A stretch of 64,000 nt of DNA, from NCBI RefSeq assembly GCF_005864045.1, contig NZ_VBSP01000002.1, positions 62,001-126,000 on the forward strand, written 5' to 3'. This stretch comes from Ruoffia tabacinasalis. GTDB lineage: Bacteria > Bacillota > Bacilli > Lactobacillales > Aerococcaceae. The notes beneath the pieces are model-generated. The model saw only the letters and a program-made list of their open reading frames with translations, ran no database searches and was not told the origin of the DNA. The position numbers and the translations under genes are program-made. This document shows, piece by piece, positions 1 through 64,000 of this stretch (positions are counted from its first letter, which is position 1; the number at the start of each line of letters is the position of its first letter).

Positions 1-239
1 AGAGCAATCCCCTCGAACACATCACCGCCTGGTGAATTTAGTTTGATAATAATATCTTGTTCGCTATCACCGATTAGACTTTTAAATTGCTTTTCATTAA
101 TAAAATCATTTGGATCATCGTCATACCAATAAGGCTCACCAACAGTCCCTGACAACGTGATGATTAATTTGTCGCCTACGACTTCGTTCGTGATGTTTGG
201 TTTGATGACCTTTGCCAATGTTTTTAATTTGTCATTCAC
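1..239 (-). CDS. Phage prohead (head maturation) protease, ClpP-like, partial
   Basis: This is the first ~79 codons of a leftward gene that runs off the window. The translation contains LNSPGGDVFEG, the serine-protease strand typical of ClpP-type (S14) prohead proteases, which cut the scaffold and capsid precursor in the shell. I chose the GTG at 239 because a GGAGG lies 8 nt upstream; the ATG just before it runs straight into TGA. Its place after terminase and portal fits the usual head-gene order of HK97-like phages. The catalytic Ser and His lie outside the window. Confidence 0.85.
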   Translation of the reverse strand, partial: MNDKLKTLAKVIKPNITNEVVGDKLIITLSGTVGEPYWYDDDPNDFINEKQFKSLIGDSEQDIIIKLNSPGGDVFEGIA

Positions 240-278
240 ATATTCAGCCTCCTTTTTTCAATAAAAATAGCCGTATCG

Positions 279-551
279 CTACGACTTTACAACTTCTAAA
301 TTCTCAACATCATTGTGTTTTAGATACTCTTCTAATTCTCCGATTGACACAAATATATCATCAGCCATGTATCCAATAACATCTCGATTATTAACTTTAA
401 TTATTTTCGGTTCAATAATGCACCGAAAATAGTGTGATCTATTTTCTTTAACAACCTCTATAGCAGACTGGAAGTCACCAGTCACTTCTAAAACCTCTCG
501 TGTATAAGTATCACGAATTAGATAAACAGTTGTTTTATTTTTTGCCATCAT
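279..551 (-). CDS. Small phage protein of unknown function
   Basis: This 90-residue protein lies between portal and prohead protease. Its start overlaps the end of the portal gene by 17 bp, and a GGGAG lies just upstream, so it is probably translated with the portal gene. It is rich in beta-prone stretches (TTVYLIRDTYTREVLEV) and ends in an acidic helix. I do not recognise a family. Small proteins at this place in HK97-type head modules are poorly characterised. Confidence 0.6.
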   Translation of the reverse strand: MMAKNKTTVYLIRDTYTREVLEVTGDFQSAIEVVKENRSHYFRCIIEPKIIKVNNRDVIGYMADDIFVSIGELEEYLKHNDVENLEVVKS

Positions 552-1695
552 TCACACTCCCATCTTCATTTAAGGGTGCCATGTTTTTAGTCAGATATCT
601 TTGAGTGGATATCTTAGTATTCAGTTTTGGTTTACCTTGTAGCTCATAAATATCATCATTCGACCAATGACTACTTTCAATCATTGTTCTCACGTCTTTA
701 GCCATTTCAAACTCACTATTATAAATTACCCAAATAGTGTTTACTGTAACTTTCTTACCTTGGTAATAATCAACGTCCGTGAAATATTTAGCATTAAACT
801 CATCTGCGATAAGTTTCATCAACGGTCTAATACACCAACGCACAAAGTTGTTATTATGCTCACTCACATCAGCTAATTCCCCACTAAAAATAAGCGGTGG
901 CACTTGTAATATATCTGCGACTTGTTTCACGTACAAGTTTTCAATTTTACCTAACTCGTCCACTGACCGACCAACATGGTTACTTGACCGCTCTTCAGGC
1001 GTGTAATCATTTTGGTAAGGCAGTACAGGCACCGACTCATTTTCTATCTGGTCTTTGATGTCAAACAGATAATCTTTCAGAGTCTTCCGACTTCGTTCAG
1101 CAGTATCTGCATGTTCTTCTCCTTTAATAGGAGTTAACATTTTAAATTTTGCCCACACACGTATTTGACCTTCGCGCATTTGTACTTGTAGTAACCGTTC
1201 GAATAATTTTCCGTACGATTTATCCAAGTCGTCTAGGTATCGTTTCAATTTATTGTTGTGATATTTAATGTGATACACTTCGTGAGCCGAATATGTTTTA
1301 TGCCAAACTAAATCATCAATGACAATATTTTCGTACAGATTCTCACGTGTGACTTTTTTATCAACAGTCCAGCTATCAGCGACAATGAACATCTCATCAT
1401 GTTTGATAATTAAGACTTCGCCTTCTAGTAATAATCGTTTTACAATTTTTGTTCGGAACTCATTCGCATTCTCGTTTTGGTTCGGTTGCACATTTAACTT
1501 TCGGTTTAATCTTTCGTCCGACGTGTTAAATTCTACCAACGACGATGCGTTAATGATTTTCCCCATAACTGTATCCAAAGCGGTTTGCTTTAAGTGAGTC
1601 GTGTTATAATCATCCACCAGCTCGCTCCAGTCAGAAATGTAAGTGTCACGAGTAAAAATATTTTTTATATAATTTAGCAATCCAATATTGCTCAC
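535..1695 (-). CDS. Phage portal protein, HK97 type
   Basis: The 386-residue product fits the HK97-family portal, the dodecameric ring at one capsid vertex through which DNA is packaged. Family-like stretches are the N-terminal RKLNVQPNQNENANEF, the central VLPYQNDYTPEE and the LQVPPLIFSGELADVSEHNN segment followed by FVRWCIRPLMKLIADEFN. It sits directly downstream of the large terminase. The annotated start is a GTG that abuts its own Shine-Dalgarno (AGGAGGTG), so the true initiation codon is uncertain; an in-frame ATT lies at normal spacing. Confidence 0.88.
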   Translation of the reverse strand: MSNIGLLNYIKNIFTRDTYISDWSELVDDYNTTHLKQTALDTVMGKIINASSLVEFNTSDERLNRKLNVQPNQNENANEFRTKIVKRLLLEGEVLIIKHDEMFIVADSWTVDKKVTRENLYENIVIDDLVWHKTYSAHEVYHIKYHNNKLKRYLDDLDKSYGKLFERLLQVQMREGQIRVWAKFKMLTPIKGEEHADTAERSRKTLKDYLFDIKDQIENESVPVLPYQNDYTPEERSSNHVGRSVDELGKIENLYVKQVADILQVPPLIFSGELADVSEHNNNFVRWCIRPLMKLIADEFNAKYFTDVDYYQGKKVTVNTIWVIYNSEFEMAKDVRTMIESSHWSNDDIYELQGKPKLNTKISTQRYLTKNMAPLNEDGSVNDGKK

Positions 1696-1844
1696 CTCCT
1701 ATTGTATTTTTGCTTAACCCTGCATGGGAGATGTTGGATCACTGCTCCTTTCTTCTTTTTAGGCCGAAAATAAATAGCAACTCACCACACCTCCTCGTTC
1801 GGGTTATACAGTCAGTTTTATGACTTGCACTAGGTCAATTTAAC

Positions 1845-3491
1845 TTAATCAAAAAATCCATTCAGCATAAAGTCACTTGGTCCTTCGTCAAAATCTTCAA
1901 AACTTACGTACAGTGCATGGATAAAAGCCATGAACCCATCCGTCTTACGTTTGATATCTTCCCATTTATTGAATAAGAAGTTACCGTCTTTATCACGTTC
2001 GAGTTTCACGTTCCACGTATACCACCTCATCATGGTTGGATTTCCAAACACGATGTTATTTTGTGCAAATAACGATTCGAGTGTTGTTCCAATTTTTGCT
2101 TGCACGGACGGTGACCGCCGTATAACTTCCACTTCAAACCCTTCTTTTTCCAAAAAAGGTTTCAGGGTTGTATCACGGTAATTATCTATGACAATTTTTG
2201 TGAAATAGTAATGTTTCCTTTGTTCCAAAAACCAATCCAACACTTGTTGTTCCGTTATGGAATTACCGTCAATTTTTGTTAGTAAACCTTGCTCTTCCCA
2301 TTCGTCGATGGGCGCAGGTATGGCTTCCGTTTCTAAAAACTTCCGCAAAACCAAACTGTGCGACTTCCAAATATACTCATCACCCCGTTTAAATAACAGG
2401 CCCATCGCTGTGAAGTCTTTCACGCTTGAGAAGTCGACACTTCCTATCACTGGAATGTTATCCAAATCACCAAAATCACGGGTTGCTGCTTCAAGTTCCG
2501 ACTGCGTTGCAATCTGGCTACTCAATTTCACTCCCAGTAAGTTCATGCGCTTGGTTAACCATTTTGCTTTGTTACCAATCCCTAACTCAAGTCTCTTCCA
2601 CTGTTTGTTAACCATATTAAATAAGGTTTTTGCATAGTCACTCATAGGTGGGTGAAACATCGGATTCGCTTTTTGCCACATCTCACTATCTTCTACTTCA
2701 CTTGGATGGTCTAATGTGCACACCCAAGGGAACATAGGATCGTTTAAATTGTCAGAGTCCAGTATGTTGTTTGCACGTTTTACCAACTCGTCATATTTAC
2801 CTTCACGTTTAAATCCATTCGTACTAATATAAAACGTTCGTGAATATTTTGTCTTCCCAAGACCTGATGTTTGGTTTTCGTATTTATCATCATCACCAGA
2901 TTCTGATTCATGGACCTCGTCAAATATTAAGAACCCATCCGCAAACGAGTCTTTACCGTCACCCGAACCAGAACGGATTGTTAACACGCTATTTGTATCA
3001 ATGCCTTTGATTTCATTGCTCAATGGTTTGAAATAATCTTGGAGTTCAGGTCGTTTTCGTTTTATCGTATCTTTTATTTCCAAGAATGATTTCTCGGCCT
3101 GATCTAAATTATTTGCTGTTATCGCTCCGTTATATTCTTCGACACCATGGTAGTGACTTAAAAAATAATTACTTAACCCAGAGATAATTCCGTTCTTTCC
3201 AGCACCACGTGCCATCGTCCAAAAATATTCATCAAAGACTAAGTCATTCGTCGACTCATCCATTAAAAATACAAAGGCAATTAGGAATTTTTGCCACGGC
3301 TCTAACTTGAAATAAAACTTCTCAATAAAAGTGATGCAGTTTTCGATTTGTTCTTCATCAAAATAAAAATCGTCTCTAACTAAGACTACGCGCTTTAACC
3401 AATCAATAAGTTTAATTCGATCACGATTGAGTATGATCTTCTTCCGTTCATATAAATCAAAAAAATATTCAACATGTTTCTGCTTCAACAT
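1845..3491 (-). CDS. Phage terminase large subunit (TerL)
   Basis: This 548-residue packaging motor has an N-terminal ATPase and a C-terminal nuclease. ARGAGKN (about residues 94-100) is the Walker A-like loop, and FLIFDEVHE (about 187-195) is the Walker B with the catalytic acid. GSVDFSSVKD (about 350) and KIVIDNYRD look like nuclease-core acidic motifs. The length is normal for HK97/P27-linked TerL. The start sits one base after the TerS stop with only a distant GGAAG, which suggests translational coupling. It cuts and translocates DNA into the prohead with TerS and portal. Confidence 0.93.
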   Translation of the reverse strand: MLKQKHVEYFFDLYERKKIILNRDRIKLIDWLKRVVLVRDDFYFDEEQIENCITFIEKFYFKLEPWQKFLIAFVFLMDESTNDLVFDEYFWTMARGAGKNGIISGLSNYFLSHYHGVEEYNGAITANNLDQAEKSFLEIKDTIKRKRPELQDYFKPLSNEIKGIDTNSVLTIRSGSGDGKDSFADGFLIFDEVHESESGDDDKYENQTSGLGKTKYSRTFYISTNGFKREGKYDELVKRANNILDSDNLNDPMFPWVCTLDHPSEVEDSEMWQKANPMFHPPMSDYAKTLFNMVNKQWKRLELGIGNKAKWLTKRMNLLGVKLSSQIATQSELEAATRDFGDLDNIPVIGSVDFSSVKDFTAMGLLFKRGDEYIWKSHSLVLRKFLETEAIPAPIDEWEEQGLLTKIDGNSITEQQVLDWFLEQRKHYYFTKIVIDNYRDTTLKPFLEKEGFEVEVIRRSPSVQAKIGTTLESLFAQNNIVFGNPTMMRWYTWNVKLERDKDGNFLFNKWEDIKRKTDGFMAFIHALYVSFEDFDEGPSDFMLNGFFD

Positions 3492-3492
3492 T

Positions 3493-3807
3493 TTAAATTA
3501 ATGGCTTCCGTTCAGTAGTTTCCTCAGGGGTTTCAGATATCACTAATTTTTCTAGCGAGGTCTCAATCGTGCGCAACTCTTTATCGATATCTCTTATTTC
3601 CTTTAACAATTTATTAGGATTGGTATATTGTTGATGCTTATTTTTTACCGTATCGATAACACCCATCTTATTAATCTCCGTTTGCAATCGTCGTTGATTT
3701 TTCAAATGGACTAAATAGCGATGTAACAATGTTCGTGCATAAATATCATCTTCACCAATTAGATCCAACCAATAATTTTCAATTTGTTTATAAGTCACTG
3801 CTCTCAC
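3493..3807 (-). CDS. Phage terminase small subunit (P27-like)
   Basis: This 104-residue helical protein is immediately upstream of TerL. Size, position next to the HNH gene and cos-like region, and a C-terminal coiled stretch (KLLKEIRDIDKELRTIETSLEKL) match P27-family small subunits, which bind the packaging site. It starts with GTG, preceded by a GGGGG 7 nt away. The assignment rests more on context than on a clear motif. Confidence 0.72.
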   Translation of the reverse strand: MRAVTYKQIENYWLDLIGEDDIYARTLLHRYLVHLKNQRRLQTEINKMGVIDTVKNKHQQYTNPNKLLKEIRDIDKELRTIETSLEKLVISETPEETTERKPLI

Positions 3808-3980
3808 TAAAACACCCCCTTAATCAATTATTTTTACTTAAAATTTCATACGCAAGGTTCCCGCCCGCTGACGACGGTTTACAAAAACCCAAAATGTTTC
3901 ACAGGGGGTCACGAATGCAAACCTCTGAAAACGCATAGGTACGCCATTCCTCTGTGAAACATCACGTGTAACGTTAACTT
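3808..3980. other. Probable cos/packaging region
   Basis: This gap between the HNH nuclease and TerS genes is where HNH-type cos phages carry cos. It holds a GC-rich patch (about 3861-3877) in AT-rich surroundings and a perfect 11-bp inverted repeat, ATGTTTCACAG at 3894-3904 and CTGTGAAACAT at 3952-3962. A partial third copy (CCTCTGAAAAC) lies at about 3922. These look like terminase-binding elements. I cannot place the nick sites. Confidence 0.55.
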
Positions 3981-4328
3981 CTACCACCAATCAACGAAGC
4001 CATCGTCCTTCGTATCGAAGTGAATGCTGTTGTGACATGAGTGACACACAGTAAGTAGGTTGTCCTCATCCAGTCCTAGGTCAGGATAGTACTCCAATGG
4101 TTTGATGTGATGAACGATAAGCTTTGTCAATGTTACTCGACCAGAGTCTTTGCAAACTTGACACTCGTGATTGTCACGCTGTAAAATTATTGGTTTGATT
4201 TTTCTCCACGGGCTAGACCAATAGAACTGATCACGCTCTTCCGATGTGAGTTGACTCTGCAGGTCAACCCGTGCGAGTATCTTCAGTGCATCTAACATTG
4301 ACTGATTATCTAAGTTAGTATCTGACAC
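3981..4328 (-). CDS. HNH endonuclease of the packaging module
   Basis: This 115-residue protein has a complete HNH fold: CQVCKDSGR, then LIVHHIKPL with the two catalytic-site histidines, then NLLTVCHSCHNSIH, giving two CxxC zinc pairs. Small HNH proteins beside terminase genes stimulate cos cleavage in HK97-like phages. The N-terminal ~45 residues are helical and resemble those of terminase-linked HNH proteins. It is the first gene of the late operon here, downstream of a terminator and a set of palindromes. Confidence 0.92.
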   Translation of the reverse strand: MSDTNLDNQSMLDALKILARVDLQSQLTSEERDQFYWSSPWRKIKPIILQRDNHECQVCKDSGRVTLTKLIVHHIKPLEYYPDLGLDEDNLLTVCHSCHNSIHFDTKDDGFVDWW

Positions 4329-4350
4329 TGCTCATCACTCCTTAACTCAA

Positions 4351-4385
4351 AATAAAAAGCCGGCACATAAAAATATGTGTCGACT
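4351..4385 (-). terminator. Rho-independent terminator
   Basis: In the leftward transcript, AGTCGACACATA pairs with TATGTGCCGGCT (with G-U pairs) around a 4-nt loop, followed by TTTTTATT. It probably ends early transcription after the regulator at 4487-4921, so that the HNH-terminase operon depends on a later promoter or on antitermination. Confidence 0.75.
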
Positions 4386-4402
4386 TATACTTTCTTACAC
4401 TA

Positions 4403-4464
4403 CCATCATAACTGATGATACGTACTGTGTCTGCCTCAGGATTGTATCATCAATGATGATACGT
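4403..4464. promoter_or_regulatory. Tandem palindromes, candidate late-gene operators
   Basis: Two palindromic sites sit between the late regulator and the HNH gene. Site 2 is GTATCATC-AAT-GATGATAC (4444-4462, perfect 8-bp arms). Site 1 (4404-4421) carries the imperfect pair ATCAT/ATGAT. GATGATACGT occurs twice in direct orientation (4414-4423 and 4455-4464). The spacing suits a dimeric activator such as the neighbouring regulator. The link is inferred. Confidence 0.5.
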
Positions 4465-4486
4465 TTTAGTAACAACGTTTGAAACA

Positions 4487-4921
4487 CTATGGTAAGTAAT
4501 CTAATAAAAACTTATCGTATGCTTGGATAGCTCTAGCCAAACTACTGTGACATCTTCGGATATGCATGTAACTATATCCTGTTCGCTCGGCTATCTCATA
4601 CAAACTTAAACCGTCAATGTATTTAAGCTTTAGTATCTTTGAGTCTAAGTCATCGAACTGATTTACAAACTTCACCAAATCAAAACGTAAATTTATTAGG
4701 TGGGCGAGTTCAGTTTCATCTCGCTTAATATATGTTCCGTTAATTAAATCAGCAGCAATCGAATCCTTAGTGAGTGGTTGGTTACTTAAATCTCCTGACT
4801 CCCACCTACTGAGTTCTTGTTTAGATCGTTTAATCTTATGTTCTAAGTATGCGATGCGCTTCTGTAAATCTTGATAGTCAGTCAACCATTCGTAAATGTT
4901 TAATAGTTTCTTGTTGCTCAA
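4487..4921 (-). CDS. Phage late transcription regulator, sigma-region-4-like
   Basis: This 144-residue protein has an N-terminal coiled coil (LQKRIAYLEHKIKRSKQEL) and a C-terminal sigma-70 region-4-like helix-turn-helix, ILKLKYIDGLSLYEIAERTGYSYMHIRRCHSSLARAI (described in two parts: a recognition helix GYSYMHIRR after the ERTG turn). This matches the ArpU/DUF1492 type of phage late regulators that sit just before the terminase block. It probably acts on the palindromes downstream. An exact family cannot be fixed by eye. Confidence 0.75.
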   Translation of the reverse strand: MSNKKLLNIYEWLTDYQDLQKRIAYLEHKIKRSKQELSRWESGDLSNQPLTKDSIAADLINGTYIKRDETELAHLINLRFDLVKFVNQFDDLDSKILKLKYIDGLSLYEIAERTGYSYMHIRRCHSSLARAIQAYDKFLLDYLP

Positions 4922-5445
4922 TCAACTTTACCTCCTTGTTGTTGGTAACACTATGGTGTGAGTGTGGTGTGAGTGTGTTGTCTCACTCTGTCACAGATGA
5001 TTTAATGTATCTGTGACACCTCTAACCCCTTGGTACATATAGGTTTGTAGCATGTCACTAACCGGTTTGTCACAGATAAACCCCTAAATATCTTATATAT
5101 ATTTATATAGTATTATAGTTTTTACCTCTCTAATAATGTAAAGAAAGTGAAATCATCTGTGACATCTGTGACACCCCTTAGAAAGGCTGTCATACCAACG
5201 TTAAAACGTGTCACAGATAGTGTCACAGATGCCCTTTTCATCTGTGACAAACGAGTTTTTTTCTCATTTAAGACCAAATTATACACGTACTACGTGTATA
5301 AATTCGAGAAAAGTTGTCATCACTTCGTGACAAACTAATTTTAAAACGTTGATGTAACAGCATTTGTTTTTGTCACGTGGCACGGATTATGACAGATTTT
5401 AGCGTTTTTTCTGTCATCAAACGTTCATTTGAATGTTGTGAGTTA
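4922..5445. other. Non-coding segment between primase and late-regulator genes
   Basis: No convincing gene lies here; the reading frames that cross it are repeat-derived. It holds GTGTGAGTGTG-type repeats at its left end (about 4955-4978), the TGTCACAGAT array, a strongly AT-rich stretch (about 5087-5120) and a perfect palindrome. Diverged half-copies (TTGTCA...TGACAA near 5313-5335, and ATGACAGAT near 5390) extend towards the primase stop codon. Confidence 0.7.
4981..5301. repeat. Iteron array, candidate replication origin
   Basis: Eight perfect copies of TGTCACAGAT occur, four per strand: forward at 4989, 5068, 5209 and 5221; reverse (ATCTGTGACA) at 5009, 5155, 5164 and 5240. The 5155 and 5164 copies share one base. 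An AT-rich stretch (about 5087-5120) divides the array, and a perfect 11+1+11 palindrome (TTATACACGTA, mirrored) spans 5279-5301. Repeats, an unwinding-prone AT stretch and the adjacent primase-helicase are what is expected of an initiator-bound phage origin. Confidence 0.72.
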
Positions 5446-7344
5446 CTATTCTTCCTCAACAAATACTCGACCACGTTTATTATTTTCTAACCTTTTTTGT
5501 TTCGTTTCTAGTCCAGTGAGTTTATTTATCTCTCGTGTAAATACAATATGACCGAGTGCGGTGAATCCATTCTCTTCACACCAACTTGAATACTCAGCGT
5601 ATACTTCTTTTGTCGGTCTACCGACCAGTGCATCCGTATCTTGGATGAACACTATGAGTGGGTTGTTTTCTTCGTCAAACTTCTGAAGTTCTTGTTTAAC
5701 GAATTCAACTTCTGTAAATGATTTGTTGTCAATCACTCTAAACATTCCATCAATTGCTAACTGCAGCATATACTCCAAAGCATCTGGTTGAGATAACTTA
5801 TCAATGATTGTCGGATCGTAGTCCTTATCTTTGCTACTGAACTTTGCACGTAACGGCACAATATTAATTCGTCGCCTAAATCCGTCAGAGGTATCGTTGA
5901 ACCTTGGAATGTCATTCGCACTAAAGATTAACTTGCTGTAGTTATATAAAGTAAAAGGGTCTTTGCCTTTGTACTCTGCAGGTACAGGTTCACCTGTTAC
6001 AAGTTTCTTAAGTACAGATGTATCTTTAATGTAAGCTTTAGATATGTCATCGCCAATGTTGGCCAGCTTACCGAACAACTCTGCTGTCTTGAACCGTTCG
6101 TTTACTTCTTTAATATCGAGTGAACTAATATTATCTTTACCTAACATATTTCTCAACATAGTTAGTAACGTTGATTTACCATTTGAGCCTTTACCTTTTA
6201 ATATAAAGAACGCACCAATTTCATTACGTCGCAGTAATGTGAAGCCAAACATTTCTTCAATCAGTAAGCGCGTATCTCTGTCATGGACACTGATGTTATT
6301 TAATATCTTATCCACCGACTCACTATAAGCGGACTCATCATACCTGACTGGTATTTTATTTGTGACGATGATGTTTGGTGAGTGCGGTAATAACTTCTCA
6401 GTATCCGCATCATAAATTCCATTCTCGCATACAATGTATCGCGTACTACTAAACTGTTTGTTGGGTGCGCGTAAGTTTATGTAAGCCAGCACTTCACGTC
6501 GTTGATTTTGTTTGAGTGTTGGTATCTCATTAATCATGAACCGCTCTATCTGATCTTCACCTGCTTTGTATACTCCGTCTTCATAGATGTGTAAGTTATC
6601 ATCTATCTTAATGATGTGATACTCCTTGATTAGATACTCAGCAAACTTGTCATGTAAAAATGTATTACCTTTAAAAAATGATTGTTTCTTAAATGCATCA
6701 TCTCTTAGTATTACAGTAATCTCATCATTGTCTAGTGGCTCATCCAATATGTACTGATTAATGATGCGAATGGTTTCTCTTATTTCCTCCGTACTCATTC
6801 CAACGGATTGTAATTTTAAAATGTAATTAAACAATTCTTGGTTACGTTTAACGATGTCATCCACTGGATTGTTCGTACGCTCTTTGTCTATCTTAACCAT
6901 TGGATATAACCAACGTGGTAATGGTTCGTGTTCGTCTGATTCAATTATCCAAGGCCGGAACTCTCCGTCTAACTTTAACGGATCAGCTGTGTTCTTATCA
7001 CCTAACTTCAGTGTGACCTGCACACCTATGGGACTCCACCAATCTATTTTGTTTGTTGGTAGGTCATATCCTTTAAAGTAAACGTGTATACCATTCTCGG
7101 TTTCAATGACCGAACATTTTAAATTTAAATCTTCAATGATATCTAGCATCAAATCAGACTCTTCAATACTATCGATATCAATCATGACATAATCTTCATT
7201 TAACACACCGACAAAGCTGTCGTATCGTCTGGCAGTGTCATACTTCACTAAATTCTCTGGAGTGTCTTTAAACGATTCTACTGCTCGTTTACCTTTTGAT
7301 TTTAAGTATCCTTTGTAGATATCAAACTTGCTTATTCTAATCAC
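5446..7344 (-). CDS. Phage primase-helicase (PrimPol + D5/SF3 helicase)
   Basis: This 632-residue replication protein has two parts. Residues ~45-130 look like an archaeo-eukaryotic-type primase: VMIDID (acidic pair about 56/58), NGIHVYF (His about 87) and a later charged strand. Residues ~300-560 carry the D5-type SF3 helicase: Walker A GKGSNGKST (384-392), then LANIGDDIS (Walker B region) and LIFSANDIPRF (sensor). It should prime and unwind phage DNA, probably at the repeats just downstream. The gene follows the polymerase after ~26 bp in the same operon. Length is typical for P4/D5-like fusions. Confidence 0.9.
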   Translation of the reverse strand: MIRISKFDIYKGYLKSKGKRAVESFKDTPENLVKYDTARRYDSFVGVLNEDYVMIDIDSIEESDLMLDIIEDLNLKCSVIETENGIHVYFKGYDLPTNKIDWWSPIGVQVTLKLGDKNTADPLKLDGEFRPWIIESDEHEPLPRWLYPMVKIDKERTNNPVDDIVKRNQELFNYILKLQSVGMSTEEIRETIRIINQYILDEPLDNDEITVILRDDAFKKQSFFKGNTFLHDKFAEYLIKEYHIIKIDDNLHIYEDGVYKAGEDQIERFMINEIPTLKQNQRREVLAYINLRAPNKQFSSTRYIVCENGIYDADTEKLLPHSPNIIVTNKIPVRYDESAYSESVDKILNNISVHDRDTRLLIEEMFGFTLLRRNEIGAFFILKGKGSNGKSTLLTMLRNMLGKDNISSLDIKEVNERFKTAELFGKLANIGDDISKAYIKDTSVLKKLVTGEPVPAEYKGKDPFTLYNYSKLIFSANDIPRFNDTSDGFRRRINIVPLRAKFSSKDKDYDPTIIDKLSQPDALEYMLQLAIDGMFRVIDNKSFTEVEFVKQELQKFDEENNPLIVFIQDTDALVGRPTKEVYAEYSSWCEENGFTALGHIVFTREINKLTGLETKQKRLENNKRGRVFVEEE

Positions 7345-7370
7345 CTGCTTTCTGTTATTAAATATATAGA

Positions 7371-9086
7371 TTAGAACAGACTGATGTTCTCAACATATAA
7401 CTCTTTCTGTTTCTCGTTCCCAATAAAATCATCCACACGTTTATTTGCTAAATCAATGTACCAAGTCTTATCTAACCAATCTGGTATGGATAGCTCTGTC
7501 ACATCTTCATTAACGAGTGTGACTGCATCGGGTGTGTGTGGTATCTTGCTTGTCTTACCATTTTTTAGATAGGATAAGTTTAAGCCATTAGTGTTAGAAA
7601 ATACTCTAAATGTTTTTTCATTGCGAACTTCACGACCATATTTAGCGCCATCAAACTTATCTGTGATACGTACCACTCGCTGGAAGTCTATAAGGTTTTC
7701 AGCGTGATTTATTGTGTCTTCTACGCTTATTCCATGGATAAAATAATTCTTAACGGCTTGATTTACAATAGGCAAGTCATTGTCTATGATTGATAAATCT
7801 TTAGTGTACTGACCAACTGCTGTGACTCTATCACCTATCAATATGTAATTGTTCACATCTTTTTGATGGACACGATCATAATATTCAAAACTCATCGTTA
7901 ATCCTGTTCGCTCTTCCCACTCAAAAACAATATCATCCAGTTGGTCAAAATCTTTACGTTTAATCTTAACCAAGATACCATCTGTGTTGGATTGAATAAG
8001 TTCGATGATTGGTTCTAACTTATCGATTAAATCAACAATAAAACATTGGCCAAAGATACATGTAAGTAACCTGTTGCGTGGGTCATATAACTTATTAAAC
8101 CTATCTCCGCTCGCGCCGTACACGATGTTACAAAACTCTTTATAAGGCAGTCTTGCAGCATGAGGTCCTAACTCTTTCAATCTTAAGGATTCATCTAAAC
8201 TCCATTCATATTTTGATTTAAACCTTGCACCACGACTTAATAAGTCATAGTTTAAAAGTAACGTTGGATAAAGTTGATTAACATCTAACAAAATAATATA
8301 TTCATCCGACTTCGCTTGTGTGTGATAATTCTTCAGCGCACCATGTATGCCACCTTTACCAAGTTTGTTCTCTACACCAGCTATATCGATGGTTAAATCT
8401 GCATCTAACACACGTCTGCGGTTAAAGAATGTTAACACCTCGTCATACTTACCTAACTCAGCGTCGAACGGCGCCCAAATGTCGTATTCATCATCTTTAT
8501 TAATTTTACGTGCCTTTAATATCTCTGCACCCAATTGCGCCATAGACTTACTGATATGTTTGAGATGTAACTTAAATTGGTTAACTAGCGCCAACTTCGC
8601 ATTGAATGTGTCTAACGTTTCCATGAATACCAAAAAGATTTGTTGGACGTCATATCGCAAATGTTTTGCTACGTCTAAAAGTTCTTGATCAGTCAGTTTG
8701 CGTTTCAAATTAAAAGGGACAGACGACTCGCGTATGTCATGTCCCATGAAACCAACTATTGTTTTGAGTGAGTGATTATTAATCTTTGTATCGTAATTAT
8801 TAATACTGAAATCTTTCAACTTGTCACTAAACTCCCACCCTTGTTTTTGTTGTCGGATAATAAAATCTGACATGTCATACGGGTTATAACCACCTAAGAT
8901 ACTAGCTAAAATATACTTGTCATAACTGGTACTGTTATAACCGACCCAGACGGTGCGTTTAAACTCGTTGTAAAATTTAGTGAGTGCTTTAACATTATTA
9001 ATAATTAATGATTCTTGTTTTGTTTCTGTGTCTAGCAGGCTGACTAACCAGTCCTGCTTAAACACTGAAAACTTGTAAATTATCAT
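7371..9086 (-). CDS. Phage family B DNA polymerase
   Basis: This 571-residue polymerase is short for family B. Motif A is DVNQLYP (D268), motif B is the KEFCNIVYG segment (about 316-324) and motif C is NTDG (367-370, in place of DTDS). An exonuclease domain is recognisable by Exo II GYNSTSYDKYIL (N51, D56) and an Exo III-like LRYDVQQI (D146). At the place where relatives usually show DxE (YDFEVF-like) it reads YKFSVF, so proofreading may be lost. It presumably elongates from primers made by the neighbouring primase. Confidence 0.85.
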   Translation of the reverse strand: MIIYKFSVFKQDWLVSLLDTETKQESLIINNVKALTKFYNEFKRTVWVGYNSTSYDKYILASILGGYNPYDMSDFIIRQQKQGWEFSDKLKDFSINNYDTKINNHSLKTIVGFMGHDIRESSVPFNLKRKLTDQELLDVAKHLRYDVQQIFLVFMETLDTFNAKLALVNQFKLHLKHISKSMAQLGAEILKARKINKDDEYDIWAPFDAELGKYDEVLTFFNRRRVLDADLTIDIAGVENKLGKGGIHGALKNYHTQAKSDEYIILLDVNQLYPTLLLNYDLLSRGARFKSKYEWSLDESLRLKELGPHAARLPYKEFCNIVYGASGDRFNKLYDPRNRLLTCIFGQCFIVDLIDKLEPIIELIQSNTDGILVKIKRKDFDQLDDIVFEWEERTGLTMSFEYYDRVHQKDVNNYILIGDRVTAVGQYTKDLSIIDNDLPIVNQAVKNYFIHGISVEDTINHAENLIDFQRVVRITDKFDGAKYGREVRNEKTFRVFSNTNGLNLSYLKNGKTSKIPHTPDAVTLVNEDVTELSIPDWLDKTWYIDLANKRVDDFIGNEKQKELYVENISLF

Positions 9087-9092
9087 TGAGTG

Positions 9093-9362
9093 TCACTCCT
9101 TGTAAACTACTGTGTAATAAGTCTTGCTAACTGGATTGTAATACTCCATGTGTATTTCTGGCACCGCATCATCGCCTACTTTATGTTGGCTGACTAACAT
9201 TGGCTGGTCGCCTTGGATAAGTTGGTTATAGATTGGATCGTGTGTTGGTTCGCTGGGTTGGGATAAGTGATTTGAAATTAAATATATCGCATAGGCAATT
9301 TGGATAATTATAGATAGACCAATCAATATTTGCCCAATGGTCAATAGTTTGTTTTTATCCAT
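9093..9362 (-). CDS. Small phage membrane-anchored protein
   Basis: The 89-residue product has an N-terminal membrane segment (about residues 8-30, LLTIGQILIGLSIIIQIAYAIYL) and an external-looking soluble tail. I chose the ATG at 9362 (MDKNK) over an upstream TTG. The chosen ATG overlaps the last codons of a tiny ORF (9355-9423), suggesting coupling. No family recognised. Confidence 0.6.
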   Translation of the reverse strand: MDKNKLLTIGQILIGLSIIIQIAYAIYLISNHLSQPSEPTHDPIYNQLIQGDQPMLVSQHKVGDDAVPEIHMEYYNPVSKTYYTVVYKE

Positions 9363-9423
9363 TACCTTGCACCGCCTTAACAAAATCTGCGTTTAAGTCT
9401 GTGATTGTTTTTGTTGTTTTCAT
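9355..9423 (-). CDS. Tiny phage ORF (22 aa) sharing a TITDLN motif
   Basis: MKTTKTITDLNADFVKAVQGNG begins 9 nt after a GGAGG. Its first half closely matches the start of the 69-residue protein at 10835-11044 (KKAKTITDLNSAFHKRV) although the codons differ, which argues that it is really translated. It overlaps the start of the next gene, so it may also serve as a coupling leader. Function unknown. Confidence 0.5.
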   Translation of the reverse strand: MKTTKTITDLNADFVKAVQGNG

Positions 9424-9461
9424 TCTTTTACCTCCTGTTAGAATGATTATGTTGTAAATCC

Positions 9462-9842
9462 TTAGATAGTTAATATGCCAATGACTTCCTTGATTAGCAT
9501 ATATTCAGGTGATAATAACTTCATCACACCTCTATAAACACCGAAGCTCGCTAGTATACTGATAACGATTAATATGGTTGACAGCACCAGTGTAAATACT
9601 CTTAAATTTTCCGACCATCTATTTGTTGCCCAACTACCCGTATCAAGCTCGTCTGATTTATATTTTAGATATCTAATGATAAATACTAGAGACAGTATGA
9701 TGATAAGATAAATAGCTATCGTTACCCCACCCTCTACCTGAATACCTCTCGCATAAGTGTTGAACACATCCGAACCGATAGCTGGTAATTCGGACAGACC
9801 TTGTCTTAGTAGTTCTAACATGTTGGTTAATTCTTGTTCCAC
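9462..9842 (-). CDS. Phage membrane protein, three predicted helices
   Basis: This 126-residue protein has hydrophobic segments at about 39-58 (TIAIYLIIILSLVFIIRYL), 80-103 (VFTLVLSTILIVISILASFG) and a shorter one at the C-terminus. The start is a GTG sharing one base with the stop codon of the MazG-like gene, with GGAGG 10 nt upstream. I do not recognise it; its location among replication genes makes a holin unlikely. Confidence 0.62.
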   Translation of the reverse strand: MEQELTNMLELLRQGLSELPAIGSDVFNTYARGIQVEGGVTIAIYLIIILSLVFIIRYLKYKSDELDTGSWATNRWSENLRVFTLVLSTILIVISILASFGVYRGVMKLLSPEYMLIKEVIGILTI

Positions 9843-10141
9843 TATAAATCCGCCTCCTTAACAAACACTCCATCAATTACCTTACCCTTTCGGTCTTTAA
9901 TTTCCTCATACGCACTATTCAGACAATCCATAATATCTAAATCACGTTGCATGCAGTAGCCAATCAGCACAACCAAAATATCTCCAACTGCATCTATTTC
10001 TTCGGCTCTGTCATCTTCATTGTACGCTAGGATAAGTTCCTCAACTTCTTCTTGTAGTTTCTCAAGTTGACCAACACCATCTAGGCTATGTAAGTTACGA
10101 TCAACAAACCATTGTTCTACTTTTTTGATTAATTGTTCCAT
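9842..10141 (-). CDS. MazG-like nucleotide pyrophosphohydrolase
   Basis: In this 99-residue protein the helix LEKLQEEVEELILA (E-x-x-E-x-x-E metal site) and the later EIDAVGDILVVLIGY (E/D pair) match the MazG/dUTPase-like all-alpha fold. Such enzymes hydrolyse nucleoside triphosphates to monophosphates and pyrophosphate, and in phages may adjust nucleotide pools or alarmone levels. Preceded by GGAGG; overlaps the upstream gene by 13 bp. Confidence 0.8.
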   Translation of the reverse strand: MEQLIKKVEQWFVDRNLHSLDGVGQLEKLQEEVEELILAYNEDDRAEEIDAVGDILVVLIGYCMQRDLDIMDCLNSAYEEIKDRKGKVIDGVFVKEADL

Positions 10142-10410
10142 TCTTGCTCCTCCAAATACACAGTTTCATTAAGCTCGCCGTCATCAATAATTCTACTTAA
10201 TAACTCATCAGTAATCGCATCTATGAGTTTCTCACTGAATTTCATCGTACCCAATCCGTGATTCCTGTAATCTATCAGTGTCGATCCATTTCTCTTTATC
10301 GCATGGTTTATCTTCCATTCGAGGATGAGTTCGGAAACATCCGCATATATTTCGTCCACTATTCGTTCTACTTCCGAATCCATCGGGCGTCTTACTTTTG
10401 ATTGCATCAT
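10129..10410 (-). CDS. Phage protein of unknown function
   Basis: The 93-residue acidic, helical protein begins 7 nt after GGAGG. Its ATG overlaps the stop of the preceding tiny ORF (ATGA), and its end overlaps the MazG-like gene by 13 bp. It is one link in a tightly coupled chain of small early genes. No domain recognised. Confidence 0.6.
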   Translation of the reverse strand: MMQSKVRRPMDSEVERIVDEIYADVSELILEWKINHAIKRNGSTLIDYRNHGLGTMKFSEKLIDAITDELLSRIIDDGELNETVYLEEQEWNN

Positions 10411-10544
10411 TCTTGTTCCTCCAAATCACGCTTATCTATTAAATCGAAAATCTGCTCTAATGCGCATCCTGCTGAAGTTACCCCTGAGCTATACATGTCA
10501 ATAGCAAACTTTATTCTTATTAATAACGTTTCTTCCTCACTCAT
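10407..10544 (-). CDS. Tiny phage ORF (45 aa)
   Basis: The product begins MSEEETLLIRIKFAIDMY and ends in IDKRDLEEQE. The start follows GAGGAGGG, overlaps the upstream stop as ATGA, and the stop overlaps the next start as ATGA. Two such overlaps and a strong ribosome site make it a real gene. Function unknown. Confidence 0.62.
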   Translation of the reverse strand: MSEEETLLIRIKFAIDMYSSGVTSAGCALEQIFDLIDKRDLEEQE

Positions 10545-10834
10545 TCCGATACACCCTCCTCATAAAACGCAATCTTAACTTCAGTTAACAAAACTTCTTT
10601 CACGTCATTTAAATCTAAATACCCTTGATTAAAAGCTTCAATAGCTTCCTGATAATGTTTTAGGTATCTCTCTAACCTAACCTTACCGAACCCAAACTTA
10701 TCCTTTAATACCAACAGCGGTATCAAGTTAACTACTTCGGCAGCCTTTGATGCCGCTTCTGCTTTCAGCTTCTCAATCTGCTTGGGTGTTAACTCAACTG
10801 GCTTATTCCGTAACTGATGTCTAAGTTTCTTCAT
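10541..10834 (-). CDS. Phage protein of unknown function
   Basis: This 97-residue protein has a basic N-terminus (MKKLRHQLRNK) and amphipathic helices. KFGFGKVRLERYLKHY looks like a small helix-turn-helix or phage-core helix seen in early phage proteins, but I cannot name a family. It starts directly after the stop of the TITDLN protein gene, with GAGGTGG upstream. Confidence 0.6.
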   Translation of the reverse strand: MKKLRHQLRNKPVELTPKQIEKLKAEAASKAAEVVNLIPLLVLKDKFGFGKVRLERYLKHYQEAIEAFNQGYLDLNDVKEVLLTEVKIAFYEEGVSE

Positions 10835-11044
10835 CTAATCGCCACCTCGATTAACTAAATAATCTCCACCAACTTCATAGCTACTCAAACGTGCATTTTC
10901 CTGCTCATACGCAATCACTAGCGCGACCATGTAGTCAGCGAAAGTTTGAGCTTGTAACTGTTTATAATCGTATTCCTGCGTTAGCTTAACCACTCGTTTG
11001 TGAAATGCGCTGTTTAGATCAGTTATCGTTTTTGCTTTCTTCAT
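10835..11044 (-). CDS. Phage protein with N-terminal TITDLN motif
   Basis: The 69-residue protein is otherwise unrecognised. Its first ~20 residues match the 22-residue ORF at 9355-9423 (K-TITDLN--F-K-V). The remainder is helical and polar. Its ATG overlaps the stop of the upstream CxxC mini-protein as ATGA. Confidence 0.6.
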   Translation of the reverse strand: MKKAKTITDLNSAFHKRVVKLTQEYDYKQLQAQTFADYMVALVIAYEQENARLSSYEVGGDYLVNRGGD

Positions 11045-11160
11045 AAATCCACCCGCTTCTTACATTTATGACACCACTTGTATTTATACTTAGATCCGTC
11101 TGAATTTAATACGCTGTTCCAATCATGAAAGCATAATACCTGTTTCAATTTATCAAACAT
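11041..11160 (-). CDS. Small CxxC protein (39 aa), possible zinc knuckle
   Basis: The translation begins MFDKLKQVLCFHDWN and ends YKYKWCHKCKKRVDL. It has a Cys-Phe-His pair early and a Cys-His-Lys-Cys pair near the end, a plausible four-ligand zinc site. A GGAGG lies 7 nt upstream; the start overlaps the DUF1599 gene by 8 bp, and the stop overlaps the next ATG. Conserved spacing and coupling support expression. Confidence 0.6.
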   Translation of the reverse strand: MFDKLKQVLCFHDWNSVLNSDGSKYKYKWCHKCKKRVDL

Positions 11161-11680
11161 TTTTATCCTCCTTGCTTAGCCATATCAATGTCATGACCGC
11201 ATAATTCGCTAAATCGATTAATGTATCTTCAATGGATTCACTTTTGATCTGCGCTTGTTTACTTATCAGTTGTGAAAAGCGGTTATACTTATCGCCTAAT
11301 CTAATCTTGGCCACCAGCAAACCATCAGCATCCAGTGATCTATCAAAGCTATTCCCATAATCTGCATTTTTTCTTTCATACAAATTATTCATTAAATCAG
11401 TAATATGTTTAAATGTTAGCGGTGTTTCGCCCTCTTTAAGTTGATAGCTTTCAACTCGGCAACTTGCGCAAATTTCCCCCTTGCCGAATTCTTCGATTGG
11501 TTTTACTTTGTCGCAACTTGTGCAATGATAAAACAAACCTGTTGGCATTTTTGCATTAATATTTTGATTAGCAACTGAATCAAATAGAAGCAATGTTTCT
11601 TTGTCTTTTACTCCGATAATACTTCCTGTCACCCCATTAAGTGTGACTTGCTCTCCGATAAAATCTAAGATGTTCCCCAT
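11153..11680 (-). CDS. DUF1599-like protein with N-terminal zinc ribbon
   Basis: Residues ~1-45 are a small beta fold, followed by a zinc ribbon (CTSCDK...GEICASC). Residues ~85-170 match the DUF1599 pattern: LMNNLYERKNADYGNSFD, then LVAKIRLGDKYNRF and IEDTLIDLANYAVM. DUF1599 proteins occur in phages, often near nucleotide-metabolism genes, and are MazG-like all-alpha in appearance. Biochemical role is not established from sequence. It neighbours a redoxin. Confidence 0.75.
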   Translation of the reverse strand: MGNILDFIGEQVTLNGVTGSIIGVKDKETLLLFDSVANQNINAKMPTGLFYHCTSCDKVKPIEEFGKGEICASCRVESYQLKEGETPLTFKHITDLMNNLYERKNADYGNSFDRSLDADGLLVAKIRLGDKYNRFSQLISKQAQIKSESIEDTLIDLANYAVMTLIWLSKEDKNV

Positions 11681-11682
11681 AA

Positions 11683-11907
11683 TTATTCACCTAGCTTTGC
11701 TAGTAAGTCTGGTCTAAAGCCAAAAATTGGTTCGTGTCCGTCCGCTGTGATTACTGGCATTCCTTGCGCTCCTAAGTCCTTTACGTGTTGTAACGCTTGC
11801 TCATCTGCCATAACATCAACAACATTAAATTCAATTCCTTTGTCTGTTAAATATCTTTTAGTAGCGTCGCACGCCATACAATTCGGTTTTGTGTATATTT
11901 TTATCAT
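11683..11907 (-). CDS. Glutaredoxin/NrdH-like redoxin
   Basis: In this 74-residue thioredoxin fold, CMAC (about residues 10-13) is the redox pair, the cis-proline loop reads GMPVI (about 53), and FGFRPDLLAKL matches the NrdH C-terminus. Such redoxins reduce ribonucleotide reductase; no reductase gene is visible in the window, so the phage form may serve the host enzyme. Strong AGGAGGGG ribosome site. Confidence 0.88.
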   Translation of the reverse strand: MIKIYTKPNCMACDATKRYLTDKGIEFNVVDVMADEQALQHVKDLGAQGMPVITADGHEPIFGFRPDLLAKLGE

Positions 11908-11909
11908 AT

Positions 11910-12386
11910 TTATTCCCCTCCTGTAAGCTCATTCACGCGGTTATTCGTGTAGTTAAGTAAATCATTCACTTGCGCTTCTACTTGCGCCATTTGCCCGTTT
12001 AAATTGCCTAGTTCGTTATTCAGTTGATTGATATGCTCTTGCTTAGCGTTTACTTCCTGTTGTTTTACTTCTAATTCTTCTTGTTTACGACTAATTTCAT
12101 GGTTTTTATTCGTCAGCTCAACCGAATGATTGTTTTTGATTTGCTCAATGTCACTTTTTAACTGATCAACTTCATTTTGTAACTGCTCTTTGTTGCCTGC
12201 TTCGCTGTCCAGTTGCGCTTGTAATTGCTCCGCCTTTTGCTTTTGATTCATTGCAAAATTAAACGTAAAATCGTAATCGCTTCTAATCTGGTTTAGACTA
12301 TCAAATACGTTTGTTGACGCGTACCCAACTACGCCCCCTAGTGATAATAGTGCCACCGCTGTTAATGCTTTAAATCTCTTTTTCAT
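11910..12386 (-). CDS. Phage coiled-coil protein with N-terminal membrane segment
   Basis: The 158-residue protein starts with a basic stretch and a hydrophobic segment (ALTAVALLSLGGVVGYAST, about 7-25), followed by ~110 residues of glutamine-, glutamate- and asparagine-rich coiled coil. It may be an anchored or exported rod. It heads a sub-operon downstream of a terminator. No specific family recognised. Confidence 0.65.
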   Translation of the reverse strand: MKKRFKALTAVALLSLGGVVGYASTNVFDSLNQIRSDYDFTFNFAMNQKQKAEQLQAQLDSEAGNKEQLQNEVDQLKSDIEQIKNNHSVELTNKNHEISRKQEELEVKQQEVNAKQEHINQLNNELGNLNGQMAQVEAQVNDLLNYTNNRVNELTGGE

Positions 12387-12406
12387 TTAATATTCCTCCT
12401 AAATCT

Positions 12407-12440
12407 ATAAAAAATTGGAGTGAGTGTTTAAACCCACTCC
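12407..12440 (-). terminator. Terminator after the DUF669 gene
   Basis: In the leftward transcript GGAGTG (12435-12440 complement) pairs with CACTCC (12417-12422 complement), followed by AATTTTTT. It would attenuate transcription between the recombination block and the redoxin-polymerase block. Confidence 0.68.
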
Positions 12441-12448
12441 CAAGTAAT

Positions 12449-12931
12449 TTACTCTAAGACTTCCAAGATTTTAAATGTGTCATATCCGCCTCTGTTTTTA
12501 CCTTTTTCAATAATATAGTTCCAGTTGTCTCCGATAATTTCATCTGCGATGTCTAAGATCAGTTCGTTATAATCTCCAAAGTTTTTAAACTCAACATCAT
12601 CGCTATCCCATAAATTACGTAACATCTCATTGTTATTATGGATTTGGTATCCAATCGCCTTCTCATTGCCTGGTTGCATCACACCGTTGTAGAATAATTT
12701 ATATGATTTGTACTCGCCGTCTAAAATCTCAAATTGAATTTTAAGCATTGGGTCTCCACCTGAACCGTCATCTCTTTTCTTACTTTGACCTAGCTCCATT
12801 GACGCCACTCCAACCTCATACTTACCATTTGGAATATCTGGGAAGTCGCCATTCTCAGTTGCCTGTGCAATCTTGTCCTCAATACCTTCAAAATCTACTT
12901 GTTTGTCAAATTTAGTCCAATCAATACTCAT
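12449..12931 (-). CDS. DUF669 protein, probable phage ssDNA-binding protein
   Basis: This 160-residue protein has features typical of DUF669: IPNGKYEVGVASMELGQSK near residue 37, PMLKIQFEILDGEYKSYKLFYN and the C-terminal FKILEVLE. DUF669 proteins act as the single-stranded DNA-binding partner of Sak4-like recombinases in many Firmicutes phages. The Sak4-like gene lies upstream, which supports this role. Acidic overall. Confidence 0.78.
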   Translation of the reverse strand: MSIDWTKFDKQVDFEGIEDKIAQATENGDFPDIPNGKYEVGVASMELGQSKKRDDGSGGDPMLKIQFEILDGEYKSYKLFYNGVMQPGNEKAIGYQIHNNNEMLRNLWDSDDVEFKNFGDYNELILDIADEIIGDNWNYIIEKGKNRGGYDTFKILEVLE

Positions 12932-12933
12932 AA

Positions 12934-13170
12934 TTATTCGTCTCCTTCTGTGTATGTGTCTTCCGCTTGAGTTTCCATGATTCCTGCTGCGGTGTTATAT
13001 TTCATGTTTAACTTAACTAAGTAATACTCGCCGTTTTTGTTTGATTTTAGATCAATAGCATGTCCGATAACTTCTTCGCCAAACTCGTCACGTGCATCTT
13101 CGACAATTTGGTTTGCTTCTTCTTCAGTGTTTGCAAACCATTGCTCTTTAGTGTTTAATTGTTTTTTCAT
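12934..13170 (-). CDS. Small phage protein of unknown function
   Basis: A 78-residue acidic protein (KEQWFANTEEEANQIVEDARDEFGEEVIGH) lies between the Sak4-like and DUF669 genes. It overlaps the preceding ORF by 23 bp and has a GGAG ribosome site. Similar-sized genes occupy this slot in related replication modules. No domain recognised. Confidence 0.65.
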   Translation of the reverse strand: MKKQLNTKEQWFANTEEEANQIVEDARDEFGEEVIGHAIDLKSNKNGEYYLVKLNMKYNTAAGIMETQAEDTYTEGDE

Positions 13171-13420
13171 AATTTTTCTCCAATCCTTTAATTAATTCTG
13201 GTGCGACTTGTTTAAGTTCTTCTAAGTTACTTTGCCAAAGGTCATATCGTTTCTTAGCGTTATCTAAACTCTTTTGAAAATGTTCAGCGTCACTCTTTGC
13301 CTGGTCCATATGAAATAGTGAACGGTGATATGCGTCAACGATATCCTTTCCAATTAAAACATTAACTTCTGCTTCTTCTGCGACGTCTTCTTGGTCTTTC
13401 AGTATCTTCTCCTGATTCAT
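13148..13420 (-). CDS. Phage protein of unknown function (90 aa), overlaps the ATPase tail
   Basis: I start it at the ATG at 13420, which has AGGAGG 6 nt upstream; a much longer reading of this frame upstream would only be the shadow of the ATPase tail. The product begins MNQEKILKDQED and has a coiled-coil core (FQKSLDNAKKRYDLWQSNLEEL). It overlaps the end of the ATPase gene by 59 bp in another frame. Confidence 0.62.
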   Translation of the reverse strand: MNQEKILKDQEDVAEEAEVNVLIGKDIVDAYHRSLFHMDQAKSDAEHFQKSLDNAKKRYDLWQSNLEELKQVAPELIKGLEKNYEKTIKH

Positions 13421-14483
13421 CAGTATCCTCCTGTCTGTTGTCATCATTAGCATCTTCTTTATCATTTGTATCCGTTGACTGGTCATCAACCACTTCGGCT
13501 GATTTTCTACTTCGTCTAGCTCGTCTAGGTTTTGGCTCTTCCACTTCTGGCTCAGTTTCTGGCTCAACCTCTGGCTCAATGCCTGCATCGTTTTCTGGTT
13601 TAACTTCTGGTTCAACTTCCACCTCTTTCGGCTCAGCTTTCTTACGTCTAGTTCGTGTTGGTTTTTCTTCAACTGCCTCCTTGACTTCTTCAACAGCTTC
13701 AACATCACTAATATTTGATAAGTCAGTTGGCTCTTGCTTCACTGGTTTAGCTAACCCTTTATTAGACTGTGCATACACGTTAATAAATTCGTCATAATCT
13801 AAGTCAATTTCATCGACTGACATGTTTGGAATACGTCCACCAGAGAACACATAACTCTTACTTTTAAATACCAGACGTCGGTCATCATCATTTGCTACCA
13901 CTCGACCAACAATATCGACCATACCCGCTACTTTAAGGGCTACCTTCTCACGCAAGTTCGGTTGGATAGCACTGATTTTATCTCCTGAACGTTTTGTAAA
14001 ATCTTTAGTTGTATCTTCATGACTGATAAAAATAATGTTTTCAACGTCTAAGTTGATGATACGTTTAACCATTGATAAGAATTTTGTCGTTACAATATCC
14101 CAAGCTTTAAAGCTGTTATCTGACTCGTGATCAATATCTAAATCTTCATACACTTTAAATCTTGCTGCCGTATATAAATCTTCTAGTAAGTCGAACACTA
14201 CCGTCTTAAAATCATGGTCGCCCTTTTCTAAATCTAATAATGTTTCATCCAACACATCCCATGCTAATTTGTAATCTGTTACTCGACCTTGTTTAATAAC
14301 TTGGTCTGCAATGTTCACGTAAGGTGCATCCACAAACTTAATATTTCCGTCTGTATTTAACATCAATACATCAGGGAAACTGTTTGCGAACCAGGTCTTA
14401 CCACTGAATGGTGGTCCATATAACCACACAATTCGTTTTGTTACTTTTTGAATATCTCTTCTTACATTTTTAGGCAATGCCAT
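13362..14483 (-). CDS. Sak4-like ATPase from an internal start
   Basis: This is an alternative product of the same frame: ATG at 14483 (MALPKN) preceded by AAGGAGA at 14491-14497. It would give a 373-residue protein with Walker A and B and the charged tail, the size of free-standing Sak4-type proteins in related phages. It would pair with DUF669 in strand annealing. The quality of this internal ribosome site suggests it is used, whether or not the fusion is also made. Confidence 0.68.
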   Translation of the reverse strand: MALPKNVRRDIQKVTKRIVWLYGPPFSGKTWFANSFPDVLMLNTDGNIKFVDAPYVNIADQVIKQGRVTDYKLAWDVLDETLLDLEKGDHDFKTVVFDLLEDLYTAARFKVYEDLDIDHESDNSFKAWDIVTTKFLSMVKRIINLDVENIIFISHEDTTKDFTKRSGDKISAIQPNLREKVALKVAGMVDIVGRVVANDDDRRLVFKSKSYVFSGGRIPNMSVDEIDLDYDEFINVYAQSNKGLAKPVKQEPTDLSNISDVEAVEEVKEAVEEKPTRTRRKKAEPKEVEVEPEVKPENDAGIEPEVEPETEPEVEEPKPRRARRSRKSAEVVDDQSTDTNDKEDANDDNRQEDTDESGEDTERPRRRRRRSRS

Positions 14484-15290
14484 AATTATCTCTCCTTGTT
14501 CGTTTTGTATTGTTTCTAAATAGTCAGGGGGGGTTATTGTTGTCCAGCGACCTTCTTTCTTCGCTTCGATGGCGTTACATGCAAAGCAGTCGCCTGTTGG
14601 GTTCTTCGCCCATTCTGTTTCATTCTCAATCGCTTTGATACTCCAATCGAACGCTAAACTTTTATGCTCGTCATACTCGATTGGTAAAAATGTTAGTTTT
14701 GCGTTACGTGTTACGTCAGCAATTCGTTTTCTGAAGTGATACACACTTTCATTTTTCTTATACTTGATCTTTACTTTTTCTATGAATAAATATCCAAGTC
14801 TTGTAATATTGAACCCTAGTTGGGCTAGCTGGTGCTTGTACACATGTAACTGATTTGATTCTCTGTATGCATCAATGCTGTTACTGTATTTAAAATCAAC
14901 GACCATACACTCGCCTGATGCTTTATCACGGACAATCAAGTCCACATACCCTCTATAGTCCTCAGTACTTATTTCATACTCGTGAATAACGTCTAAGCCA
15001 TCAAACTGACTTAGCCACTCTTGGACTTTAGGGATAAGTATCTCTAGCTTTACCGTTTCATTAATATGATTATCATTGACTATGGGATAGCTGCTTAAAT
15101 ATTTATCTATCGCATACTCCACACCGTGCTCGATTCCCTCATGCATTGCTGTACCAAGTAGCAACGGATTGTCTCCCGTGTAATTAGTAAGTTCGGTTAG
15201 CTTGTCTATATACCGTAATTTAAAGTGATAAGGACATCTGTCATAAAGATCAACTCGACTGTAACTGTATTGTGGTTTTACCTCAGTCAC
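13362..15290 (-). CDS. Cas4/RecB-type nuclease fused in frame to a Sak4-like ATPase
   Basis: The 642-residue ORF joins two phage recombination proteins. Residues ~1-255 form a PD-(D/E)XK exonuclease: H50, D117, VDFKYS (D132, K134), QLHVY (Q147), with C19 and CFAC (C235, C238) as likely iron-sulphur ligands. Residues 270-~515 form a RecA-like annealing ATPase: YGPPFSGKTW (Walker A, K298) and TVVFDLLEDL (Walker B). The rest is a Glu/Pro/Lys tail ending in a run of arginines. The start is a GTG overlapping the previous stop. A C7 tract at 14527-14533 lies at the join, where one extra base would give a stop. Confidence 0.82.
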   Translation of the reverse strand: MTEVKPQYSYSRVDLYDRCPYHFKLRYIDKLTELTNYTGDNPLLLGTAMHEGIEHGVEYAIDKYLSSYPIVNDNHINETVKLEILIPKVQEWLSQFDGLDVIHEYEISTEDYRGYVDLIVRDKASGECMVVDFKYSNSIDAYRESNQLHVYKHQLAQLGFNITRLGYLFIEKVKIKYKKNESVYHFRKRIADVTRNAKLTFLPIEYDEHKSLAFDWSIKAIENETEWAKNPTGDCFACNAIEAKKEGRWTTITPPDYLETIQNEQGEIIMALPKNVRRDIQKVTKRIVWLYGPPFSGKTWFANSFPDVLMLNTDGNIKFVDAPYVNIADQVIKQGRVTDYKLAWDVLDETLLDLEKGDHDFKTVVFDLLEDLYTAARFKVYEDLDIDHESDNSFKAWDIVTTKFLSMVKRIINLDVENIIFISHEDTTKDFTKRSGDKISAIQPNLREKVALKVAGMVDIVGRVVANDDDRRLVFKSKSYVFSGGRIPNMSVDEIDLDYDEFINVYAQSNKGLAKPVKQEPTDLSNISDVEAVEEVKEAVEEKPTRTRRKKAEPKEVEVEPEVKPENDAGIEPEVEPETEPEVEEPKPRRARRSRKSAEVVDDQSTDTNDKEDANDDNRQEDTDESGEDTERPRRRRRRSRS

Positions 15291-15454
15291 ATAGCATCAC
15301 CTTCTTTTTCTAACTCACGCCTGAAATCATACAACTGATTTTTAATTTCTTTAGCTCGACGTTCTGCGATGTTGATTTTATCGTCCTCAATGTCATCAAC
15401 TAACTTTTCAAAGTCCCACATGATATCACCTAATTGGTTTAATAACTCAGTCAA
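15287..15454 (-). CDS. Small phage protein (55 aa)
   Basis: The product (TELLNQLGDIMWDFEKLVDD...) is an acidic, helical protein with a TTG start preceded by GGAGGGAG. It overlaps the VRR-NUC gene by 8 bp, and its TGA overlaps the GTG of the nuclease-ATPase gene. Function unknown. Confidence 0.58.
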   Translation of the reverse strand: MTELLNQLGDIMWDFEKLVDDIEDDKINIAERRAKEIKNQLYDFRRELEKEGDAM

Positions 15455-15788
15455 AATATAACTCCCTCCATTCCTCGAATGTTACCTGCCAGTATTCGTA
15501 CTCAGCAGTAAACTTTAATTTTTTATGCTTGCTAGGTCGCATTACATAACCTAAGCCACCGCTGTGGTTAATTAACTGCATGTGATGGGCTTGTAATTCA
15601 GTTTCTGTACCAGTATCTGTTTTAAGTTCTATGCCATGAAATGTACCGTCTATACTCACTAGCAGGTCTGGTACACCTGTCTTAGTAAATTGGTTTGCAA
15701 AGTGATTGACCACATATCCGCCATTCGCTTCGATAAATTTAATAAGATCTCTTTGGAAGTCACCTTCCTTTTTATAAACATCCCTCAT
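15447..15788 (-). CDS. VRR-NUC domain nuclease
   Basis: The 113-residue single-domain protein shows the compact VRR-NUC core: EGDFQRDLIKFIEANGGYVVN, GVPDLLVSIDG (catalytic D), FHGIELKTD (E-x-K) and a C-terminal LQAHHMQLINHSGG with the conserved Q. These phage nucleases act as Holliday-junction or structure-selective enzymes. It overlaps both neighbours by a few bases in the early operon. Confidence 0.92.
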   Translation of the reverse strand: MRDVYKKEGDFQRDLIKFIEANGGYVVNHFANQFTKTGVPDLLVSIDGTFHGIELKTDTGTETELQAHHMQLINHSGGLGYVMRPSKHKKLKFTAEYEYWQVTFEEWRELYFD

Positions 15789-16126
15789 TTGGCTTTAAAC
15801 CTTACTGATGCTTTAACATTTGAAGTCTTAGTATATTTCTCAGCCACATCTGGTAATTCTTTTCGTAATTTTGCACTGTCAATGCTGTTACGTGTTGATG
15901 CTTTTGAGTAACTAATTAAACCTTTGTTGTTCTCATAACGTGCTAACTCGTAATCTTCCAAAATATCGATTACATCTTGTTTTAATAAATTCTGTTCGTC
16001 TTGTAGTGATTTGATCTTCACTCCAATATCCTGAAATTCATTTAAAATTAATTCATCTTCAGCAGCAATAACAATTTCATTTCCAAGTCGTTGTTTCAAA
16101 TCTTTAATTTCTTCTAAGTTCGACAT
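15785..16126 (-). CDS. Helical phage protein, possibly a nuclease cofactor
   Basis: I place the start at 16126 (MSNLEEIKD), 8 nt after AGGAGAGA; it gives 113 residues. The N-terminal half is coiled coil (LQDEQNLLKQDVIDILEDY). The C-terminal part (LISYSKASTRNSIDSAKLRKELPD...YTKTSNVKASVRF) resembles small proteins that travel with phage exonucleases, but that is only a resemblance. Confidence 0.6.
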   Translation of the reverse strand: MSNLEEIKDLKQRLGNEIVIAAEDELILNEFQDIGVKIKSLQDEQNLLKQDVIDILEDYELARYENNKGLISYSKASTRNSIDSAKLRKELPDVAEKYTKTSNVKASVRFKAK

Positions 16127-16355
16127 ATTCTCTCTCCTCTTTCCATTCTTGTTCGTAACATTTCTCGCATACGCAATATCCAAGTCCATTGTTGTTGTGT
16201 ATTTGTTTTGATGTATAACTTTTACCGTATTTGAGTACATCACTGCACTGTGCACACATAATCAAACGGTCTAAGTTATTTGAATACATTACTGCTCCGT
16301 CTGGTAATTCGTATGGTTCATATATTCGTGTGAATGCGTTCCATTTTTTGGCCAT
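16104..16355 (-). CDS. Phage zinc-binding protein of unknown function
   Basis: This 83-residue protein has CAQC (about residues 34-37) and CVCEKC (about 61-66), giving a zinc ribbon. It has GGGAGG 8 nt before the ATG and overlaps the next gene by 23 bp. Role unknown. Confidence 0.65.
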   Translation of the reverse strand: MAKKWNAFTRIYEPYELPDGAVMYSNNLDRLIMCAQCSDVLKYGKSYTSKQIHNNNGLGYCVCEKCYEQEWKEEREYVELRRN

Positions 16356-16369
16356 GTGTTAGTCCTCCC

Positions 16370-16609
16370 TTACCACTTAACAAGAATGGTAAATATTTCT
16401 TCGTCTCCACGAAACATCGAATAATCATATCCATCATTACGTAGCTCCATTTCTATCACTCTGCGGACGCTTCTCCCTCCGGTAAAATTTAACCTAACTT
16501 CGAACAACCCTTCTTTGGCCGCTTCTTCAATTGCTGAATGCAATTCTAAAATTTGTTCATTTATCCCTGTATTTTCCATCGACAATCTTCTTGCCTCAAT
16601 TGCGTTCAT
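16370..16609 (-). CDS. Small phage protein of unknown function
   Basis: I chose the ATG at 16609 (MNAIEARRL) because GGAGG lies 7 nt upstream; an earlier ATG lies in front of that GGAGG and is not spaced for it. The 79-residue product has a helical N-terminus and a beta region (FEVRLNFTGGRSVRRVIEMEL). No family recognised. Confidence 0.6.
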   Translation of the reverse strand: MNAIEARRLSMENTGINEQILELHSAIEEAAKEGLFEVRLNFTGGRSVRRVIEMELRNDGYDYSMFRGDEEIFTILVKW

Positions 16610-16614
16610 ATTAT

Positions 16615-17865
16615 TTATTCCTCCCATTTAAAATCTTTCTTAAATAATTCATCCGTGTAGTTAACGCCACTTCTCAGAGCGCTGTAAATTTTTTCATCAA
16701 TACTATCTTTGGTTATCATCTGATAATAAAACACTGGTTGTTCCTGTCCTATTCGGTGTACTCGTTTCAGTGACTGCATCCAGTTCTCAACGCTATCTGG
16801 CGGGCTGAAATAGATTATTTTATTTGCTTTCTGTAAGTTGTGCCCTTTACTCCCTGCTTGATATTGAATTAAAGTGACACTGTTTTCTTTAGTTTCATAA
16901 GCTTTCTTGTCCACTGTTCCACCACGTATGGCACTGATAGGTTTCTTGTGTTTCTTGCACAGTCTTAACAACTCGTCCAGCTCAACGTTAAAGTTATAAA
17001 ATATTAGTAGTCTATCTTCCGTTGATTCAAGTAATTCTTCGACACGATCCAATTTGTTTTTGTTTCTCACACCTGCTAACTGTCTTAAATACATTCGGTG
17101 CGTGGCGCTCGTATCTCCGATTAACTTCTCGTCACCAATCTTTACAATCCGACTTGATTCAAACTTCTTATATTCTGGTGTGGTCTTACATTCAAGTGGC
17201 ACGTAATTCTGCTTTGGTAAATCAAACACTTCATCGGTTTTCATAAACACCGAGCCATATTCTCTTAACTTACTTTTCAGACCTTCTACATCTTTATATC
17301 CAGTGACTGTAATTCCACCCCAATACTTGTTGGGTTTAAACTCAACATACTTTTTCATAAACTCAGTCTTGGTTATGTTCCAGCCAAGTAACTTTAACTG
17401 GCTCCAAAGCTTTTCGTATTTACCACCTGTCGGTGTACCAGATAATAGGATGACGTTGTCTGGTTTCAGTCCTAAGATAAATTTAGTTCGTTTAGATTTT
17501 TCGTTTTGAATGATAGAACTTTCATCTAACATCAACGTGAAATCTTTTAACCGTCCTAATTCTGGACGTCTCCATAACTTGTCATAGTTGATGATAATAA
17601 CTGATTCTGGCGGTATTTTTACACGGTCGTCATACTTAATGACCTGATAGTCATAGTGTTGTTTAAAGTGCTTGTACCAGTCGTTTATTTGCGATTTCTG
17701 ACATACCACTAAGTTATATGGTGTATTCAGTTCCCATAATTTTTCGCTGCCTACAAAGGTCTTACCTAGACCCATGCCCTAATCTAAGTAATACGCCACT
17801 CTATTAAACTCATATGTTTCATTTAGGACATCTTCTTGGTGTTTATAAAGTTTCACATTACTCAT
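16615..17865 (-). pseudogene. Phage Snf2-type helicase with in-frame amber stop
   Basis: An intact gene would run from the ATG at 17865 (MSNVKLYKHQED, Q-motif-like, with GGGAG upstream) to 16615, 417 codons. It is interrupted by TAG at 17779-17781, immediately before Walker A (MGLGKTF). The rest is a full SF2 core: LMLDESS (DEx box, motif II), LLSGTPTGG (motif III), YFSPPDSVENWMQSLKRVHRIGQEQPV (motifs V-VI, in parts). Reinitiation at the ATG at 17775 could still give a 386-residue protein, but there is no good ribosome site. Such helicases accompany phage replication modules. Confidence 0.8.
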
Positions 17866-17872
17866 TTACTTA

Positions 17873-18103
17873 TCACTCCCTATCTAAACCTCCATGTTCT
17901 TTAACCCATTTCTTGATACGTGTGATAGCTTCAGCAATCTCTATCGCTTGCAAGAATTCGTCTTCATGGTTTAGCAATCGATAACTACATTGGTCCACCA
18001 CTAGTGTTGCACTTCGATTAAATTTTCTGTCGATTAAGTCATCGACTGCAGATAAATCTTCTTCTATAGAAGTAACGATCAATAATAAATCTTGTATTTG
18101 CAT
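17873..18103 (-). CDS. Small phage protein of unknown function
   Basis: The 76-residue helical acidic product (MQIQDLLLIVTSIEEDLSAVDDLIDRKF) sits just upstream of the helicase. Ribosome site is weak (AAAGGCG), so it may be coupled to the 55-residue gene that ends 5 bp before. No domain recognised. Confidence 0.55.
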   Translation of the reverse strand: MQIQDLLLIVTSIEEDLSAVDDLIDRKFNRSATLVVDQCSYRLLNHEDEFLQAIEIAEAITRIKKWVKEHGGLDRE

Positions 18104-18107
18104 TTAG

Positions 18108-18275
18108 TTACACGCCTTTCTTAATCAACTCAGATTCCAATATGTATTTAATACCGAATTGCTGAAGTAAATAGTATGAGTTGTTGCTTGTCAGAAAACT
18201 GATAGCATCCTCTCTAGTTTGGAACGGTATTTCCATCACTCTCACACCGTTTACTAGTTTAATTACGTTCGTCAT
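18108..18275 (-). CDS. Small phage protein (55 aa)
   Basis: The translation begins MTNVIKLVNGVRVMEIPF and ends in LIKKGV. It resembles small early phage proteins by position only. The ATG follows AAGGAGATTATA. Function unknown. Confidence 0.55.
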   Translation of the reverse strand: MTNVIKLVNGVRVMEIPFQTREDAISFLTSNNSYYLLQQFGIKYILESELIKKGV

Positions 18276-18334
18276 GTTATAATCTCCTTGAATAATTATT
18301 TACTCAGCTCACTATTCGTCGTAGTGGGCTATTT

Positions 18335-18556
18335 TTAATTCCATACGAACAAAAACAATCCATATGCAATGAACGGTGATACACAAGTGAACACTGTCAT
18401 CGCAACAACAAACTTGCCAAGCTTGCGCGTAGCCATCTCACTGTTTTCTTCATCCTTTGCTAAAGCAAATTTCCGTTCGTGGTACTTAATTAGTTCTTCA
18501 ATACCTAAGTCTTGTGCTTCTCTCATTTTTCTTCGGTGGAACTCTTTCATATTCAT
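18335..18556 (-). CDS. Small phage membrane protein
   Basis: The 73-residue protein has a charged helical N-terminus and one C-terminal membrane segment (FVVAMTVFTCVSPFIAYGLFLFVW, about 49-72). Its ATG overlaps the stop of the upstream Xre-type gene (ATGA). Function unknown. Confidence 0.6.
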   Translation of the reverse strand: MNMKEFHRRKMREAQDLGIEELIKYHERKFALAKDEENSEMATRKLGKFVVAMTVFTCVSPFIAYGLFLFVWN

Positions 18557-18762
18557 CTAATCACTCCAAATTCCAAGTCTTCTATCGTCACACCATAATA
18601 TTTAGCTAACTCTTCCAGCCGTTCGTCTGTAATGTTTGCCTTGCTTTTTTCCCACTTAGCAACAATTGCATGTCCAACATCTAAGTAATTCGCTACATCA
18701 CGTGTAGTTAGCCCAGCTTGTTGTCTCAATGCTTTTAAGTTTTCTCCAATGAAATCTGTCAT
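18553..18762 (-). CDS. Xre-family DNA-binding protein
   Basis: This is a 69-residue one-domain helix-turn-helix: LKALRQQAGLTTRDVANYLDVGHAIVAKWE, then ITDERLEELAKYYGVTIEDL. It is the second leftward Xre-like gene after the cro-like one, so it may fine-tune early transcription or the lysis-lysogeny choice. Confidence 0.82.
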   Translation of the reverse strand: MTDFIGENLKALRQQAGLTTRDVANYLDVGHAIVAKWEKSKANITDERLEELAKYYGVTIEDLEFGVIR

Positions 18763-19082
18763 AAACTCTCCTCTTTCAAAAGATGTAAGCTATACGCTTC
18801 GACTAGTCGTGGTAAATCATTCTCAAACTTTAACGATCTTGTACCTGCATCCAGTAACTGCCTATTCTCAAAGTAGTGTGCAAATGCGTAGACGTTATAA
18901 ATAGTGTCCGTACCCTCTAATTCACGGTAAGGTTTAGTAGGATTGAAGTAATTAGGTCTGCTGTCGCAGAATGCTCTAAAAGATGTTAATAACTTGGTCG
19001 GACTTTTATATCCAAAGATTAGTGCGATGTCTTTGGGTAGTGCCCAATACTGGGGTGTGAAAGTTGCTTTGATTATATTCAT
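18759..19082 (-). CDS. Phage early protein of unknown function
   Basis: This 107-residue protein lies between two small DNA-binding proteins. The stretch LPKDIALIFGYKSPTKLLTSFRAF could hold a helix-turn-helix. It sits where antirepressors or excision factors are often found, but no motif confirms that. GGAGG precedes the ATG. Confidence 0.58.
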   Translation of the reverse strand: MNIIKATFTPQYWALPKDIALIFGYKSPTKLLTSFRAFCDSRPNYFNPTKPYRELEGTDTIYNVYAFAHYFENRQLLDAGTRSLKFENDLPRLVEAYSLHLLKEESL

Positions 19083-19097
19083 TCTCTAACCTCCTCA

Positions 19098-19289
19098 TTA
19101 AGCCAATCCAAACATCTGGATAAGTTTTAAAATAATCTCATTCGCTTGTGGTGTTTTGCGTTTACCAGTTAAAGCCGTGTGAATATCAGGTTTTCGATAA
19201 CCCGTCATAACAGCTAATTGAGAATAACTCACATCATTTTCTTTCATGTAATCTAGTATTCTTTGTCGTGCCCCAATAGTTTCTGGCAT
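19098..19289 (-). CDS. Cro-like repressor
   Basis: This 63-residue helix-turn-helix protein (ILDYMKENDVSYSQLAVMTGYRKPDIHTALTG, with the recognition helix around RKPDIHTAL) is the first gene of the leftward operon and faces the CI-like gene across the operator region, the usual place for Cro. It has a GGAGGGG ribosome site. Confidence 0.75.
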   Translation of the reverse strand: MPETIGARQRILDYMKENDVSYSQLAVMTGYRKPDIHTALTGKRKTPQANEIILKLIQMFGLA

Positions 19290-19596
19290 ATTTTCCCCTC
19301 CTTAATTTAAAATTATGTAAGATAAATCGTTAGAAATATCGTACTTTCATTTGACAACAAGTATAAAATATCGTACTATATAGACGTAGTTAAATAAGCC
19401 TTCTCAAAGACTGATTCATCATTATTTTTCCGTTCCCCAACGATTAAATGATTAATTTTCAGTTGTTTTTAAGGACGTTTTAACTAACAATTTCCCTTAC
19501 GAATATAATTGTATGATATTTTATACTTTTAAGCAAGTGTTTTGTATAATATTTTATACTTTTATTTTAAGTAAGGTCAGAAAGGTTGATTTATCA
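19290..19596. promoter_or_regulatory. Divergent lysis-lysogeny operator region
   Basis: The 14-bp sequence AAGTATAAAATATC occurs at 19359-19372, with inverted copies GATATTTTATACTT at 19515-19528 and AATATTTTATACTT at 19548-19561. AAATATCGTACT is also repeated directly at 19334-19345 and 19366-19377. A sigma-A-like rightward promoter overlaps the first operator: TTGACA (19351-19356), 17 bp, TACTAT (19374-19379). The sites flank both start regions, as expected for CI/Cro control. The remaining sequence shows no gene. Confidence 0.72.
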
Positions 19597-19971
19597 ATGT
19601 TGTTTGACCGTATAAAAGAAGTCGCAGATGAGCGTGGAATATCAATTTCAGAGCTTTCAGTGAAAATGGGATGGTCAGAAAAAGCTATTTATGCATGGAA
19701 GACGAGTAGCCCTTCACTGGATAAAGTTAAGAAGATAGCTGATTATTTTGGTATCTCTATTGACCGTTTGGCGGACAGAGATGAATATTGGAGAGACTAT
19801 GATAAGAATTTAGGCGAAGAAAAATTAGCTTCCATTAGAAATAAAACTGATGAAGCTAGTGAAGCGATGGAGTTATTCGCTGCTCATATTGATGATGATT
19901 TAACGCCTGAAGAAATGGAAGATGTGATTCAGTATTTAGAATTTATTAGAAGTAAGCACAAAAATAAGTAG
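19597..19971 (+). CDS. CI-like phage repressor
   Basis: The 124-residue product starting at the ATG at 19597 has an Xre-type domain (LFDRIKEVADERGISISELSVKMGWSEKAIYAWKTS, in parts) and a short acidic C-terminus (DDDLTPEEMEDVIQYLEFIRSK) in place of a peptidase domain. An upstream ATG at 19513 would lie inside an operator, so I rejected it. With the adjacent ImmA-like gene it forms a cI-immA unit, in which the metalloprotease cuts the repressor on induction. Confidence 0.85.
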   Translation: MLFDRIKEVADERGISISELSVKMGWSEKAIYAWKTSSPSLDKVKKIADYFGISIDRLADRDEYWRDYDKNLGEEKLASIRNKTDEASEAMELFAAHIDDDLTPEEMEDVIQYLEFIRSKHKNK

Positions 19972-19979
19972 GTGTTGGT

Positions 19980-20378
19980 ATGAATTTACTCGAAAAATTA
20001 ATGTCAGAATACGACAATGAACTCACGTTTGAGTTTGTGGATATGCCAAAAGGTATTCCGGGTTATATTAAAGGTAGACACGTATCAATTAATGCTAATA
20101 TGCCTTTCGAGAAGTCACTGGCTATCCTTGCGGAAGAATTAGGGCATTATGAAACGAGCGTTGGTGACATCACAAATTATAAAGATAGCAATAATATGAA
20201 ACAAGAAATTAAAGCACGTCGTTGGGGTTATCGTAAGTTGATACCTTACTCAGAGTTAAAAAGATTAATTGATGAGCGCGGCAGTTTAGATCGCCATGAA
20301 ATCGCTGAACACTTTTCGGTACCAGATAAATATGTTGTTGAAGCCATTGAAATGTATCGAGTTACTGGTCATTTATAA
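19980..20378 (+). CDS. ImmA/IrrE-family metallopeptidase
   Basis: This 132-residue protein has a zinc-protease-like helix that reads LAEELGHYET, the EExGH form common in phage ImmA proteins in place of HExxH, followed by an EIKARRWGYRKLIP segment with the third ligand region. It starts 8 bp after the repressor stop. In ICEBs1-type systems ImmA cleaves the repressor ImmR to induce the element; that role is inferred here. Confidence 0.85.
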   Translation: MNLLEKLMSEYDNELTFEFVDMPKGIPGYIKGRHVSINANMPFEKSLAILAEELGHYETSVGDITNYKDSNNMKQEIKARRWGYRKLIPYSELKRLIDERGSLDRHEIAEHFSVPDKYVVEAIEMYRVTGHL

Positions 20379-20426
20379 ATGAATTGGAGAATAAAATGAA
20401 GAAAATATTTGTAGGGGAGGTTCTTT

Positions 20427-20726
20427 ATGGATATTAAAAAAGAACGAATAAGAATCAACTGTTCGCATTGCGAAAACAAAATCGTGTTAACTTATCATAC
20501 GGAACGTTGCCCCAAGTGTGGTCAACCCTTTGACCCTGAACAAGTGAAGTCGTTATTTCATAATTATGAATCACAAGTGATGAATAGTAAGTTTTACCAA
20601 GCTGGAGAAAAGATGGGCAAAGCAGGAAATGCTATGGCAGAAGTAGGTAATTCGATGCAAAGTTGTGGTTGTACATTAACATTAATTACAATATTTATAA
20701 TCATTGTACTTGCACTATTACTATAA
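20427..20726 (+). CDS. Zinc-ribbon membrane protein of the lysogeny cassette
   Basis: This 99-residue protein has CSHC and CPKCG pairs (about residues 12-15 and 29-32) forming a zinc ribbon, a polar linker and a C-terminal membrane helix (LTLITIFIIIVLALLL). It has a GGGGAGG ribosome site. It lies between immA and the cargo gene. Such proteins occur in lysogeny cassettes, sometimes with superinfection roles, but nothing here shows the function. Confidence 0.65.
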   Translation: MDIKKERIRINCSHCENKIVLTYHTERCPKCGQPFDPEQVKSLFHNYESQVMNSKFYQAGEKMGKAGNAMAEVGNSMQSCGCTLTLITIFIIIVLALLL

Positions 20727-20737
20727 TCAAAAACACC

Positions 20738-20770
20738 CCACTCCCTCTAACTTGGCGGTCGGAGGAGTGG
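20738..20770. terminator. Hairpin left of the cargo gene, terminator-like on both strands
   Basis: CCACTCC (20738-20744) pairs with GGAGTGG (20764-20770). On the left it is flanked by AAAAACACC, which reads as GGTGTTTTT on the leftward strand, so it works best as a terminator for leftward transcripts; rightward it has only a weak T stretch (AGTTTTT) 8 nt on. A similar element occurs at 22036-22065. Confidence 0.55.
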
Positions 20771-20799
20771 ATTAGAAGTTTTTAAAGAAAGAGGTAATT

Positions 20800-21798
20800 A
20801 TGTCTTATAATATAAATAGCAATAGCAGTTTTGAACAATTAGAAGAATATATAAAATTAAAGAATCCAAACATCTTAAGGGAAACAGGAAAATTTATTCG
20901 TGAAGATATAGAGTTTGATTCATTTTCGACATTAAAAAATGATTTATTGGAATATGCTAAAGCTAACTATCTATATGAACTTAAGCTATTAGAACCCGAT
21001 GAATCAACTTCTGATATTTTCTTTTGGTATAGAAAACCGGTAAAAATATGGTGTATAGGTATTAATGATAGCTATATAGGAGAAAGAAGTATATTAAATT
21101 TTGCCACAAAAAATGAAGAAGATGCAATCGAGATGATAGATGCTGTTCAGATTACCACTTCAACAAAATTTTACAAAATGAATATATTACAAAAAATAAG
21201 TTTTTTAATAGAAAAAAATATCATTCCAGATATATCTAACAATATAATATATTCCTCTCTAAATCGAATTCCTTATATGGGTTCCTGGGCTGAAGTATGG
21301 GTAGAAAAAGAAGCGAATAATATTGATAGTTTAATCAAAAGCCCTGCAGAAATAATTGATTTCAATAAATCAATTATTAGAGCAAAACGATATAACTTTG
21401 AAGAAATGTTAGCTGTAATTAATAATGACCAATTCACTATCGAATTTGATGAATGTCTATTTGCGTATAATAATCAAAAATGGTTTGTATGTGCTGCAGG
21501 TTTAGGTGGGATTCTAGAACATCTTATCTATTTAACTCTGGAGAAAAATAATTTAATTGATAGTAATTTTCCAGATGATGCAACCGCTAAAATTTACATT
21601 GAACATTTAAGTCGTAAACCAATAAAAATGAAAAAGAGAGAAAAAACGCATTTGAGAAGTCTTTTCCTAATAAGGAATTCGGTGTCACATTTTAATCAAG
21701 GGTTTACTTCTAAAGATCAATGCCAAACGCTAATGAATGGCATCAGAGACTTCTTTAATAACTACTACATTAAAGATTTTAATTTAGATGATAATTGA
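20800..21798 (+). CDS. Prophage cargo protein with C-terminal HEPN-like motif
   Basis: This 332-residue protein is very AT-rich and lies in the lysogenic-conversion slot between immA and int. The C-terminal ~110 residues are helical: CAAGLGGILEHLIYLTL (about 231-247) then SLFLIRNSVSHFNQG, containing R292-N-S-V-S-H297, the Rx4H signature of HEPN ribonucleases and of DUF4145-like proteins. HEPN proteins in this slot often stop other phages by cutting RNA. The first ~200 residues match nothing I recognise. Its own ribosome site is AAAGAGG. The defence role is inferred; it could also be a non-catalytic HEPN. Confidence 0.6.
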   Translation: MSYNINSNSSFEQLEEYIKLKNPNILRETGKFIREDIEFDSFSTLKNDLLEYAKANYLYELKLLEPDESTSDIFFWYRKPVKIWCIGINDSYIGERSILNFATKNEEDAIEMIDAVQITTSTKFYKMNILQKISFLIEKNIIPDISNNIIYSSLNRIPYMGSWAEVWVEKEANNIDSLIKSPAEIIDFNKSIIRAKRYNFEEMLAVINNDQFTIEFDECLFAYNNQKWFVCAAGLGGILEHLIYLTLEKNNLIDSNFPDDATAKIYIEHLSRKPIKMKKREKTHLRSLFLIRNSVSHFNQGFTSKDQCQTLMNGIRDFFNNYYIKDFNLDDN

Positions 21799-21980
21799 TG
21801 TATTTGGTACGTTTTTTTTGCCCCATATGATTCATAAGTAATTGTTCCATCTTTGTATTCAAATGGTATGCCTGATTCATCATATTCGACATTATTAAGT
21901 TGTGGGTGTTGGTAGTAGAACTCTTCAACAAGTTCATTGAATATTTCTAAATCGGATTGTGTAATTTCCAATTTAATCAC
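21765..21980 (-). CDS. Small acidic protein convergent with the cargo gene
   Basis: This 71-residue frame overlaps the end of the HEPN-like gene by 34 bp on the opposite strand. The start is uncertain: GTG at 21980, or TTG at 21971, which is better spaced from GAGGTG. The product (DLEIFNELVEEFYYQHPQLNN, then YKDGTITYESYGAKKTY) looks like a real acidic alpha/beta protein. It could be a partner of the HEPN-like protein, or an unrelated small gene. Confidence 0.5.
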   Translation of the reverse strand: MIKLEITQSDLEIFNELVEEFYYQHPQLNNVEYDESGIPFEYKDGTITYESYGAKKTYQIHQLSSKLKSLM

Positions 21981-22035
21981 CTCTCAATATTTTAGAATCT
22001 AATTTTTATTTTAAATCTTACTTTGAAAAATACCC

Positions 22036-22065
22036 CACACTCTCCCCGACCAAAGTTTGAGTGTG
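22036..22065 (-). terminator. Hairpin right of the cargo cassette
   Basis: CACACTC (22036-22042) pairs with GAGTGTG (22059-22065), and AAAAATACC to its left reads GGTATTTTT in leftward transcripts. It resembles the hairpin at 20738-20770 in layout and in the AAAAA-ACCCCAC-CTC flank. It may keep leftward read-through from entering the lysogeny genes. Confidence 0.55.
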
Positions 22066-22143
22066 AGATATGAGACACAAATAACCTATAGTAGGCGTAT
22101 TTGCTATACCCTATTATAGCATAATTAATAGGAGGAATTCAGC

Positions 22144-23265
22144 ATGTGGATAGAAGAAGTAAATGGAAAATTTAAGTACGTGGAAAGATATACAGACCCT
22201 GTGACAGGCAAAGACAAAAAGGTATCAATCACTTTAAATGATAAGAAGAAAAAGACACAACAAGAAGCGATGTTATTTTTAAACGAGAAGATAAATAAAA
22301 GAGTAGAGCCGAATGTAAACTCTCAAGCAATTAGTTTTAGAGAAGTAGCTGATGATTGGTTAAAATATTTTGAGCCAACTGTAAAGAAATCTACTTATGT
22401 CAGAACAATATCAAATGTAAAAGCATTGAATGAACGCGTTGGAGATATACTATTTGATAAACTAACTGCTTCGCATTTTAACTCTTTTTTTCTTGAGAAC
22501 TTACAGTCCAAGCGATATAAATATAATTCGATGCGCCAAACCAGATCAGTTGTAAGACGAATTATACATTACGCTTTGAAATATAAAGGCATAGATATGA
22601 CGTCAATCATTCCACTTCTGGAAGTACCTAAAATCAATGTCACCATTAAAGATGATTTAAAATATTTAGAAAAAGAAGAGCTGCAAAAAGTTTTAAATTA
22701 TCTTGAAGTAAATGAGTTATATCAACATAAACGCATGGTCATTTTGCAAGTCAGTACTGGTATGCGTTTTGGAGAACTGACTGTCTTAGATTATGAAACA
22801 GACATCAACTTTGAAAATAAATCAATTACCGTTAACAAGACATATGATTCCGACAACCGAATAGTCACAACTACCAAGACAGGCAAAGATCGAACGATTT
22901 ATTTTAATGAAACGATTGAGAAGGTATTGAAAGAACAAATACATACAACAAAATTGCAGACCGTTGCGAATGGTCATGACAGAAGTAATAAATTACTATT
23001 TAAGACGGTTCATGGCACTCCGTTTCGAACGCAAAGTTTGAACTTGGTATTATCTCGCATTGAAATACCGAACAAAAAAGTGACCACGCATATATTTAGA
23101 CATACATTCATTACTATGGCTGTCCAAAATAATATAAGCAAAGATTTAATCGCCCAGCAAGTTGGCCACTCAGACACAAATATGATTGATAAAGTCTATG
23201 CCCACTTTACAAAAGAAATGGAAGAACAACAAAAAGAGGCAATGCTAGATTTTAAAATCATCTAA
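22144..23265 (+). CDS. Phage tyrosine-type integrase
   Basis: This 373-residue integrase has an N-terminal arm-binding region (WIEEVNGKFKYVERYTDP), a SAM-like core-binding domain (about 60-160) and a catalytic domain with R in STGMRFGEL, K in TTKTGKDRT, HxxR in THIFRHTF, H in VGHSDTNM and the nucleophile Y in DKVYAHFT. All active-site residues are present, so it is probably functional. A strong AGGAGG precedes the ATG. It lies next to rpmA, at the prophage right end. Confidence 0.96.
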   Translation: MWIEEVNGKFKYVERYTDPVTGKDKKVSITLNDKKKKTQQEAMLFLNEKINKRVEPNVNSQAISFREVADDWLKYFEPTVKKSTYVRTISNVKALNERVGDILFDKLTASHFNSFFLENLQSKRYKYNSMRQTRSVVRRIIHYALKYKGIDMTSIIPLLEVPKINVTIKDDLKYLEKEELQKVLNYLEVNELYQHKRMVILQVSTGMRFGELTVLDYETDINFENKSITVNKTYDSDNRIVTTTKTGKDRTIYFNETIEKVLKEQIHTTKLQTVANGHDRSNKLLFKTVHGTPFRTQSLNLVLSRIEIPNKKVTTHIFRHTFITMAVQNNISKDLIAQQVGHSDTNMIDKVYAHFTKEMEEQQKEAMLDFKII

Positions 23266-23353
23266 CTTTGCCCCTTTGATGCCCCTTAAGGTATTATTCA
23301 CTTACAAACAACCCTTAGGAACCGCTATATAATAAAGTTCTTAACCTTGAACT
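23266..23353. other. Prophage right junction, candidate attachment core
   Basis: The 75 bp between int and rpmA end in AGTTC-TTAACCTT-GAACT (23336-23353): two 5-bp inverted arms around an 8-nt spacer that overlaps the rpmA stop codon. That is the layout of a tyrosine-integrase core site, and suggests insertion at the 3' end of rpmA with the coding end restored. No normal rpmA terminator is visible. The left junction is outside the window. Confidence 0.45.
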
Positions 23354-23628
23354 GCAGGGTATACAGAAACTTGTTTCTTGCTGTGTCCCTTGCGCTCAAA
23401 TTTAACAACACCGTCAACTAGTGCGAATAATGTATCATCCCCACCACGACCTACGTTGTTACCTGGGTGGATTTTAGTTCCACGTTGGCGGAAAATGATT
23501 GATCCACCTGTAACAGTTTGTCCGTCAGATGCTTTCGCACCTAAACGTTTAGCGATTGAGTCACGACCGTTTTGTGTCGAACCTCCACCTTTTTTCGTAG
23601 CGAACATTTGTAAATTAAGTTTTAACAT
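23341..23628 (-). CDS. rpmA: 50S ribosomal protein L27
   Basis: This 95-residue protein starts with the Firmicutes extension LKLNLQMFA, which Prp removes to expose the mature TKKGGGST N-terminus near the peptidyl-transferase centre. The core ([32 protein letters not shown]) is canonical. The last residues (SVYPAVQG) and stop codon lie at the presumed prophage junction, so the C-terminus may be partly phage-derived. Confidence 0.97.
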
Positions 23629-23641
23629 TCCAATGCACCTC

Positions 23642-23989
23642 CTATGATATAAATTCTTTTTCGTAGATATTTATAAATTCAGGATAACTCTCTGCCAGCA
23701 CTTCAAATGCAAAATGCAAATGTTGAAGTAATAACTGCGCATCATGAGTCACTGATTTACTTAAATTTGAAGGTAGCGTTACTTTTAAGTAACCTCCCTC
23801 AATTTCGTTTACTTCCGTTTCAACTTCAATGTTCAGTAATTGAACTAATGAATTCTCAACTGAAATAACTTGACTCGATACTGCCGCACAAACAATATCA
23901 TAACCTGGATCTGCATAACCTGCGTGACCCGTCATTAAGACTTGTTTAATGTGCTTATGAGTATCGCGATAAAATGATATGTTAATCAT
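23642..23989 (-). CDS. prp: Ribosomal-processing cysteine protease Prp
   Basis: The 115-residue protein (YsxB family) has the catalytic His in TGHAGYAD and Cys in YDIVCAAVS. It cuts the N-terminal extension of L27, whose gene lies 13 bp downstream. The order rplU-prp-rpmA is standard in Firmicutes. Confidence 0.95.
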
Positions 23990-23991
23990 TA

Positions 23992-24300
23992 TTATGCGTT
24001 AATTGAGTTAATTGTAACTTTTGTATACGGTTGACGGTGACCCTGTTTAGTATGAGAGTCTTTACGACGTCTGTATTTGAAGATTGTTACTTTTTTACCG
24101 CGTCCTTGTTTTTCAACAGTCGCTTCAACAGTAGCACCTTCTACAAATGGAGCACCAATTTTAGTGTCTTCTCCACCTACTAATACAACTTCATCAAAAG
24201 TGACTGTGTCACCTTCGTTAACGTCTAACTTCTCAATGAAGATTGTTTGTCCTTCTTCAACTTTTACTTGTTTTCCGCCAGTTTTAATAATTGCGTACAT
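23992..24300 (-). CDS. rplU: 50S ribosomal protein L21
   Basis: This 102-residue protein has the canonical start [16 protein letters not shown] and the RNA-binding end [21 protein letters not shown]. It is first in the rplU-prp-rpmA operon, preceded by an L21-type leader and a good promoter. The ribosome site is AGGAGG. Confidence 0.98.
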
Positions 24301-24431
24301 TCAAGCACCTCCTATATTTTTATTGTCAGAGTAATCACTTACTCCTACACCGAGACTCGCCATTTTAAGTGGATGTTTCCATCACTTATATACTTAAGAT
24401 GTGCGGTTGCAGATGGGTGCACAAATACAAC
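24301..24431 (-). ncRNA. L21 leader RNA
   Basis: The 5' untranslated RNA of rplU contains the segment GCACCCATCTGCAACCGCAC followed by a long imperfect hairpin and an L21-like tail before AGGAGG. This agrees with the Firmicutes L21 leader family, thought to mediate feedback by L21. Confidence 0.78.
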
Positions 24432-24437
24432 AGTAGT

Positions 24438-24466
24438 ATCATAGCAAAATAATAGATGAGCGTCAA
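24438..24466 (-). promoter_or_regulatory. Promoter of rplU-prp-rpmA
   Basis: On the minus strand: TTGACG at 24466-24461, 17-bp spacer, TATGAT at 24443-24438. This is near consensus for the housekeeping sigma factor and would start just before the L21 leader. Confidence 0.82.
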
Positions 24467-24479
24467 CTATTTTTATTAA

Positions 24480-25109
24480 TTATTCATAAAATTTCATTGC
24501 TTTTTGATACATGGGTAAAAACTCATCAACTGTCTTTGCTAGCCAAACTTTATAGTCTTCTTCAGATTGTAATTGGTGGTTTATCTTAGGTTCAATTCTC
24601 CCAATCATAAATTCTGCACTTTTAACTTTTTCAAGACGCTCAAATAACTTTTCTAAATCGGCTTCAAGAATAGATTCATAAGCCAGTTTTGTGTGATCGG
24701 GTATGATTGTTATATCCTCAGGTAAAGATTGAAACGCTTCAATATCGGATTGAAAGAGTTTTGCGATATCTTTTTGATATAAGATATTATCAATAAAAGA
24801 CAACATAATAAAAAGATACTCTCCATTAATACCAATTTGAAAATGAGGATATTTCTTATAACCACGGTTGTCTCCGCCAATGGCACACCAAGTTGATTCT
24901 AGCTCGTGAACTGAGCGTTGGATATGCTTGGCAACATGGACTGGCAATGGCTCAGCTAAATTCAACTTTGTTTGAATATGCTCTGAAACAAACCGACCAT
25001 AATATCTAAATAATGGTTGAATTTTTGAGCGAATCATAGGCATTTGTGTATCTAAACCTTTAACATTGAAGAGATTGAATTCCTCTTCAGTAAAAATATA
25101 TTCCATCAT
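24480..25109 (-). CDS. DUF1054 (YktB-like, UPF0637) protein
   Basis: This 209-residue protein matches the YktB family of Firmicutes: EEEFNLFNVKGLDTQMPMIRSKIQP, then VHVAKHIQRSVHELESTWCAIGG and RGYKKYPHFQIGI. The family has a known fold but no assigned reaction. It reads in the same direction as the dipeptidase gene 6 bp upstream and may share its transcript. Function unknown. Confidence 0.85.
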   Translation of the reverse strand: MMEYIFTEEEFNLFNVKGLDTQMPMIRSKIQPLFRYYGRFVSEHIQTKLNLAEPLPVHVAKHIQRSVHELESTWCAIGGDNRGYKKYPHFQIGINGEYLFIMLSFIDNILYQKDIAKLFQSDIEAFQSLPEDITIIPDHTKLAYESILEADLEKLFERLEKVKSAEFMIGRIEPKINHQLQSEEDYKVWLAKTVDEFLPMYQKAMKFYE

Positions 25110-25115
25110 ATTCCC

Positions 25116-26093
25116 CTATTTCATTACATCTTTAATTACACGCATGGCATTTTGGAAACCAAATTTTTCAATAGTTCCGTAATCCCAGCCTGAATGCCAT
25201 AAGGCATCAAATAACAGATTCATCTTATCTGGGCCATCAATGTCTAACTCACCGCTCATGCCGTCAAAGTCTGTTCCTAAAGCGAGGACTTCTGCACCAC
25301 CAATGTTACGAATGTGGTCCAAGTGTTCAATCATAACTTTAATGGTCGATTGATTTTGCGTTATATCTTTATTTAAGAATTTGCCAAAGAAATTCAGACC
25401 AATGACTCCACCAGACTCAGCGATTTTCTTGATCATATCGTCTGATAGGTTTCTTGGATGCGGTGAAAGAGCTCTTGCATTTGAGTGGCTCGCAATGATT
25501 GGTTTCGTTGAAGTTTCAATCACATCATAGAACCCACCATCAGATAGATGCGAGACATCAATTACCATGCCTAGGCTATTCATTAATTCGATGGCTTCAA
25601 AGCCGAATTTCTTTAAGCCTTTTCGCATGTCGTTCTTGTCGAAACTATTCGGGTATCCAATAGAATTTTCTTTATTCCAAGTAAGTGTGACTAATCTAAA
25701 GCTCATCTCGTATAGATCTTCTAAGCGAGTGAGATCTTCCCCAATCGGTCTACCGTCTTCTAAAGTTAAGAATATCGAGATATTATTGGCCATTTGATTG
25801 CTTTCAAGTGTCTCATAATTCGTTGCGAGTTGGATACTGTTACTATACTTATCAATACTTTCTTGTAAATGATTGTATAGTTGATCGATGTATTCTTTAT
25901 CGCTAATTATTGGTCTATTTTTCTTTTTAAAGATGGCTTCATTTAACATAAAGACTGCCAAAAATTGTGCCATCGCTCCACCTTGACTTAATCGTTGAAT
26001 ATCGAGGTGAGTTTGAGAATTGTGCATTAAGGAATCGACACCCGTAAACGACGTATGCATGAGTGTGTCTGCATGTAAATCGATGAACTTCAT
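25116..26093 (-). CDS. Membrane-dipeptidase family (M19) peptidase
   Basis: The 325-residue metallopeptidase of the renal dipeptidase family starts FIDLHADTLMH (HxD zinc pair). LTLEDGRPIG holds the bridging Glu, VIDVSHLSDGGFYD and PIIASHSNARAL carry further His ligands, and ALGTDFDGM is the family C-terminal motif. It hydrolyses dipeptides. It follows a second peptidase gene by 16 bp, so the two probably act together in peptide use. Confidence 0.93.
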   Translation of the reverse strand: MKFIDLHADTLMHTSFTGVDSLMHNSQTHLDIQRLSQGGAMAQFLAVFMLNEAIFKKKNRPIISDKEYIDQLYNHLQESIDKYSNSIQLATNYETLESNQMANNISIFLTLEDGRPIGEDLTRLEDLYEMSFRLVTLTWNKENSIGYPNSFDKNDMRKGLKKFGFEAIELMNSLGMVIDVSHLSDGGFYDVIETSTKPIIASHSNARALSPHPRNLSDDMIKKIAESGGVIGLNFFGKFLNKDITQNQSTIKVMIEHLDHIRNIGGAEVLALGTDFDGMSGELDIDGPDKMNLLFDALWHSGWDYGTIEKFGFQNAMRVIKDVMK

Positions 26094-26109
26094 ACATAAA
26101 CCCTACTTT

Positions 26110-27477
26110 CTATAATTGAACTAAACGAACCATTGCATCAGTTAAAGCTCCAAGAACAGTCGGCATAGCGGATAAATTAAAGTATTCATCTGCCTGATGT
26201 GCGCGGTTTTCCATACCATCATTTAAGTATGTGATTCCGAATGCGACACCAACTCCCTGGAATAATTTGGCATAAGTAATGCCCCCACTATAAAATGCAG
26301 GCTGATTCTCTGCAATCCAATCATCATAAACACCCATAAGTTGATTTACATAGGGATTATCCATTGAAATTTCAGTAGGTGGGAAGTGAAAATGATTCCC
26401 AATAGTAAAGTTTGGAAACTTACTTTCTAAAGTTGCTTGTAATTGGTCTTTAGTAACCGGGTTAGGGAAACGAATATCTACCACAAGTCTGAGTTCACCA
26501 TCTGTTAAATGGCATTGTGACGGATTCACAGTCGGTGAACCCATAGGTTCATAGTGTGATTTTAAGTCTAAACCAGCACCGTTATAGTCATTAAATGCTG
26601 CATTAAATGGCACTGCCCATTCTTCATCTAATTTCTCCGCCAGCAATTTGAATAAGTGTGCGAGTGCATTTTCTCCTAATTCGGGCTTTGAACTGTGTGC
26701 AGATTTCCCATAAATAGTTAAACTATTGCCAACTAACCCATGTTTGAAAGTTAATTCCTCTAGTGCTTCAGTGACTTTATCAATCGCTTCTTCTTTAAGA
26801 ATGACATCTACACGATCATTAATCGCATTTTCAGAATTAAATGTTTCGACTGTGTCAACTATCGTTGATTGAATTTGCCCGTCTAATGAAAAGGCTGCAT
26901 CCCCTTTTTCACCAAGTGTTATTTGGAATGATGAATCTGGTGTAAACATAAAGTTCGGTAAGCCATTTTGTTCAACATAGTATACAATGTCTTCGAATGA
27001 GCTCTCTTCATCCGTACCTACTACGAGACGTAAATTATGGGTTAAAGTTAAATCCATTTCTTTAATCAATAGTAAAGATACATATGACAACCAAACGGCA
27101 ACTTTCATATCTTGAGCACCACGTGCATAGAGGTTATCTCCTACTATTTCTGCTCCGAAAGGATCGTAATTCCAACCGTCTCCAACTGAAACAACATCCA
27201 TGTGTCCAACAACGTCAATACGTTTGTCGGTCTTTTCAGATGCAGGTAGTTCGATAACTAAATATTGGCCTTTATCGTTAAAAGTGTTAAAGCCATCTTG
27301 ATCAGCTCTTTCCTTCATCCAAGCAAGTCCGTTCGCGATACCTTCACCGTAAGGTGCTTCTTCAGACACAGTCTCTTCTTCGTATATTGTGGGAATCTGT
27401 AATAAGTCAACCATTCCTTCAACGATCATGTCATTGTGTTGTTCTGTCCATTGTTTAATTCGTTCCGCTAAATTCAT
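26110..27477 (-). CDS. M20-family dipeptidase (Sapep/PepV-like)
   Basis: This 455-residue zinc peptidase carries GHMDVVSVGDGW (His ligand and Asp), ARGAQDMK (bridging Asp), GTDEESSF (Glu base and Glu ligand), a lid domain (about 190-330) with KSAHSSKPELGENA, and a late His ligand in NRAHQADEY. Length and order match Sapep/PepV-type dipeptidases, which release amino acids from dipeptides with varied specificity. It is the first gene of a peptidase operon. Confidence 0.9.
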   Translation of the reverse strand: MNLAERIKQWTEQHNDMIVEGMVDLLQIPTIYEEETVSEEAPYGEGIANGLAWMKERADQDGFNTFNDKGQYLVIELPASEKTDKRIDVVGHMDVVSVGDGWNYDPFGAEIVGDNLYARGAQDMKVAVWLSYVSLLLIKEMDLTLTHNLRLVVGTDEESSFEDIVYYVEQNGLPNFMFTPDSSFQITLGEKGDAAFSLDGQIQSTIVDTVETFNSENAINDRVDVILKEEAIDKVTEALEELTFKHGLVGNSLTIYGKSAHSSKPELGENALAHLFKLLAEKLDEEWAVPFNAAFNDYNGAGLDLKSHYEPMGSPTVNPSQCHLTDGELRLVVDIRFPNPVTKDQLQATLESKFPNFTIGNHFHFPPTEISMDNPYVNQLMGVYDDWIAENQPAFYSGGITYAKLFQGVGVAFGITYLNDGMENRAHQADEYFNLSAMPTVLGALTDAMVRLVQL

Positions 27478-27577
27478 TCAACCAAATCCTCCCGTAAAAA
27501 CTTATCTTTAACTATAGATATGATAAAAAGGCTGTGTTTCTTAATAAGTTTAACATATTTATATTCATTTTAAAAAA

Positions 27578-27605
27578 GAACCGTCAGTAGTATTACAAAC
27601 GGCTC
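27578..27605 (-). terminator. Terminator of the binding-protein pair
   Basis: GAGCCGT pairs with ACGGTTC (one G-U) in the leftward transcript, followed by TTTTTT. It lies 14 nt after the end of the second binding-protein gene. Confidence 0.75.
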
Positions 27606-27618
27606 CTTTGATTTTTCT

Positions 27619-28422
27619 TTAGATTAACTCTATATATTTTTCAATTAATTCATCATACTCGCCATTTTCAACCATTTCTTCAACAACGCCATTAATGACT
27701 TCTAACAAATCTTCGTTATCTTTATTCAAAATAACTGATTGACCTGTCTGAGCTTCTTCGTCAATGAATGGGAATTCTTCTAAAAGAACTAGTTTACCAT
27801 CATTTTGCTTTATAAATTGAGCTGCTGCGACTTCGTCTAATAAAACAGCATCTAAACGGTTCGTTAATAGCGATTGAATTAAATCATTATTTTTCCCTAG
27901 AGAAGTTAAATTTGCATCAGGGAATTCACTTAGAATGATTCCTTCTTGAATTGAAGCTTTTTGAGCACCTAAGCGTTTCTCAGCAAAAGCTGAGGCATCT
28001 TCAAACTGTTCTGCGTCTTCGGCATGAACAACGAAGTAATCCGTTGTTTCATAATAAGGTGTTGAAAAATCCACTTGCTCAGCACGATCTTCAGTATAAC
28101 CCATTCCAGCAATTAAGATATCCACACGATTTGTCTTCAATGAAGGGATTAAACCATCAAAGCCCATATTTTCAATAACGAGCTCTACCCCAATTTCGTC
28201 GGCAATCTTTTGTGCTAAATCAATATCTGCTCCAATAATTTCTTCTTGTCCATCTTCGATAGAAATCCATTCGAAAGGCGGATAATCAGCCGATGTTCCA
28301 ACAACAAGTTGCCCTTTTTCTTTAATGCTCTCTAGCGTTGTTTGTGCTTTTGCGTTTGATAATGGTAAGACAAGTGATGCTAATAATATCACAGCTGTGA
28401 TAACTTTCATTATTTTTTTCAT
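27619..28422 (-). CDS. Amino-acid-binding protein of an ABC importer (orphan copy 2)
   Basis: The 267-residue family 3 solute-binding protein has a signal peptide (VITAVILLASLVLPLSNAKA, then QTT) and no lipobox cysteine. Family patterns are LVVGTSADYPPFEW, IGADIDLAQKIADEIG, FDGLIPSLKTNRVDILIAGMGYT (in parts) and DAVLLDEVAAAQF. No permease or ATPase is adjacent. It follows a closely related copy by 43 bp under the same T-box, so it probably serves an amino-acid importer encoded elsewhere. Confidence 0.9.
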   Translation of the reverse strand: MKKIMKVITAVILLASLVLPLSNAKAQTTLESIKEKGQLVVGTSADYPPFEWISIEDGQEEIIGADIDLAQKIADEIGVELVIENMGFDGLIPSLKTNRVDILIAGMGYTEDRAEQVDFSTPYYETTDYFVVHAEDAEQFEDASAFAEKRLGAQKASIQEGIILSEFPDANLTSLGKNNDLIQSLLTNRLDAVLLDEVAAAQFIKQNDGKLVLLEEFPFIDEEAQTGQSVILNKDNEDLLEVINGVVEEMVENGEYDELIEKYIELI

Positions 28423-28465
28423 TGTTACGCCTCCTGATATTGTCCGCTGATGCTTTCTATATTGC

Positions 28466-29281
28466 CTACTCTTCCGTTTGTTCAGCGTTTAATTCTGTAT
28501 TCTTAGTTACGATTTCTTCCATTTGTCCTGATTCAGTCACATCAGCGATAACTTTATTGATGGCTTCCATTAAGTCAGTGTTACCTTTAGCCGTTACAGC
28601 AGCGAAACCTTCGTTTTCTTCTTCAACTTGGATGTCGTCTAGTAAGACAATTGCGTCACTGTTTAAGTTAACGAATTCACCAACGACGATACCGTCCATT
28701 AAAACTGCATCCACTCGTTTTGATTTTAGAGCTTCGATAAGATCGCCATTTTTGTTCATTGATACTAATTCAGCATCAGGAAGAACATCATTTAGTAAAC
28801 TTTCTTGAATTGTACCTTTTTGAACACCAATCTTTAAATTAGCGAAATCTTCAATTGACTCAAAGTTTCCTTCTTCTCCAACAGGGACAACGAATTTACT
28901 ATTTGTTTCATAATAAACTTCTGAAAAGTCTACTTGCCCAGCACGTTCTTCAGAATAAGTCATACCTGCAAGAACCATATCTACACGACCTGAGCTAACT
29001 GAAGGAATTAAACCATCAAAAGATGTATCTTCAATAACTAACTCAACACCAATTTCATCGGCAATTAATTGTGCTAGATCAGCATCAATCCCAACGACTT
29101 GTGCTTCGCCTCCATCTAGGACTACCCATTCAAATGGTGGGAAATCAGCACTTGTACCTACGACTAATTCACCTGCTTCTTGAATATCAGCTAATGTTTT
29201 TTGTGCTTCTGCAGGTTTCACTGATGCGAATAAACCTAATACGACAACGACAGATAATAATACTTTCATCATTTTTTTCAT
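28466..29281 (-). CDS. Amino-acid-binding protein of an ABC importer (orphan copy 1)
   Basis: This 271-residue family 3 solute-binding protein is strongly similar to the next gene (LVVGTSADFPPFEW, IADEIGVELVIEDTSFDGL). It has a cleavable-looking signal peptide ending in AEAQ and no lipobox cysteine. It is first after a T-box leader, so its expression should rise when a particular tRNA is uncharged. Tandem similarity indicates gene duplication. Confidence 0.9.
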   Translation of the reverse strand: MKKMMKVLLSVVVVLGLFASVKPAEAQKTLADIQEAGELVVGTSADFPPFEWVVLDGGEAQVVGIDADLAQLIADEIGVELVIEDTSFDGLIPSVSSGRVDMVLAGMTYSEERAGQVDFSEVYYETNSKFVVPVGEEGNFESIEDFANLKIGVQKGTIQESLLNDVLPDAELVSMNKNGDLIEALKSKRVDAVLMDGIVVGEFVNLNSDAIVLLDDIQVEEENEGFAAVTAKGNTDLMEAINKVIADVTESGQMEEIVTKNTELNAEQTEE

Positions 29282-29362
29282 TTTTATTTCTCCTTTTTGT
29301 TTTATATGTAATTCAACGCGACTGTTAAGTATTCAAGTCTTGTATACAAATGTATACAAAAA

Positions 29363-29617
29363 CACCCGTCTCTAGTTCCTTCGAACATAGAGACGGGTTT
29401 GAGACCGCGGTACCACTCTAGTTAACTCCTCTAAATAAACTAGAAGAATTCCCTCAAAATTGTTAACGCTCAGACAGCGAAGCAAGCTACTTATTCACTT
29501 GCCTGTCTCATAAGTGCGGTTCAACAATAATTCATCGGTAAGCTTCCACTCTACCTTACCTCGCTTTGATGAGCTTTATTGTTTACTCTCTTAATCTCAG
29601 ACTTAATTTATTAACTT
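29363..29617 (-). ncRNA. T-box leader controlling the binding-protein pair
   Basis: The leftward leader has a short Stem I (AACAATAA...TTATTGTT flanking a TCATC/GATGA helix), the T-box AGAGTGGTACCGCG (29406-29419), and a strong terminator hairpin CCCGTCTC/GAGACGGG followed by TGTTTTT (29363-29398). Uncharged tRNA should favour antitermination. I could not fix the specifier codon by eye; ATT is one candidate in the internal loop. Confidence 0.88.
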
Positions 29618-29623
29618 GAAATG

Positions 29624-29652
29624 AGTTTAGCAATTCTTATGACATAAGTCAA
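29624..29652 (-). promoter_or_regulatory. Promoter of the T-box leader
   Basis: On the minus strand, TTGACT (29652-29647), 17-bp spacer, TAAACT (29629-29624), placed just before the T-box RNA. Confidence 0.72.
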
Positions 29653-29718
29653 CTGTTTTCCATCATTTTATTAAAATAAGTTTCATAATGTCGTCACTTT
29701 ATCATTTTCTTCTAATGT

Positions 29719-30261
29719 TTAAAAGATAATGTAATCTTCGTAACCTAACCAATTTAATAAGCTTCGTGTTGGGAAATAAAGAATGATCGCCATGACAATA
29801 TTAAAGATCAATGTCGGACTTAATCTTGAAACTAAAAAGCCTGTCATTGAGATCATTGATGTGCCTAATTCATTATAAAAGACGTAAACTAAGGCATCGA
29901 GAATTACAATCCCTACAAAGAATAACATCGCATGAACTGGCATCTTCTTTGGTAAATACTTTTTAACTTTAATAATTAAATAAGCAATAATAAAATATAA
30001 AGTAGCATAAACACCTAAGACTGTCGTGTTATACGAATCATAGAATAAACCAAAGATAAAACTATAAATTAAAATATTACTTTCACGAAAATAAAAAGCA
30101 AATGTCACAATATAGTACAAAGTGATATGTGATACGATCACTTGGCCATTCCCTAAAAATGCAGCTGGAAATATGGCTGGTAAGGCTGCATCAATAATTG
30201 TTGTTAGGAATAAAATTACAGGAATTGTCCACTTTAATCTTTGCCAACGATTGATTCTCAT
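29719..30261 (-). CDS. mreD: Rod shape-determining protein MreD
   Basis: This 180-residue membrane protein has five to six hydrophobic segments and no soluble domain, typical of MreD. Its start abuts the mreC stop, completing mreB-mreC-mreD. MreD links MreC to the elongation machinery. Identification rests on size, topology and position. Confidence 0.88.
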   Translation of the reverse strand: MRINRWQRLKWTIPVILFLTTIIDAALPAIFPAAFLGNGQVIVSHITLYYIVTFAFYFRESNILIYSFIFGLFYDSYNTTVLGVYATLYFIIAYLIIKVKKYLPKKMPVHAMLFFVGIVILDALVYVFYNELGTSMISMTGFLVSRLSPTLIFNIVMAIILYFPTRSLLNWLGYEDYIIF

Positions 30262-31101
30262 CTACTCACTCTGCCCTTCACCGATAATCACTGTTACAAA
30301 ACGAATATCGGTCATCTCTCCCGCAGGTTCAATTTCAACAACTTGGAATAAGCCATAATCATCCATATAAGATTCAGCTACTTCCCCAATTAACAAAGTA
30401 GCTGGAGTGATTCCACCAAGACCTGATGTAATAACCATATCACCACTTGCCACTTCTGCAGCTGGATCGACTTGAGTCATAATATAATGTCCGGTTCTTG
30501 GATCATATGAACTCACAATACCATTGGCAGATGAATCACCTTGCGTTTGGATTCTTGCAGAGACCATGCTTTCGTTTTGTTGTTGTGTTGTTAATAACAT
30601 CACTTTAGAACTTGTTGGGTTTACTTCGACAATACGTCCAATTAAACCATTCCCAGCCATGACAGACATGTCTTTTTTGATACCTTCATTGGCACCAACA
30701 TTAATTGTTAGAGTTTCCATCCATTGGTCAGGGTTTCTAGAAATGACCGTGGCATTAACACGAGTAAAGTCACTTAATGTTTCTGATAAATCTAATTCTT
30801 GACGCATTTTTTCATTTTCTGTTTCTAAATCTGCAATTCTTACTTGCATCTCATCGATTTCATCGATTTTAGATTTTAAACTTTGATTTTCTTCAAAGGT
30901 ATTTATTAATTCATCAACTGAATCAACAAAATTCACTACGATATTCACGGGAGCAGAGAAGACTCTTCCTACCCACGCACCGGTTTCATTGACTGCACTA
31001 CTGACAACATTAGTAGTCCTATTATTCAGTGAAAAGAATACCAATGAAATTACGGCTATACCTGAGATAAGTAATCCGATTAATTTCTTATTATTTAACA
31101 T
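30262..31101 (-). CDS. mreC: Rod shape-determining protein MreC
   Basis: This 279-residue protein has an N-terminal membrane anchor (LIGLLISGIAVISLVFFSL), a coiled coil (about 60-100), then the beta-barrel domain typical of MreC, ATVISRNPDQWMETLTINVGANEGI and GLGGITPATLLIGEV (in parts). It scaffolds side-wall synthesis outside the membrane. The mreB stop lies 27 bp upstream. Confidence 0.95.
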   Translation of the reverse strand: MLNNKKLIGLLISGIAVISLVFFSLNNRTTNVVSSAVNETGAWVGRVFSAPVNIVVNFVDSVDELINTFEENQSLKSKIDEIDEMQVRIADLETENEKMRQELDLSETLSDFTRVNATVISRNPDQWMETLTINVGANEGIKKDMSVMAGNGLIGRIVEVNPTSSKVMLLTTQQQNESMVSARIQTQGDSSANGIVSSYDPRTGHYIMTQVDPAAEVASGDMVITSGLGGITPATLLIGEVAESYMDDYGLFQVVEIEPAGEMTDIRFVTVIIGEGQSE

Positions 31102-31128
31102 TCATTCCTCTTCCTTACCTAAAAAACC

Positions 31129-32148
31129 CTAGCGTGAGCGACGCTCGTGTTCTTTACCTTGTTTATTTAGTTCTTTCAGCATCTTTCCTGCACCAATTGC
31201 GACACTATCGAGAGGTATCTTAGATAAGTGCACAGGGATACCAATTTCGTCATACAATCTTTCAGGTAGACGCTTCAATAAGGCGCCACCGCCCGATAGG
31301 ACAATGCCAGATTCCATTATATCAACAGAAAGCTCAGGTTTCGTCACTTCTAATACTTGTTTAATTGACGTTACGATCATCGAGATGACTTCATCTAAGG
31401 CTTCAGAAACAACCTTAGCATATATAATTCGCTCATCTGGAACACCAGTTGCGATATTACGACCTTTAACGACCATCTTATCATTTTTATCATATTCAGT
31501 AAATTTCGCATTCCCAATTTCTATCTTCAATGCTTCTGCTTCACCATAGCCAATGGCTAATTGATAATTTTCTCGAACAAATGCTTGAATCGCTTCATTC
31601 ATGCGATTCCCACCTGCACGGGTTGTAATATCATCTACTACTTCTCCGTAGGAAATTGTCGCTACATCTGTTGTTCCACCACCAATATCGACCACCATCT
31701 TTCCGCGGGGTTCGGATATCGATAAGTCAGCACCTAAAGCTGCTGCAAACGGCTCCTCAATGATCATAGCACGTGAAATTCCTAAGTCTTTAATGGCGTC
31801 AATCATTGCTCGTCTTTCAACTTTTGAAATATTACTTGGCACACAGATAACTACTTCTGGCCGTGAAATGGACCGATGAACAGCTTGTTTTATATAGTGC
31901 GATAACATCTGTTTTGTTAATCCGAAATTTGCAATAACCCCATCACGCATTGGCCGAATAATTTCATATTTGTCAGAGGTTCTTCCAACTAACTGCTCAG
32001 CTTCTTTTCCAAAGGCAACAATTTCACCAGTTTCTATTTGCTTGGCAACAATGGAAGGTTCTCTCAGCGCAATGCCTTTTTTCTCAATATAAATGATGGT
32101 GTTAGCAGTACCGAGGTCAATGCCTAGTCTTTGCTTATTCCAAAACAT
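31129..32148 (-). CDS. mreB: Rod shape-determining actin MreB
   Basis: The ATG at 32148 (MFWNKQRLG) has AAGGAGG upstream and gives 339 residues. The actin-fold motifs are present: GIDLGTANTIIY (phosphate 1), VDIGGGTTDVATI (phosphate 2) and ESGIVLSGGGALLKRLP (adenosine). MreB filaments guide cell-wall elongation, so this organism is probably a rod or ovoid. Confidence 0.97.
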   Translation of the reverse strand: MFWNKQRLGIDLGTANTIIYIEKKGIALREPSIVAKQIETGEIVAFGKEAEQLVGRTSDKYEIIRPMRDGVIANFGLTKQMLSHYIKQAVHRSISRPEVVICVPSNISKVERRAMIDAIKDLGISRAMIIEEPFAAALGADLSISEPRGKMVVDIGGGTTDVATISYGEVVDDITTRAGGNRMNEAIQAFVRENYQLAIGYGEAEALKIEIGNAKFTEYDKNDKMVVKGRNIATGVPDERIIYAKVVSEALDEVISMIVTSIKQVLEVTKPELSVDIMESGIVLSGGGALLKRLPERLYDEIGIPVHLSKIPLDSVAIGAGKMLKELNKQGKEHERRSR

Positions 32149-32341
32149 TGCTTCTCCTCCTTTTGACAAGAATATAATCATACCAAAACATTATAGCAAA
32201 CCAATCAGTCAAAAAGCTACCAAACTTCACACTCTTAATAAAATTATATAAGTTTTTTTCATTTTGTAAACTAAATAACTAGGATTTACTCGAACTTCTT
32301 AAGTAAGACTTATTATTCTTCTAATTTTTTCCATAAAAAAA

Positions 32342-32359
32342 GGGCTGTCTTGCTAGCCC
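32342..32359 (-). terminator. Terminator after the aldehyde dehydrogenase gene
   Basis: In the leftward transcript GGGCT pairs with AGCCC (loop of 8), followed by TTTTTTT (32335-32341). It lies 10 nt beyond the stop codon. Confidence 0.78.
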
Positions 32360-32369
32360 CTGGTAAAAT

Positions 32370-33773
32370 TTATTTAAATATCGCTTTAATTTCTAAGTAA
32401 TCTTCAATTCCGTAGTGGCCTTTCTCCCGGCCAACACCCGATTGTTTATAACCTCCGAAAGGTGCCGCATTGTTAACTGTCGCTCCGTTAACAATAACAT
32501 TTCCTGTTCTAAGTTGACGAGCTACTTCTAAAGCTTCTTCTTCGTCACCCACAACAGCGCCGCTTAGACCGTATTCTGAGTCGTTCGCGATTTCAATGGC
32601 TTCAGCGACATCTTTATAAGTAATAACTGAAAGCACTGGGCCAAAGATTTCTTCTTGTGCGATAGTCATATCGTTAGAAACATTCACAAATACAGTTGGT
32701 TCAACAAAGTACCCTTTACGGTCAATTTCATTCCCACCAATAAGAACTTCCGCTCCTTCTTGTTTTCCTTTTTCAATGTATTCAAGAACTGTTTCTTTTT
32801 GTCCTTTTGAAACTAGGGGACCAACAACAACCTCTTTATCATTTGGGTCGCCGACTTTAGCCTCTTCGACATATTCAACAAGAGCCTTTTTCACGGCGTC
32901 AAGTTCATCTTCTGGCACAAGTAAGCGAGTTAACGCAGAACACGATTGTCCTGTATTATTTAATACCGTATCCATTGAAGATTTCACTGCTGTTTGTAAA
33001 TCACCATTTTTTAAATAAACTAAGGCAGATTTACCACCTAGTTCAAGTACAAGCTTTTTAATGCCACCTTTAGCTCTGTCGAATAAATTACGACCGACAT
33101 CCGTCGAACCTGTGAAGGAAATTAAGCCGACATCAGAATGTCCTGCTAAGTAGTCCCCTAAATCACTTCCGCTACCTGTAATTAAGTTGAAAACACCTTT
33201 AGGTAACCCAGCTTCATCAATGATTTCAGCTAGTATCATTGCGGTTATCGGTGTATCCGAAGCAGGTTTAACAACGACTGTATTACCTGCTAAGAGTGCG
33301 GGTGTAATTTTACGTTGAATTTGGTTTAAAGGATAGTTCCATGGTGTAACAGCTGCAACAACACCAACGCCCTCTTTCATAATGGTCGCATTCTCAATTT
33401 CTTCTATAAAATCAAATTGTTTTAATGCTTCAACAGAAGCCTCTAGTTCTTCAGCTGAACGAACAACTTGAGAATATTCACTAAAACTACGAGCAGATCC
33501 TAGTTCTGCTACGACTGAGTCTGTAATTTCCTCTGCTCTTTCACGAATGCCTTTTCCAATTTTTAAGACATATTCCGCGCGTTCTTCAGGTGATAACGTG
33601 TTCCAACTTGGGAATGCTCTTTTTGCAGCTGCAATAGCTTTATTCGCGTCCTCTTTATTTCCAATGGGAACTTTCGCAATGACTTCCTCGGTTGTAGGGT
33701 TAATAACATCTTTTGTCTCTGGGCTTTGACTATTTGTCCAAGCACCATCGATATACATTTGGTAAGATTTCAC
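32370..33773 (-). CDS. NAD(P)-dependent aldehyde dehydrogenase
   Basis: This is a 467-residue enzyme starting at the GTG at 33773 (AAAGGGGA 7 nt upstream). It has WNYPL near residue 140 (oxyanion region), FTGSTDVG (cofactor loop), LELGGKSALV (general base Glu), NTGQSCSAL (catalytic Cys) and EEIFGPVLSV. It oxidises an aldehyde to its acid; the substrate cannot be read from sequence. It is a single-gene unit placed between csp and mreB. Confidence 0.94.
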   Translation of the reverse strand: MKSYQMYIDGAWTNSQSPETKDVINPTTEEVIAKVPIGNKEDANKAIAAAKRAFPSWNTLSPEERAEYVLKIGKGIRERAEEITDSVVAELGSARSFSEYSQVVRSAEELEASVEALKQFDFIEEIENATIMKEGVGVVAAVTPWNYPLNQIQRKITPALLAGNTVVVKPASDTPITAMILAEIIDEAGLPKGVFNLITGSGSDLGDYLAGHSDVGLISFTGSTDVGRNLFDRAKGGIKKLVLELGGKSALVYLKNGDLQTAVKSSMDTVLNNTGQSCSALTRLLVPEDELDAVKKALVEYVEEAKVGDPNDKEVVVGPLVSKGQKETVLEYIEKGKQEGAEVLIGGNEIDRKGYFVEPTVFVNVSNDMTIAQEEIFGPVLSVITYKDVAEAIEIANDSEYGLSGAVVGDEEEALEVARQLRTGNVIVNGATVNNAAPFGGYKQSGVGREKGHYGIEDYLEIKAIFK

Positions 33774-33928
33774 TAATATTTCCCCTTTCATGATTATAAG
33801 CATCATATGTTTAAATTCATTCAATAAATACATGAGTCACTATCAATATAATGGTTTAATATTTACTCTGTTCACAATTCAGTCTATCATCGGAAGCGCT
33901 TTCATTCAATTTATATGCATATAAAAAA

Positions 33929-33950
33929 GCTCAAGACAAATGTCCTGAGC
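33929..33950 (-). terminator. Terminator of the cold-shock gene
   Basis: GCTCAGGACA pairs with TGTCTTGAGC around a 2-nt loop with one G-U pair, followed by TTTTTT, 43 nt after the csp stop. Confidence 0.85.
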
Positions 33951-33992
33951 CTTACTCTTTAAAGAGATTTTAATTAGTCATTGTTAACAAAA

Positions 33993-34193
33993 TTATAGTT
34001 TATTAACGTTAGCTGCTTGAGGTCCGCGAGCTCCTTCTTCAATATCGAAAGATACTTCTTGACCTTCTTCTAAAGACTTGAATCCGTCACCTTGGATTGC
34101 TGAGAAATGTACAAATACGTCCGCTTCTCCATCACGTTCGATGAATCCAAAACCTTTACCAGCGTCAAACCATTTTACTTTTCCTTCTGCCAT
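33993..34193 (-). CDS. Cold-shock protein, CspA family
   Basis: The ATG at 34193 (MAEGKVKWF) is better placed than the one 6 nt earlier, giving the usual 66 residues. KGFGFIERD and DVFVHFSAI are RNP1 and RNP2. It binds single-stranded RNA and DNA. The long 5' untranslated region (about 34194-34330) is usual for csp genes and may be structured. Confidence 0.96.
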
Positions 34194-34351
34194 TTTCATA
34201 GCCTCCTCTTCGTGCCTAGCACTTGTATTATATTCTTGCTGATGGTACGAATTGAATTATTTAAAAAACTTTCTTACCTCTGACAAAAACATATGTTAAT
34301 GTTATCACAATGGATAAAAAATGCAATATTTTTACATTTTTATTTAAAATT

Positions 34352-35047
34352 TTAATCAAATAAGTTCGTGGTTTCATGAATACTTAAATATTCATGCTGC
34401 CCTATAATCAAATGATCCAAAACATTAATCCCCATTAACTCACCACACGCAATCATTCGCCTAGTAAAGTGTAAGTCTGCTGGGCTTGGTTGTGTATCCC
34501 CACTTGGATGATTATGAGCGATGATAATTCGAGCCGTTGGATACTTTACCGCTTCTTTGAAAATCTCTCTAGGATGCGCGACAGAACTATTTACGGAGCC
34601 AATAAATATAGTCTGTTTCTTAATAATTTCATTTTTGGTATTAAGAAATAACACAACAAGATGTTCTTGATGTAAATCAGCCATTTCTGTAATGAGCCAT
34701 TCCCCAGCAGACTTGGTAGACACAATATGTCCATACTTTGGTACTGCACTCGTCGCAATCCGGTAACCTAATTCTATCGCGGCTTTAAGCTCAATAGCCT
34801 TCACCGGTCCGACACCTTTGACTTGTTGAAACTCTTCAATGCTGGAATGTTTTAATTCATTTAAATTTTGAAAGTGATCGATAAATCGCAAGGCAAGATT
34901 GAGTACATTCTCTTCCCGCGTCCCTGTCCTAAACAATATTGCTAATAATTCCTGATCTGACAAAGCTTTTTCACCATAGGTCAGTAATCTTTCCCTCGGT
35001 TGCAAATCTTTTGGAACTTCTCGAATAAATGATTTTGAAATGTTCAT
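34352..35047 (-). CDS. radC: RadC/JAB-domain DNA repair-associated protein
   Basis: I start it at the ATG at 35047 (MNISKSFIR) after GGAGG, giving 231 residues. An N-terminal helix-hairpin-helix (SIEEFQQVKGVGPVKAIELKAA) precedes the JAB metalloprotease-like motif HNHPSGDTQPSPAD with the upstream catalytic Glu region. Exact role of RadC is disputed. It follows folC and valS in one transcript. Confidence 0.94.
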   Translation of the reverse strand: MNISKSFIREVPKDLQPRERLLTYGEKALSDQELLAILFRTGTREENVLNLALRFIDHFQNLNELKHSSIEEFQQVKGVGPVKAIELKAAIELGYRIATSAVPKYGHIVSTKSAGEWLITEMADLHQEHLVVLFLNTKNEIIKKQTIFIGSVNSSVAHPREIFKEAVKYPTARIIIAHNHPSGDTQPSPADLHFTRRMIACGELMGINVLDHLIIGQHEYLSIHETTNLFD

Positions 35048-35103
35048 AAAAAATACCTCCTTTTTGTGTATATATATAAATACGCAAAAAAGAGGCATTT
35101 CCA

Positions 35104-36444
35104 TTATTTTATTTTCACTTTTTTCAAAAATAATTGTCTCACATCTGAAACAAAGTACAATGAACCTGTAACTAATAGGATTTTTTCCTTGGTCTCATCA
35201 GCTTTCTCAACAAATTCTAAAAGAAAACTTTGCCAGTCCTCAACCATCTCAAAAGAAGTATCAAGTAACTCATCTGCTAACTCTTCAAAATCATCAATCG
35301 ACATCGCTTTTCGATGATCGAATTGAGTTAAATAAAGATTATCAGCTTCAAAGGATTGTAATATCGGCAATTGCTCATCTTGATTTTTTGTTGATAAGCC
35401 TGCATACAAAATAGTGATTTCTTTATCATAGAAATATTCATCGACCAATGATTTTAGAGCAGTTAAACCATGCGCATTATGAGCACCATCGATATAAATA
35501 ATTGGGTTTTCCGAAATTTTCTCCATTCGGGCCATCCATTTTGTATGTTTTAACGCATAAGCAGCATCTTCAAAATTAATGTACTGACCGTGATGTGACA
35601 TCCAAGCAATAAATGCTTTTAAGGCAATTGTAGCATTATCTATTTGATAACGTCCTAGCATTGTAATTTGCCAATTTCGAACATGTTTTTGACCGTCAAC
35701 GACTTGCCAAAAGTCAAATGATGATCCATTTTCTTTTAAGTTTTGGATATTGTCAAAACCATAATCGACATCAAATTTCACATGCGAACCGTTCATTAAT
35801 TTTGCACGCTCACTTACGACATTTAAGGGAGAGGCTTGGATGGGACCAGTGACTACAATCGATTTTTCTTTAATAATCCCTGACTTTTCAGTAGCTACTG
35901 CTTCAACAGTATCTCCCAATAAATCTTCATGATCTAATCCAATTGTAGTTAATATCGCTAAATCAGCTTTAAATACATTGGTACAATCATTTTCCCCACC
36001 AATACCTACTTCAATTAAACAAACATCTGGTTGTTTTTCCTGGAAGTACAAAGCCATCATGACAGTATATAGTTCAAAGAAAATTAAACGTCCATATTCA
36101 GTTGTTTCCATATATTCATTGACTTCAACCATTTGTTCGATAATTCGAATTAAATCATCATCACTAATATTTTCGCCATTGTAACTGATTCTTTCGTTAA
36201 ATCGCATAATGTGTGGTGATGTAAATGTTCCAACAGCTAGTCCTTGGCTTAATAACAATTCTTTAAGAAAAGTGGTTGTTGATCCTTTACCATTCGTTCC
36301 AGTTATATGAATAACTGGAAGTCCTAGGTGTGGATTATTAACATAGTTCATTGCTGTTTCAATTTTCTTAAGTCCAATTCTTTGTTTAGGATTTTTTTGT
36401 GCATCTAGCCAAGCCGTTGCTTGTTCGACAGTAGTAAATTTCAT
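35104..36444 (-). CDS. folC: Folylpolyglutamate/dihydrofolate synthase
   Basis: The 446-residue Mur-ligase-like enzyme has P-loop HITGTNGKGSTTTF (about 45-58), the FTSPHIMRFNERI omega-loop, IEVGIGGENDCTNV and IYIDGAHNAHGL (C-terminal domain). It adds glutamate to folates. It lies ~107 bp after valS. Confidence 0.95.
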   Translation of the reverse strand: MKFTTVEQATAWLDAQKNPKQRIGLKKIETAMNYVNNPHLGLPVIHITGTNGKGSTTTFLKELLLSQGLAVGTFTSPHIMRFNERISYNGENISDDDLIRIIEQMVEVNEYMETTEYGRLIFFELYTVMMALYFQEKQPDVCLIEVGIGGENDCTNVFKADLAILTTIGLDHEDLLGDTVEAVATEKSGIIKEKSIVVTGPIQASPLNVVSERAKLMNGSHVKFDVDYGFDNIQNLKENGSSFDFWQVVDGQKHVRNWQITMLGRYQIDNATIALKAFIAWMSHHGQYINFEDAAYALKHTKWMARMEKISENPIIYIDGAHNAHGLTALKSLVDEYFYDKEITILYAGLSTKNQDEQLPILQSFEADNLYLTQFDHRKAMSIDDFEELADELLDTSFEMVEDWQSFLLEFVEKADETKEKILLVTGSLYFVSDVRQLFLKKVKIK

Positions 36445-36551
36445 TTTATAATCAAGACTCCCCGTTAATATAATTCGAATATTAACTCCCCTGAAAATAA
36501 TACTTCTTGTTCATTGCCCAATTGTTTCTTTTAGGGAATACTCGTTTTTTT

Positions 36552-39185
36552 TTATAGTGCTTTTAATTCTGCAATTCTTTCGGTAACTGCAGTTAATTGT
36601 TTGTTATAGTCTGCTTCTTTAGCACGTTCTTCATTTACAACGGCTTCAGGAGCTTTTTTAACAAAGTTTTCGTTACCTAATTTTTTAACTAAACGTTCAA
36701 CTTCTTTTTCTAGTTTAGCTTTCTCTTGTTCAAGACGTTTGATTTCGTCTTCAATCTTAATTAAGCCCTCTAATGGCATTAAGATTTGCGCGAATGGTAA
36801 AGTTTGTGTTACAACCTCACTTGGTGTTTCAACTTCGCTACCAATTTCTAAATGCTCTGGGTTACAGAATCGGTGAATATAAGCAATGTTATCTTCTAAT
36901 ACGTTACGATCTGATTCGTCTGTTACTTTGATGTATAAATCAACCGCTTTTGAAAGTGGTGTATTCATCTCATTACGAATTTGACGAACTGAGCGAATAA
37001 TATCAATTAATTTCGTCATTGCTTCTTCACTATCTTTGTCAATGAACTTATCTTGTACAGTTGGATAGTTTGATACAACAATTGACTCGTCTGCGGGAGC
37101 AATTTGTTGCCAAATTTCTTCAGTCACGAATGGCATAATTGGATGTAATAGACGTAAGAATTGGTCTAGAACATATACTAAAATACTTTTCGTTGTTGTA
37201 TTGTCTGTACTATCATCTTGTAAGTTTTCTTTTGTCATTTCGATATACCAATCGCAGTAATCATCCCAAATAAAGTGGTATAACACACGACCCGCTTCAC
37301 CAAACTCAAACTTATCGAATAAGCGAGTAACATTTTCTGTTACGGTTTGTAAACGTGATAAGATCCAACGATCCGCTAAGGTCATATCATCACCAATCTG
37401 AACTTCATCAAGCGTCATATCATCCACATTCATTAATACATAACGACTTGCGTTCCATATCTTATTAATAAAGTTCCATGCTGATGATAGTTTTTCTGGA
37501 ATATAACGAACATCTTGCCCTGGCGCTGAACCATTCGCTAAGAACCAACGTAATGCATCCACACCATACTCTTCAATTACGTCCATTGGATCAATTCCGT
37601 TACCTAAAGATTTACTCATCTTACGTCCTTCAGGGTCACGAATTAAACCATGCATTAAAACATTCTTAAACGGTCTTTCACCAGTAAATTCTAATGATTG
37701 GAAGATCATACGACTTACCCAGAAGAAGATGATATCATATCCAGTTACTAGCGTATTTGTTGGGAAGTAACGTTTAAGATCGTCAGTTTCTTCTGGCCAA
37801 CCCATCGTTGAAAATGGCCATAATGCAGATGAGAACCAAGTATCTAATACGTCTTCATCACGTTCCCAGTTTTCGATATCTGATGGTGCTTCTTCACCAA
37901 CATATACTTCATTTGTTTCTTTATGGTACCAAGCTGGAATTTGATGTCCCCACCATAATTGACGTGAGATAACCCAGTCATGAACATTCTCCATCCAAGT
38001 AATAAATGTATCATTAAATCTTGGTGGGAAGAATTCTACCGCATCATCAGTCTTTTGATTATCGATCGCTTGTTTAGCTAAAGGTTCCATTCTTACGAAC
38101 CATTGAGTTGAAAGATATGGTTCTACAACAGCCCCACTTCTTTCAGAGTGTCCTACAGAGTGTAGGTGTTCTTCAACTTTAATTAAGTAACCTTGTTCTT
38201 TTAAGTCTTTAACTACTTCTTTACGTGCTTGGAAACGGTCCATGCCTTCGTATTTTCCACCGTTAGCATTAATTGATCCATCTTTATGCATCACATTTAG
38301 ACGTTCTAAGTCATGACGATTTCCTACTTCAAAGTCATTAGGATCATGCGCTGGTGTAATCTTAACCACACCTGTTCCGAACTCACGTTCCACGTATTCA
38401 TCGGCTACAACTGGTATTTCACGGTTCATTAGAGGTAATAGAACAGTCTTACCGATTAAGTGTTGGTAACGTTCATCTTCAGGATGAACTGCAATTGCAG
38501 TATCTCCTAACATCGTCTCAGGACGAGTGGTCGCAATTTCTACACGCTCATCTGAACCAACAACTGGATATTCAACATGGTAGAATGCTCCTTGAACATC
38601 TTTATGGATAACTTCAATATCAGATAAAGCTGTTTGTGCTACTGGATCCCAGTTAATGATGTATTCACCGCGATAAATTAAATCTTTCTCGTATAATTTA
38701 ACAAATACTTTATTAACCGCTTTGTTTAAGCCATCATCTAGGGTGAATCTTTCACGAGAGTAATCAACAGATACCCCCATTTTTCCCCATTGTTCACGAA
38801 TGTGTGAAGCATACTCTTCTTTCCATTCCCATGTTTTTTCTAAGAATTTCTCACGACCTAAGTCATGTCTTGAAACACCTTGTTCACGTAATCTTGCTTC
38901 AACTTTTGCTTGAGTTGCGATTCCGGCGTGGTCCATTCCTGGTAACCATAACGTATCGTAACCTTGCATACGTTTTTGACGGATAATCATATCTTGTAAA
39001 GTAACGTCCCAAGCATGTCCTAAATGAAGTTTACCTGTCACGTTAGGAGGTGGAATAACGATTGAATAAGGTTCTGCATTCGGATTCTCACTCGGTTTAA
39101 AAACACCCTTTTCTAGCCATTGTTCATATTTGCCCGCTTCAACTTCTTGCGGTTGGTACTTAGTTGATAATACTTTTTTACTCAT
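36552..39185 (-). CDS. valS: Valyl-tRNA synthetase
   Basis: The 877-residue class I synthetase has the HIGH motif as HLGHA in [16 protein letters not shown], the KMSKS loop in [14 protein letters not shown], an editing domain (about 190-345) with [13 protein letters not shown], and the C-terminal coiled-coil arm ([19 protein letters not shown]). It charges tRNA-Val. A T-box leader lies upstream. Confidence 0.98.
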
Positions 39186-39262
39186 TATGTCAATCCTTTC
39201 TAAGTATAATTATTTTTAGTATGCATTATTAAATCGTATCACTTTATTTTTCTCACAAAAAA

Positions 39263-39475
39263 AGTCCTATGTCTGAACATAGGACGACGTTATCGTGGTA
39301 CCACCTAATTTAATGATTACTCATTCTCTTTGTTCGTATCGAAGTGTCATCTCCGTAAAGCACTCAAAAATATCTTCGCACTTTATTGCTCCAAGCTACC
39401 TTCATCAACATTAGGAACTTTCACCGATTGTTCCCTCTCTGTAGTGTGCTGTCGATTACTCTTCTCTTCTTAGCA
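39263..39475 (-). ncRNA. T-box leader of valS
   Basis: It has the T-box AGGTGGTACCACG at about 39293-39306 and terminator hairpin GTCCTATGT/ACATAGGAC followed by TTTTTTT (39257-39285). A Stem I specifier candidate GTA (39399-39397, inside GAAGGTAGC) encodes valine, agreeing with the downstream gene. Confidence 0.92.
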
Positions 39476-39559
39476 ATGTATTAAAATATAGACATAGTGT
39501 ATCAAATCTTACTACATTCTACAAGTAGCCGACGGCTCATTTTACACAGTTTATTCAAC

Positions 39560-40294
39560 TTAGTTTAACTCAATTTGGTTAAATACATTTGATAAACTGT
39601 CTTCGAAAGTTAAAGCCCCTTGTTGACCCGCTAGAATGATTGTTTTATTAATAACCACTAAATATTCGCCACCAAAATAATTTACTAAACCAGCAGCAGG
39701 ATATACGACTAAAGAAGTTCCTCCAATGATTAGCATGTCTGCTTCTTGAATAGCTTTAATCGCATGATTGAGAATATCTTGATCTAAACCTTCTTGGTAC
39801 AAGACAATATTCGGTCGAACGATTCCTTGATCATCCGGGCATCTTGGAATGCCATCAGCATCTCTTTCTAACTCTGAAATTGTAAATTCTCGATGACATT
39901 TTAGACAATAATTTTCTCTCACCGTTCCATGCAGTTCATAGACTGTCGTACTTCCCGCATCTTGATGCAAGCCGTCAATGTTTTGTGTAATGACTGTGAC
40001 GTCTTTATTTACCTTTTCTAGATCAGCAATAAATTGATGCGTTGAATTTGGTTTTGCATCAGGATAAATTAATTTATCAAAGTAAAAATCAAAGAAAACT
40101 TTAGGATGCTGTTGAAAGAATGAGTGCGAAATAATTTCTTCGGGTGAATATTGGTAACCGGTCTCTTGAACAAAGATTCCTTCTGCCGAACGAAAATCTG
40201 GAATCCCACTTTCAGTCGATACACCTGCCCCACCAAAGAAGACGATACGCTTTGAATCTTTTATTTGTTGTTGTAACTTTTCAATATTATTCAT
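39560..40294 (-). CDS. cobB: Sir2-family NAD-dependent protein deacylase
   Basis: The 244-residue sirtuin has GAGVSTESGIPDFRS (NAD-binding), TQNIDGLHQDAGS and the catalytic His in ELHGTVRE. The zinc ribbon is unusual: CLKC is intact but the second pair reads CPDDQG, with only one cysteine. It removes acyl groups from lysines, using NAD. Confidence 0.94.
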   Translation of the reverse strand: MNNIEKLQQQIKDSKRIVFFGGAGVSTESGIPDFRSAEGIFVQETGYQYSPEEIISHSFFQQHPKVFFDFYFDKLIYPDAKPNSTHQFIADLEKVNKDVTVITQNIDGLHQDAGSTTVYELHGTVRENYCLKCHREFTISELERDADGIPRCPDDQGIVRPNIVLYQEGLDQDILNHAIKAIQEADMLIIGGTSLVVYPAAGLVNYFGGEYLVVINKTIILAGQQGALTFEDSLSNVFNQIELN

Positions 40295-40305
40295 AATAGC
40301 CTCCT

Positions 40306-40449
40306 GATGTCATTGTTAATATTCATATTACTAAAAAACTCTTTATTTTTCATACAAATGACTTTGCTGAAAAATAAGATGTCATTGTTAATATTCATAT
40401 TACTAAAAAACTCTTTATTTTTCATACAAATGACTTTGCTGAAAAATAA
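40306..40449. repeat. Perfect 72-bp tandem duplication at the fbp terminator
   Basis: The 72-bp unit beginning GATGTCATTGTTAATATTCA at 40306 is repeated exactly at 40378-40449. The unit contains one arm and the loop of the fbp terminator. No coding sequence is involved. The absence of differences indicates a recent slippage or an assembly artefact. Confidence 0.93.
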
Positions 40450-40455
40450 AGAGTT
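40409..40455 (-). terminator. Terminator of fbp
   Basis: AACTCTTTATTTTTC (40409-40423) is perfectly complementary to GAAAAATAAAGAGTT (40441-40455), and A-rich DNA to the left gives a T run in leftward RNA. The duplicated left copy keeps the left arm but only GAAAAATAA of the right arm, so it forms a shorter stem. Confidence 0.82.
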
Positions 40456-40459
40456 CTAA

Positions 40460-42382
40460 TTAATAACGCTCGTAATTTTTAAAGAGTTCCTCTAAATCAG
40501 CAATCTCTTTTTGAAGTCTTTCGCCAACGGTTGTCTCTTTAACTCTTGTTCGGTCTTCTACACGATCAACCAAACGTTTAACTGATACGATATCTTTCTT
40601 ATTCATCACCGCATCATCAATCGAATCAAATGGTTGGTGAGCTACTAACTGCATTCCCCAACTGTTTGATAATAAAGTATAGCCGGCAATTCCAGTTTGT
40701 GAATGATATGGTTTTGAGAAACCTCCATCAATTACAATCAAGCGACCATTTCCTTTAATTGGGCTCTCGCCGTCTTTTGCTTTGACGGGTGTATGACCAT
40801 TAATAATATGTGCTGTCTTATCCAGCCCAAATTCATGTAAAATATCTAAACAATTAATCTCATTATTTCTTAATTGGTAGTACGGGTTCTTAGGTTCTTT
40901 ATGCGTTTCCTTATCTTCGACGTAATAACGTTCAAATGTCTTCATCGCACCTTTTCCAAATAGGGAAGACGAATCTCCACACCATAAATACCACATAATA
41001 TCCGTTGAGAAATCATCTGAAACTTCTCTATTAATGAAAGCTTTGTAAACATGAGTTTCAAAGAAATCGAGTAACTCTTTTCCAGCATAAGACATATTAT
41101 CAATACGTAATGATTTAAAGTCGCCATTTTCATGCATTGGAATTCCACCATGAATAAGTAGGTTGTTATTGTAAACTAAATACATTCCTCCATTATCCAA
41201 TAAGAAGTTAATGTGGCGTCTAAGTTTTTCACTTCCTAAGAATGAATCTTTTAGCTTCTCAAGTAATGCTTCTTCTTCCTCTGTTAGCTCATTAGGATTA
41301 TCCCAGTTTACTGTTGGTGCATGGAAGTTACTTAAAGCATACTCTTTTCCTTCAATCTTAATTGTTTCTTTTTCTGGATTAATGGCACTCAACATGTCAC
41401 GATTTTCCATCATAAAATCAGGACGTCTAGTATACAGTTGTCCCTCTAGTTTCAATTGAAGAATACTTGTTGCTTGTTGGATAATATTTAAAATTCGATA
41501 TTCTAATTCAGAAACTTCATTGATATCGCTCAGTCTAGGATTGAATTTATCGATAGGCTCATAGTATTTATCTGCATACTCAATTAATGGTCTAATGTTA
41601 ATTCCATATGACTCTTCAATGACATCTAAATTATTGTAACGAGATGAGATACGAATCACATTCATAATTGAAACAAGTGAACCTGCCATCGCTGCCATCC
41701 AAATAATATCATGGTTCCCCCATTGGATATCAATACTTGGCACGGCCATTAAACGGTCAATAATCTTATCTGGTGCGGGTCCTCGATCATAAATGTCTCC
41801 AACAACGTGTAAATGATCAACGACTAAATGTTGGATCGCAATACATAAAGAACGGATTAATGGTTTCGCTTGCCCTAATTCAATGACTTTATCAATAATT
41901 GTATCAAAGTAATCTTCTTTATTTGAAACTGGATTCGATTCTGAAAGTAATTCATCAATAATATAACGGTACTGTGAGTCTAACGTCTTTCTCACTTTCG
42001 AACGAGTATATTTTGTACTTGAGAATAAAGTTACTTCAATTAATAAATGAATTTGTTTACGATACCAATGAATAATCTCTTCGCTATTTAAACGATTCTC
42101 TTCCAATGTTATCTTGCCTGTTGGGTAATAGATTAATACGCTTAAATCGTCAATATCTACATTATCACGGTCTTTAAAGCAGCTTGCTACCTTTTCCTTA
42201 ATACTCCCTGAACCGTTACGCATAACGTGGTTAAAAGCGACATACTCACCGTGCAAGTCACTCACAAAGTGCTCAGTCCCTTTAGGTAATTGCATAATTG
42301 CTTCTAAATTAATAATTTCTGTTAGTACACTTTCCTTAGTCGGAAATTTCTCCTTTAAAAGTGCATAGTATTTATTATTCAT
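40460..42382 (-). CDS. fbp: Fructose-1,6-bisphosphatase, class III
   Basis: This 640-residue enzyme is of the Firmicutes type, unrelated to class I FBPases. Metallophosphatase motifs: SDLHGEYVAF (about 42-51), GDIYDRGPAPD, WGNHDIIWMAA and later INGHTPVKAKDGE. It converts fructose 1,6-bisphosphate to fructose 6-phosphate in gluconeogenesis. Full length. Confidence 0.96.
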   Translation of the reverse strand: MNNKYYALLKEKFPTKESVLTEIINLEAIMQLPKGTEHFVSDLHGEYVAFNHVMRNGSGSIKEKVASCFKDRDNVDIDDLSVLIYYPTGKITLEENRLNSEEIIHWYRKQIHLLIEVTLFSSTKYTRSKVRKTLDSQYRYIIDELLSESNPVSNKEDYFDTIIDKVIELGQAKPLIRSLCIAIQHLVVDHLHVVGDIYDRGPAPDKIIDRLMAVPSIDIQWGNHDIIWMAAMAGSLVSIMNVIRISSRYNNLDVIEESYGINIRPLIEYADKYYEPIDKFNPRLSDINEVSELEYRILNIIQQATSILQLKLEGQLYTRRPDFMMENRDMLSAINPEKETIKIEGKEYALSNFHAPTVNWDNPNELTEEEEALLEKLKDSFLGSEKLRRHINFLLDNGGMYLVYNNNLLIHGGIPMHENGDFKSLRIDNMSYAGKELLDFFETHVYKAFINREVSDDFSTDIMWYLWCGDSSSLFGKGAMKTFERYYVEDKETHKEPKNPYYQLRNNEINCLDILHEFGLDKTAHIINGHTPVKAKDGESPIKGNGRLIVIDGGFSKPYHSQTGIAGYTLLSNSWGMQLVAHQPFDSIDDAVMNKKDIVSVKRLVDRVEDRTRVKETTVGERLQKEIADLEELFKNYERY

Positions 42383-42518
42383 TCCTAATCACCCCTTTAA
42401 TATATAATAGTACATTTTCTACAAAAAGACTTTATATTTATTATAATTTTATTTTATTCCTTCTAAATGTTTGTCTAATATTACTTCTACATGCCAAAAA
42501 TATAGCTAAAAGCAAAAA

Positions 42519-42548
42519 TAACCGCCCAAAATAATATTTGGGCGGTTA
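42519..42548 (-). terminator. Terminator of tpx
   Basis: TAACCGCCCAAA (42519-42530) pairs perfectly with TTTGGGCGGTTA (42537-42548), with TATTTTTGC downstream in leftward RNA. It is strong and nearly symmetrical, so could act in both directions. Confidence 0.85.
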
Positions 42549-42580
42549 ATTAGTCATTGTATTTTGGGATATAACTTATA

Positions 42581-43075
42581 TTATAGTTTATCTGCAGCTT
42601 CTAAAGCTGAGTCATAATCAGGTTCGTCAGCAACCTCGTCGACGATTTGTTTGTATTGGATGACTCCATCTTTATCTACAACAAATACAGAACGCGTTGT
42701 ACGAACGTCTCCACCTAATTCAATATCTAAACCATACGCTTTACCGAATTCTCCATCAGCATCCGTATAAGTATCAACATTAAGTTCGTTTTCTTTATTC
42801 CACTCATTAAATTCATCCACTGTATTACGACCTAGTGTAATGTATTTATAACCTTTGTCAGCTGTTTTCTCAGCAAAGTTCTTAGTTTGTAATTCACATG
42901 TACGAGTTAATACATCAGGTACAACACTTAGAATTGTTACATTGCCTTTAATGACATCTGCTAATTCTACTTTGTCACCTTTGTTGTTAGTAACTGTTGC
43001 GTTAGGTGCTTTGTCCCCTACTGAAGGTTGAGTACCCTTAACTTCGATTGGATCGCCTTTAAATGTTACTTGCAT
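42581..43075 (-). CDS. tpx: Thiol peroxidase, apparently single-cysteine
   Basis: The ATG at 43075 (MQVTFKGDP) has AAAGGGAG upstream and gives 164 residues. The peroxidatic Cys lies in DVLTRTCELQT (about residue 60). The second Cys usual in Tpx (near PFAQ-RWC) is missing: the matching stretch reads TVDEFNEWNKEN, and the protein has only one Cys. It reduces peroxides, but must be recycled by a different thiol route than canonical Tpx. Confidence 0.9.
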   Translation of the reverse strand: MQVTFKGDPIEVKGTQPSVGDKAPNATVTNNKGDKVELADVIKGNVTILSVVPDVLTRTCELQTKNFAEKTADKGYKYITLGRNTVDEFNEWNKENELNVDTYTDADGEFGKAYGLDIELGGDVRTTRSVFVVDKDGVIQYKQIVDEVADEPDYDSALEAADKL

Positions 43076-43155
43076 GATATAACTCCCTTTCATATTTTAA
43101 TACTATAGTTATTATATCGCTTGCAAGTGAATACTTCAAAGATTCTGATTGCCTA

Positions 43156-44373
43156 TTACAGTAAGTTTGCAAAATTAGCTTCTTGGTTTTTTATATAATC
43201 TTCATCGATTTTTTCGATGTGTGTATTCTCAACGGCATCTTTTACTAAGGCTTCGACATCTAGAGCAAGTTCATAGTCTTCAATTTTTTCTTGTTTTGGT
43301 TTCGTATGAGGCGCTGTTGGTGCAAATACTGTACAGCAATCTTCATAAGGTTCATTTGAAATATCAAAGGTATCGATCTTCTCAGCTAAGGCGATGATTT
43401 CGTTTTTATCTGTCGCAATTAATGGTCTGAAGATCGGGGTTGATGTCACTTCATTGATAACACGCATACTCTTAATTGTTTGAGAAGCGACTTGTCCTAA
43501 AGATTCCCCGTTAACAATTGCGTCCGCATTATTTTGTTCAATGAGTTGATCCATGATTCGCAACATAAAGCGTCTCATTACAGTCATGGATTCGCTGTCC
43601 GGTACATGCGCTTTGATTTCTTCTTGGATTTTAGCAAATGGGACGTTGTGGAACTTAATTGGCATTCCAAAGTGTGCTAATTTAGCGGTTAATTTTTTCG
43701 CTTTTTCTAAAGCTTGTGGACTTGTATACGGTGGACTACTGAAGTGAACGGCTTCAATCTCCATCCCACGGCGCATCATTAAATACCCTGCAATGGGTGA
43801 ATCAAAGCCACCCGATAACATTAACATACCGCGCCCACTTGAACCGTATGGCATCCCTTGTAGTCCTGGGTAGGATAATAAACTTAAGTAAGCTTCATCT
43901 TTAAGGTGGATACTCACTGTCAGTTTATAGGTTGGTCGTGTCATCTTAACAGCTAAGTTTTGATAGGCTTCCCCGATAACATCTCCGACTTCACGTTGAA
44001 TTGCGTACGTATCAAGTTCAAATTCTTTATCTGATCGTTTAGCCACTACTTTAAAGGATTCACCGTCTTGAATATTCAATTCACTAAATAATTCTAAAGC
44101 TCTTTTTTTAATTGCATCCATGTCTTTTGCGACAGGATAAACTGGTTCAAAACGTGAAATTCCTGGGATATCTTTTAATACTTCAATGAGCTCTTCGTAA
44201 CTTGCTTGTTCGCATTTAATAAACATAAAATCACGGTTTGGATAAATTTTAATACGTTCAATATGTTTTGTCTTATGTCTAATTTGTTCCGCCATCTTCT
44301 GTTGGAACATTTTACGGTTTTTACCTTTTGTCGATAATTCTCCGTAATGAATTTTAATTTGTTTTTCTTCCAT
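43156..44373 (-). CDS. thiI: tRNA 4-thiouridine synthase ThiI
   Basis: This 405-residue protein has an N-terminal ferredoxin-like and THUMP region (GELSTKGKNRKMFQ to about 165), then the PP-loop MLSGGFDSPIAGYLMMRRG (about 188-206) and DCCTVFAPTAPHTKP. There is no rhodanese domain, as usual in Firmicutes, so sulphur should come from the cysteine desulfurase encoded 12 bp upstream. Confidence 0.96.
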   Translation of the reverse strand: MEEKQIKIHYGELSTKGKNRKMFQQKMAEQIRHKTKHIERIKIYPNRDFMFIKCEQASYEELIEVLKDIPGISRFEPVYPVAKDMDAIKKRALELFSELNIQDGESFKVVAKRSDKEFELDTYAIQREVGDVIGEAYQNLAVKMTRPTYKLTVSIHLKDEAYLSLLSYPGLQGMPYGSSGRGMLMLSGGFDSPIAGYLMMRRGMEIEAVHFSSPPYTSPQALEKAKKLTAKLAHFGMPIKFHNVPFAKIQEEIKAHVPDSESMTVMRRFMLRIMDQLIEQNNADAIVNGESLGQVASQTIKSMRVINEVTSTPIFRPLIATDKNEIIALAEKIDTFDISNEPYEDCCTVFAPTAPHTKPKQEKIEDYELALDVEALVKDAVENTHIEKIDEDYIKNQEANFANLL

Positions 44374-44385
44374 TATAACTCCCCT

Positions 44386-45528
44386 TTAGGCGTAATTCTT
44401 AAATTGTTCGGTTACTTGTTCTAAGGTTGTAAGTAAATAATCAACGTCTTTATCTGTTGTTGTATGTGCCATACTCAGTCTGATCGCTGATTTACTAATC
44501 TCATCAGGTATATTCATGGCTTTTAACGTCGCGTGTTCTTGGTGTGAGCGACTTGCACATGCACTTGTCGTTGATACAAAAACAACATGCTCTTCTAAGG
44601 CATGTAATAATACTTCGCCCGGAACGGGTGCTAAGGCTGCACAGACAATATGCTCACTACCAGTTGCCTCAGCAAATACCTGCCAATCAAGATTTGTTAA
44701 CGTATCAATAATTCTACTGCGGTAGTCTGCTAATCTTTCTTTTGTATCTACTTGGATTTCATTCATTTTTCTTAGCGCTCGACTTGTCGCCACTATTCCC
44801 GCTAAATTCTCAGTACTACTACGTCTACCTGTCTCTTGTCCACCACCATGAAGTAAAGGCATGTTAGGAACACGTTGACGATGGGCTAGTATGCCTACCC
44901 CGCGCACTGAGTGGAATTTATGACTTGATAAAGTAATCATGTCAATGCGTGGTTCACGCAGTAATTCGATCTGTGAAGTGATGGTCTGAACGCCGTCCAT
45001 ATGCCAAATCACTTGTGGGAATTTCTGCAATAAAGTTGCGATTTCTTTAACAGGTTGAATCGCTCCAACTTCATTGTTTACGCCCATGACTGACACTAGT
45101 AGAACTTCATTATCTAGTAAAGATTCAAAGTGAGCCAAGTCAATCTGTCCGTTGCCATCAACGTTTATCAGCTCCACTTGGTAACCCAATGATTCTAATA
45201 GTGGAATTTGTTTCATTGTAGCTGGATGCTCAATCGAAGAAATTAATACTTTGTTTCTATTAGGATGAATTTGTTTAATTGCTTTTAAGATCGGTTGCAT
45301 GACCCAGTTATTCACTTCGGTCCCGCTTGAAGCAAAGTAAATTTCATTGCTTTCAAAGCCTAATATTGTAGCAATTTGTCTGCGTGCAGATGTCATTAAA
45401 GCTTTAGCTTCTTCTCCAAGTTTATGTGCACTTGAGGGATTCCCAAAGTAATTTAATGACACTTTCTGATAAATATCCAGAATCTCAGTTGTCGGCTTTG
45501 TTGTTGCACTATTATCGAAATAATACAT
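44386..45528 (-). CDS. Cysteine desulfurase, NifS/IscS class
   Basis: This is a 380-residue PLP enzyme. YFDNSATTKP is the N-terminal motif, SSHKFHSVRG carries the PLP lysine, GGQETGRRSSTEN binds substrate and STTSACASRS holds the persulfide cysteine. It gives sulphur from cysteine, most likely to ThiI (the next gene). Confidence 0.95.
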   Translation of the reverse strand: MYYFDNSATTKPTTEILDIYQKVSLNYFGNPSSAHKLGEEAKALMTSARRQIATILGFESNEIYFASSGTEVNNWVMQPILKAIKQIHPNRNKVLISSIEHPATMKQIPLLESLGYQVELINVDGNGQIDLAHFESLLDNEVLLVSVMGVNNEVGAIQPVKEIATLLQKFPQVIWHMDGVQTITSQIELLREPRIDMITLSSHKFHSVRGVGILAHRQRVPNMPLLHGGGQETGRRSSTENLAGIVATSRALRKMNEIQVDTKERLADYRSRIIDTLTNLDWQVFAEATGSEHIVCAALAPVPGEVLLHALEEHVVFVSTTSACASRSHQEHATLKAMNIPDEISKSAIRLSMAHTTTDKDVDYLLTTLEQVTEQFKNYA

Positions 45529-45649
45529 GGCATTTCTCCTTCTACAATTTTTCTTATCTATAAAATTATTCTAAAAACAGCACCAAACATTATAACATAG
45601 CTTTGATTAGATGTCAGTGTATATATAATATTTCCTAAACATAAAAAAA

Positions 45650-45686
45650 AACCTTTGAATCGACTAAAAGTCAAAATTCAAAGGTT
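45650..45686 (-). terminator. Terminator of ezrA
   Basis: AACCTTTGAAT (45650-45660) pairs perfectly with ATTCAAAGGTT (45676-45686), with a run of eight A on the left giving a T run in the leftward transcript. Confidence 0.88.
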
Positions 45687-45696
45687 ATTGTATTGT

Positions 45697-47421
45697 TTAG
45701 AATACGCGATTTTGTTTTTCTTGTTGATACATACGTCTAACTTGAGTCGGACCTTCACGGTCAACACGGTATAAAGCTTTTTCAATAACATTTAAAGCTT
45801 CGTCGTAGCGGAATTCATCATAGAATAAGTATTCTGCTTCATGAATGGCTTGATCCATCTCAGGATAGTCAAAGCGGAATCGGTTACTATGTTGAATCAT
45901 ATATTCAGTTAGTGTTGCACTATCGACAGTAGACTCAGTTAATTCATCTAATTTATTTAAGTTTTCAGCTAATTGTTTCTCTAAGCCTTCAATTTCAACC
46001 ATATCAATGCGAACACGATTTAGTTGTTTAGATAAATATTCAATCTCGTCTGTCACTTTGTAGAATATCTCATAGTAATTAGAACTTAAACCTGGTAAAT
46101 GTTGCTTCTCTAAGCGTCGCTTCATGTTACGTAAATCAAGTTCATATGAATCTAAGTTTGTTTTCGCTTCACGCTCGCGTGCATTAAGTTGTCCTAAATC
46201 TTTAACGATTTTTTGTTGCTTGCTATCGTATTCATTTAAATTCTTTTCAATACGACTTAATTGTTCTGCAACTTGAGTAAAGACTGCACCATCGGATTCA
46301 ATCGTTCCGGCAGTGTCAGTAAAACGTCCATACTCTGCGTTAATTTGTTCAGTTAATTCACCGATTTGATCAACTTCGTTCTCGTGTAAGATATAACTTT
46401 GCGCGATGCGGTCTACTTCAATCCCTGCATAACGATTATTTTCTCTTACTTCTTCGAAACGCGTGCGCAATTGATTAATATGTGTATTCACATAATTCTT
46501 CGCTTCAATTTCAGCTTCCATAAAGTCATATAATGAATTAATTTCACGGTCTGCTTTATCCATTAATGTTTGCGCGTCAACTAAGTCGGCATTTTTAATG
46601 TGATTTTTCGCTTCGTTCAGTTTTTCTTGAATTTCTTCTGCTTTCTCAGGAACGTCCACGCCTTCGAAGTTAAAGTGACTTTCAAGCATTTTTTGGTGTC
46701 CATCAAGAATATCTTCTAAAGCATCTTCGTAATCTTTCTTAATCTTGTTATACATTGAAGGTAGTTTCTCAAGAATGTCTTCTAAGCTACCTAAGTCTGC
46801 TTCTATTGTATCTAACATATCATCCGCTTCAATATGATCGCCCGCTGTTGTTAATTCATTGTAACGAGTAAAGTTTAACTCTAAATATTGTAAGTTTTTC
46901 TCTAACGTTTCAATGGCTGGTCCATAGTCAAATGAATGATTCATAATACTTTTACGAGCAGTGTTGTATCGTTCAAGTAGCGCTTCATTACGTTCATGAT
47001 TATCTTCACTAATCTTTAGTAAAGCCGTTAACTCATCATGTAAATCGTGTACTTGGACTTCTGTTTCATCAAGTAAGTCACGTGCTTCGTCTAAAGCTGT
47101 CTTAGCCTTCATTAAGTTCATTTGTTCGCTGTATTGCTCAGCACCAACTAACATCGCTTCAATTTCAGTAAATTGGAAGTTTGTTAGAGTTTGCCAAGTT
47201 GCTACAAGGCTTTCATATTTACGTTTCGTTTGGCCCGCTAAGTCCATATTCTTTAACGTAAACAACTGATCAGCAATTGAAATGCTCATCATCTCGTCTT
47301 TACGATTCTCTAGTTCTCGAATCTCTTTCGCACGCTGCGTTCTTAGATAAAAAATAACCCCCGATGCAACAAGAAAGAGGATAACGATGATAAATAAAAT
47401 ATCAGTAAAGGTTAAATTCAT
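45697..47421 (-). CDS. ezrA: Septation ring formation regulator EzrA
   Basis: I start it at the ATG at 47421 (MNLTFTDIL) with GGAG upstream; 574 residues. One N-terminal membrane helix (DILFIIVILFLVASGVIFYL) precedes ~540 residues of spectrin-like coiled coil. It regulates FtsZ ring formation and links division to wall synthesis. The order ezrA - cysteine desulfurase - thiI is common in Lactobacillales. Confidence 0.95.
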   Translation of the reverse strand: MNLTFTDILFIIVILFLVASGVIFYLRTQRAKEIRELENRKDEMMSISIADQLFTLKNMDLAGQTKRKYESLVATWQTLTNFQFTEIEAMLVGAEQYSEQMNLMKAKTALDEARDLLDETEVQVHDLHDELTALLKISEDNHERNEALLERYNTARKSIMNHSFDYGPAIETLEKNLQYLELNFTRYNELTTAGDHIEADDMLDTIEADLGSLEDILEKLPSMYNKIKKDYEDALEDILDGHQKMLESHFNFEGVDVPEKAEEIQEKLNEAKNHIKNADLVDAQTLMDKADREINSLYDFMEAEIEAKNYVNTHINQLRTRFEEVRENNRYAGIEVDRIAQSYILHENEVDQIGELTEQINAEYGRFTDTAGTIESDGAVFTQVAEQLSRIEKNLNEYDSKQQKIVKDLGQLNAREREAKTNLDSYELDLRNMKRRLEKQHLPGLSSNYYEIFYKVTDEIEYLSKQLNRVRIDMVEIEGLEKQLAENLNKLDELTESTVDSATLTEYMIQHSNRFRFDYPEMDQAIHEAEYLFYDEFRYDEALNVIEKALYRVDREGPTQVRRMYQQEKQNRVF

Positions 47422-47856
47422 TGTCTCGCTCCTCATCAATCAGTATATATATGTGTTTTAAATTTACTACATAAATTGTCAATCTAGATTATAGCATTTA
47501 CAAGTCATTAATTAAAGTATTTATCTAGATAAATAAAGGCATTAGCGTTAATGACATCGTTTATGTTCTCGATGTTCCATCTTTTTATCTAAATCAACTT
47601 TATTTCTGTACTAATATAGACAAGATATTTACTTGTCATCATACTACTTGTATATATAAATCATTCCAAACCTGTCAAATTGTTCTATAGTACACCCATA
47701 CACTTACTATAATAACAGAAATGATTATAAATTATCACTATATATGTAAATAATTCAATAAATTACTGAAATTCGATTTATTATATTAAAAATACTAATT
47801 CTATTATAGAAACATGCTATACTATATTTATTATATTCGAAAGGTTGGGTAAATAA
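47422..47856. promoter_or_regulatory. Divergent intergenic region ezrA / BMP-type binding protein
   Basis: This 435-bp AT-rich gap has no gene. It holds an extended -10 promoter for the rightward gene (TGCTATACT, 47815-47823) with no clear -35, and a palindrome GACAAG-ATATTTA-CTTGTC (47619-47637). The weak -35 suggests activator dependence, but no regulator is identified. Confidence 0.5.
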
Positions 47857-48867
47857 ATGAAATCTTTATTACTTTTCTCAAGTTTACTTATGCTCTCCAC
47901 TATAAGTGTTCAAGCCCAGGATGATTTTAGTATCGGGATGGTCACGGACGTTGGAGGTATTGATGATAAATCCTTCAACCAAGGTGCCTGGGAAGGCATG
48001 CAACGTTGGGGTGAAGAACACAGCAAAGAACAAGGTTTGAATGGCTTTTCTTATTTCCAATCAGATACTGAAGCTGATTACATTACAAACCTAAATCTAG
48101 CTGCTCAAAACAATATCGATATTATCTTTGCCATTGGCTACAAATTACAGCCAGCTGTTCAGGAAACTGCAGAACAATATCCTGATCAATACTTCGGTAT
48201 GGTCGATTCAGTCGTTGACTTACCAAACGTTGCTTCTTTAAACTTCGCCGATGAAGAAGCTGCTTTTCTTGCTGGTGTAGCTGCAGCGACTACGACTCAA
48301 ACGAATAAAGTTGGATTCGTTGGCGGTGTTGAGGGCGTTGTTATTGATAAGTTTGAAGCCGGCTTCGTTGCGGGTGTTCAAGCCGTCGACGATTCTATTG
48401 ATATCGAAATTCAATATGCAGGAAGTTTTACCGATCCATCAATTGGTCGTACAATTGCTGCGACGATGTATTCGAATGATATTGACGTCATCTTCCATGC
48501 TTCAGGCCCTACTGGTAACGGTGTATTCTCAGAAGCTAAAGACTTAGTAAGTATTGAACCTGACCGAGATTTATGGGTCATCGGTGTTGATTTAGACCAA
48601 AGTGCTGAAGGTGAAGTAGATATTGATGGTGAAACTCGCAATATCAACTTAACTTCTACTTTAAAGAACACTGGGAATGCCATTCACTCTTTCAGTAATA
48701 CTATGATGGAAGAAGGCTTTGAACCTGGCATCCAATGGTTTAACCTTGCTAACGATGGTGTAGGTATCGCAGAAGGAAGATTAACCGATGAATCATTAGA
48801 AGTCATCGAAGATTACAAACAACAAATTATAGACGGAGACATTGAAGTTCCAGATGCTCCAGAATAA
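47857..48867 (+). CDS. BMP-family (PnrA-like) substrate-binding protein
   Basis: This 336-residue protein has a signal peptide (LLLFSSLLMLSTISVQAQ) and no lipobox cysteine. IGMVTDVGGIDDKSFNQGAWEG is the classic BMP/PnrA start, and IIFAIGYKLQPAVQETA and KVGFVGGVEGVVIDKFEAGF fit the family, which binds nucleosides for an ABC importer. No permease or ATPase is adjacent. It stands alone on the plus strand. Confidence 0.93.
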   Translation: MKSLLLFSSLLMLSTISVQAQDDFSIGMVTDVGGIDDKSFNQGAWEGMQRWGEEHSKEQGLNGFSYFQSDTEADYITNLNLAAQNNIDIIFAIGYKLQPAVQETAEQYPDQYFGMVDSVVDLPNVASLNFADEEAAFLAGVAAATTTQTNKVGFVGGVEGVVIDKFEAGFVAGVQAVDDSIDIEIQYAGSFTDPSIGRTIAATMYSNDIDVIFHASGPTGNGVFSEAKDLVSIEPDRDLWVIGVDLDQSAEGEVDIDGETRNINLTSTLKNTGNAIHSFSNTMMEEGFEPGIQWFNLANDGVGIAEGRLTDESLEVIEDYKQQIIDGDIEVPDAPE

Positions 48868-48885
48868 TATATACTAATAATTTAA

Positions 48886-48915
48886 ATATCAGGATCACTT
48901 TTGTGGTCCTGATAT
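48886..48915 (+). terminator. Terminator of the BMP-type gene
   Basis: ATATCAGGATCAC pairs with GTGGTCCTGATAT around TTTT, followed by TTTTTGTCTTTTTT. It lies 18 nt after the stop codon. Confidence 0.88.
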
Positions 48916-49008
48916 TTTTTGTCTTTTTTAATATTCGATTGTCTTTTTTAATAATCCATTCATTTTAAGCAATAAGTAAGCCTATTATTATACCCTATGA
49001 CAGAAAAT

Positions 49009-49049
49009 AACGAGTGCCGTTTAGAATACGTTCTAAACTGACACCCGTT
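49009..49049 (-). terminator. Terminator of rpsD
   Basis: AACGGGTGTCAGTTTAGAA pairs (with mismatches) with TTCTAAACGGCACTCGTT around a 4-nt loop in the leftward transcript, followed by ATTTTC. It is 39 nt after the S4 stop. Confidence 0.72.
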
Positions 49050-49087
49050 ATGTAAATTGCTATGTGTGATTAAATCTTTACTAAAGA

Positions 49088-49696
49088 TTAGCCTAATTTG
49101 TTGTAGTACTCAACAACTAATGACTCATCAATTTCAGCATTTAATTCGCTACGTTCTGGTAAACGAGTTAAAGTACCTTCTTTAGAGTTTTCGTCATAAG
49201 AGATGAAGTCTAAACGAGAAACAACGTTTTCTAAGTTCTCTTTGATTAACGCTAATTCTTGAGATTTTTCACGTAAACCAATAACTTGGTCTGGTGATAC
49301 TAAGTATGATGGAATATCAACACGCTTACCATCTACAGTAACGTGACCGTGGTTAACTAATTGACGTGCTTGACGACGTGTATTAGCGAATCCTAAACGG
49401 TATACTAAGTTATCTAAACGAGTTTCTAATAACACCATGAAGTTTTCACCGTGTTTTCCTTCCATTTTACCTGCACGTAGGTATAATGTAGCGAATTGAC
49501 GTTCGTTTAATCCGTACATGAAACGTAATTTTTGTTTCTCTTGTAATTGAGATCCGTACTCAGAGATTTTTCTACGAGAGTTGTTCCCGTGTTGTCCTGG
49601 TGCATAGTTACGTTTTGCGATTTCTTTCCCTGTTTCAGTTAAAGAGATTCCTAAACGACGTGATAATTTCCATGATGGTCCTGTATATCTTGACAT
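49088..49696 (-). CDS. rpsD: 30S ribosomal protein S4
   Basis: The 202-residue primary 16S-binding protein begins [24 protein letters not shown] and has an S4 domain ([27 protein letters not shown], in parts). The N-terminal zinc cysteines are absent, as in most Firmicutes C-minus S4 proteins. It initiates small-subunit assembly and represses its own gene through the leader. Confidence 0.98.
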
Positions 49697-49879
49697 AATT
49701 TAATTCCTCCAATAAGTTTTTTGGAGTAAAATAATTCTGTTTAAAACTCGAATGCGTGCATTCTGCTTTTCACTTTCACCATTAGCAGCCGCGGTTACTC
49801 GATGCCCTACTTATTTCATTAGGTTTTAGAATGTTGACGCGCTTTCTGTTTTAACGCTGCATTATTTTACACAAGAGCT
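49697..49879 (-). ncRNA. rpsD leader RNA (S4 autoregulation site)
   Basis: The long rpsD 5' untranslated region contains complementary blocks, including GAATGCACGCATTC (a 14-nt self-complementary stretch) and ACTCCAAAAAACTTATTGGAGG, in which an ACTCCAA/TTGGAG hairpin covers the ribosome site. Such a leader fits the known S4 feedback in Firmicutes. It also contains ACCGCGGCUGCU (49795-49784), the exact complement of 16S residues about 520-531 (E. coli numbering). Confidence 0.68.
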
Positions 49880-49908
49880 AGTGTACCAAACAGGTGTATC
49901 AAAAGCAA
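49880..49908 (-). promoter_or_regulatory. Promoter of rpsD
   Basis: TTGCTT (49908-49903), 17-bp spacer, TACACT (49885-49880) on the minus strand. It sits between the end of the ATPase gene and the S4 leader. Confidence 0.65.
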
Positions 49909-49911
49909 GCA

Positions 49912-50577
49912 TTATTTGATAAATTCTGTCGTTCGAATAACTCTTGCATCCCCTAATAATTTTACTAATTCATTATCATGAGTAATAATCAAAATCATAA
50001 TTCCTTGATTGGATAATTGTGTAATTAATTCCGCAATTTTACCGACGGTTTTCTCATCTAAGGCAGAGGTTGGTTCATCAAAGCAAAGTAAACTTGGATT
50101 CATCATCATCGCTCGCGCAATCGCAACACGTTGCTTTTGCCCACCTGATAACTGGCTCGGTTTAGAATCCCCTTTGTCTCCGACACCCATTTGTTCCAAC
50201 AATGAAGCCGCTCTTTCTTCTAAAACAGCTTTGTCAGCAAATTTATTCGAAAGTGGGGCTAATAATAAATTCTCAGTCACACTTAAGTTTGGGAATAATT
50301 GATAATCTTGGAACACAAGTCCGATCTTGTATTGATAATCTTTAATGGATTGATTATCTTGATATTCTCCGTCTTTAACTAAGTAAGTATCATCAATCGA
50401 GATAGAACCTTTATCAACTTCTTCCAAGTGATTGATCATACGCAGTAATGTTGTCTTCCCGCTTCCCGACTCCCCTAGAATGACTGTAATTTCTCCTGGG
50501 GCAACTTCCATACTATAATTACTTATTACGACATTATTCCCGAACTGTTTACTAACGTCTTTTACGATTAAACTCAT
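49912..50577 (-). CDS. Amino-acid ABC transporter ATPase
   Basis: This 221-residue ATPase of the GlnQ class has Walker A GESGSGKTT, Q-loop LVFQDYQLFPNLSV, signature LSGGQKQRVAIARAMMM, Walker B LLCFDEPTSALD and switch His in LIITHDNE. It ends the operon behind the fused binding protein-permease and probably energises both nearby transporter units. Confidence 0.94.
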   Translation of the reverse strand: MSLIVKDVSKQFGNNVVISNYSMEVAPGEITVILGESGSGKTTLLRMINHLEEVDKGSISIDDTYLVKDGEYQDNQSIKDYQYKIGLVFQDYQLFPNLSVTENLLLAPLSNKFADKAVLEERAASLLEQMGVGDKGDSKPSQLSGGQKQRVAIARAMMMNPSLLCFDEPTSALDEKTVGKIAELITQLSNQGIMILIITHDNELVKLLGDARVIRTTEFIK

Positions 50578-50588
50578 TTGTAATCCTC

Positions 50589-52019
50589 CTAATAGTCAAT
50601 TCTCTTCTCAATTTGATTTAATACAATTGTGACAATTCCTGTTAAAGCTAAGTAAATCACACCGACATATAAGTACGGCATCATACTTGCGTACTGATTA
50701 GATAATGAACGCCCAACTTTTAGTAATTCGTCTAAACCAAGAATATAAATAAGTGATGTGTCTTTTACTAAACTGATGACTTCATTACCTACGGAAGGCA
50801 TTACCACTTTCCAAAGTTGTGGAAGAATCACTCGACGATATCCCGTTAGTTTATTAATGGATAATACTTTTAATGATTCGTACTGACCTTGAGGAATGGC
50901 ATTTAAGCCTCCTCGGAAAATCTCCACTAGATAAGCAGCATAGTTTATGATCATGGTCGCTAAGGCTGCAGGCACACGGTCTAGTGTAATACCTAAAAAC
51001 GGTAAGCCGAAATATACAACCATTAATTGAAGAAGTAATGGCGACCCTCTAAAGACGTATACATATACTTGGATGATTGCTTTTATCCAAGCTGGTGCGC
51101 GTTGTTCTAATAAGGCGATAATCAAACCAAGTGGAATACTGACAATTAAAACAACAAAGAATACGAGTAAAGTTGTTTTGGCTGCATCCAATAATGGTGC
51201 AAGCATATTTGCTTCTTCAGCAGACTCATCGCCTCCTAATTCAGCGAACCAACGATTTTCTATTTCTTCATAAGCTTCACTAATTAATACCTCATTTAAA
51301 GCGACATTAAAGTCTTCAACAAAGGCTGTTTCATTTTGTCTGAAACCTACGGCTGTTTCAGTTATTCCAAAGTCTTCATCTAACATGCGGTAGTCGCCTG
51401 CTTGACCGTTTTGTGAGAAATAATATCTTGTCACTAATTCTGCAACCACAATCGCATCCACCCGACCTGTAGCTAATTCTTGAAGGACTTCATTAAAAGA
51501 AGAGAAAGTAATCACTCGACCGCCATCTAATGATTCTTCTAAGCCTGGTTGTTGTCTGATTGCTTCTAATTGAGAGGATCCTTCTTGAGTCGCAACTTTC
51601 TTACCTTCTAAATCTGCAATCGTTTGAATCTCACTATCATTCTTAACTAATACACCGACGCGACCTTCGACATAATTATCAGAGAAAAGTACTAATTCTT
51701 CTCTCTCAGGTGTTTTTGAATAACCGTTCCAGATCATATCAATATTTCCGTTATTCAGTTCTGCTTCTTTCATTGACCAGTCAATGGATTGGAATTCATA
51801 ATCAACCCCCATGTTGTCAAAGACTTCTTCAGCTAATTCAATGTCAAAGCCTGTATATTCACCATCATCTAAAAACCCATAAGGTGCGAAAGTTGAATCG
51901 AGTCCAACTGTAACTGTCTCACCAGGTTGGATTGTTATATCTGATTGAGCTGCTGCTTGGATGGGTACAAATACCAACATACTAAGTATTAATAAATTAA
52001 GCCATTTTTTCATTTTCAA
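50589..52019 (-). CDS. Fused amino-acid-binding protein and permease
   Basis: The 476-residue protein has a signal segment (LLILSMLVFVPIQAAAQ), a family 3 binding domain (about 30-255: VGLDSTFAPYGF, DMIWNGYSKTPERE, EDFGITETAVGF), and a GlnP-type permease domain (about 265-476: PLGLIIALLEQRAPAWIK, FRGSPLLLQLMVVYFGLPF, FRGGLNAIPQGQYES, EAA loop). A fused unit of this kind is well known in Lactobacillales GlnP proteins. It is T-box controlled. Confidence 0.94.
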   Translation of the reverse strand: MKMKKWLNLLILSMLVFVPIQAAAQSDITIQPGETVTVGLDSTFAPYGFLDDGEYTGFDIELAEEVFDNMGVDYEFQSIDWSMKEAELNNGNIDMIWNGYSKTPEREELVLFSDNYVEGRVGVLVKNDSEIQTIADLEGKKVATQEGSSQLEAIRQQPGLEESLDGGRVITFSSFNEVLQELATGRVDAIVVAELVTRYYFSQNGQAGDYRMLDEDFGITETAVGFRQNETAFVEDFNVALNEVLISEAYEEIENRWFAELGGDESAEEANMLAPLLDAAKTTLLVFFVVLIVSIPLGLIIALLEQRAPAWIKAIIQVYVYVFRGSPLLLQLMVVYFGLPFLGITLDRVPAALATMIINYAAYLVEIFRGGLNAIPQGQYESLKVLSINKLTGYRRVILPQLWKVVMPSVGNEVISLVKDTSLIYILGLDELLKVGRSLSNQYASMMPYLYVGVIYLALTGIVTIVLNQIEKRIDY

Positions 52020-52040
52020 ACTCCTTTAAACAAATTAAAA

Positions 52041-52290
52041 ACGCCCTTCACTCTGTTTGGGAGCAAAGGACGTCGAGACGTGGTTCCACCTTCATTTATA
52101 ATTACCTCACGGTAATTAACTTAATCACTTATGCTACATGAGCAAAAGTGAGACGATAACGCGTCAAACGTTTTATGTTTTGTGATAGGGTGTGTGTGAG
52201 TATGGCTTCATGATTTGCTTTCCAGCTACCGCAAACTCTCTTTCATGAAGGAATCCATCTTTAAAACCTATCCATAAATAAATTATTATT
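52041..52290 (-). ncRNA. T-box leader of the fused transporter operon
   Basis: Leader with Stem I distal part TTCATG/CATGAA around AAAGAGAGTTTGCGGTAGCTG, T-box AAGGTGGAACCACG (about 52079-52092), and terminator ACGTCCTTTGCTC paired with GAGTGAAGGGCGT followed by TTTTT (52036-52070). Specifier not fixed by eye; GCC (Ala) or CCA (Pro) lie after the GAAG strand. Confidence 0.88.
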
Positions 52291-52347
52291 AAGAATATGG
52301 TAAAAGAAACCAACGTTAAAGTCAATGATTTTAATGTTTTTTTAATT

Positions 52348-52977
52348 TTAAGCTTCGATGCGTCTTTCGATAAATCTCAACACCAATGTTGTCACACCTG
52401 TAAATAATAAATAAATAATTGCTACATAAACAAATGGCATTAAACTGGCTTGTTGATTCGACATCGTTCGACCTACTTTTAATAATTCTTCTAAACCAAG
52501 AATATGGATTAATGATGTATCTTTAATCAAACTAATGACTTCATTCCCTACGGATGGCATAACGATTTTCCATAATTGTGGAAGTATGACGTTTTTTAAA
52601 CCATTGAAGCGATTGATTGAAAGAACTTGTAAGGCTTCGTACTGCCCTTTAGGTATGGCATTTAACCCACCTCTAAAAATCTCAACAAAATAAGCGGCAT
52701 AATTTAAGACTAAAGTAATGAGGGCGGCTTCAAACCGCCCCAATACTATGCCAATAAATGGAAGACCAAAGAACATAAACATCATTTGAAGCAATAAAGG
52801 CGTCCCGCGAAAAAGATAAACGTACCCATTCACTATTAACCCTAATGTTTTCGAAAATCTCTGCGCTAATAAGGCAATTATTAACCCTAGGGGAATACTT
52901 AATATTAGCGTGAATATGAAAAATTGAAAGGTTGTAACGAAACCATTATATAGGGGTTGTAACATTGATAAGTTCAT
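52348..52977 (-). CDS. Amino-acid ABC transporter permease
   Basis: The 209-residue GlnP-type permease has about five membrane helices: TFQFFIFTLILSIPLGLIIALLAQ, FRGTPLLLQMMFMFFGLPF, FRGGLNAIPKGQYEALQ (cytoplasmic EAA loop: GLKNVILPQLWKIVMPSVGNE). It is near-identical in pattern to the permease half of the fused protein, pointing to a shared origin. It follows the binding protein by 36 bp. Confidence 0.94.
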   Translation of the reverse strand: MNLSMLQPLYNGFVTTFQFFIFTLILSIPLGLIIALLAQRFSKTLGLIVNGYVYLFRGTPLLLQMMFMFFGLPFIGIVLGRFEAALITLVLNYAAYFVEIFRGGLNAIPKGQYEALQVLSINRFNGLKNVILPQLWKIVMPSVGNEVISLIKDTSLIHILGLEELLKVGRTMSNQQASLMPFVYVAIIYLLFTGVTTLVLRFIERRIEA

Positions 52978-53013
52978 TTCTTTTCGCTCCTTATAGCTTA
53001 CTCATTAGTTATA

Positions 53014-53811
53014 TTATTCGCTATCTACATCACTAAACCATTGTGATTTAATTTCTGTAAATGTGTCGTCTTCAATAATTTCTGCTAACACAGCATTAAA
53101 CTCTTCAACAAACGCTTCATCTGTCTTACGAAAACCGACTGCGTAATCTTCTTCACCAAAGTTCTCTTCTAAAATTCGATATTGATCTGCCGTCCCATTT
53201 TGCTCTAGGAAGTAAGTTGCTAATAATTCATCAACGACAATTCCTTCCACGCGGCCGTTGTCTAAGTCACTAAATACTTCAACAAACGTTGGATATGTGA
53301 CAGGTTGACCGCCATCTAATGCTTCAGCAAAGTCAGCTTCATTCATAATTGCTTCTAATGAAGCAGATTGCTCTTGAGTTGCGATTAATCTGCCAGCAAA
53401 ATCTTCTTTGGATTGAATATCACTATCGACTTTAACAATAATCACTTGACGGTTTTGAATATAGGGATCAGAGAATAGTACTACTTCTTCACGTTGTGGT
53501 GTCACTGAATAACCGTTCCAGATCATATCAATGTTTCCTGTATTTAACTCTGTTTCTTTCATACTCCAATCAATGGGTTGGAAAGAATATTCAATATCCA
53601 GTCGACCTAAAATCTCATTGGCTAGATCAATATCAAAACCAACATTCTCTCCTGCTTCATTTTTGAAACCAAAAGGTGCGAATGTGTCATCGAAACCAAT
53701 GACTACCCCTTCATCCTTATTTATTTCTTGTGCAAAACTTGGCTTTGAAACGGATAATAATAACAATAGAGCGACAAACACCATACTGATTTTCGATACA
53801 AATTTTTTCAT
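53014..53811 (-). CDS. Amino-acid-binding protein of an ABC importer
   Basis: This 265-residue family 3 binding protein has signal peptide ISMVFVALLLLLSVSKPSFA and no lipobox cysteine. VIGFDDTFAPFGFKNE, DMIWNGYSVTPQREE and ATQEQSASLEAIM resemble the binding half of the fused protein at 50589-52019. It is first after a T-box and precedes its permease; no ATPase is in this unit, so it may share the one at 49912. Confidence 0.93.
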   Translation of the reverse strand: MKKFVSKISMVFVALLLLLSVSKPSFAQEINKDEGVVIGFDDTFAPFGFKNEAGENVGFDIDLANEILGRLDIEYSFQPIDWSMKETELNTGNIDMIWNGYSVTPQREEVVLFSDPYIQNRQVIIVKVDSDIQSKEDFAGRLIATQEQSASLEAIMNEADFAEALDGGQPVTYPTFVEVFSDLDNGRVEGIVVDELLATYFLEQNGTADQYRILEENFGEEDYAVGFRKTDEAFVEEFNAVLAEIIEDDTFTEIKSQWFSDVDSE

Positions 53812-53847
53812 TTTCTTATCTCCTTTTTATAAATCAAAGCAACAAAA

Positions 53848-54080
53848 GACGCCCTTTAATCCAATTGGATTAAAGGACGTCTACGACGTGGTCCCACCTT
53901 TTTTTATAATTATTTCGCAATAATTATCTCAGCAAGTAATAGAATTACTTTGACGATAAAGGGTCAACCTTGACTATTATACAAAGGGTGTGTCTTCATA
54001 GGGGGCTATGCTTTGCTTCTCAGCTACCGCAAATTCTCTTTCATAACCTTGCCTATCTCTTCGTCCTTTGAAACAATCTG
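53848..54080 (-). ncRNA. T-box leader of the second amino-acid transporter unit
   Basis: T-box AAGGTGGGACCACG (about 53887-53900) and terminator GACGTCCTTTAATCC/GGATTAAAGGGCGTC (53848-53881) followed by TTTTG. The Stem I distal part (TATGAAAGAGAATTTGCGGTAGCTG) closely resembles the leader at 52041-52290, which suggests that the unit was duplicated with its leader. Specifier not resolved. Confidence 0.88.
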
Positions 54081-54184
54081 TTTTATTTATGAGCTTATAA
54101 TAAGATATATAATCAAAAAAGTCAAGTGTTTTAATTTAATTCTAATAAATGTTACTGATTTTGTCTTTTAACCACAAAAAAATA

Positions 54185-54204
54185 CCCCCTAATTTCTTAG
54201 GTGG
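54185..54204 (-). terminator. Terminator of the nudF-macP-mtnN operon
   Basis: CCACCTAA pairs with TTAGGGGG (one mismatch) in leftward RNA, followed by TATTTTTTT. It is 21 nt after the mtnN stop. Confidence 0.72.
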
Positions 54205-54224
54205 CATCGTCCTTACATTGTAAA

Positions 54225-54914
54225 TTATAAGGCTGCAACAGTTGCCATCACCATTGTGGCAGATACTTTACCTGCAGTAACAATGAATTCATCGAATGTA
54301 ACTGAAGCTTCATCATTAGCTGAATCTGAAATCGCACGAATAATAACAAATGGGACTCCCATAACATATGCTGCTTGAGCAATCGCAGTAGATTCCATTT
54401 CAGCCGCTCGAGCTAACGGGAAATTATTTAATATTTCTGACTTTTGTTCTTGTGTTGAAACAAATTGATCACCTGAAACAATTTGTCCGATATAAGGTTC
54501 TAAGCCAATTTCACGACATGCATTTTGAGCTATTCTTACCATTTCAGTATCTGGATAATATTGCGCTGGCATTCCAGCCATTTGTCCAAGCTCATAATTA
54601 AAGCCGGTTACATCGACATCATGATAAGTTAATGAATGGGCAATCACAATATCTCCGACTTCTAAAGCAGAGTCCAGTGCTCCAGCTGACCCTGTATTAA
54701 TAATATGTGTCACATTAAATAATTGTTTTAATAATGTCACTGTGATTGTTACGTTTACTTTCCCAATCCCTGATAATACGAGAACAACTTCTTTGCCTTC
54801 CAAATTACCTTTAATAAATTCTACACCGAATTGCTCAGTGTGTTCTTGATTTGTAATAGATTTTTTTAACTCGCGAATTTCTTCTTCCATCGCTCCAATT
54901 AGCCCAATAATCAT
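54225..54914 (-). CDS. mtnN: 5'-methylthioadenosine/S-adenosylhomocysteine nucleosidase
   Basis: The 229-residue enzyme begins IGLIGAMEEEIRELK with catalytic E12-type region, GSAGAL, GDQFVS, and AAEMESTAIAQAAYV with IRAISDSANDEA (catalytic Asp). It hydrolyses SAH and MTA, recycling methyl-donor by-products. It is last in the nudF - MacP-like - mtnN operon. Confidence 0.97.
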   Translation of the reverse strand: MIIGLIGAMEEEIRELKKSITNQEHTEQFGVEFIKGNLEGKEVVLVLSGIGKVNVTITVTLLKQLFNVTHIINTGSAGALDSALEVGDIVIAHSLTYHDVDVTGFNYELGQMAGMPAQYYPDTEMVRIAQNACREIGLEPYIGQIVSGDQFVSTQEQKSEILNNFPLARAAEMESTAIAQAAYVMGVPFVIIRAISDSANDEASVTFDEFIVTAGKVSATMVMATVAAL

Positions 54915-54940
54915 AATTATTCCTCTTTCTTTTATGTATT

Positions 54941-55393
54941 TTATAGTAAGAATGCAATGACTAACACGATAATTAATAATACGCCAACAATGATAATACC
55001 ATTGTTTAAGAAGCGATCGATCCGTGCATTATACTTCGCACGTCTTGGCATTGCATTGTTTTGACTCGTTCTTGTTGCTTCTTGCTCGTCATTCTCTTCT
55101 GTATATTCCTCTGGTATTTCACTTTCATAATTTGATTCATATGGAATTTCTTGTTCATCATTTGCATATCTTTGACTTCTCGTTTCATATTCAGGATTGA
55201 AGTCATCTTGTTGCTCTTGATAATAGGAGTAATCCTCTTCACTTGGCCACTGATTCTCCTCATATGTTTCATCTGGATTGATCTGATATTCACGTGTTTC
55301 ATCAAATTCCAGCTCTTCTTCCTCTGGATTATTATCATAATCTAAATAATCTTCATAGTCACTATTTCGTTTTCTATTAAACATTTTATTCAC
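54941..55393 (-). CDS. MacP-like membrane protein (DUF4044-like)
   Basis: This 150-residue protein has ~125 very acidic, Tyr/Gln-rich, disordered cytoplasmic residues, then a basic stretch (MPRRAKYNARIDRFLNNG) and a single C-terminal helix (IIIVGVLLIIVLVIAFLL). In streptococci, macP lies between nudF and mtnN and encodes a tail-anchored phosphoprotein that activates PBP2a. Position and topology match; the long acidic part is larger than pneumococcal MacP. The assignment rests on context plus architecture. Confidence 0.62.
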   Translation of the reverse strand: MNKMFNRKRNSDYEDYLDYDNNPEEEELEFDETREYQINPDETYEENQWPSEEDYSYYQEQQDDFNPEYETRSQRYANDEQEIPYESNYESEIPEEYTEENDEQEATRTSQNNAMPRRAKYNARIDRFLNNGIIIVGVLLIIVLVIAFLL

Positions 55394-55967
55394 CCTTTTG
55401 ATATAGCCAGTAATTTAAAGCAAGTGTAGTCTTCATATCCCTCACTTCATCATTATCTAGCATAGTCTTCACTTCTTGACGAGTATATTCAACTAATTCA
55501 ATCTGTTCGTCCTCATCTTGAGCAAGTGGATTTTCGACTTTAATTAAGCCTTCCGCAACAAATACGGTTACCTTTTCATTAATAAAGCCCGGAGATACAT
55601 AATAACTTCCTAACTCCGTCCAATCGTTCGCCTGATAGCCTGTCTCCTCTTCAAGTTCACGTTTAGCTGCCAGGAGTGCATCTTCTTCTCTACCCTCAAT
55701 AAAATCTCTTAAACCCGCAGGTATCTCAATAATGTGATCGACCACTGCAGGTCGATATTGCTTCACAAGTATTGCAGTATCACGAGGTGTGATCGCTAAA
55801 ATACCGACCGCTGATTGATGATTAATTAATTCACGGTAAGCAAGTTGCCCGTTCTCTAATTCGATTTGATTTCGATATAATTGTAAGATTGCCCCATCAT
55901 AGATTAATTCACTTTCTCTTAAAGCTTCATCTTGTAAGAATGGGATATGTTCTGGATTCGAATACAT
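55386..55967 (-). CDS. nudF: ADP-ribose pyrophosphatase, Nudix
   Basis: The preferred ATG at 55967 (MYSNPEH) is 6 nt after AGGAGG; 193 residues. The Nudix box appears as GLRDFIEGREEDALLAAKRELEEETGY (G-x5-E-x7-RELxEExGx pattern with an insert). It splits ADP-ribose to AMP and ribose 5-phosphate. It overlaps the MacP-like gene by 8 bp. Confidence 0.92.
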   Translation of the reverse strand: MYSNPEHIPFLQDEALRESELIYDGAILQLYRNQIELENGQLAYRELINHQSAVGILAITPRDTAILVKQYRPAVVDHIIEIPAGLRDFIEGREEDALLAAKRELEEETGYQANDWTELGSYYVSPGFINEKVTVFVAEGLIKVENPLAQDEDEQIELVEYTRQEVKTMLDNDEVRDMKTTLALNYWLYQKGE

Positions 55968-56225
55968 CATGTACCTCCTAATAAATATAAGACAAATTGT
56001 AGCGCCTCTTCCTGTATAATACAAGTAAAGACTTCAATCCACCTTTCATTCTTCTCTAAATGTAAGTATAGACAAGTTCTGTGTGTAATGCATGACTTTT
56101 TGATTAAATTTATATGCCCAATATTTAAATATGGGTCTCTAGTCCGATAAATGATTCAATGCTCTATGATAAACTTTAGTTAAGATGAACATGAAAAAGA
56201 AAAAAATTAAAATGGAGGATTAATT
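55968..56225. promoter_or_regulatory. Divergent intergenic region nudF / xpaC
   Basis: No gene is visible in this 258-bp AT-rich gap. CCCAATATTTAAATATGGG at 56111-56129 is a near-palindrome. No -35/-10 pair stands out for either direction. Confidence 0.4.
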
Positions 56226-57206
56226 ATGAAACGACCACATACAAATAAATCAAGTCGTAAGTGCAGAAATGTTCCCATGATTATTATAATTTTACTATTC
56301 CTTGGGATACTGCTATCCGGCTCAACATTTTTACCATACTCACTTATTTACCTAGCCATCGTCATCGTTATGACCCTTGGCTCAATTTCAACATTATCAC
56401 GTCTATATAACCATCTGACTAATGACAATCCCCATGTCTTACAAACCATTGTCTATTTATTTTCGCTTTTAAGTCTTGCGGGGGCAGGTCTTAATGCGAT
56501 TTTTGAAGTTGATTATCATATGATAAATAATATAGTATTACTCTTTATCTTATGTCTAACCACCCTTTTTGGGTTTGGAGTTATGACTTTTATCATTGAT
56601 AAGATATTTGTGAATCAGCCAAAATCATTTACCAAAAACCCTTTTTCTAGATCTAAAGCAACAGATAAAATTCAACATTATCAAGAAGCTGGTTTATCTG
56701 ATGAAGAAATTTCATACTTTAGAGAACAATTAGCCCAAGCACGCGAACATATTATCTCGATTGAAAAACAAATGAACGCTACTGCTAAATTACGTGCCAT
56801 TGATGTTAGACACAATACGATTGAAATAAGTAAGCAATTCTTTCAAGATATTGTCAAAGAACCTAAACGCTTCAGTGAAGCCGGAGATGTTATATACCGT
56901 ATTCTCCCTTCCTTAGATGATTTAACTGAGAAATACAATGAAGTGAGCGAACACATTGCTAAGAACAAACAAACGTATCTGATTCTAGAAAAAAGTGCTC
57001 AGACGATTGAAGAATTAGCTGAACGCTTAACTGAAGATTATATTAGCTTCCACAAGGCGACTTATCAAGATTTAGATGACGAGATTAATTTAGCTAACCG
57101 TACTTTAAATCGCCAGCAAACAAATGATCCATCTAAATCGGTTGATGAAATATTAGAAGATTGGAATAATATGGACAAAGATGATGACATCGAGACGAAG
57201 GAGTAG
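56226..57206 (+). CDS. xpaC: XpaC-like protein (5-bromo-4-chloroindolyl phosphate hydrolysis family)
   Basis: The 326-residue protein has about four N-terminal membrane segments (IIIILLFLGILLSG to about residue 140) and a coiled-coil cytoplasmic domain with SDEEISYFREQLAQAREHI and RFSEAGDVIYRILPSL. This matches XpaC, the usual partner of TelA. Its function in the cell is unclear; it starts 7 bp before telA and is the operon's first gene. Confidence 0.85.
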   Translation: MKRPHTNKSSRKCRNVPMIIIILLFLGILLSGSTFLPYSLIYLAIVIVMTLGSISTLSRLYNHLTNDNPHVLQTIVYLFSLLSLAGAGLNAIFEVDYHMINNIVLLFILCLTTLFGFGVMTFIIDKIFVNQPKSFTKNPFSRSKATDKIQHYQEAGLSDEEISYFREQLAQAREHIISIEKQMNATAKLRAIDVRHNTIEISKQFFQDIVKEPKRFSEAGDVIYRILPSLDDLTEKYNEVSEHIAKNKQTYLILEKSAQTIEELAERLTEDYISFHKATYQDLDDEINLANRTLNRQQTNDPSKSVDEILEDWNNMDKDDDIETKE

Positions 57207-57212
57207 AAAAAT

Positions 57213-58493
57213 ATGACTGAAGAAAAAGACTTATTCGACGAACTATTAGAACAAGAACACGGTTCAATCAATGAACCCGTTCAACCAAAGCAACAAGAAT
57301 CATCTGAATTTGATGAATTACTAGCCAATCCATTCGATGAAACCATCGAGCAAACGCTAGAAAAAGATTTAGCAGATCAAGAAATGATTGCTAAACGTCA
57401 AGTATCCAATGAAAAGTTAATCGAACGTTTACCAGAGCATCGTCAAAAACAAGCGCAAGACTTAGCTAAACAAATTGATGAAGCAAACATGGGTGCTATC
57501 ATAGCTTATGGATCAAATGCACAGAAAAAATTAAGTGAATTTTCTCGCTCAATCCTTCAACAAGTCCAATTAAAGGATACGGGAGAAGTCGGTGATGTTC
57601 TTACAGAGTTAATGACTAAACTACAAGAATCTGACCCACGTCAACTAACGGCTGAACCAAACATCTTCCAACGTGTATTCAAACGTGTGAAGAGTTCAAT
57701 TACTGAAACTCAAATGCGTTACCAACAAATCGGGAGTCAAATTGACCGAGTAGCGATTCGTTTAGAACGCGAAAAAACTGAATTGTTAAATGACAATCAG
57801 ATGTTAGAACAATTCTATAATAAAAATAAAGATTACTTTGACGCTTTAAATGTCTACATTGCTGCCGGAGAAGTTAAGATGGAACAGCTTCAAAACGAAG
57901 TCATTCCAGCAGCGATCGAAAAAGCACGCCAGTCTCAAGATCAAATGGAAGTCCAAAAAGTGAACGACTTAAATCAATTCTTAGACCGCTTGGATAAGCG
58001 AACACATGATCTACGCTTAACACGTCAAATGACTATTCAACAAGCACCACAAATTCGAATGATTCAAAACACTAACCAAGTCCTAGCAGAAAAGATTCAA
58101 GTATCCGTCCATACGGCTATCCCATTATGGGAGAACCAAATTACGATTGCCTTGGCTCTTCTCCGTCAACAAAACGCAGCAACATCTCAGCGACAAGTGT
58201 CTGAAACAACCAACAGTCTGCTTCTGAAAAACTCAGAAATGTTGAAACAAAGTACTGTTGATATTGCTCGCGAAGCTGAACGAGGAGTGATTGATATCGA
58301 TACATTACGTAAAACTCAAGCCAACCTTGTTGGAGCCTTAGAAGAAACCTTAGAAATCCAAAAAACAGGACGCCAACAACGTCGACTAGCTGAACAAGAA
58401 TTAACAGTCATGGAGAATGAATTACACGACAAACTCCTAGCTATCTCAGACGAACAAAAGAGACAACGACAAGATGGTACTACAGAATATTAA
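57213..58493 (+). CDS. telA: TelA-family toxic anion resistance protein
   Basis: This 426-residue all-helical cytoplasmic protein has the TelA/KlaA core: QIDEANMGAIIAYGSNAQKKLSEFS, VFKRVKSSITETQMRYQQIGSQID, then MTIQQAPQIRMIQNTNQVLAEKIQ and IPLWENQITIAL (in parts). The family is linked to tellurite, lantibiotic and cell-wall antibiotic tolerance. It is paired with xpaC. Confidence 0.93.
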   Translation: MTEEKDLFDELLEQEHGSINEPVQPKQQESSEFDELLANPFDETIEQTLEKDLADQEMIAKRQVSNEKLIERLPEHRQKQAQDLAKQIDEANMGAIIAYGSNAQKKLSEFSRSILQQVQLKDTGEVGDVLTELMTKLQESDPRQLTAEPNIFQRVFKRVKSSITETQMRYQQIGSQIDRVAIRLEREKTELLNDNQMLEQFYNKNKDYFDALNVYIAAGEVKMEQLQNEVIPAAIEKARQSQDQMEVQKVNDLNQFLDRLDKRTHDLRLTRQMTIQQAPQIRMIQNTNQVLAEKIQVSVHTAIPLWENQITIALALLRQQNAATSQRQVSETTNSLLLKNSEMLKQSTVDIAREAERGVIDIDTLRKTQANLVGALEETLEIQKTGRQQRRLAEQELTVMENELHDKLLAISDEQKRQRQDGTTEY

Positions 58494-58505
58494 CCTATAC
58501 AAAAA

Positions 58506-58539
58506 GACGAGCCACCGAGAGAAATCTCAGTGGCTCGTC
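58506..58539 (+). terminator. Bidirectional terminator after telA
   Basis: GACGAGCCACCGAGA pairs with TCTCAGTGGCTCGTC around GAAA (one mismatch), followed by TTTTTT on the plus strand and TTTTT on the minus strand. It probably serves both telA and the convergent ABC operon. Confidence 0.93.
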
Positions 58540-58587
58540 TTTTTTGCATTTGCATAGTAAGTGGATAAGCATGATAAGATCACTATA

Positions 58588-59640
58588 TTAGACTTTTACT
58601 AATCTTTCAACTTTAAAACTCCCTGCGGTGAATAGAACCAGGCCATATAACGCAATGACTGGAATATTTGGTAAGATTGCTCCCGTGTCTAGAGATTCAA
58701 ACAGCCAATAAAATGGTGAGATATATTGGATGAATGAGAAACTTGGTATATCTATAATACCTATGCCTAAGAACACAAAGACAATTGATAAGACAATACC
58801 TACCATTAGGATGACTTGATCATTTTTAAATAGTCTGAATAGGACCATCGTAAAGCCAGCGTTAAAGATACAAAAAGCAAGAATTGCAGCAATTATCACT
58901 GGGAGTTGCGTGATTATAATACCGAATATTAAACAAATAAGCAAGATCACTAACATCGCTGAGATAAAATTATAGAGCGAGAAGGCTGCTAAAACACTAC
59001 CTAATATTTGCCAACTGCGGGCATTTGTTACAATACTTCGGGTTAACACACCATCACTTCTTAATTTATTCAAATCAGCACTCACTAAGCTACTTGCGTA
59101 ACTCATAAAGAATATAGTCATAAAAACTACGATGACTAAATTTCCGTCAATGGGAGTATAACTTTGTTTGATACTTGGTTCAGCAACTTGAATTTTTTCA
59201 AAGTCTAACTCAGCTTCATTTAAAGCATTCTCTGTCATTACTTCACTCAATACAGAGGTAAATTCAGATTCAAAGAATATATCATTATTTTCTCCATTGA
59301 TACTACGCGTTTTAATTCTGGAACCTTCCTCTGGAAAGTTAACGGGGATTTCATAAATCATCGCTAACTCACTTTGTTCCAATTGCTCAAAGGCCCTTTT
59401 AGAATCTGACGTAAAGTTAGCTTGTAAATTCTCACTCAGTCTTGGGTACACATTCTCCTCGACAAACTCCGAATCATTTACGATAACAAACTCTTCACTT
59501 AAGATTGCATTCGTATCAGAGGTGGTGATAAATAATAAACCACCGACCATAAATAACGGCATGATGAAAGATATGGAGATGAGACCAAAATTTTGGCATA
59601 TGCGTTTAAAATGAAACCAAACTAATTGTATGAATTTCAT
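58588..59640 (-). CDS. ABC-2-type exporter permease
   Basis: This 350-residue protein has an N-terminal membrane helix (ISISFIMPLFMVGGLLFI), an extracytoplasmic domain (about 40-165) and five to six C-terminal helices (IVVFMTIFFMSYASSLVSADL to ALYGLVLFTAGSF). This is the ABC-2 permease layout of drug, lantibiotic or polymer exporters. It overlaps the other permease by 4 bp, so the two probably form a heterodimer. Confidence 0.88.
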   Translation of the reverse strand: MKFIQLVWFHFKRICQNFGLISISFIMPLFMVGGLLFITTSDTNAILSEEFVIVNDSEFVEENVYPRLSENLQANFTSDSKRAFEQLEQSELAMIYEIPVNFPEEGSRIKTRSINGENNDIFFESEFTSVLSEVMTENALNEAELDFEKIQVAEPSIKQSYTPIDGNLVIVVFMTIFFMSYASSLVSADLNKLRSDGVLTRSIVTNARSWQILGSVLAAFSLYNFISAMLVILLICLIFGIIITQLPVIIAAILAFCIFNAGFTMVLFRLFKNDQVILMVGIVLSIVFVFLGIGIIDIPSFSFIQYISPFYWLFESLDTGAILPNIPVIALYGLVLFTAGSFKVERLVKV

Positions 59641-60797
59641 ATTGGTTTCAACTCCCTTCTGTTTCTCAGTTGAATAACGAAGAATATTAGTATGACACTA
59701 ACCAATACAATTCCAACAGCAATGCCGATATTCGACATCCAATCGTTATTGAGAATATAGTCAATCATCGGTTGAGAGAAAATTTCTCGATAGTAATTTT
59801 GACTAAATATCTCTCCAAATTCCCCACCTATAAGACGGTCGATGGGTAGAAAACCTAAAATCATATATAAAGATGTTATGATAAGGTAAACTAAATTCAC
59901 GTATTTATCTGGTATAAAATAATATAAAATACCATTCAATACTTGGAATAATAATGCATACACAACTATCCAGCCAAGATAAAACAAGGGATTCCCAACA
60001 AATGTCGTACTATCAATGAATCGCCATATGACCATATACAAACTAGCTAAAAATGTATACGTTAGTGTGTCTGAGATGATACCGTAAATAACGTCTTGTG
60101 CGGGGGTCAGTGGGAGCACGCCAATTCTTTTTCTTAGACCCTTCATATCTTCGTTTGTCTTTAGACCTATGCTTCCTGCTAGTGACAAAATAAAGATATA
60201 AACGAGGCCAGAAACAGAAATATACTGATTACTCGTTAAAGCTGATTGAGATTCATACTGTTCCTTTACAAATACTTGTTCACTACTCAATTGAGATGCG
60301 CGATTAAGAGAATCTATCAGTTCATCGACAGTGGCTTGATCTGACTTTGCTCCCAATTCTTCGCCTAATTGTTGTTGATTGACTAAACTACTTTGAAAAC
60401 TTGTAATTAATTGAGTAAGTATTGCTTCTTCAGATGCTGAAGCATTTTCTTTAGATTCAATACTCACTAAAGTATCTTCTAAGCGTTGACTATATTCTGG
60501 TTGAAGATGAATAACAAAGTTTGAATCATCATGACTTTCTACGATGTCCACATATGATTGCATGGTCTCATTACTGAAAGCATCAATGAAGACTTGCCCC
60601 ACCTCCCCTTGATCTTCATTATTAATACTGACTTCCACCGGATTACTTGTTTGTTCAGGGACAAAAGCTGAACTAAAGGAGAAGCCCATTAAGAGTGAGA
60701 AAAAGATCGGCATAGCAACATATAATGCCAGAATCGACATCCATTGCTTAGCATTCGCTCGCATGTTTGTCTTAACGTAAGTCCATAATTGACTCAT
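59637..60797 (-). CDS. ABC-2-type exporter permease
   Basis: This 386-residue protein has an N-terminal helix (WMSILALYVAMPIFFSLLMG), a large extracytoplasmic domain (about 40-190) and five to six further helices. It is similar in layout to the next gene and starts 13 bp after the ATPase. Substrate is unknown; control by the adjacent two-component system points to export or envelope defence. Confidence 0.88.
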   Translation of the reverse strand: MSQLWTYVKTNMRANAKQWMSILALYVAMPIFFSLLMGFSFSSAFVPEQTSNPVEVSINNEDQGEVGQVFIDAFSNETMQSYVDIVESHDDSNFVIHLQPEYSQRLEDTLVSIESKENASASEEAILTQLITSFQSSLVNQQQLGEELGAKSDQATVDELIDSLNRASQLSSEQVFVKEQYESQSALTSNQYISVSGLVYIFILSLAGSIGLKTNEDMKGLRKRIGVLPLTPAQDVIYGIISDTLTYTFLASLYMVIWRFIDSTTFVGNPLFYLGWIVVYALLFQVLNGILYYFIPDKYVNLVYLIITSLYMILGFLPIDRLIGGEFGEIFSQNYYREIFSQPMIDYILNNDWMSNIGIAVGIVLVSVILIFFVIQLRNRRELKPI

Positions 60798-60810
60798 TAA
60801 TAAAACCTCC

Positions 60811-61752
60811 TTAGTCTCTTAATGTTTTTCCTGTGAGTTGTAAGAAAGCTTCCTCTAAACTTAAAGCTTCTTTATTTAACGTCGTTAGTTCGATATTTTC
60901 TTCGTTAATTAAGGTCATCAATTCTTTTGTGTTAAATTCAACAGGATCGACAATTAAGTGGAATGAATTATTTTCACTCACAACTTGTTGAACACCTGAC
61001 AATCTCGTCGTTAATTTCTCTTCCAAATCAAGTGGCGCTTGTTCCACATCGATAAACCATTTCACTGTATCTTGAACTAATTGCTTAATCTCAGCTTGTG
61101 TTCCATAACCAATTTGTTGACCATTATCTAATATGAATAAACGCTCACACAAGGCTTCTACTTCTTCCATGTAGTGTGAAGTATATAGAACGGTTGTACC
61201 GTACTCCTGATTCATATATTGAATAAATTCGAAAATCTTATTTCTTGACTGAGGATCCACCCCAACAGTCGGCTCATCCAGGATGAGAAATTTGGGTCTG
61301 TGAAGAATTGCGGCTGCGATATTTAACCGTCTTTGCATCCCACCAGAGAACGTTTTAACTGCTTTTTTCGTATGTTCCGTTAACCCAACCACCTCAAGGG
61401 CTTCATTGATACGTTCTTTCAACAAATGACCGGATAAACCATAAAGTCCACCAAAATATTCCAAATTCGAAGTCGCATTTAACTCTTGCATCAGAGCAAT
61501 TTCTTGAGGTACTAAGCCGATTTGTTCACGCACTTTTACAACATCTTGAGGAACCACGTGCCCATCGACTGAAATATCCCCTGAATTATATTGTGTCAGA
61601 CCGGTAATAATATCAATCAATGTTGATTTTCCTGCACCATTGGGTCCAATTAGGCCAAAGCATTCTCCACTTTCAATCTCAAAAGAAACATTGTCTAACA
61701 CTTGATCTTTACCGTAACTCTTGTATATATTATTAATTTCTACATAGCTCAT
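60811..61752 (-). CDS. ABC exporter ATPase
   Basis: The 313-residue ATPase of the drug/lantibiotic (CcmA-like) class has Walker A GPNGAGKST, Q-loop LVPQEIALM, signature FSGGMQRRLNIAAAIL, Walker B FLILDEPTVGVD and switch YTSHYMEE, with a C-terminal regulatory domain (about 220-310). It is first in the ABC operon, with palindromic sites upstream. Confidence 0.94.
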   Translation of the reverse strand: MSYVEINNIYKSYGKDQVLDNVSFEIESGECFGLIGPNGAGKSTLIDIITGLTQYNSGDISVDGHVVPQDVVKVREQIGLVPQEIALMQELNATSNLEYFGGLYGLSGHLLKERINEALEVVGLTEHTKKAVKTFSGGMQRRLNIAAAILHRPKFLILDEPTVGVDPQSRNKIFEFIQYMNQEYGTTVLYTSHYMEEVEALCERLFILDNGQQIGYGTQAEIKQLVQDTVKWFIDVEQAPLDLEEKLTTRLSGVQQVVSENNSFHLIVDPVEFNTKELMTLINEENIELTTLNKEALSLEEAFLQLTGKTLRD

Positions 61753-61810
61753 AATTACCCTCCTCTTTATTTCTAACTTAAGTATAGCTAAACATTGATG
61801 TGACGGCTAT

Positions 61811-61846
61811 TCACTGAGGTCACCGATTCGAGTGACTTTAGTCACT
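61811..61846. promoter_or_regulatory. Candidate response-regulator operator upstream of the ABC operon
   Basis: AGTGAC-TTTA-GTCACT (61831-61846) is a perfect 6-4-6 palindrome, and TCACTGAGGTCAC (61811-61823) carries further copies of the half-site. A leftward -10 TATACT (61786-61781) has a poor -35 (TAGCCG), which suits activation by the adjacent NarL-type regulator. Confidence 0.5.
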
Positions 61847-61854
61847 ATTAAAAA

Positions 61855-61898
61855 AACACCCATTATAAACGCAGGAATTTGCATTTATTTAGGGTGTT
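61855..61898 (-). terminator. Terminator of the two-component operon
   Basis: AACACCC pairs with GGGTGTT, with further AT pairing and a 12+ nt loop, then TTTTTT in the leftward transcript. It overlaps the start of the exporter regulatory region. Confidence 0.72.
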
Positions 61899-61901
61899 GT
61901 C

Positions 61902-62552
61902 TTAATTCATCAAGCCATTCTCATAAGCAAAAATGGCTAGTTGAGTTCGATCTCGTAAATCTAGTTTATTTAAAATCGTACTAATATTGTTTTTAACTGT
62001 TCCAACAGAGAGATATAAAGTATCAGAAATTTCTTGATTATTTAATCCGCTGGCTATAAGCGAAATCATCTTCATTTCTTTCTCTGATAAATTAAAGTCC
62101 TTTCCATTAAAACTTTTACTTTGGAAGTTGGGGTTATTAGATAACATGGCTTGACTAATCTTTCCGTCCAAAACAACATTATCGTTATAGACAATACGGA
62201 TGCCTTCATGAATCTCTTCATGACTACTATCTTTAAGTAAATAACCCGATGCTCCTAATTGCATTGATTGAGCGATGTACTCCACATCTTCGAAAGTTGT
62301 TAGTATTAATACTTTAATTTGAGGATGAGCCACTTTGATTAACTCGGTCCCTTCGATCCCATTTGAATCTGGCATGCGAATATCCATGAGCACAACATCA
62401 ACCGGATTATGTTGGCAAAATATCGCCGCTTCTTTACCGCTAGTCGCCTCTCCAACAATCTCAATATCTTCAAAAGAACCTAGTAATATAGCTAAACCAC
62501 CTCTGATGAGTTGTTCATCATCAACAAGTAATACTTTGATTCTATCCGTCAT
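61902..62552 (-). CDS. NarL/LuxR-family response regulator
   Basis: This 216-residue regulator has a receiver domain (KVLLVDDEQLIRGG with acidic pocket, VVLMDIRMPDSNG with the phosphorylated Asp, ILTTFED, GYLLKDSS with Lys) and a C-terminal helix-turn-helix (LSEKEMKMISLIASGLNNQEISDTLYLSVGTVKN, in parts). The gene overlaps the histidine kinase by 11 bp and probably acts on the exporter operon. Confidence 0.94.
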   Translation of the reverse strand: MTDRIKVLLVDDEQLIRGGLAILLGSFEDIEIVGEATSGKEAAIFCQHNPVDVVLMDIRMPDSNGIEGTELIKVAHPQIKVLILTTFEDVEYIAQSMQLGASGYLLKDSSHEEIHEGIRIVYNDNVVLDGKISQAMLSNNPNFQSKSFNGKDFNLSEKEMKMISLIASGLNNQEISDTLYLSVGTVKNNISTILNKLDLRDRTQLAIFAYENGLMN

Positions 62553-63678
62553 AACTGCTGCCTCCCTTTGGTAATACGATTCTGACTTTAAAGCCTTTAT
62601 TTAGAGCGGATTGAATCTGAACTTTTCCACCTAATAACTTCGTCCGTTCTTTCATCCCCGTAATGCCCATTTGTGGTTTAATCGTATCCGTTCCTTTTCC
62701 ATTATCCATCATCGTTAAGATAACCGTGGAATCCGTAAAGTGACATTGAATTCGAACTTCATCTGCTTGACTATGTTTACTACTGTTACTTAAAAATTCT
62801 TGAATCGCTCTCATAAATAATAACTCTTGTTCAGGCGATAAGCTCCAAAGTAATTGATTATTATTAAAATAAACTTTAATCGGACTATTATGCTCAAAAT
62901 CTGAAATGAAGTGGTGTACTTGTTCAATAAAGGCAAACTTTTGATAATGCTTTGGCTTTAATTGGTGAATCACCTGGCGAACATCTGATAAGCCTTCTTT
63001 AGTAAAGTGATGTAATTGCTTTAACATAGCTGATGCTTGTGGCATCTTTTCCTCTGTCAATTTCTCAATGGCTGCCAATTGGATGACGATGGTCGATAAA
63101 GTATGCCCTACCGTATCATGTAAATCCCTAGAAATTCGGTTCCTCTCATTAAGGGTATGAATTTCCTCCATCGCAATCATTTGTGCCTTTTGCTCTATCA
63201 ACCGCTCTTCTTGCTCATCTGCTTGAGTGCGAAACTCATAAAGACTAGTTTCTTGTACTTCTAAGCGGGTTGCTTGTTCGGCTAAATAACCACATATGAT
63301 AACGATACTCACTGTGAACATTAAATAATCCACCTGCGGCCAAATCGTGAGCGTTGACCATATAAACCCCGAAACAATCGCCATTAAAGATAATATAAGT
63401 ACAGTCTTTTTCCGTGAAAATAACTCTCTTAATTCAATTGTTAAAAGTCCTAGCATCAAATATGGAAAGGATGGCAGTAGCCATATATTGATTAAGGCTA
63501 AAAGACACAATACAACACTATTTATCTGTTTATATTGCAAACATTCCATATAAAACCAACCTAAATGAAAGCAAATAATCCAAATAAAAAACCAAAAGAA
63601 ATTACTTTGCCAAAAACTTTCTAAAGGGAAAAATTGCCCCATACTTAAGATTAATAATATATATTTAATCACTTTCAT
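62542..63678 (-). CDS. Sensor histidine kinase, HisKA_3 type
   Basis: This 378-residue kinase has five to six N-terminal membrane helices and little external sequence, a coiled linker (about 150-185), the HisKA_3 motif ISRDLHDTVGHTLST with phospho-His, and a HATPase domain (QEFLSNSSKHSQADEV as N box, MMDNGKGTD as G1, GITGMKERTKLLGG as G2). The topology resembles intramembrane-sensing DesK-like kinases. Partner is the next gene. Confidence 0.93.
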   Translation of the reverse strand: MKVIKYILLILSMGQFFPLESFWQSNFFWFFIWIICFHLGWFYMECLQYKQINSVVLCLLALINIWLLPSFPYLMLGLLTIELRELFSRKKTVLILSLMAIVSGFIWSTLTIWPQVDYLMFTVSIVIICGYLAEQATRLEVQETSLYEFRTQADEQEERLIEQKAQMIAMEEIHTLNERNRISRDLHDTVGHTLSTIVIQLAAIEKLTEEKMPQASAMLKQLHHFTKEGLSDVRQVIHQLKPKHYQKFAFIEQVHHFISDFEHNSPIKVYFNNNQLLWSLSPEQELLFMRAIQEFLSNSSKHSQADEVRIQCHFTDSTVILTMMDNGKGTDTIKPQMGITGMKERTKLLGGKVQIQSALNKGFKVRIVLPKGGSSYDG

Positions 63679-63766
63679 ACACTCACCTCATCTTTTACAT
63701 ATTTAAATATAACAGACGCCAAGTATGAATGGTAGATTTTACATAATTTCTAGATAAATAGAAATA

Positions 63767-63795
63767 CCCCACCAGACAAAATCTGTCTAGTGGGG
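63767..63795 (-). terminator. Terminator of ileS
   Basis: CCCCACTAGACA pairs with TGTCTGGTGGGG (one mismatch or G-U) in leftward RNA, followed by TATTTC. It is 17 nt after the ileS stop. Confidence 0.8.
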
Positions 63796-63812
63796 CAATT
63801 TAACTACTCTAA

Positions 63813-64000
63813 TTATTCAGCTGCTTCCTCGAAATACTCTGGGAAGTGTGATTCTACGATTGAGAAACAACGGTGACATAATTCTGGTGCCGCCTCAATT
63901 GTTCCAACTTCTGGTCTTACCGCACGACAACGGTCACAAGTATGACCTTCTGCCGGCTGAACTTTAACACCAAAGCCGTCATAATCAACCACTGATTCGT
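63813..64000 (-). CDS. ileS: Isoleucyl-tRNA synthetase, C-terminal part
   Basis: The 62 C-terminal residues of ileS, reading in from the right. GHTCDRCRAV and LCHRCFSIV are the two Cys pairs of the C-terminal zinc finger, required for tRNA-Ile recognition in bacterial IleRS; the end EYFEEAAE is acidic. The rest is outside the window. Confidence 0.93.
   Translation of the reverse strand, partial: ESVVDYDGFGVKVQPAEGHTCDRCRAVRPEVGTIEAAPELCHRCFSIVESHFPEYFEEAAE

Follow-up and report, generated by a model that had tools for sequence, protein, structure and literature searches.

A divergent Tha-family HEPN protein with a probable antisense Ith-type partner gene in a Lactobacillales prophage

The closest described relatives of the locus presented here belong to Tha, a tail-activated HEPN anti-phage system comprising Tha-1 of phage 80alpha and Tha-2 of phage phiNM2, in which the small protein Ith that accompanies Tha-1 acts as an anti-autoimmunity inhibitor when its own prophage is induced (Rostol et al. 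2024, PMC11087260). The 80alpha sequences that we fetched, an ORF of 301 aa bearing RNSIMH and a xis gene of 201 nt, agree with that account. In the literature searched, the name Tha is used in that paper only and the system is described only for Staphylococcus aureus phages. Here we consider a gene at 20800-21798 of the window (i.e., the whole 64,000-nucleotide stretch of DNA analysed, to which coordinates refer unless a locus is named), and we contend, with a probability of roughly 95%, that it encodes a Tha-family HEPN protein accompanied by a partner gene that is Ith-type by position. The original prediction had put this gene forward as part of an undescribed system; it belongs instead to the published Tha/Ith system (PMC11087260), of which it is a divergent representative.

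The ORF lies on the forward strand, begins with an ATG preceded by GAAAGAGG, encodes 332 aa and is present in a single copy in its own genome. We regard it as a real gene, since its product has relatives at 55-60% identity in viral contigs and in Enterococcus aquimarinus, and those from other prophages are 26-45% identical. An AlphaFold2 model (18 sequences in the alignment; mean pLDDT 82) predicts an alpha/beta N-terminal region of about residues 1-176, which is a putative sensor, then a linker of low confidence (177-197) and, at about 205-330, the helical bundle that forms the C-terminal HEPN domain and carries R292-NSVS-H297. This Rx4H motif had been recognised in the original prediction, and the alignment bears it out, R292, N293 and H297 being invariant across 13 divergent relatives. 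The likeness to DUF4145 proposed with it found no backing, since Pfam returned nothing for the protein at E values up to 10, and none of 18 relatives matched DUF4145.

The structures closest to the model are HEPN proteins, led by 2hsb (Z 11.4, rmsd 3.4, 117 aligned) and followed by 2q00 (Z 10.8), 1ufb (Z 10.5) and the Csm6 structure 6tug (Z 9.7), with MntA-HepT toxins at Z 8.1-8.5 (HepT 7bxo/5yep 8.4-8.5), AbiV 9bj7 at 7.5 and Gifsy-1 HepS 9oij at 7.4, although values below about 13 can be commonplace among helical bundles. The predicted HEPN fold is nevertheless persuasive, given that the top matches are consistently HEPN and coincide with the motif and with homology. This search of the whole model probed mostly the HEPN half and barely covered the N-terminal half.

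Membership of the Tha family is best seen through profiles. The original prediction had proposed sensitive profile and structure searches as a check, and alongside the structural result the 332-aa protein matches phrog_2039 at E 6e-27. Tha-2 itself scores 4e-162 against phrog_2039 and is thus a core member of it. BLASTP aligns the protein with Tha-2 directly (E 1e-8, 21% over residues 57-317) and finds no similarity to Tha-1, to which homology is weak. In hhalign comparisons the clade of the window protein gave 87% against Tha-2 and 100% against the protein of Lactobacillus phage JNU_P1, while the family as a whole gave 94% against Tha-1, in the HEPN part; the direct alignment with Tha-2 likewise spans the HEPN part only and leaves the N-terminal half uncovered. 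JNU_P1 is the only phage record matched directly (26.5% over residues 47-324) and its protein (9.8e-38, full length) forms a bridge between the window protein and the Tha-2 family; it matches Staphylococcus phage ORFs, such as that of phiNM2, that sit between the repressor and an annotated 'excisionase'. In the tree, the window protein clusters with those of locus L001 and Enterococcus aquimarinus (100/99), in a clade distinct from that of Tha-2; the placement of Tha-1, whose branch is very long, is unsure.

Scans of the protein and 18 relatives against Pfam, NCBIfam and PADLOC returned no defence or HEPN family above cut-off, and the matches below it, to Cas13a (0.014), HEPN_Swt1 (0.0072, one relative) and CARF-HEPN (0.003, one relative), are mere hints of HEPN. 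PDB sequence searches and tblastn of plasmids were both without a match. A scan of genome contigs with the single protein found no relative, while an alignment-based scan found that of Enterococcus aquimarinus. Among 76 genomes of the bacterial family, 2 carry relatives, as do 8 of 395 from the order, and a family-model search of the class placed them in 8 of 398 genomes.

The gene lies in the lysogeny module of a temperate phage, between cI and int. A CI-like repressor (19513-19971) is the first gene of the operon that would express tha, and is followed by an ImmA/IrrE-like metallopeptidase (19980-20378; PF06114, 4.7e-08), a 99-aa protein with a zinc ribbon and a transmembrane helix (20427-20726; phrog_6586) and tha itself; a tyrosine integrase (22144-23265) stands downstream of the antisense gene described below, as at staphylococcal tha loci. 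Repressor, ImmA, tha and integrase all occupy one strand, which the neighbouring zinc-ribbon cargo gene shares. That 99-aa protein is another candidate superinfection factor, and its slot upstream of tha is taken by lipoprotein-like genes in L001, L002, L006 and L038. Around the divergent repressor promoter region, 19340-19565, there are repeated palindromic sites of the GTATAATATTTTATAC type (e.g., 19359-19376, 19509-19531 and 19542-19564), which are probable CI/Cro operators.

The prophage, about 41 kb long, sits in the 3' end of rpmA, the gene for ribosomal protein L27, whose coding end it restores. It extends between two copies of a perfect 25-bp repeat, CTTGAACTGCAGGGTATACAGAAAC, the probable att core, one at 23346-23370 and the other at contig C2:44381 (L119:1382-1406). 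Terminase and portal genes lie in the window, and the tape measure, Dit, tail and lysis genes in L119, with the tail genes at contig C2:47000-57600; with these structural, tail and lysis genes present, the prophage is probably functional, judging by gene content, and would need shielding from its own defence. The suggestion that tha occupies a slot for prophage defence cargo is supported by its fold, by homology to Tha-2, for which anti-phage activity has been shown experimentally, and by the conserved tha/ith architecture.

The partner gene lies on the reverse strand at 21765-21980, overlapping the 3' end of tha by 34 nt, and is an ORF of 71 aa when read from a GTG. An alternative TTG at 21971, behind GAGAGGTGAT, gives 68 aa and is the likelier start, because the GTG falls within a good Shine-Dalgarno sequence, GAGAGGTGATTAAATTG. 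Our sample of 117 loci contained 48 distinct relatives; clustering the full-length ones at 90% identity left 27 representatives. In 22 of these 27 divergent genes the tha stop is crossed by an antisense ORF of 45 aa or more, as is the stop of 14 of 139 other genes at the same loci (Fisher p 1e-13, which is optimistic since the loci are related). Two or more of the 22, those in L108 and L113, are unlike Ith in appearance. Within the window's clade, substitution ratios indicate purifying selection on the antisense gene: dN/dS is about 0.19 against the L002 protein, which is 52% identical, and about 0.09 for the pair L006/L024; identity to the L006 protein is about 22%.

Resemblance of the small protein to the known inhibitors is slight. 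Against Ith-1 or Ith-2, hhalign gave 9-16%, with shuffled controls reaching 6%, and the common ground is an N-terminal (F/L)SxxEIxxI pattern only. Among the PDB chains compared, none matched a model of the small protein (pLDDT 90.8) at more than Z 3.3. A tblastn search of phages with the 71-aa ORF was empty owing to its divergence; among the fetched loci it was found in L001-L003. In Lactobacillus phage JNU_P1 (L005, MN830252.1), an unannotated antisense ORF at 8842-9162 overlaps the end of the tha-like gene and is probably a missed ith.

A promoter of its own is predicted for the antisense gene. An extended -10 sequence, TGCTATAAT, lies on the reverse strand at 22113-22121, about 140 nt before ith, and its match to the consensus makes it a candidate. 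The element emerged from comparison across loci: the extended -10 TGNTATAAT occurs on the antisense strand downstream of tha at 14 of the 27 loci, including those of 80alpha and phiNM2, and at none of the 27 on the sense strand, against a mean of 0.84 in shuffles. A sigma-70 scan of the region found promoters no commoner than in shuffled sequence. Between this -10 and ith sits a stem-loop (22036-22067, in the space between ith and int), whose core, CTTTGGTCGGGGAG, is near-identical in the same place, upstream of ith, in L023-L025. A second stem-loop, at 20736-20771, is related to it in sequence and opposite in orientation, so that the pair flanks the tha-ith segment; they may be terminators, or the borders of exchangeable cargo.

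In proposing how the cassette would work, we draw on Tha-1 and Tha-2, from which the trigger, RNase activity, dimerisation and inhibition of the window protein are inferred, and by this homology we consider it probable that the whole Tha/Ith mechanism applies. During lysogeny the repressor operon would supply the HEPN protein, which would stay latent. The N-terminal half of this protein would detect something that an infecting phage makes late; as with Tha-1 and Tha-2, a tail or baseplate protein is the most likely candidate. The dimeric HEPN RNase, acting through R292 and H297, would then degrade RNA and halt the cell before new phages are made, as in abortive infection. When the resident prophage is induced, the repressor operon would fall silent and the antisense promoter would drive production of the small Ith-like protein, which would block the HEPN protein and spare the prophage from its own defence. 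The trigger of the window protein may differ from those of Tha-1 and Tha-2, because homologues of the known triggers, gp61 and gp62 of 80alpha, were not found in its own genome, a result confined to the resident genome.

Those missing trigger homologues, together with a sensor half diverged from those of Tha-1 and Tha-2, are also what would be expected if the HEPN RNase had another job, for instance in regulating prophage or host RNA, or if what it responds to in a phage were something else than a tail protein. We consider this unlikely, however, since the place in the lysogeny module and the conserved antisense inhibitor gene imply that the protein has to be silenced during lytic growth, as would suit a trigger of phage origin.

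The antisense gene lends itself to a further reading, that it encodes the excisionase (Xis) of the neighbouring integrase and has no connection with the HEPN protein. It stands beside int, the prophage requires some excision factor, and staphylococcal counterparts are annotated as excisionases. Yet the 80alpha 'xis' is dispensable for excision (PMC11087260), and staphylococcal phages combine near-identical ith genes with unrelated integrases, phiNM2 having a serine recombinase and the mosaic phi11 another type. Co-variation with int is not seen here either: between the window and L001, tha is 59% and ith 52% identical, while the integrases share only 24%, and the small protein therefore tracks the HEPN protein and not the integrase. 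We regard the excisionase reading as improbable, and that of an Ith-type partner as the better account of the gene.

The comparison of loci also included some in which an intact tha-like gene has no recognisable ith, namely L108:3921-4895, L022:3087-4097, L038:4010-4897 and L113:1057-2025. These are natural losses of the inhibitor, at least in L108, the Enterococcus aquimarinus locus, where a decayed prophage retains the intact HEPN gene followed by an integrase fragment and, beyond it, chromosomal genes. The HEPN gene of L022 is followed by a gene of lysis type, and in L038 ith has been lost between the tha stop and the terminator. L108, L022 and L038 thus indicate that the HEPN protein can exist alone, which fits an inhibitor that is needed only when its own phage is induced and argues against a classical toxin-antitoxin pair. 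Of the proposal that the 71-residue ORF is a partner or an antidote, the partner is supported by the conserved tha/ith architecture, and the toxin-antitoxin antidote is unlikely. Although a HEPN fold close to the HepT toxins and a small acidic partner adjoining the HEPN gene do recall HEPN-MNT, a constitutively toxic HEPN RNase with the 71-aa protein as its antitoxin is very improbable, since tha genes with an intact RNSVSH motif and no ith, in L108 and L038, imply a protein that is not lethal by itself there, and the antisense, convergent layout is unlike a toxin-antitoxin operon. HEPN-MNT membership was set aside on gene content as well: the neighbours of the HEPN gene are the zinc-ribbon protein, the antisense ORF and int, with no MNT nucleotidyltransferase beside it.

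By this analysis the Tha/Ith system is an ancient and wide-ranging cassette of Bacilli prophages whose antisense layout is well conserved, and many genes annotated as 'excisionase' or 'hypothetical' are probably inhibitors of a defence RNase. What Tha senses, and how it is blocked by Ith, can be asked across the set of 27 divergent tha loci, the majority of which have a partner gene. What is new here is a divergent clade in Lactobacillales prophages, whose sensor half and inhibitor barely resemble the staphylococcal ones. We give about even odds to a broader proposition, that this clade is a third, widespread Tha lineage beyond Staphylococcus, having a trigger of its own (some other tail or late protein) and an inhibitor either diverged past recognition or replaced, the HEPN protein and its antisense inhibitor co-diversifying as lock and key across Bacilli prophages.

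Among other known HEPN proteins, AbiV and Gifsy-1 HepS share the fold (VIA-align Z 7.4-7.5), but no sequence match was found between them and the window protein, and they are shorter and lack its N-terminal half; we know of no antisense inhibitor for either. The JNU_P1 protein (QHJ74705.1) is homologous over residues 47-324, stands in the order cI - ImmA - tha - int and has the antisense ORF across the end of its gene, but the identity is 26.5% and it is a hypothetical protein that was never characterised. Tha-1/Ith-1 of 80alpha agree with the window in motif (RNSIMH against RNSVSH), gene order, antisense overlap and a weak profile similarity of the HEPN domain, whereas Tha-1 shows no BLASTP similarity, falls in PHROG 13276 and has an N-terminal half unrelated by sequence. 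The nearest match is Tha-2/Ith-2 of phiNM2, with which the window has in common phrog_2039, a C-terminal HEPN domain with RNxxxH, a length of about 300-330 aa, the slot between repressor and integrase, an antisense small gene overlapping the tha stop by some 20-35 nt and an antisense promoter of the extended -10 type. It departs from phiNM2 in an identity of about 20% to Tha-2 and a poorly alignable N-terminal half, in an inhibitor not recognisably homologous in sequence to Ith-2, in the ImmA and zinc-ribbon genes between cI and tha, and in a tyrosine rather than a serine integrase. The window system is, on this comparison, a new divergent member in Lactobacillales and not a categorically new one.
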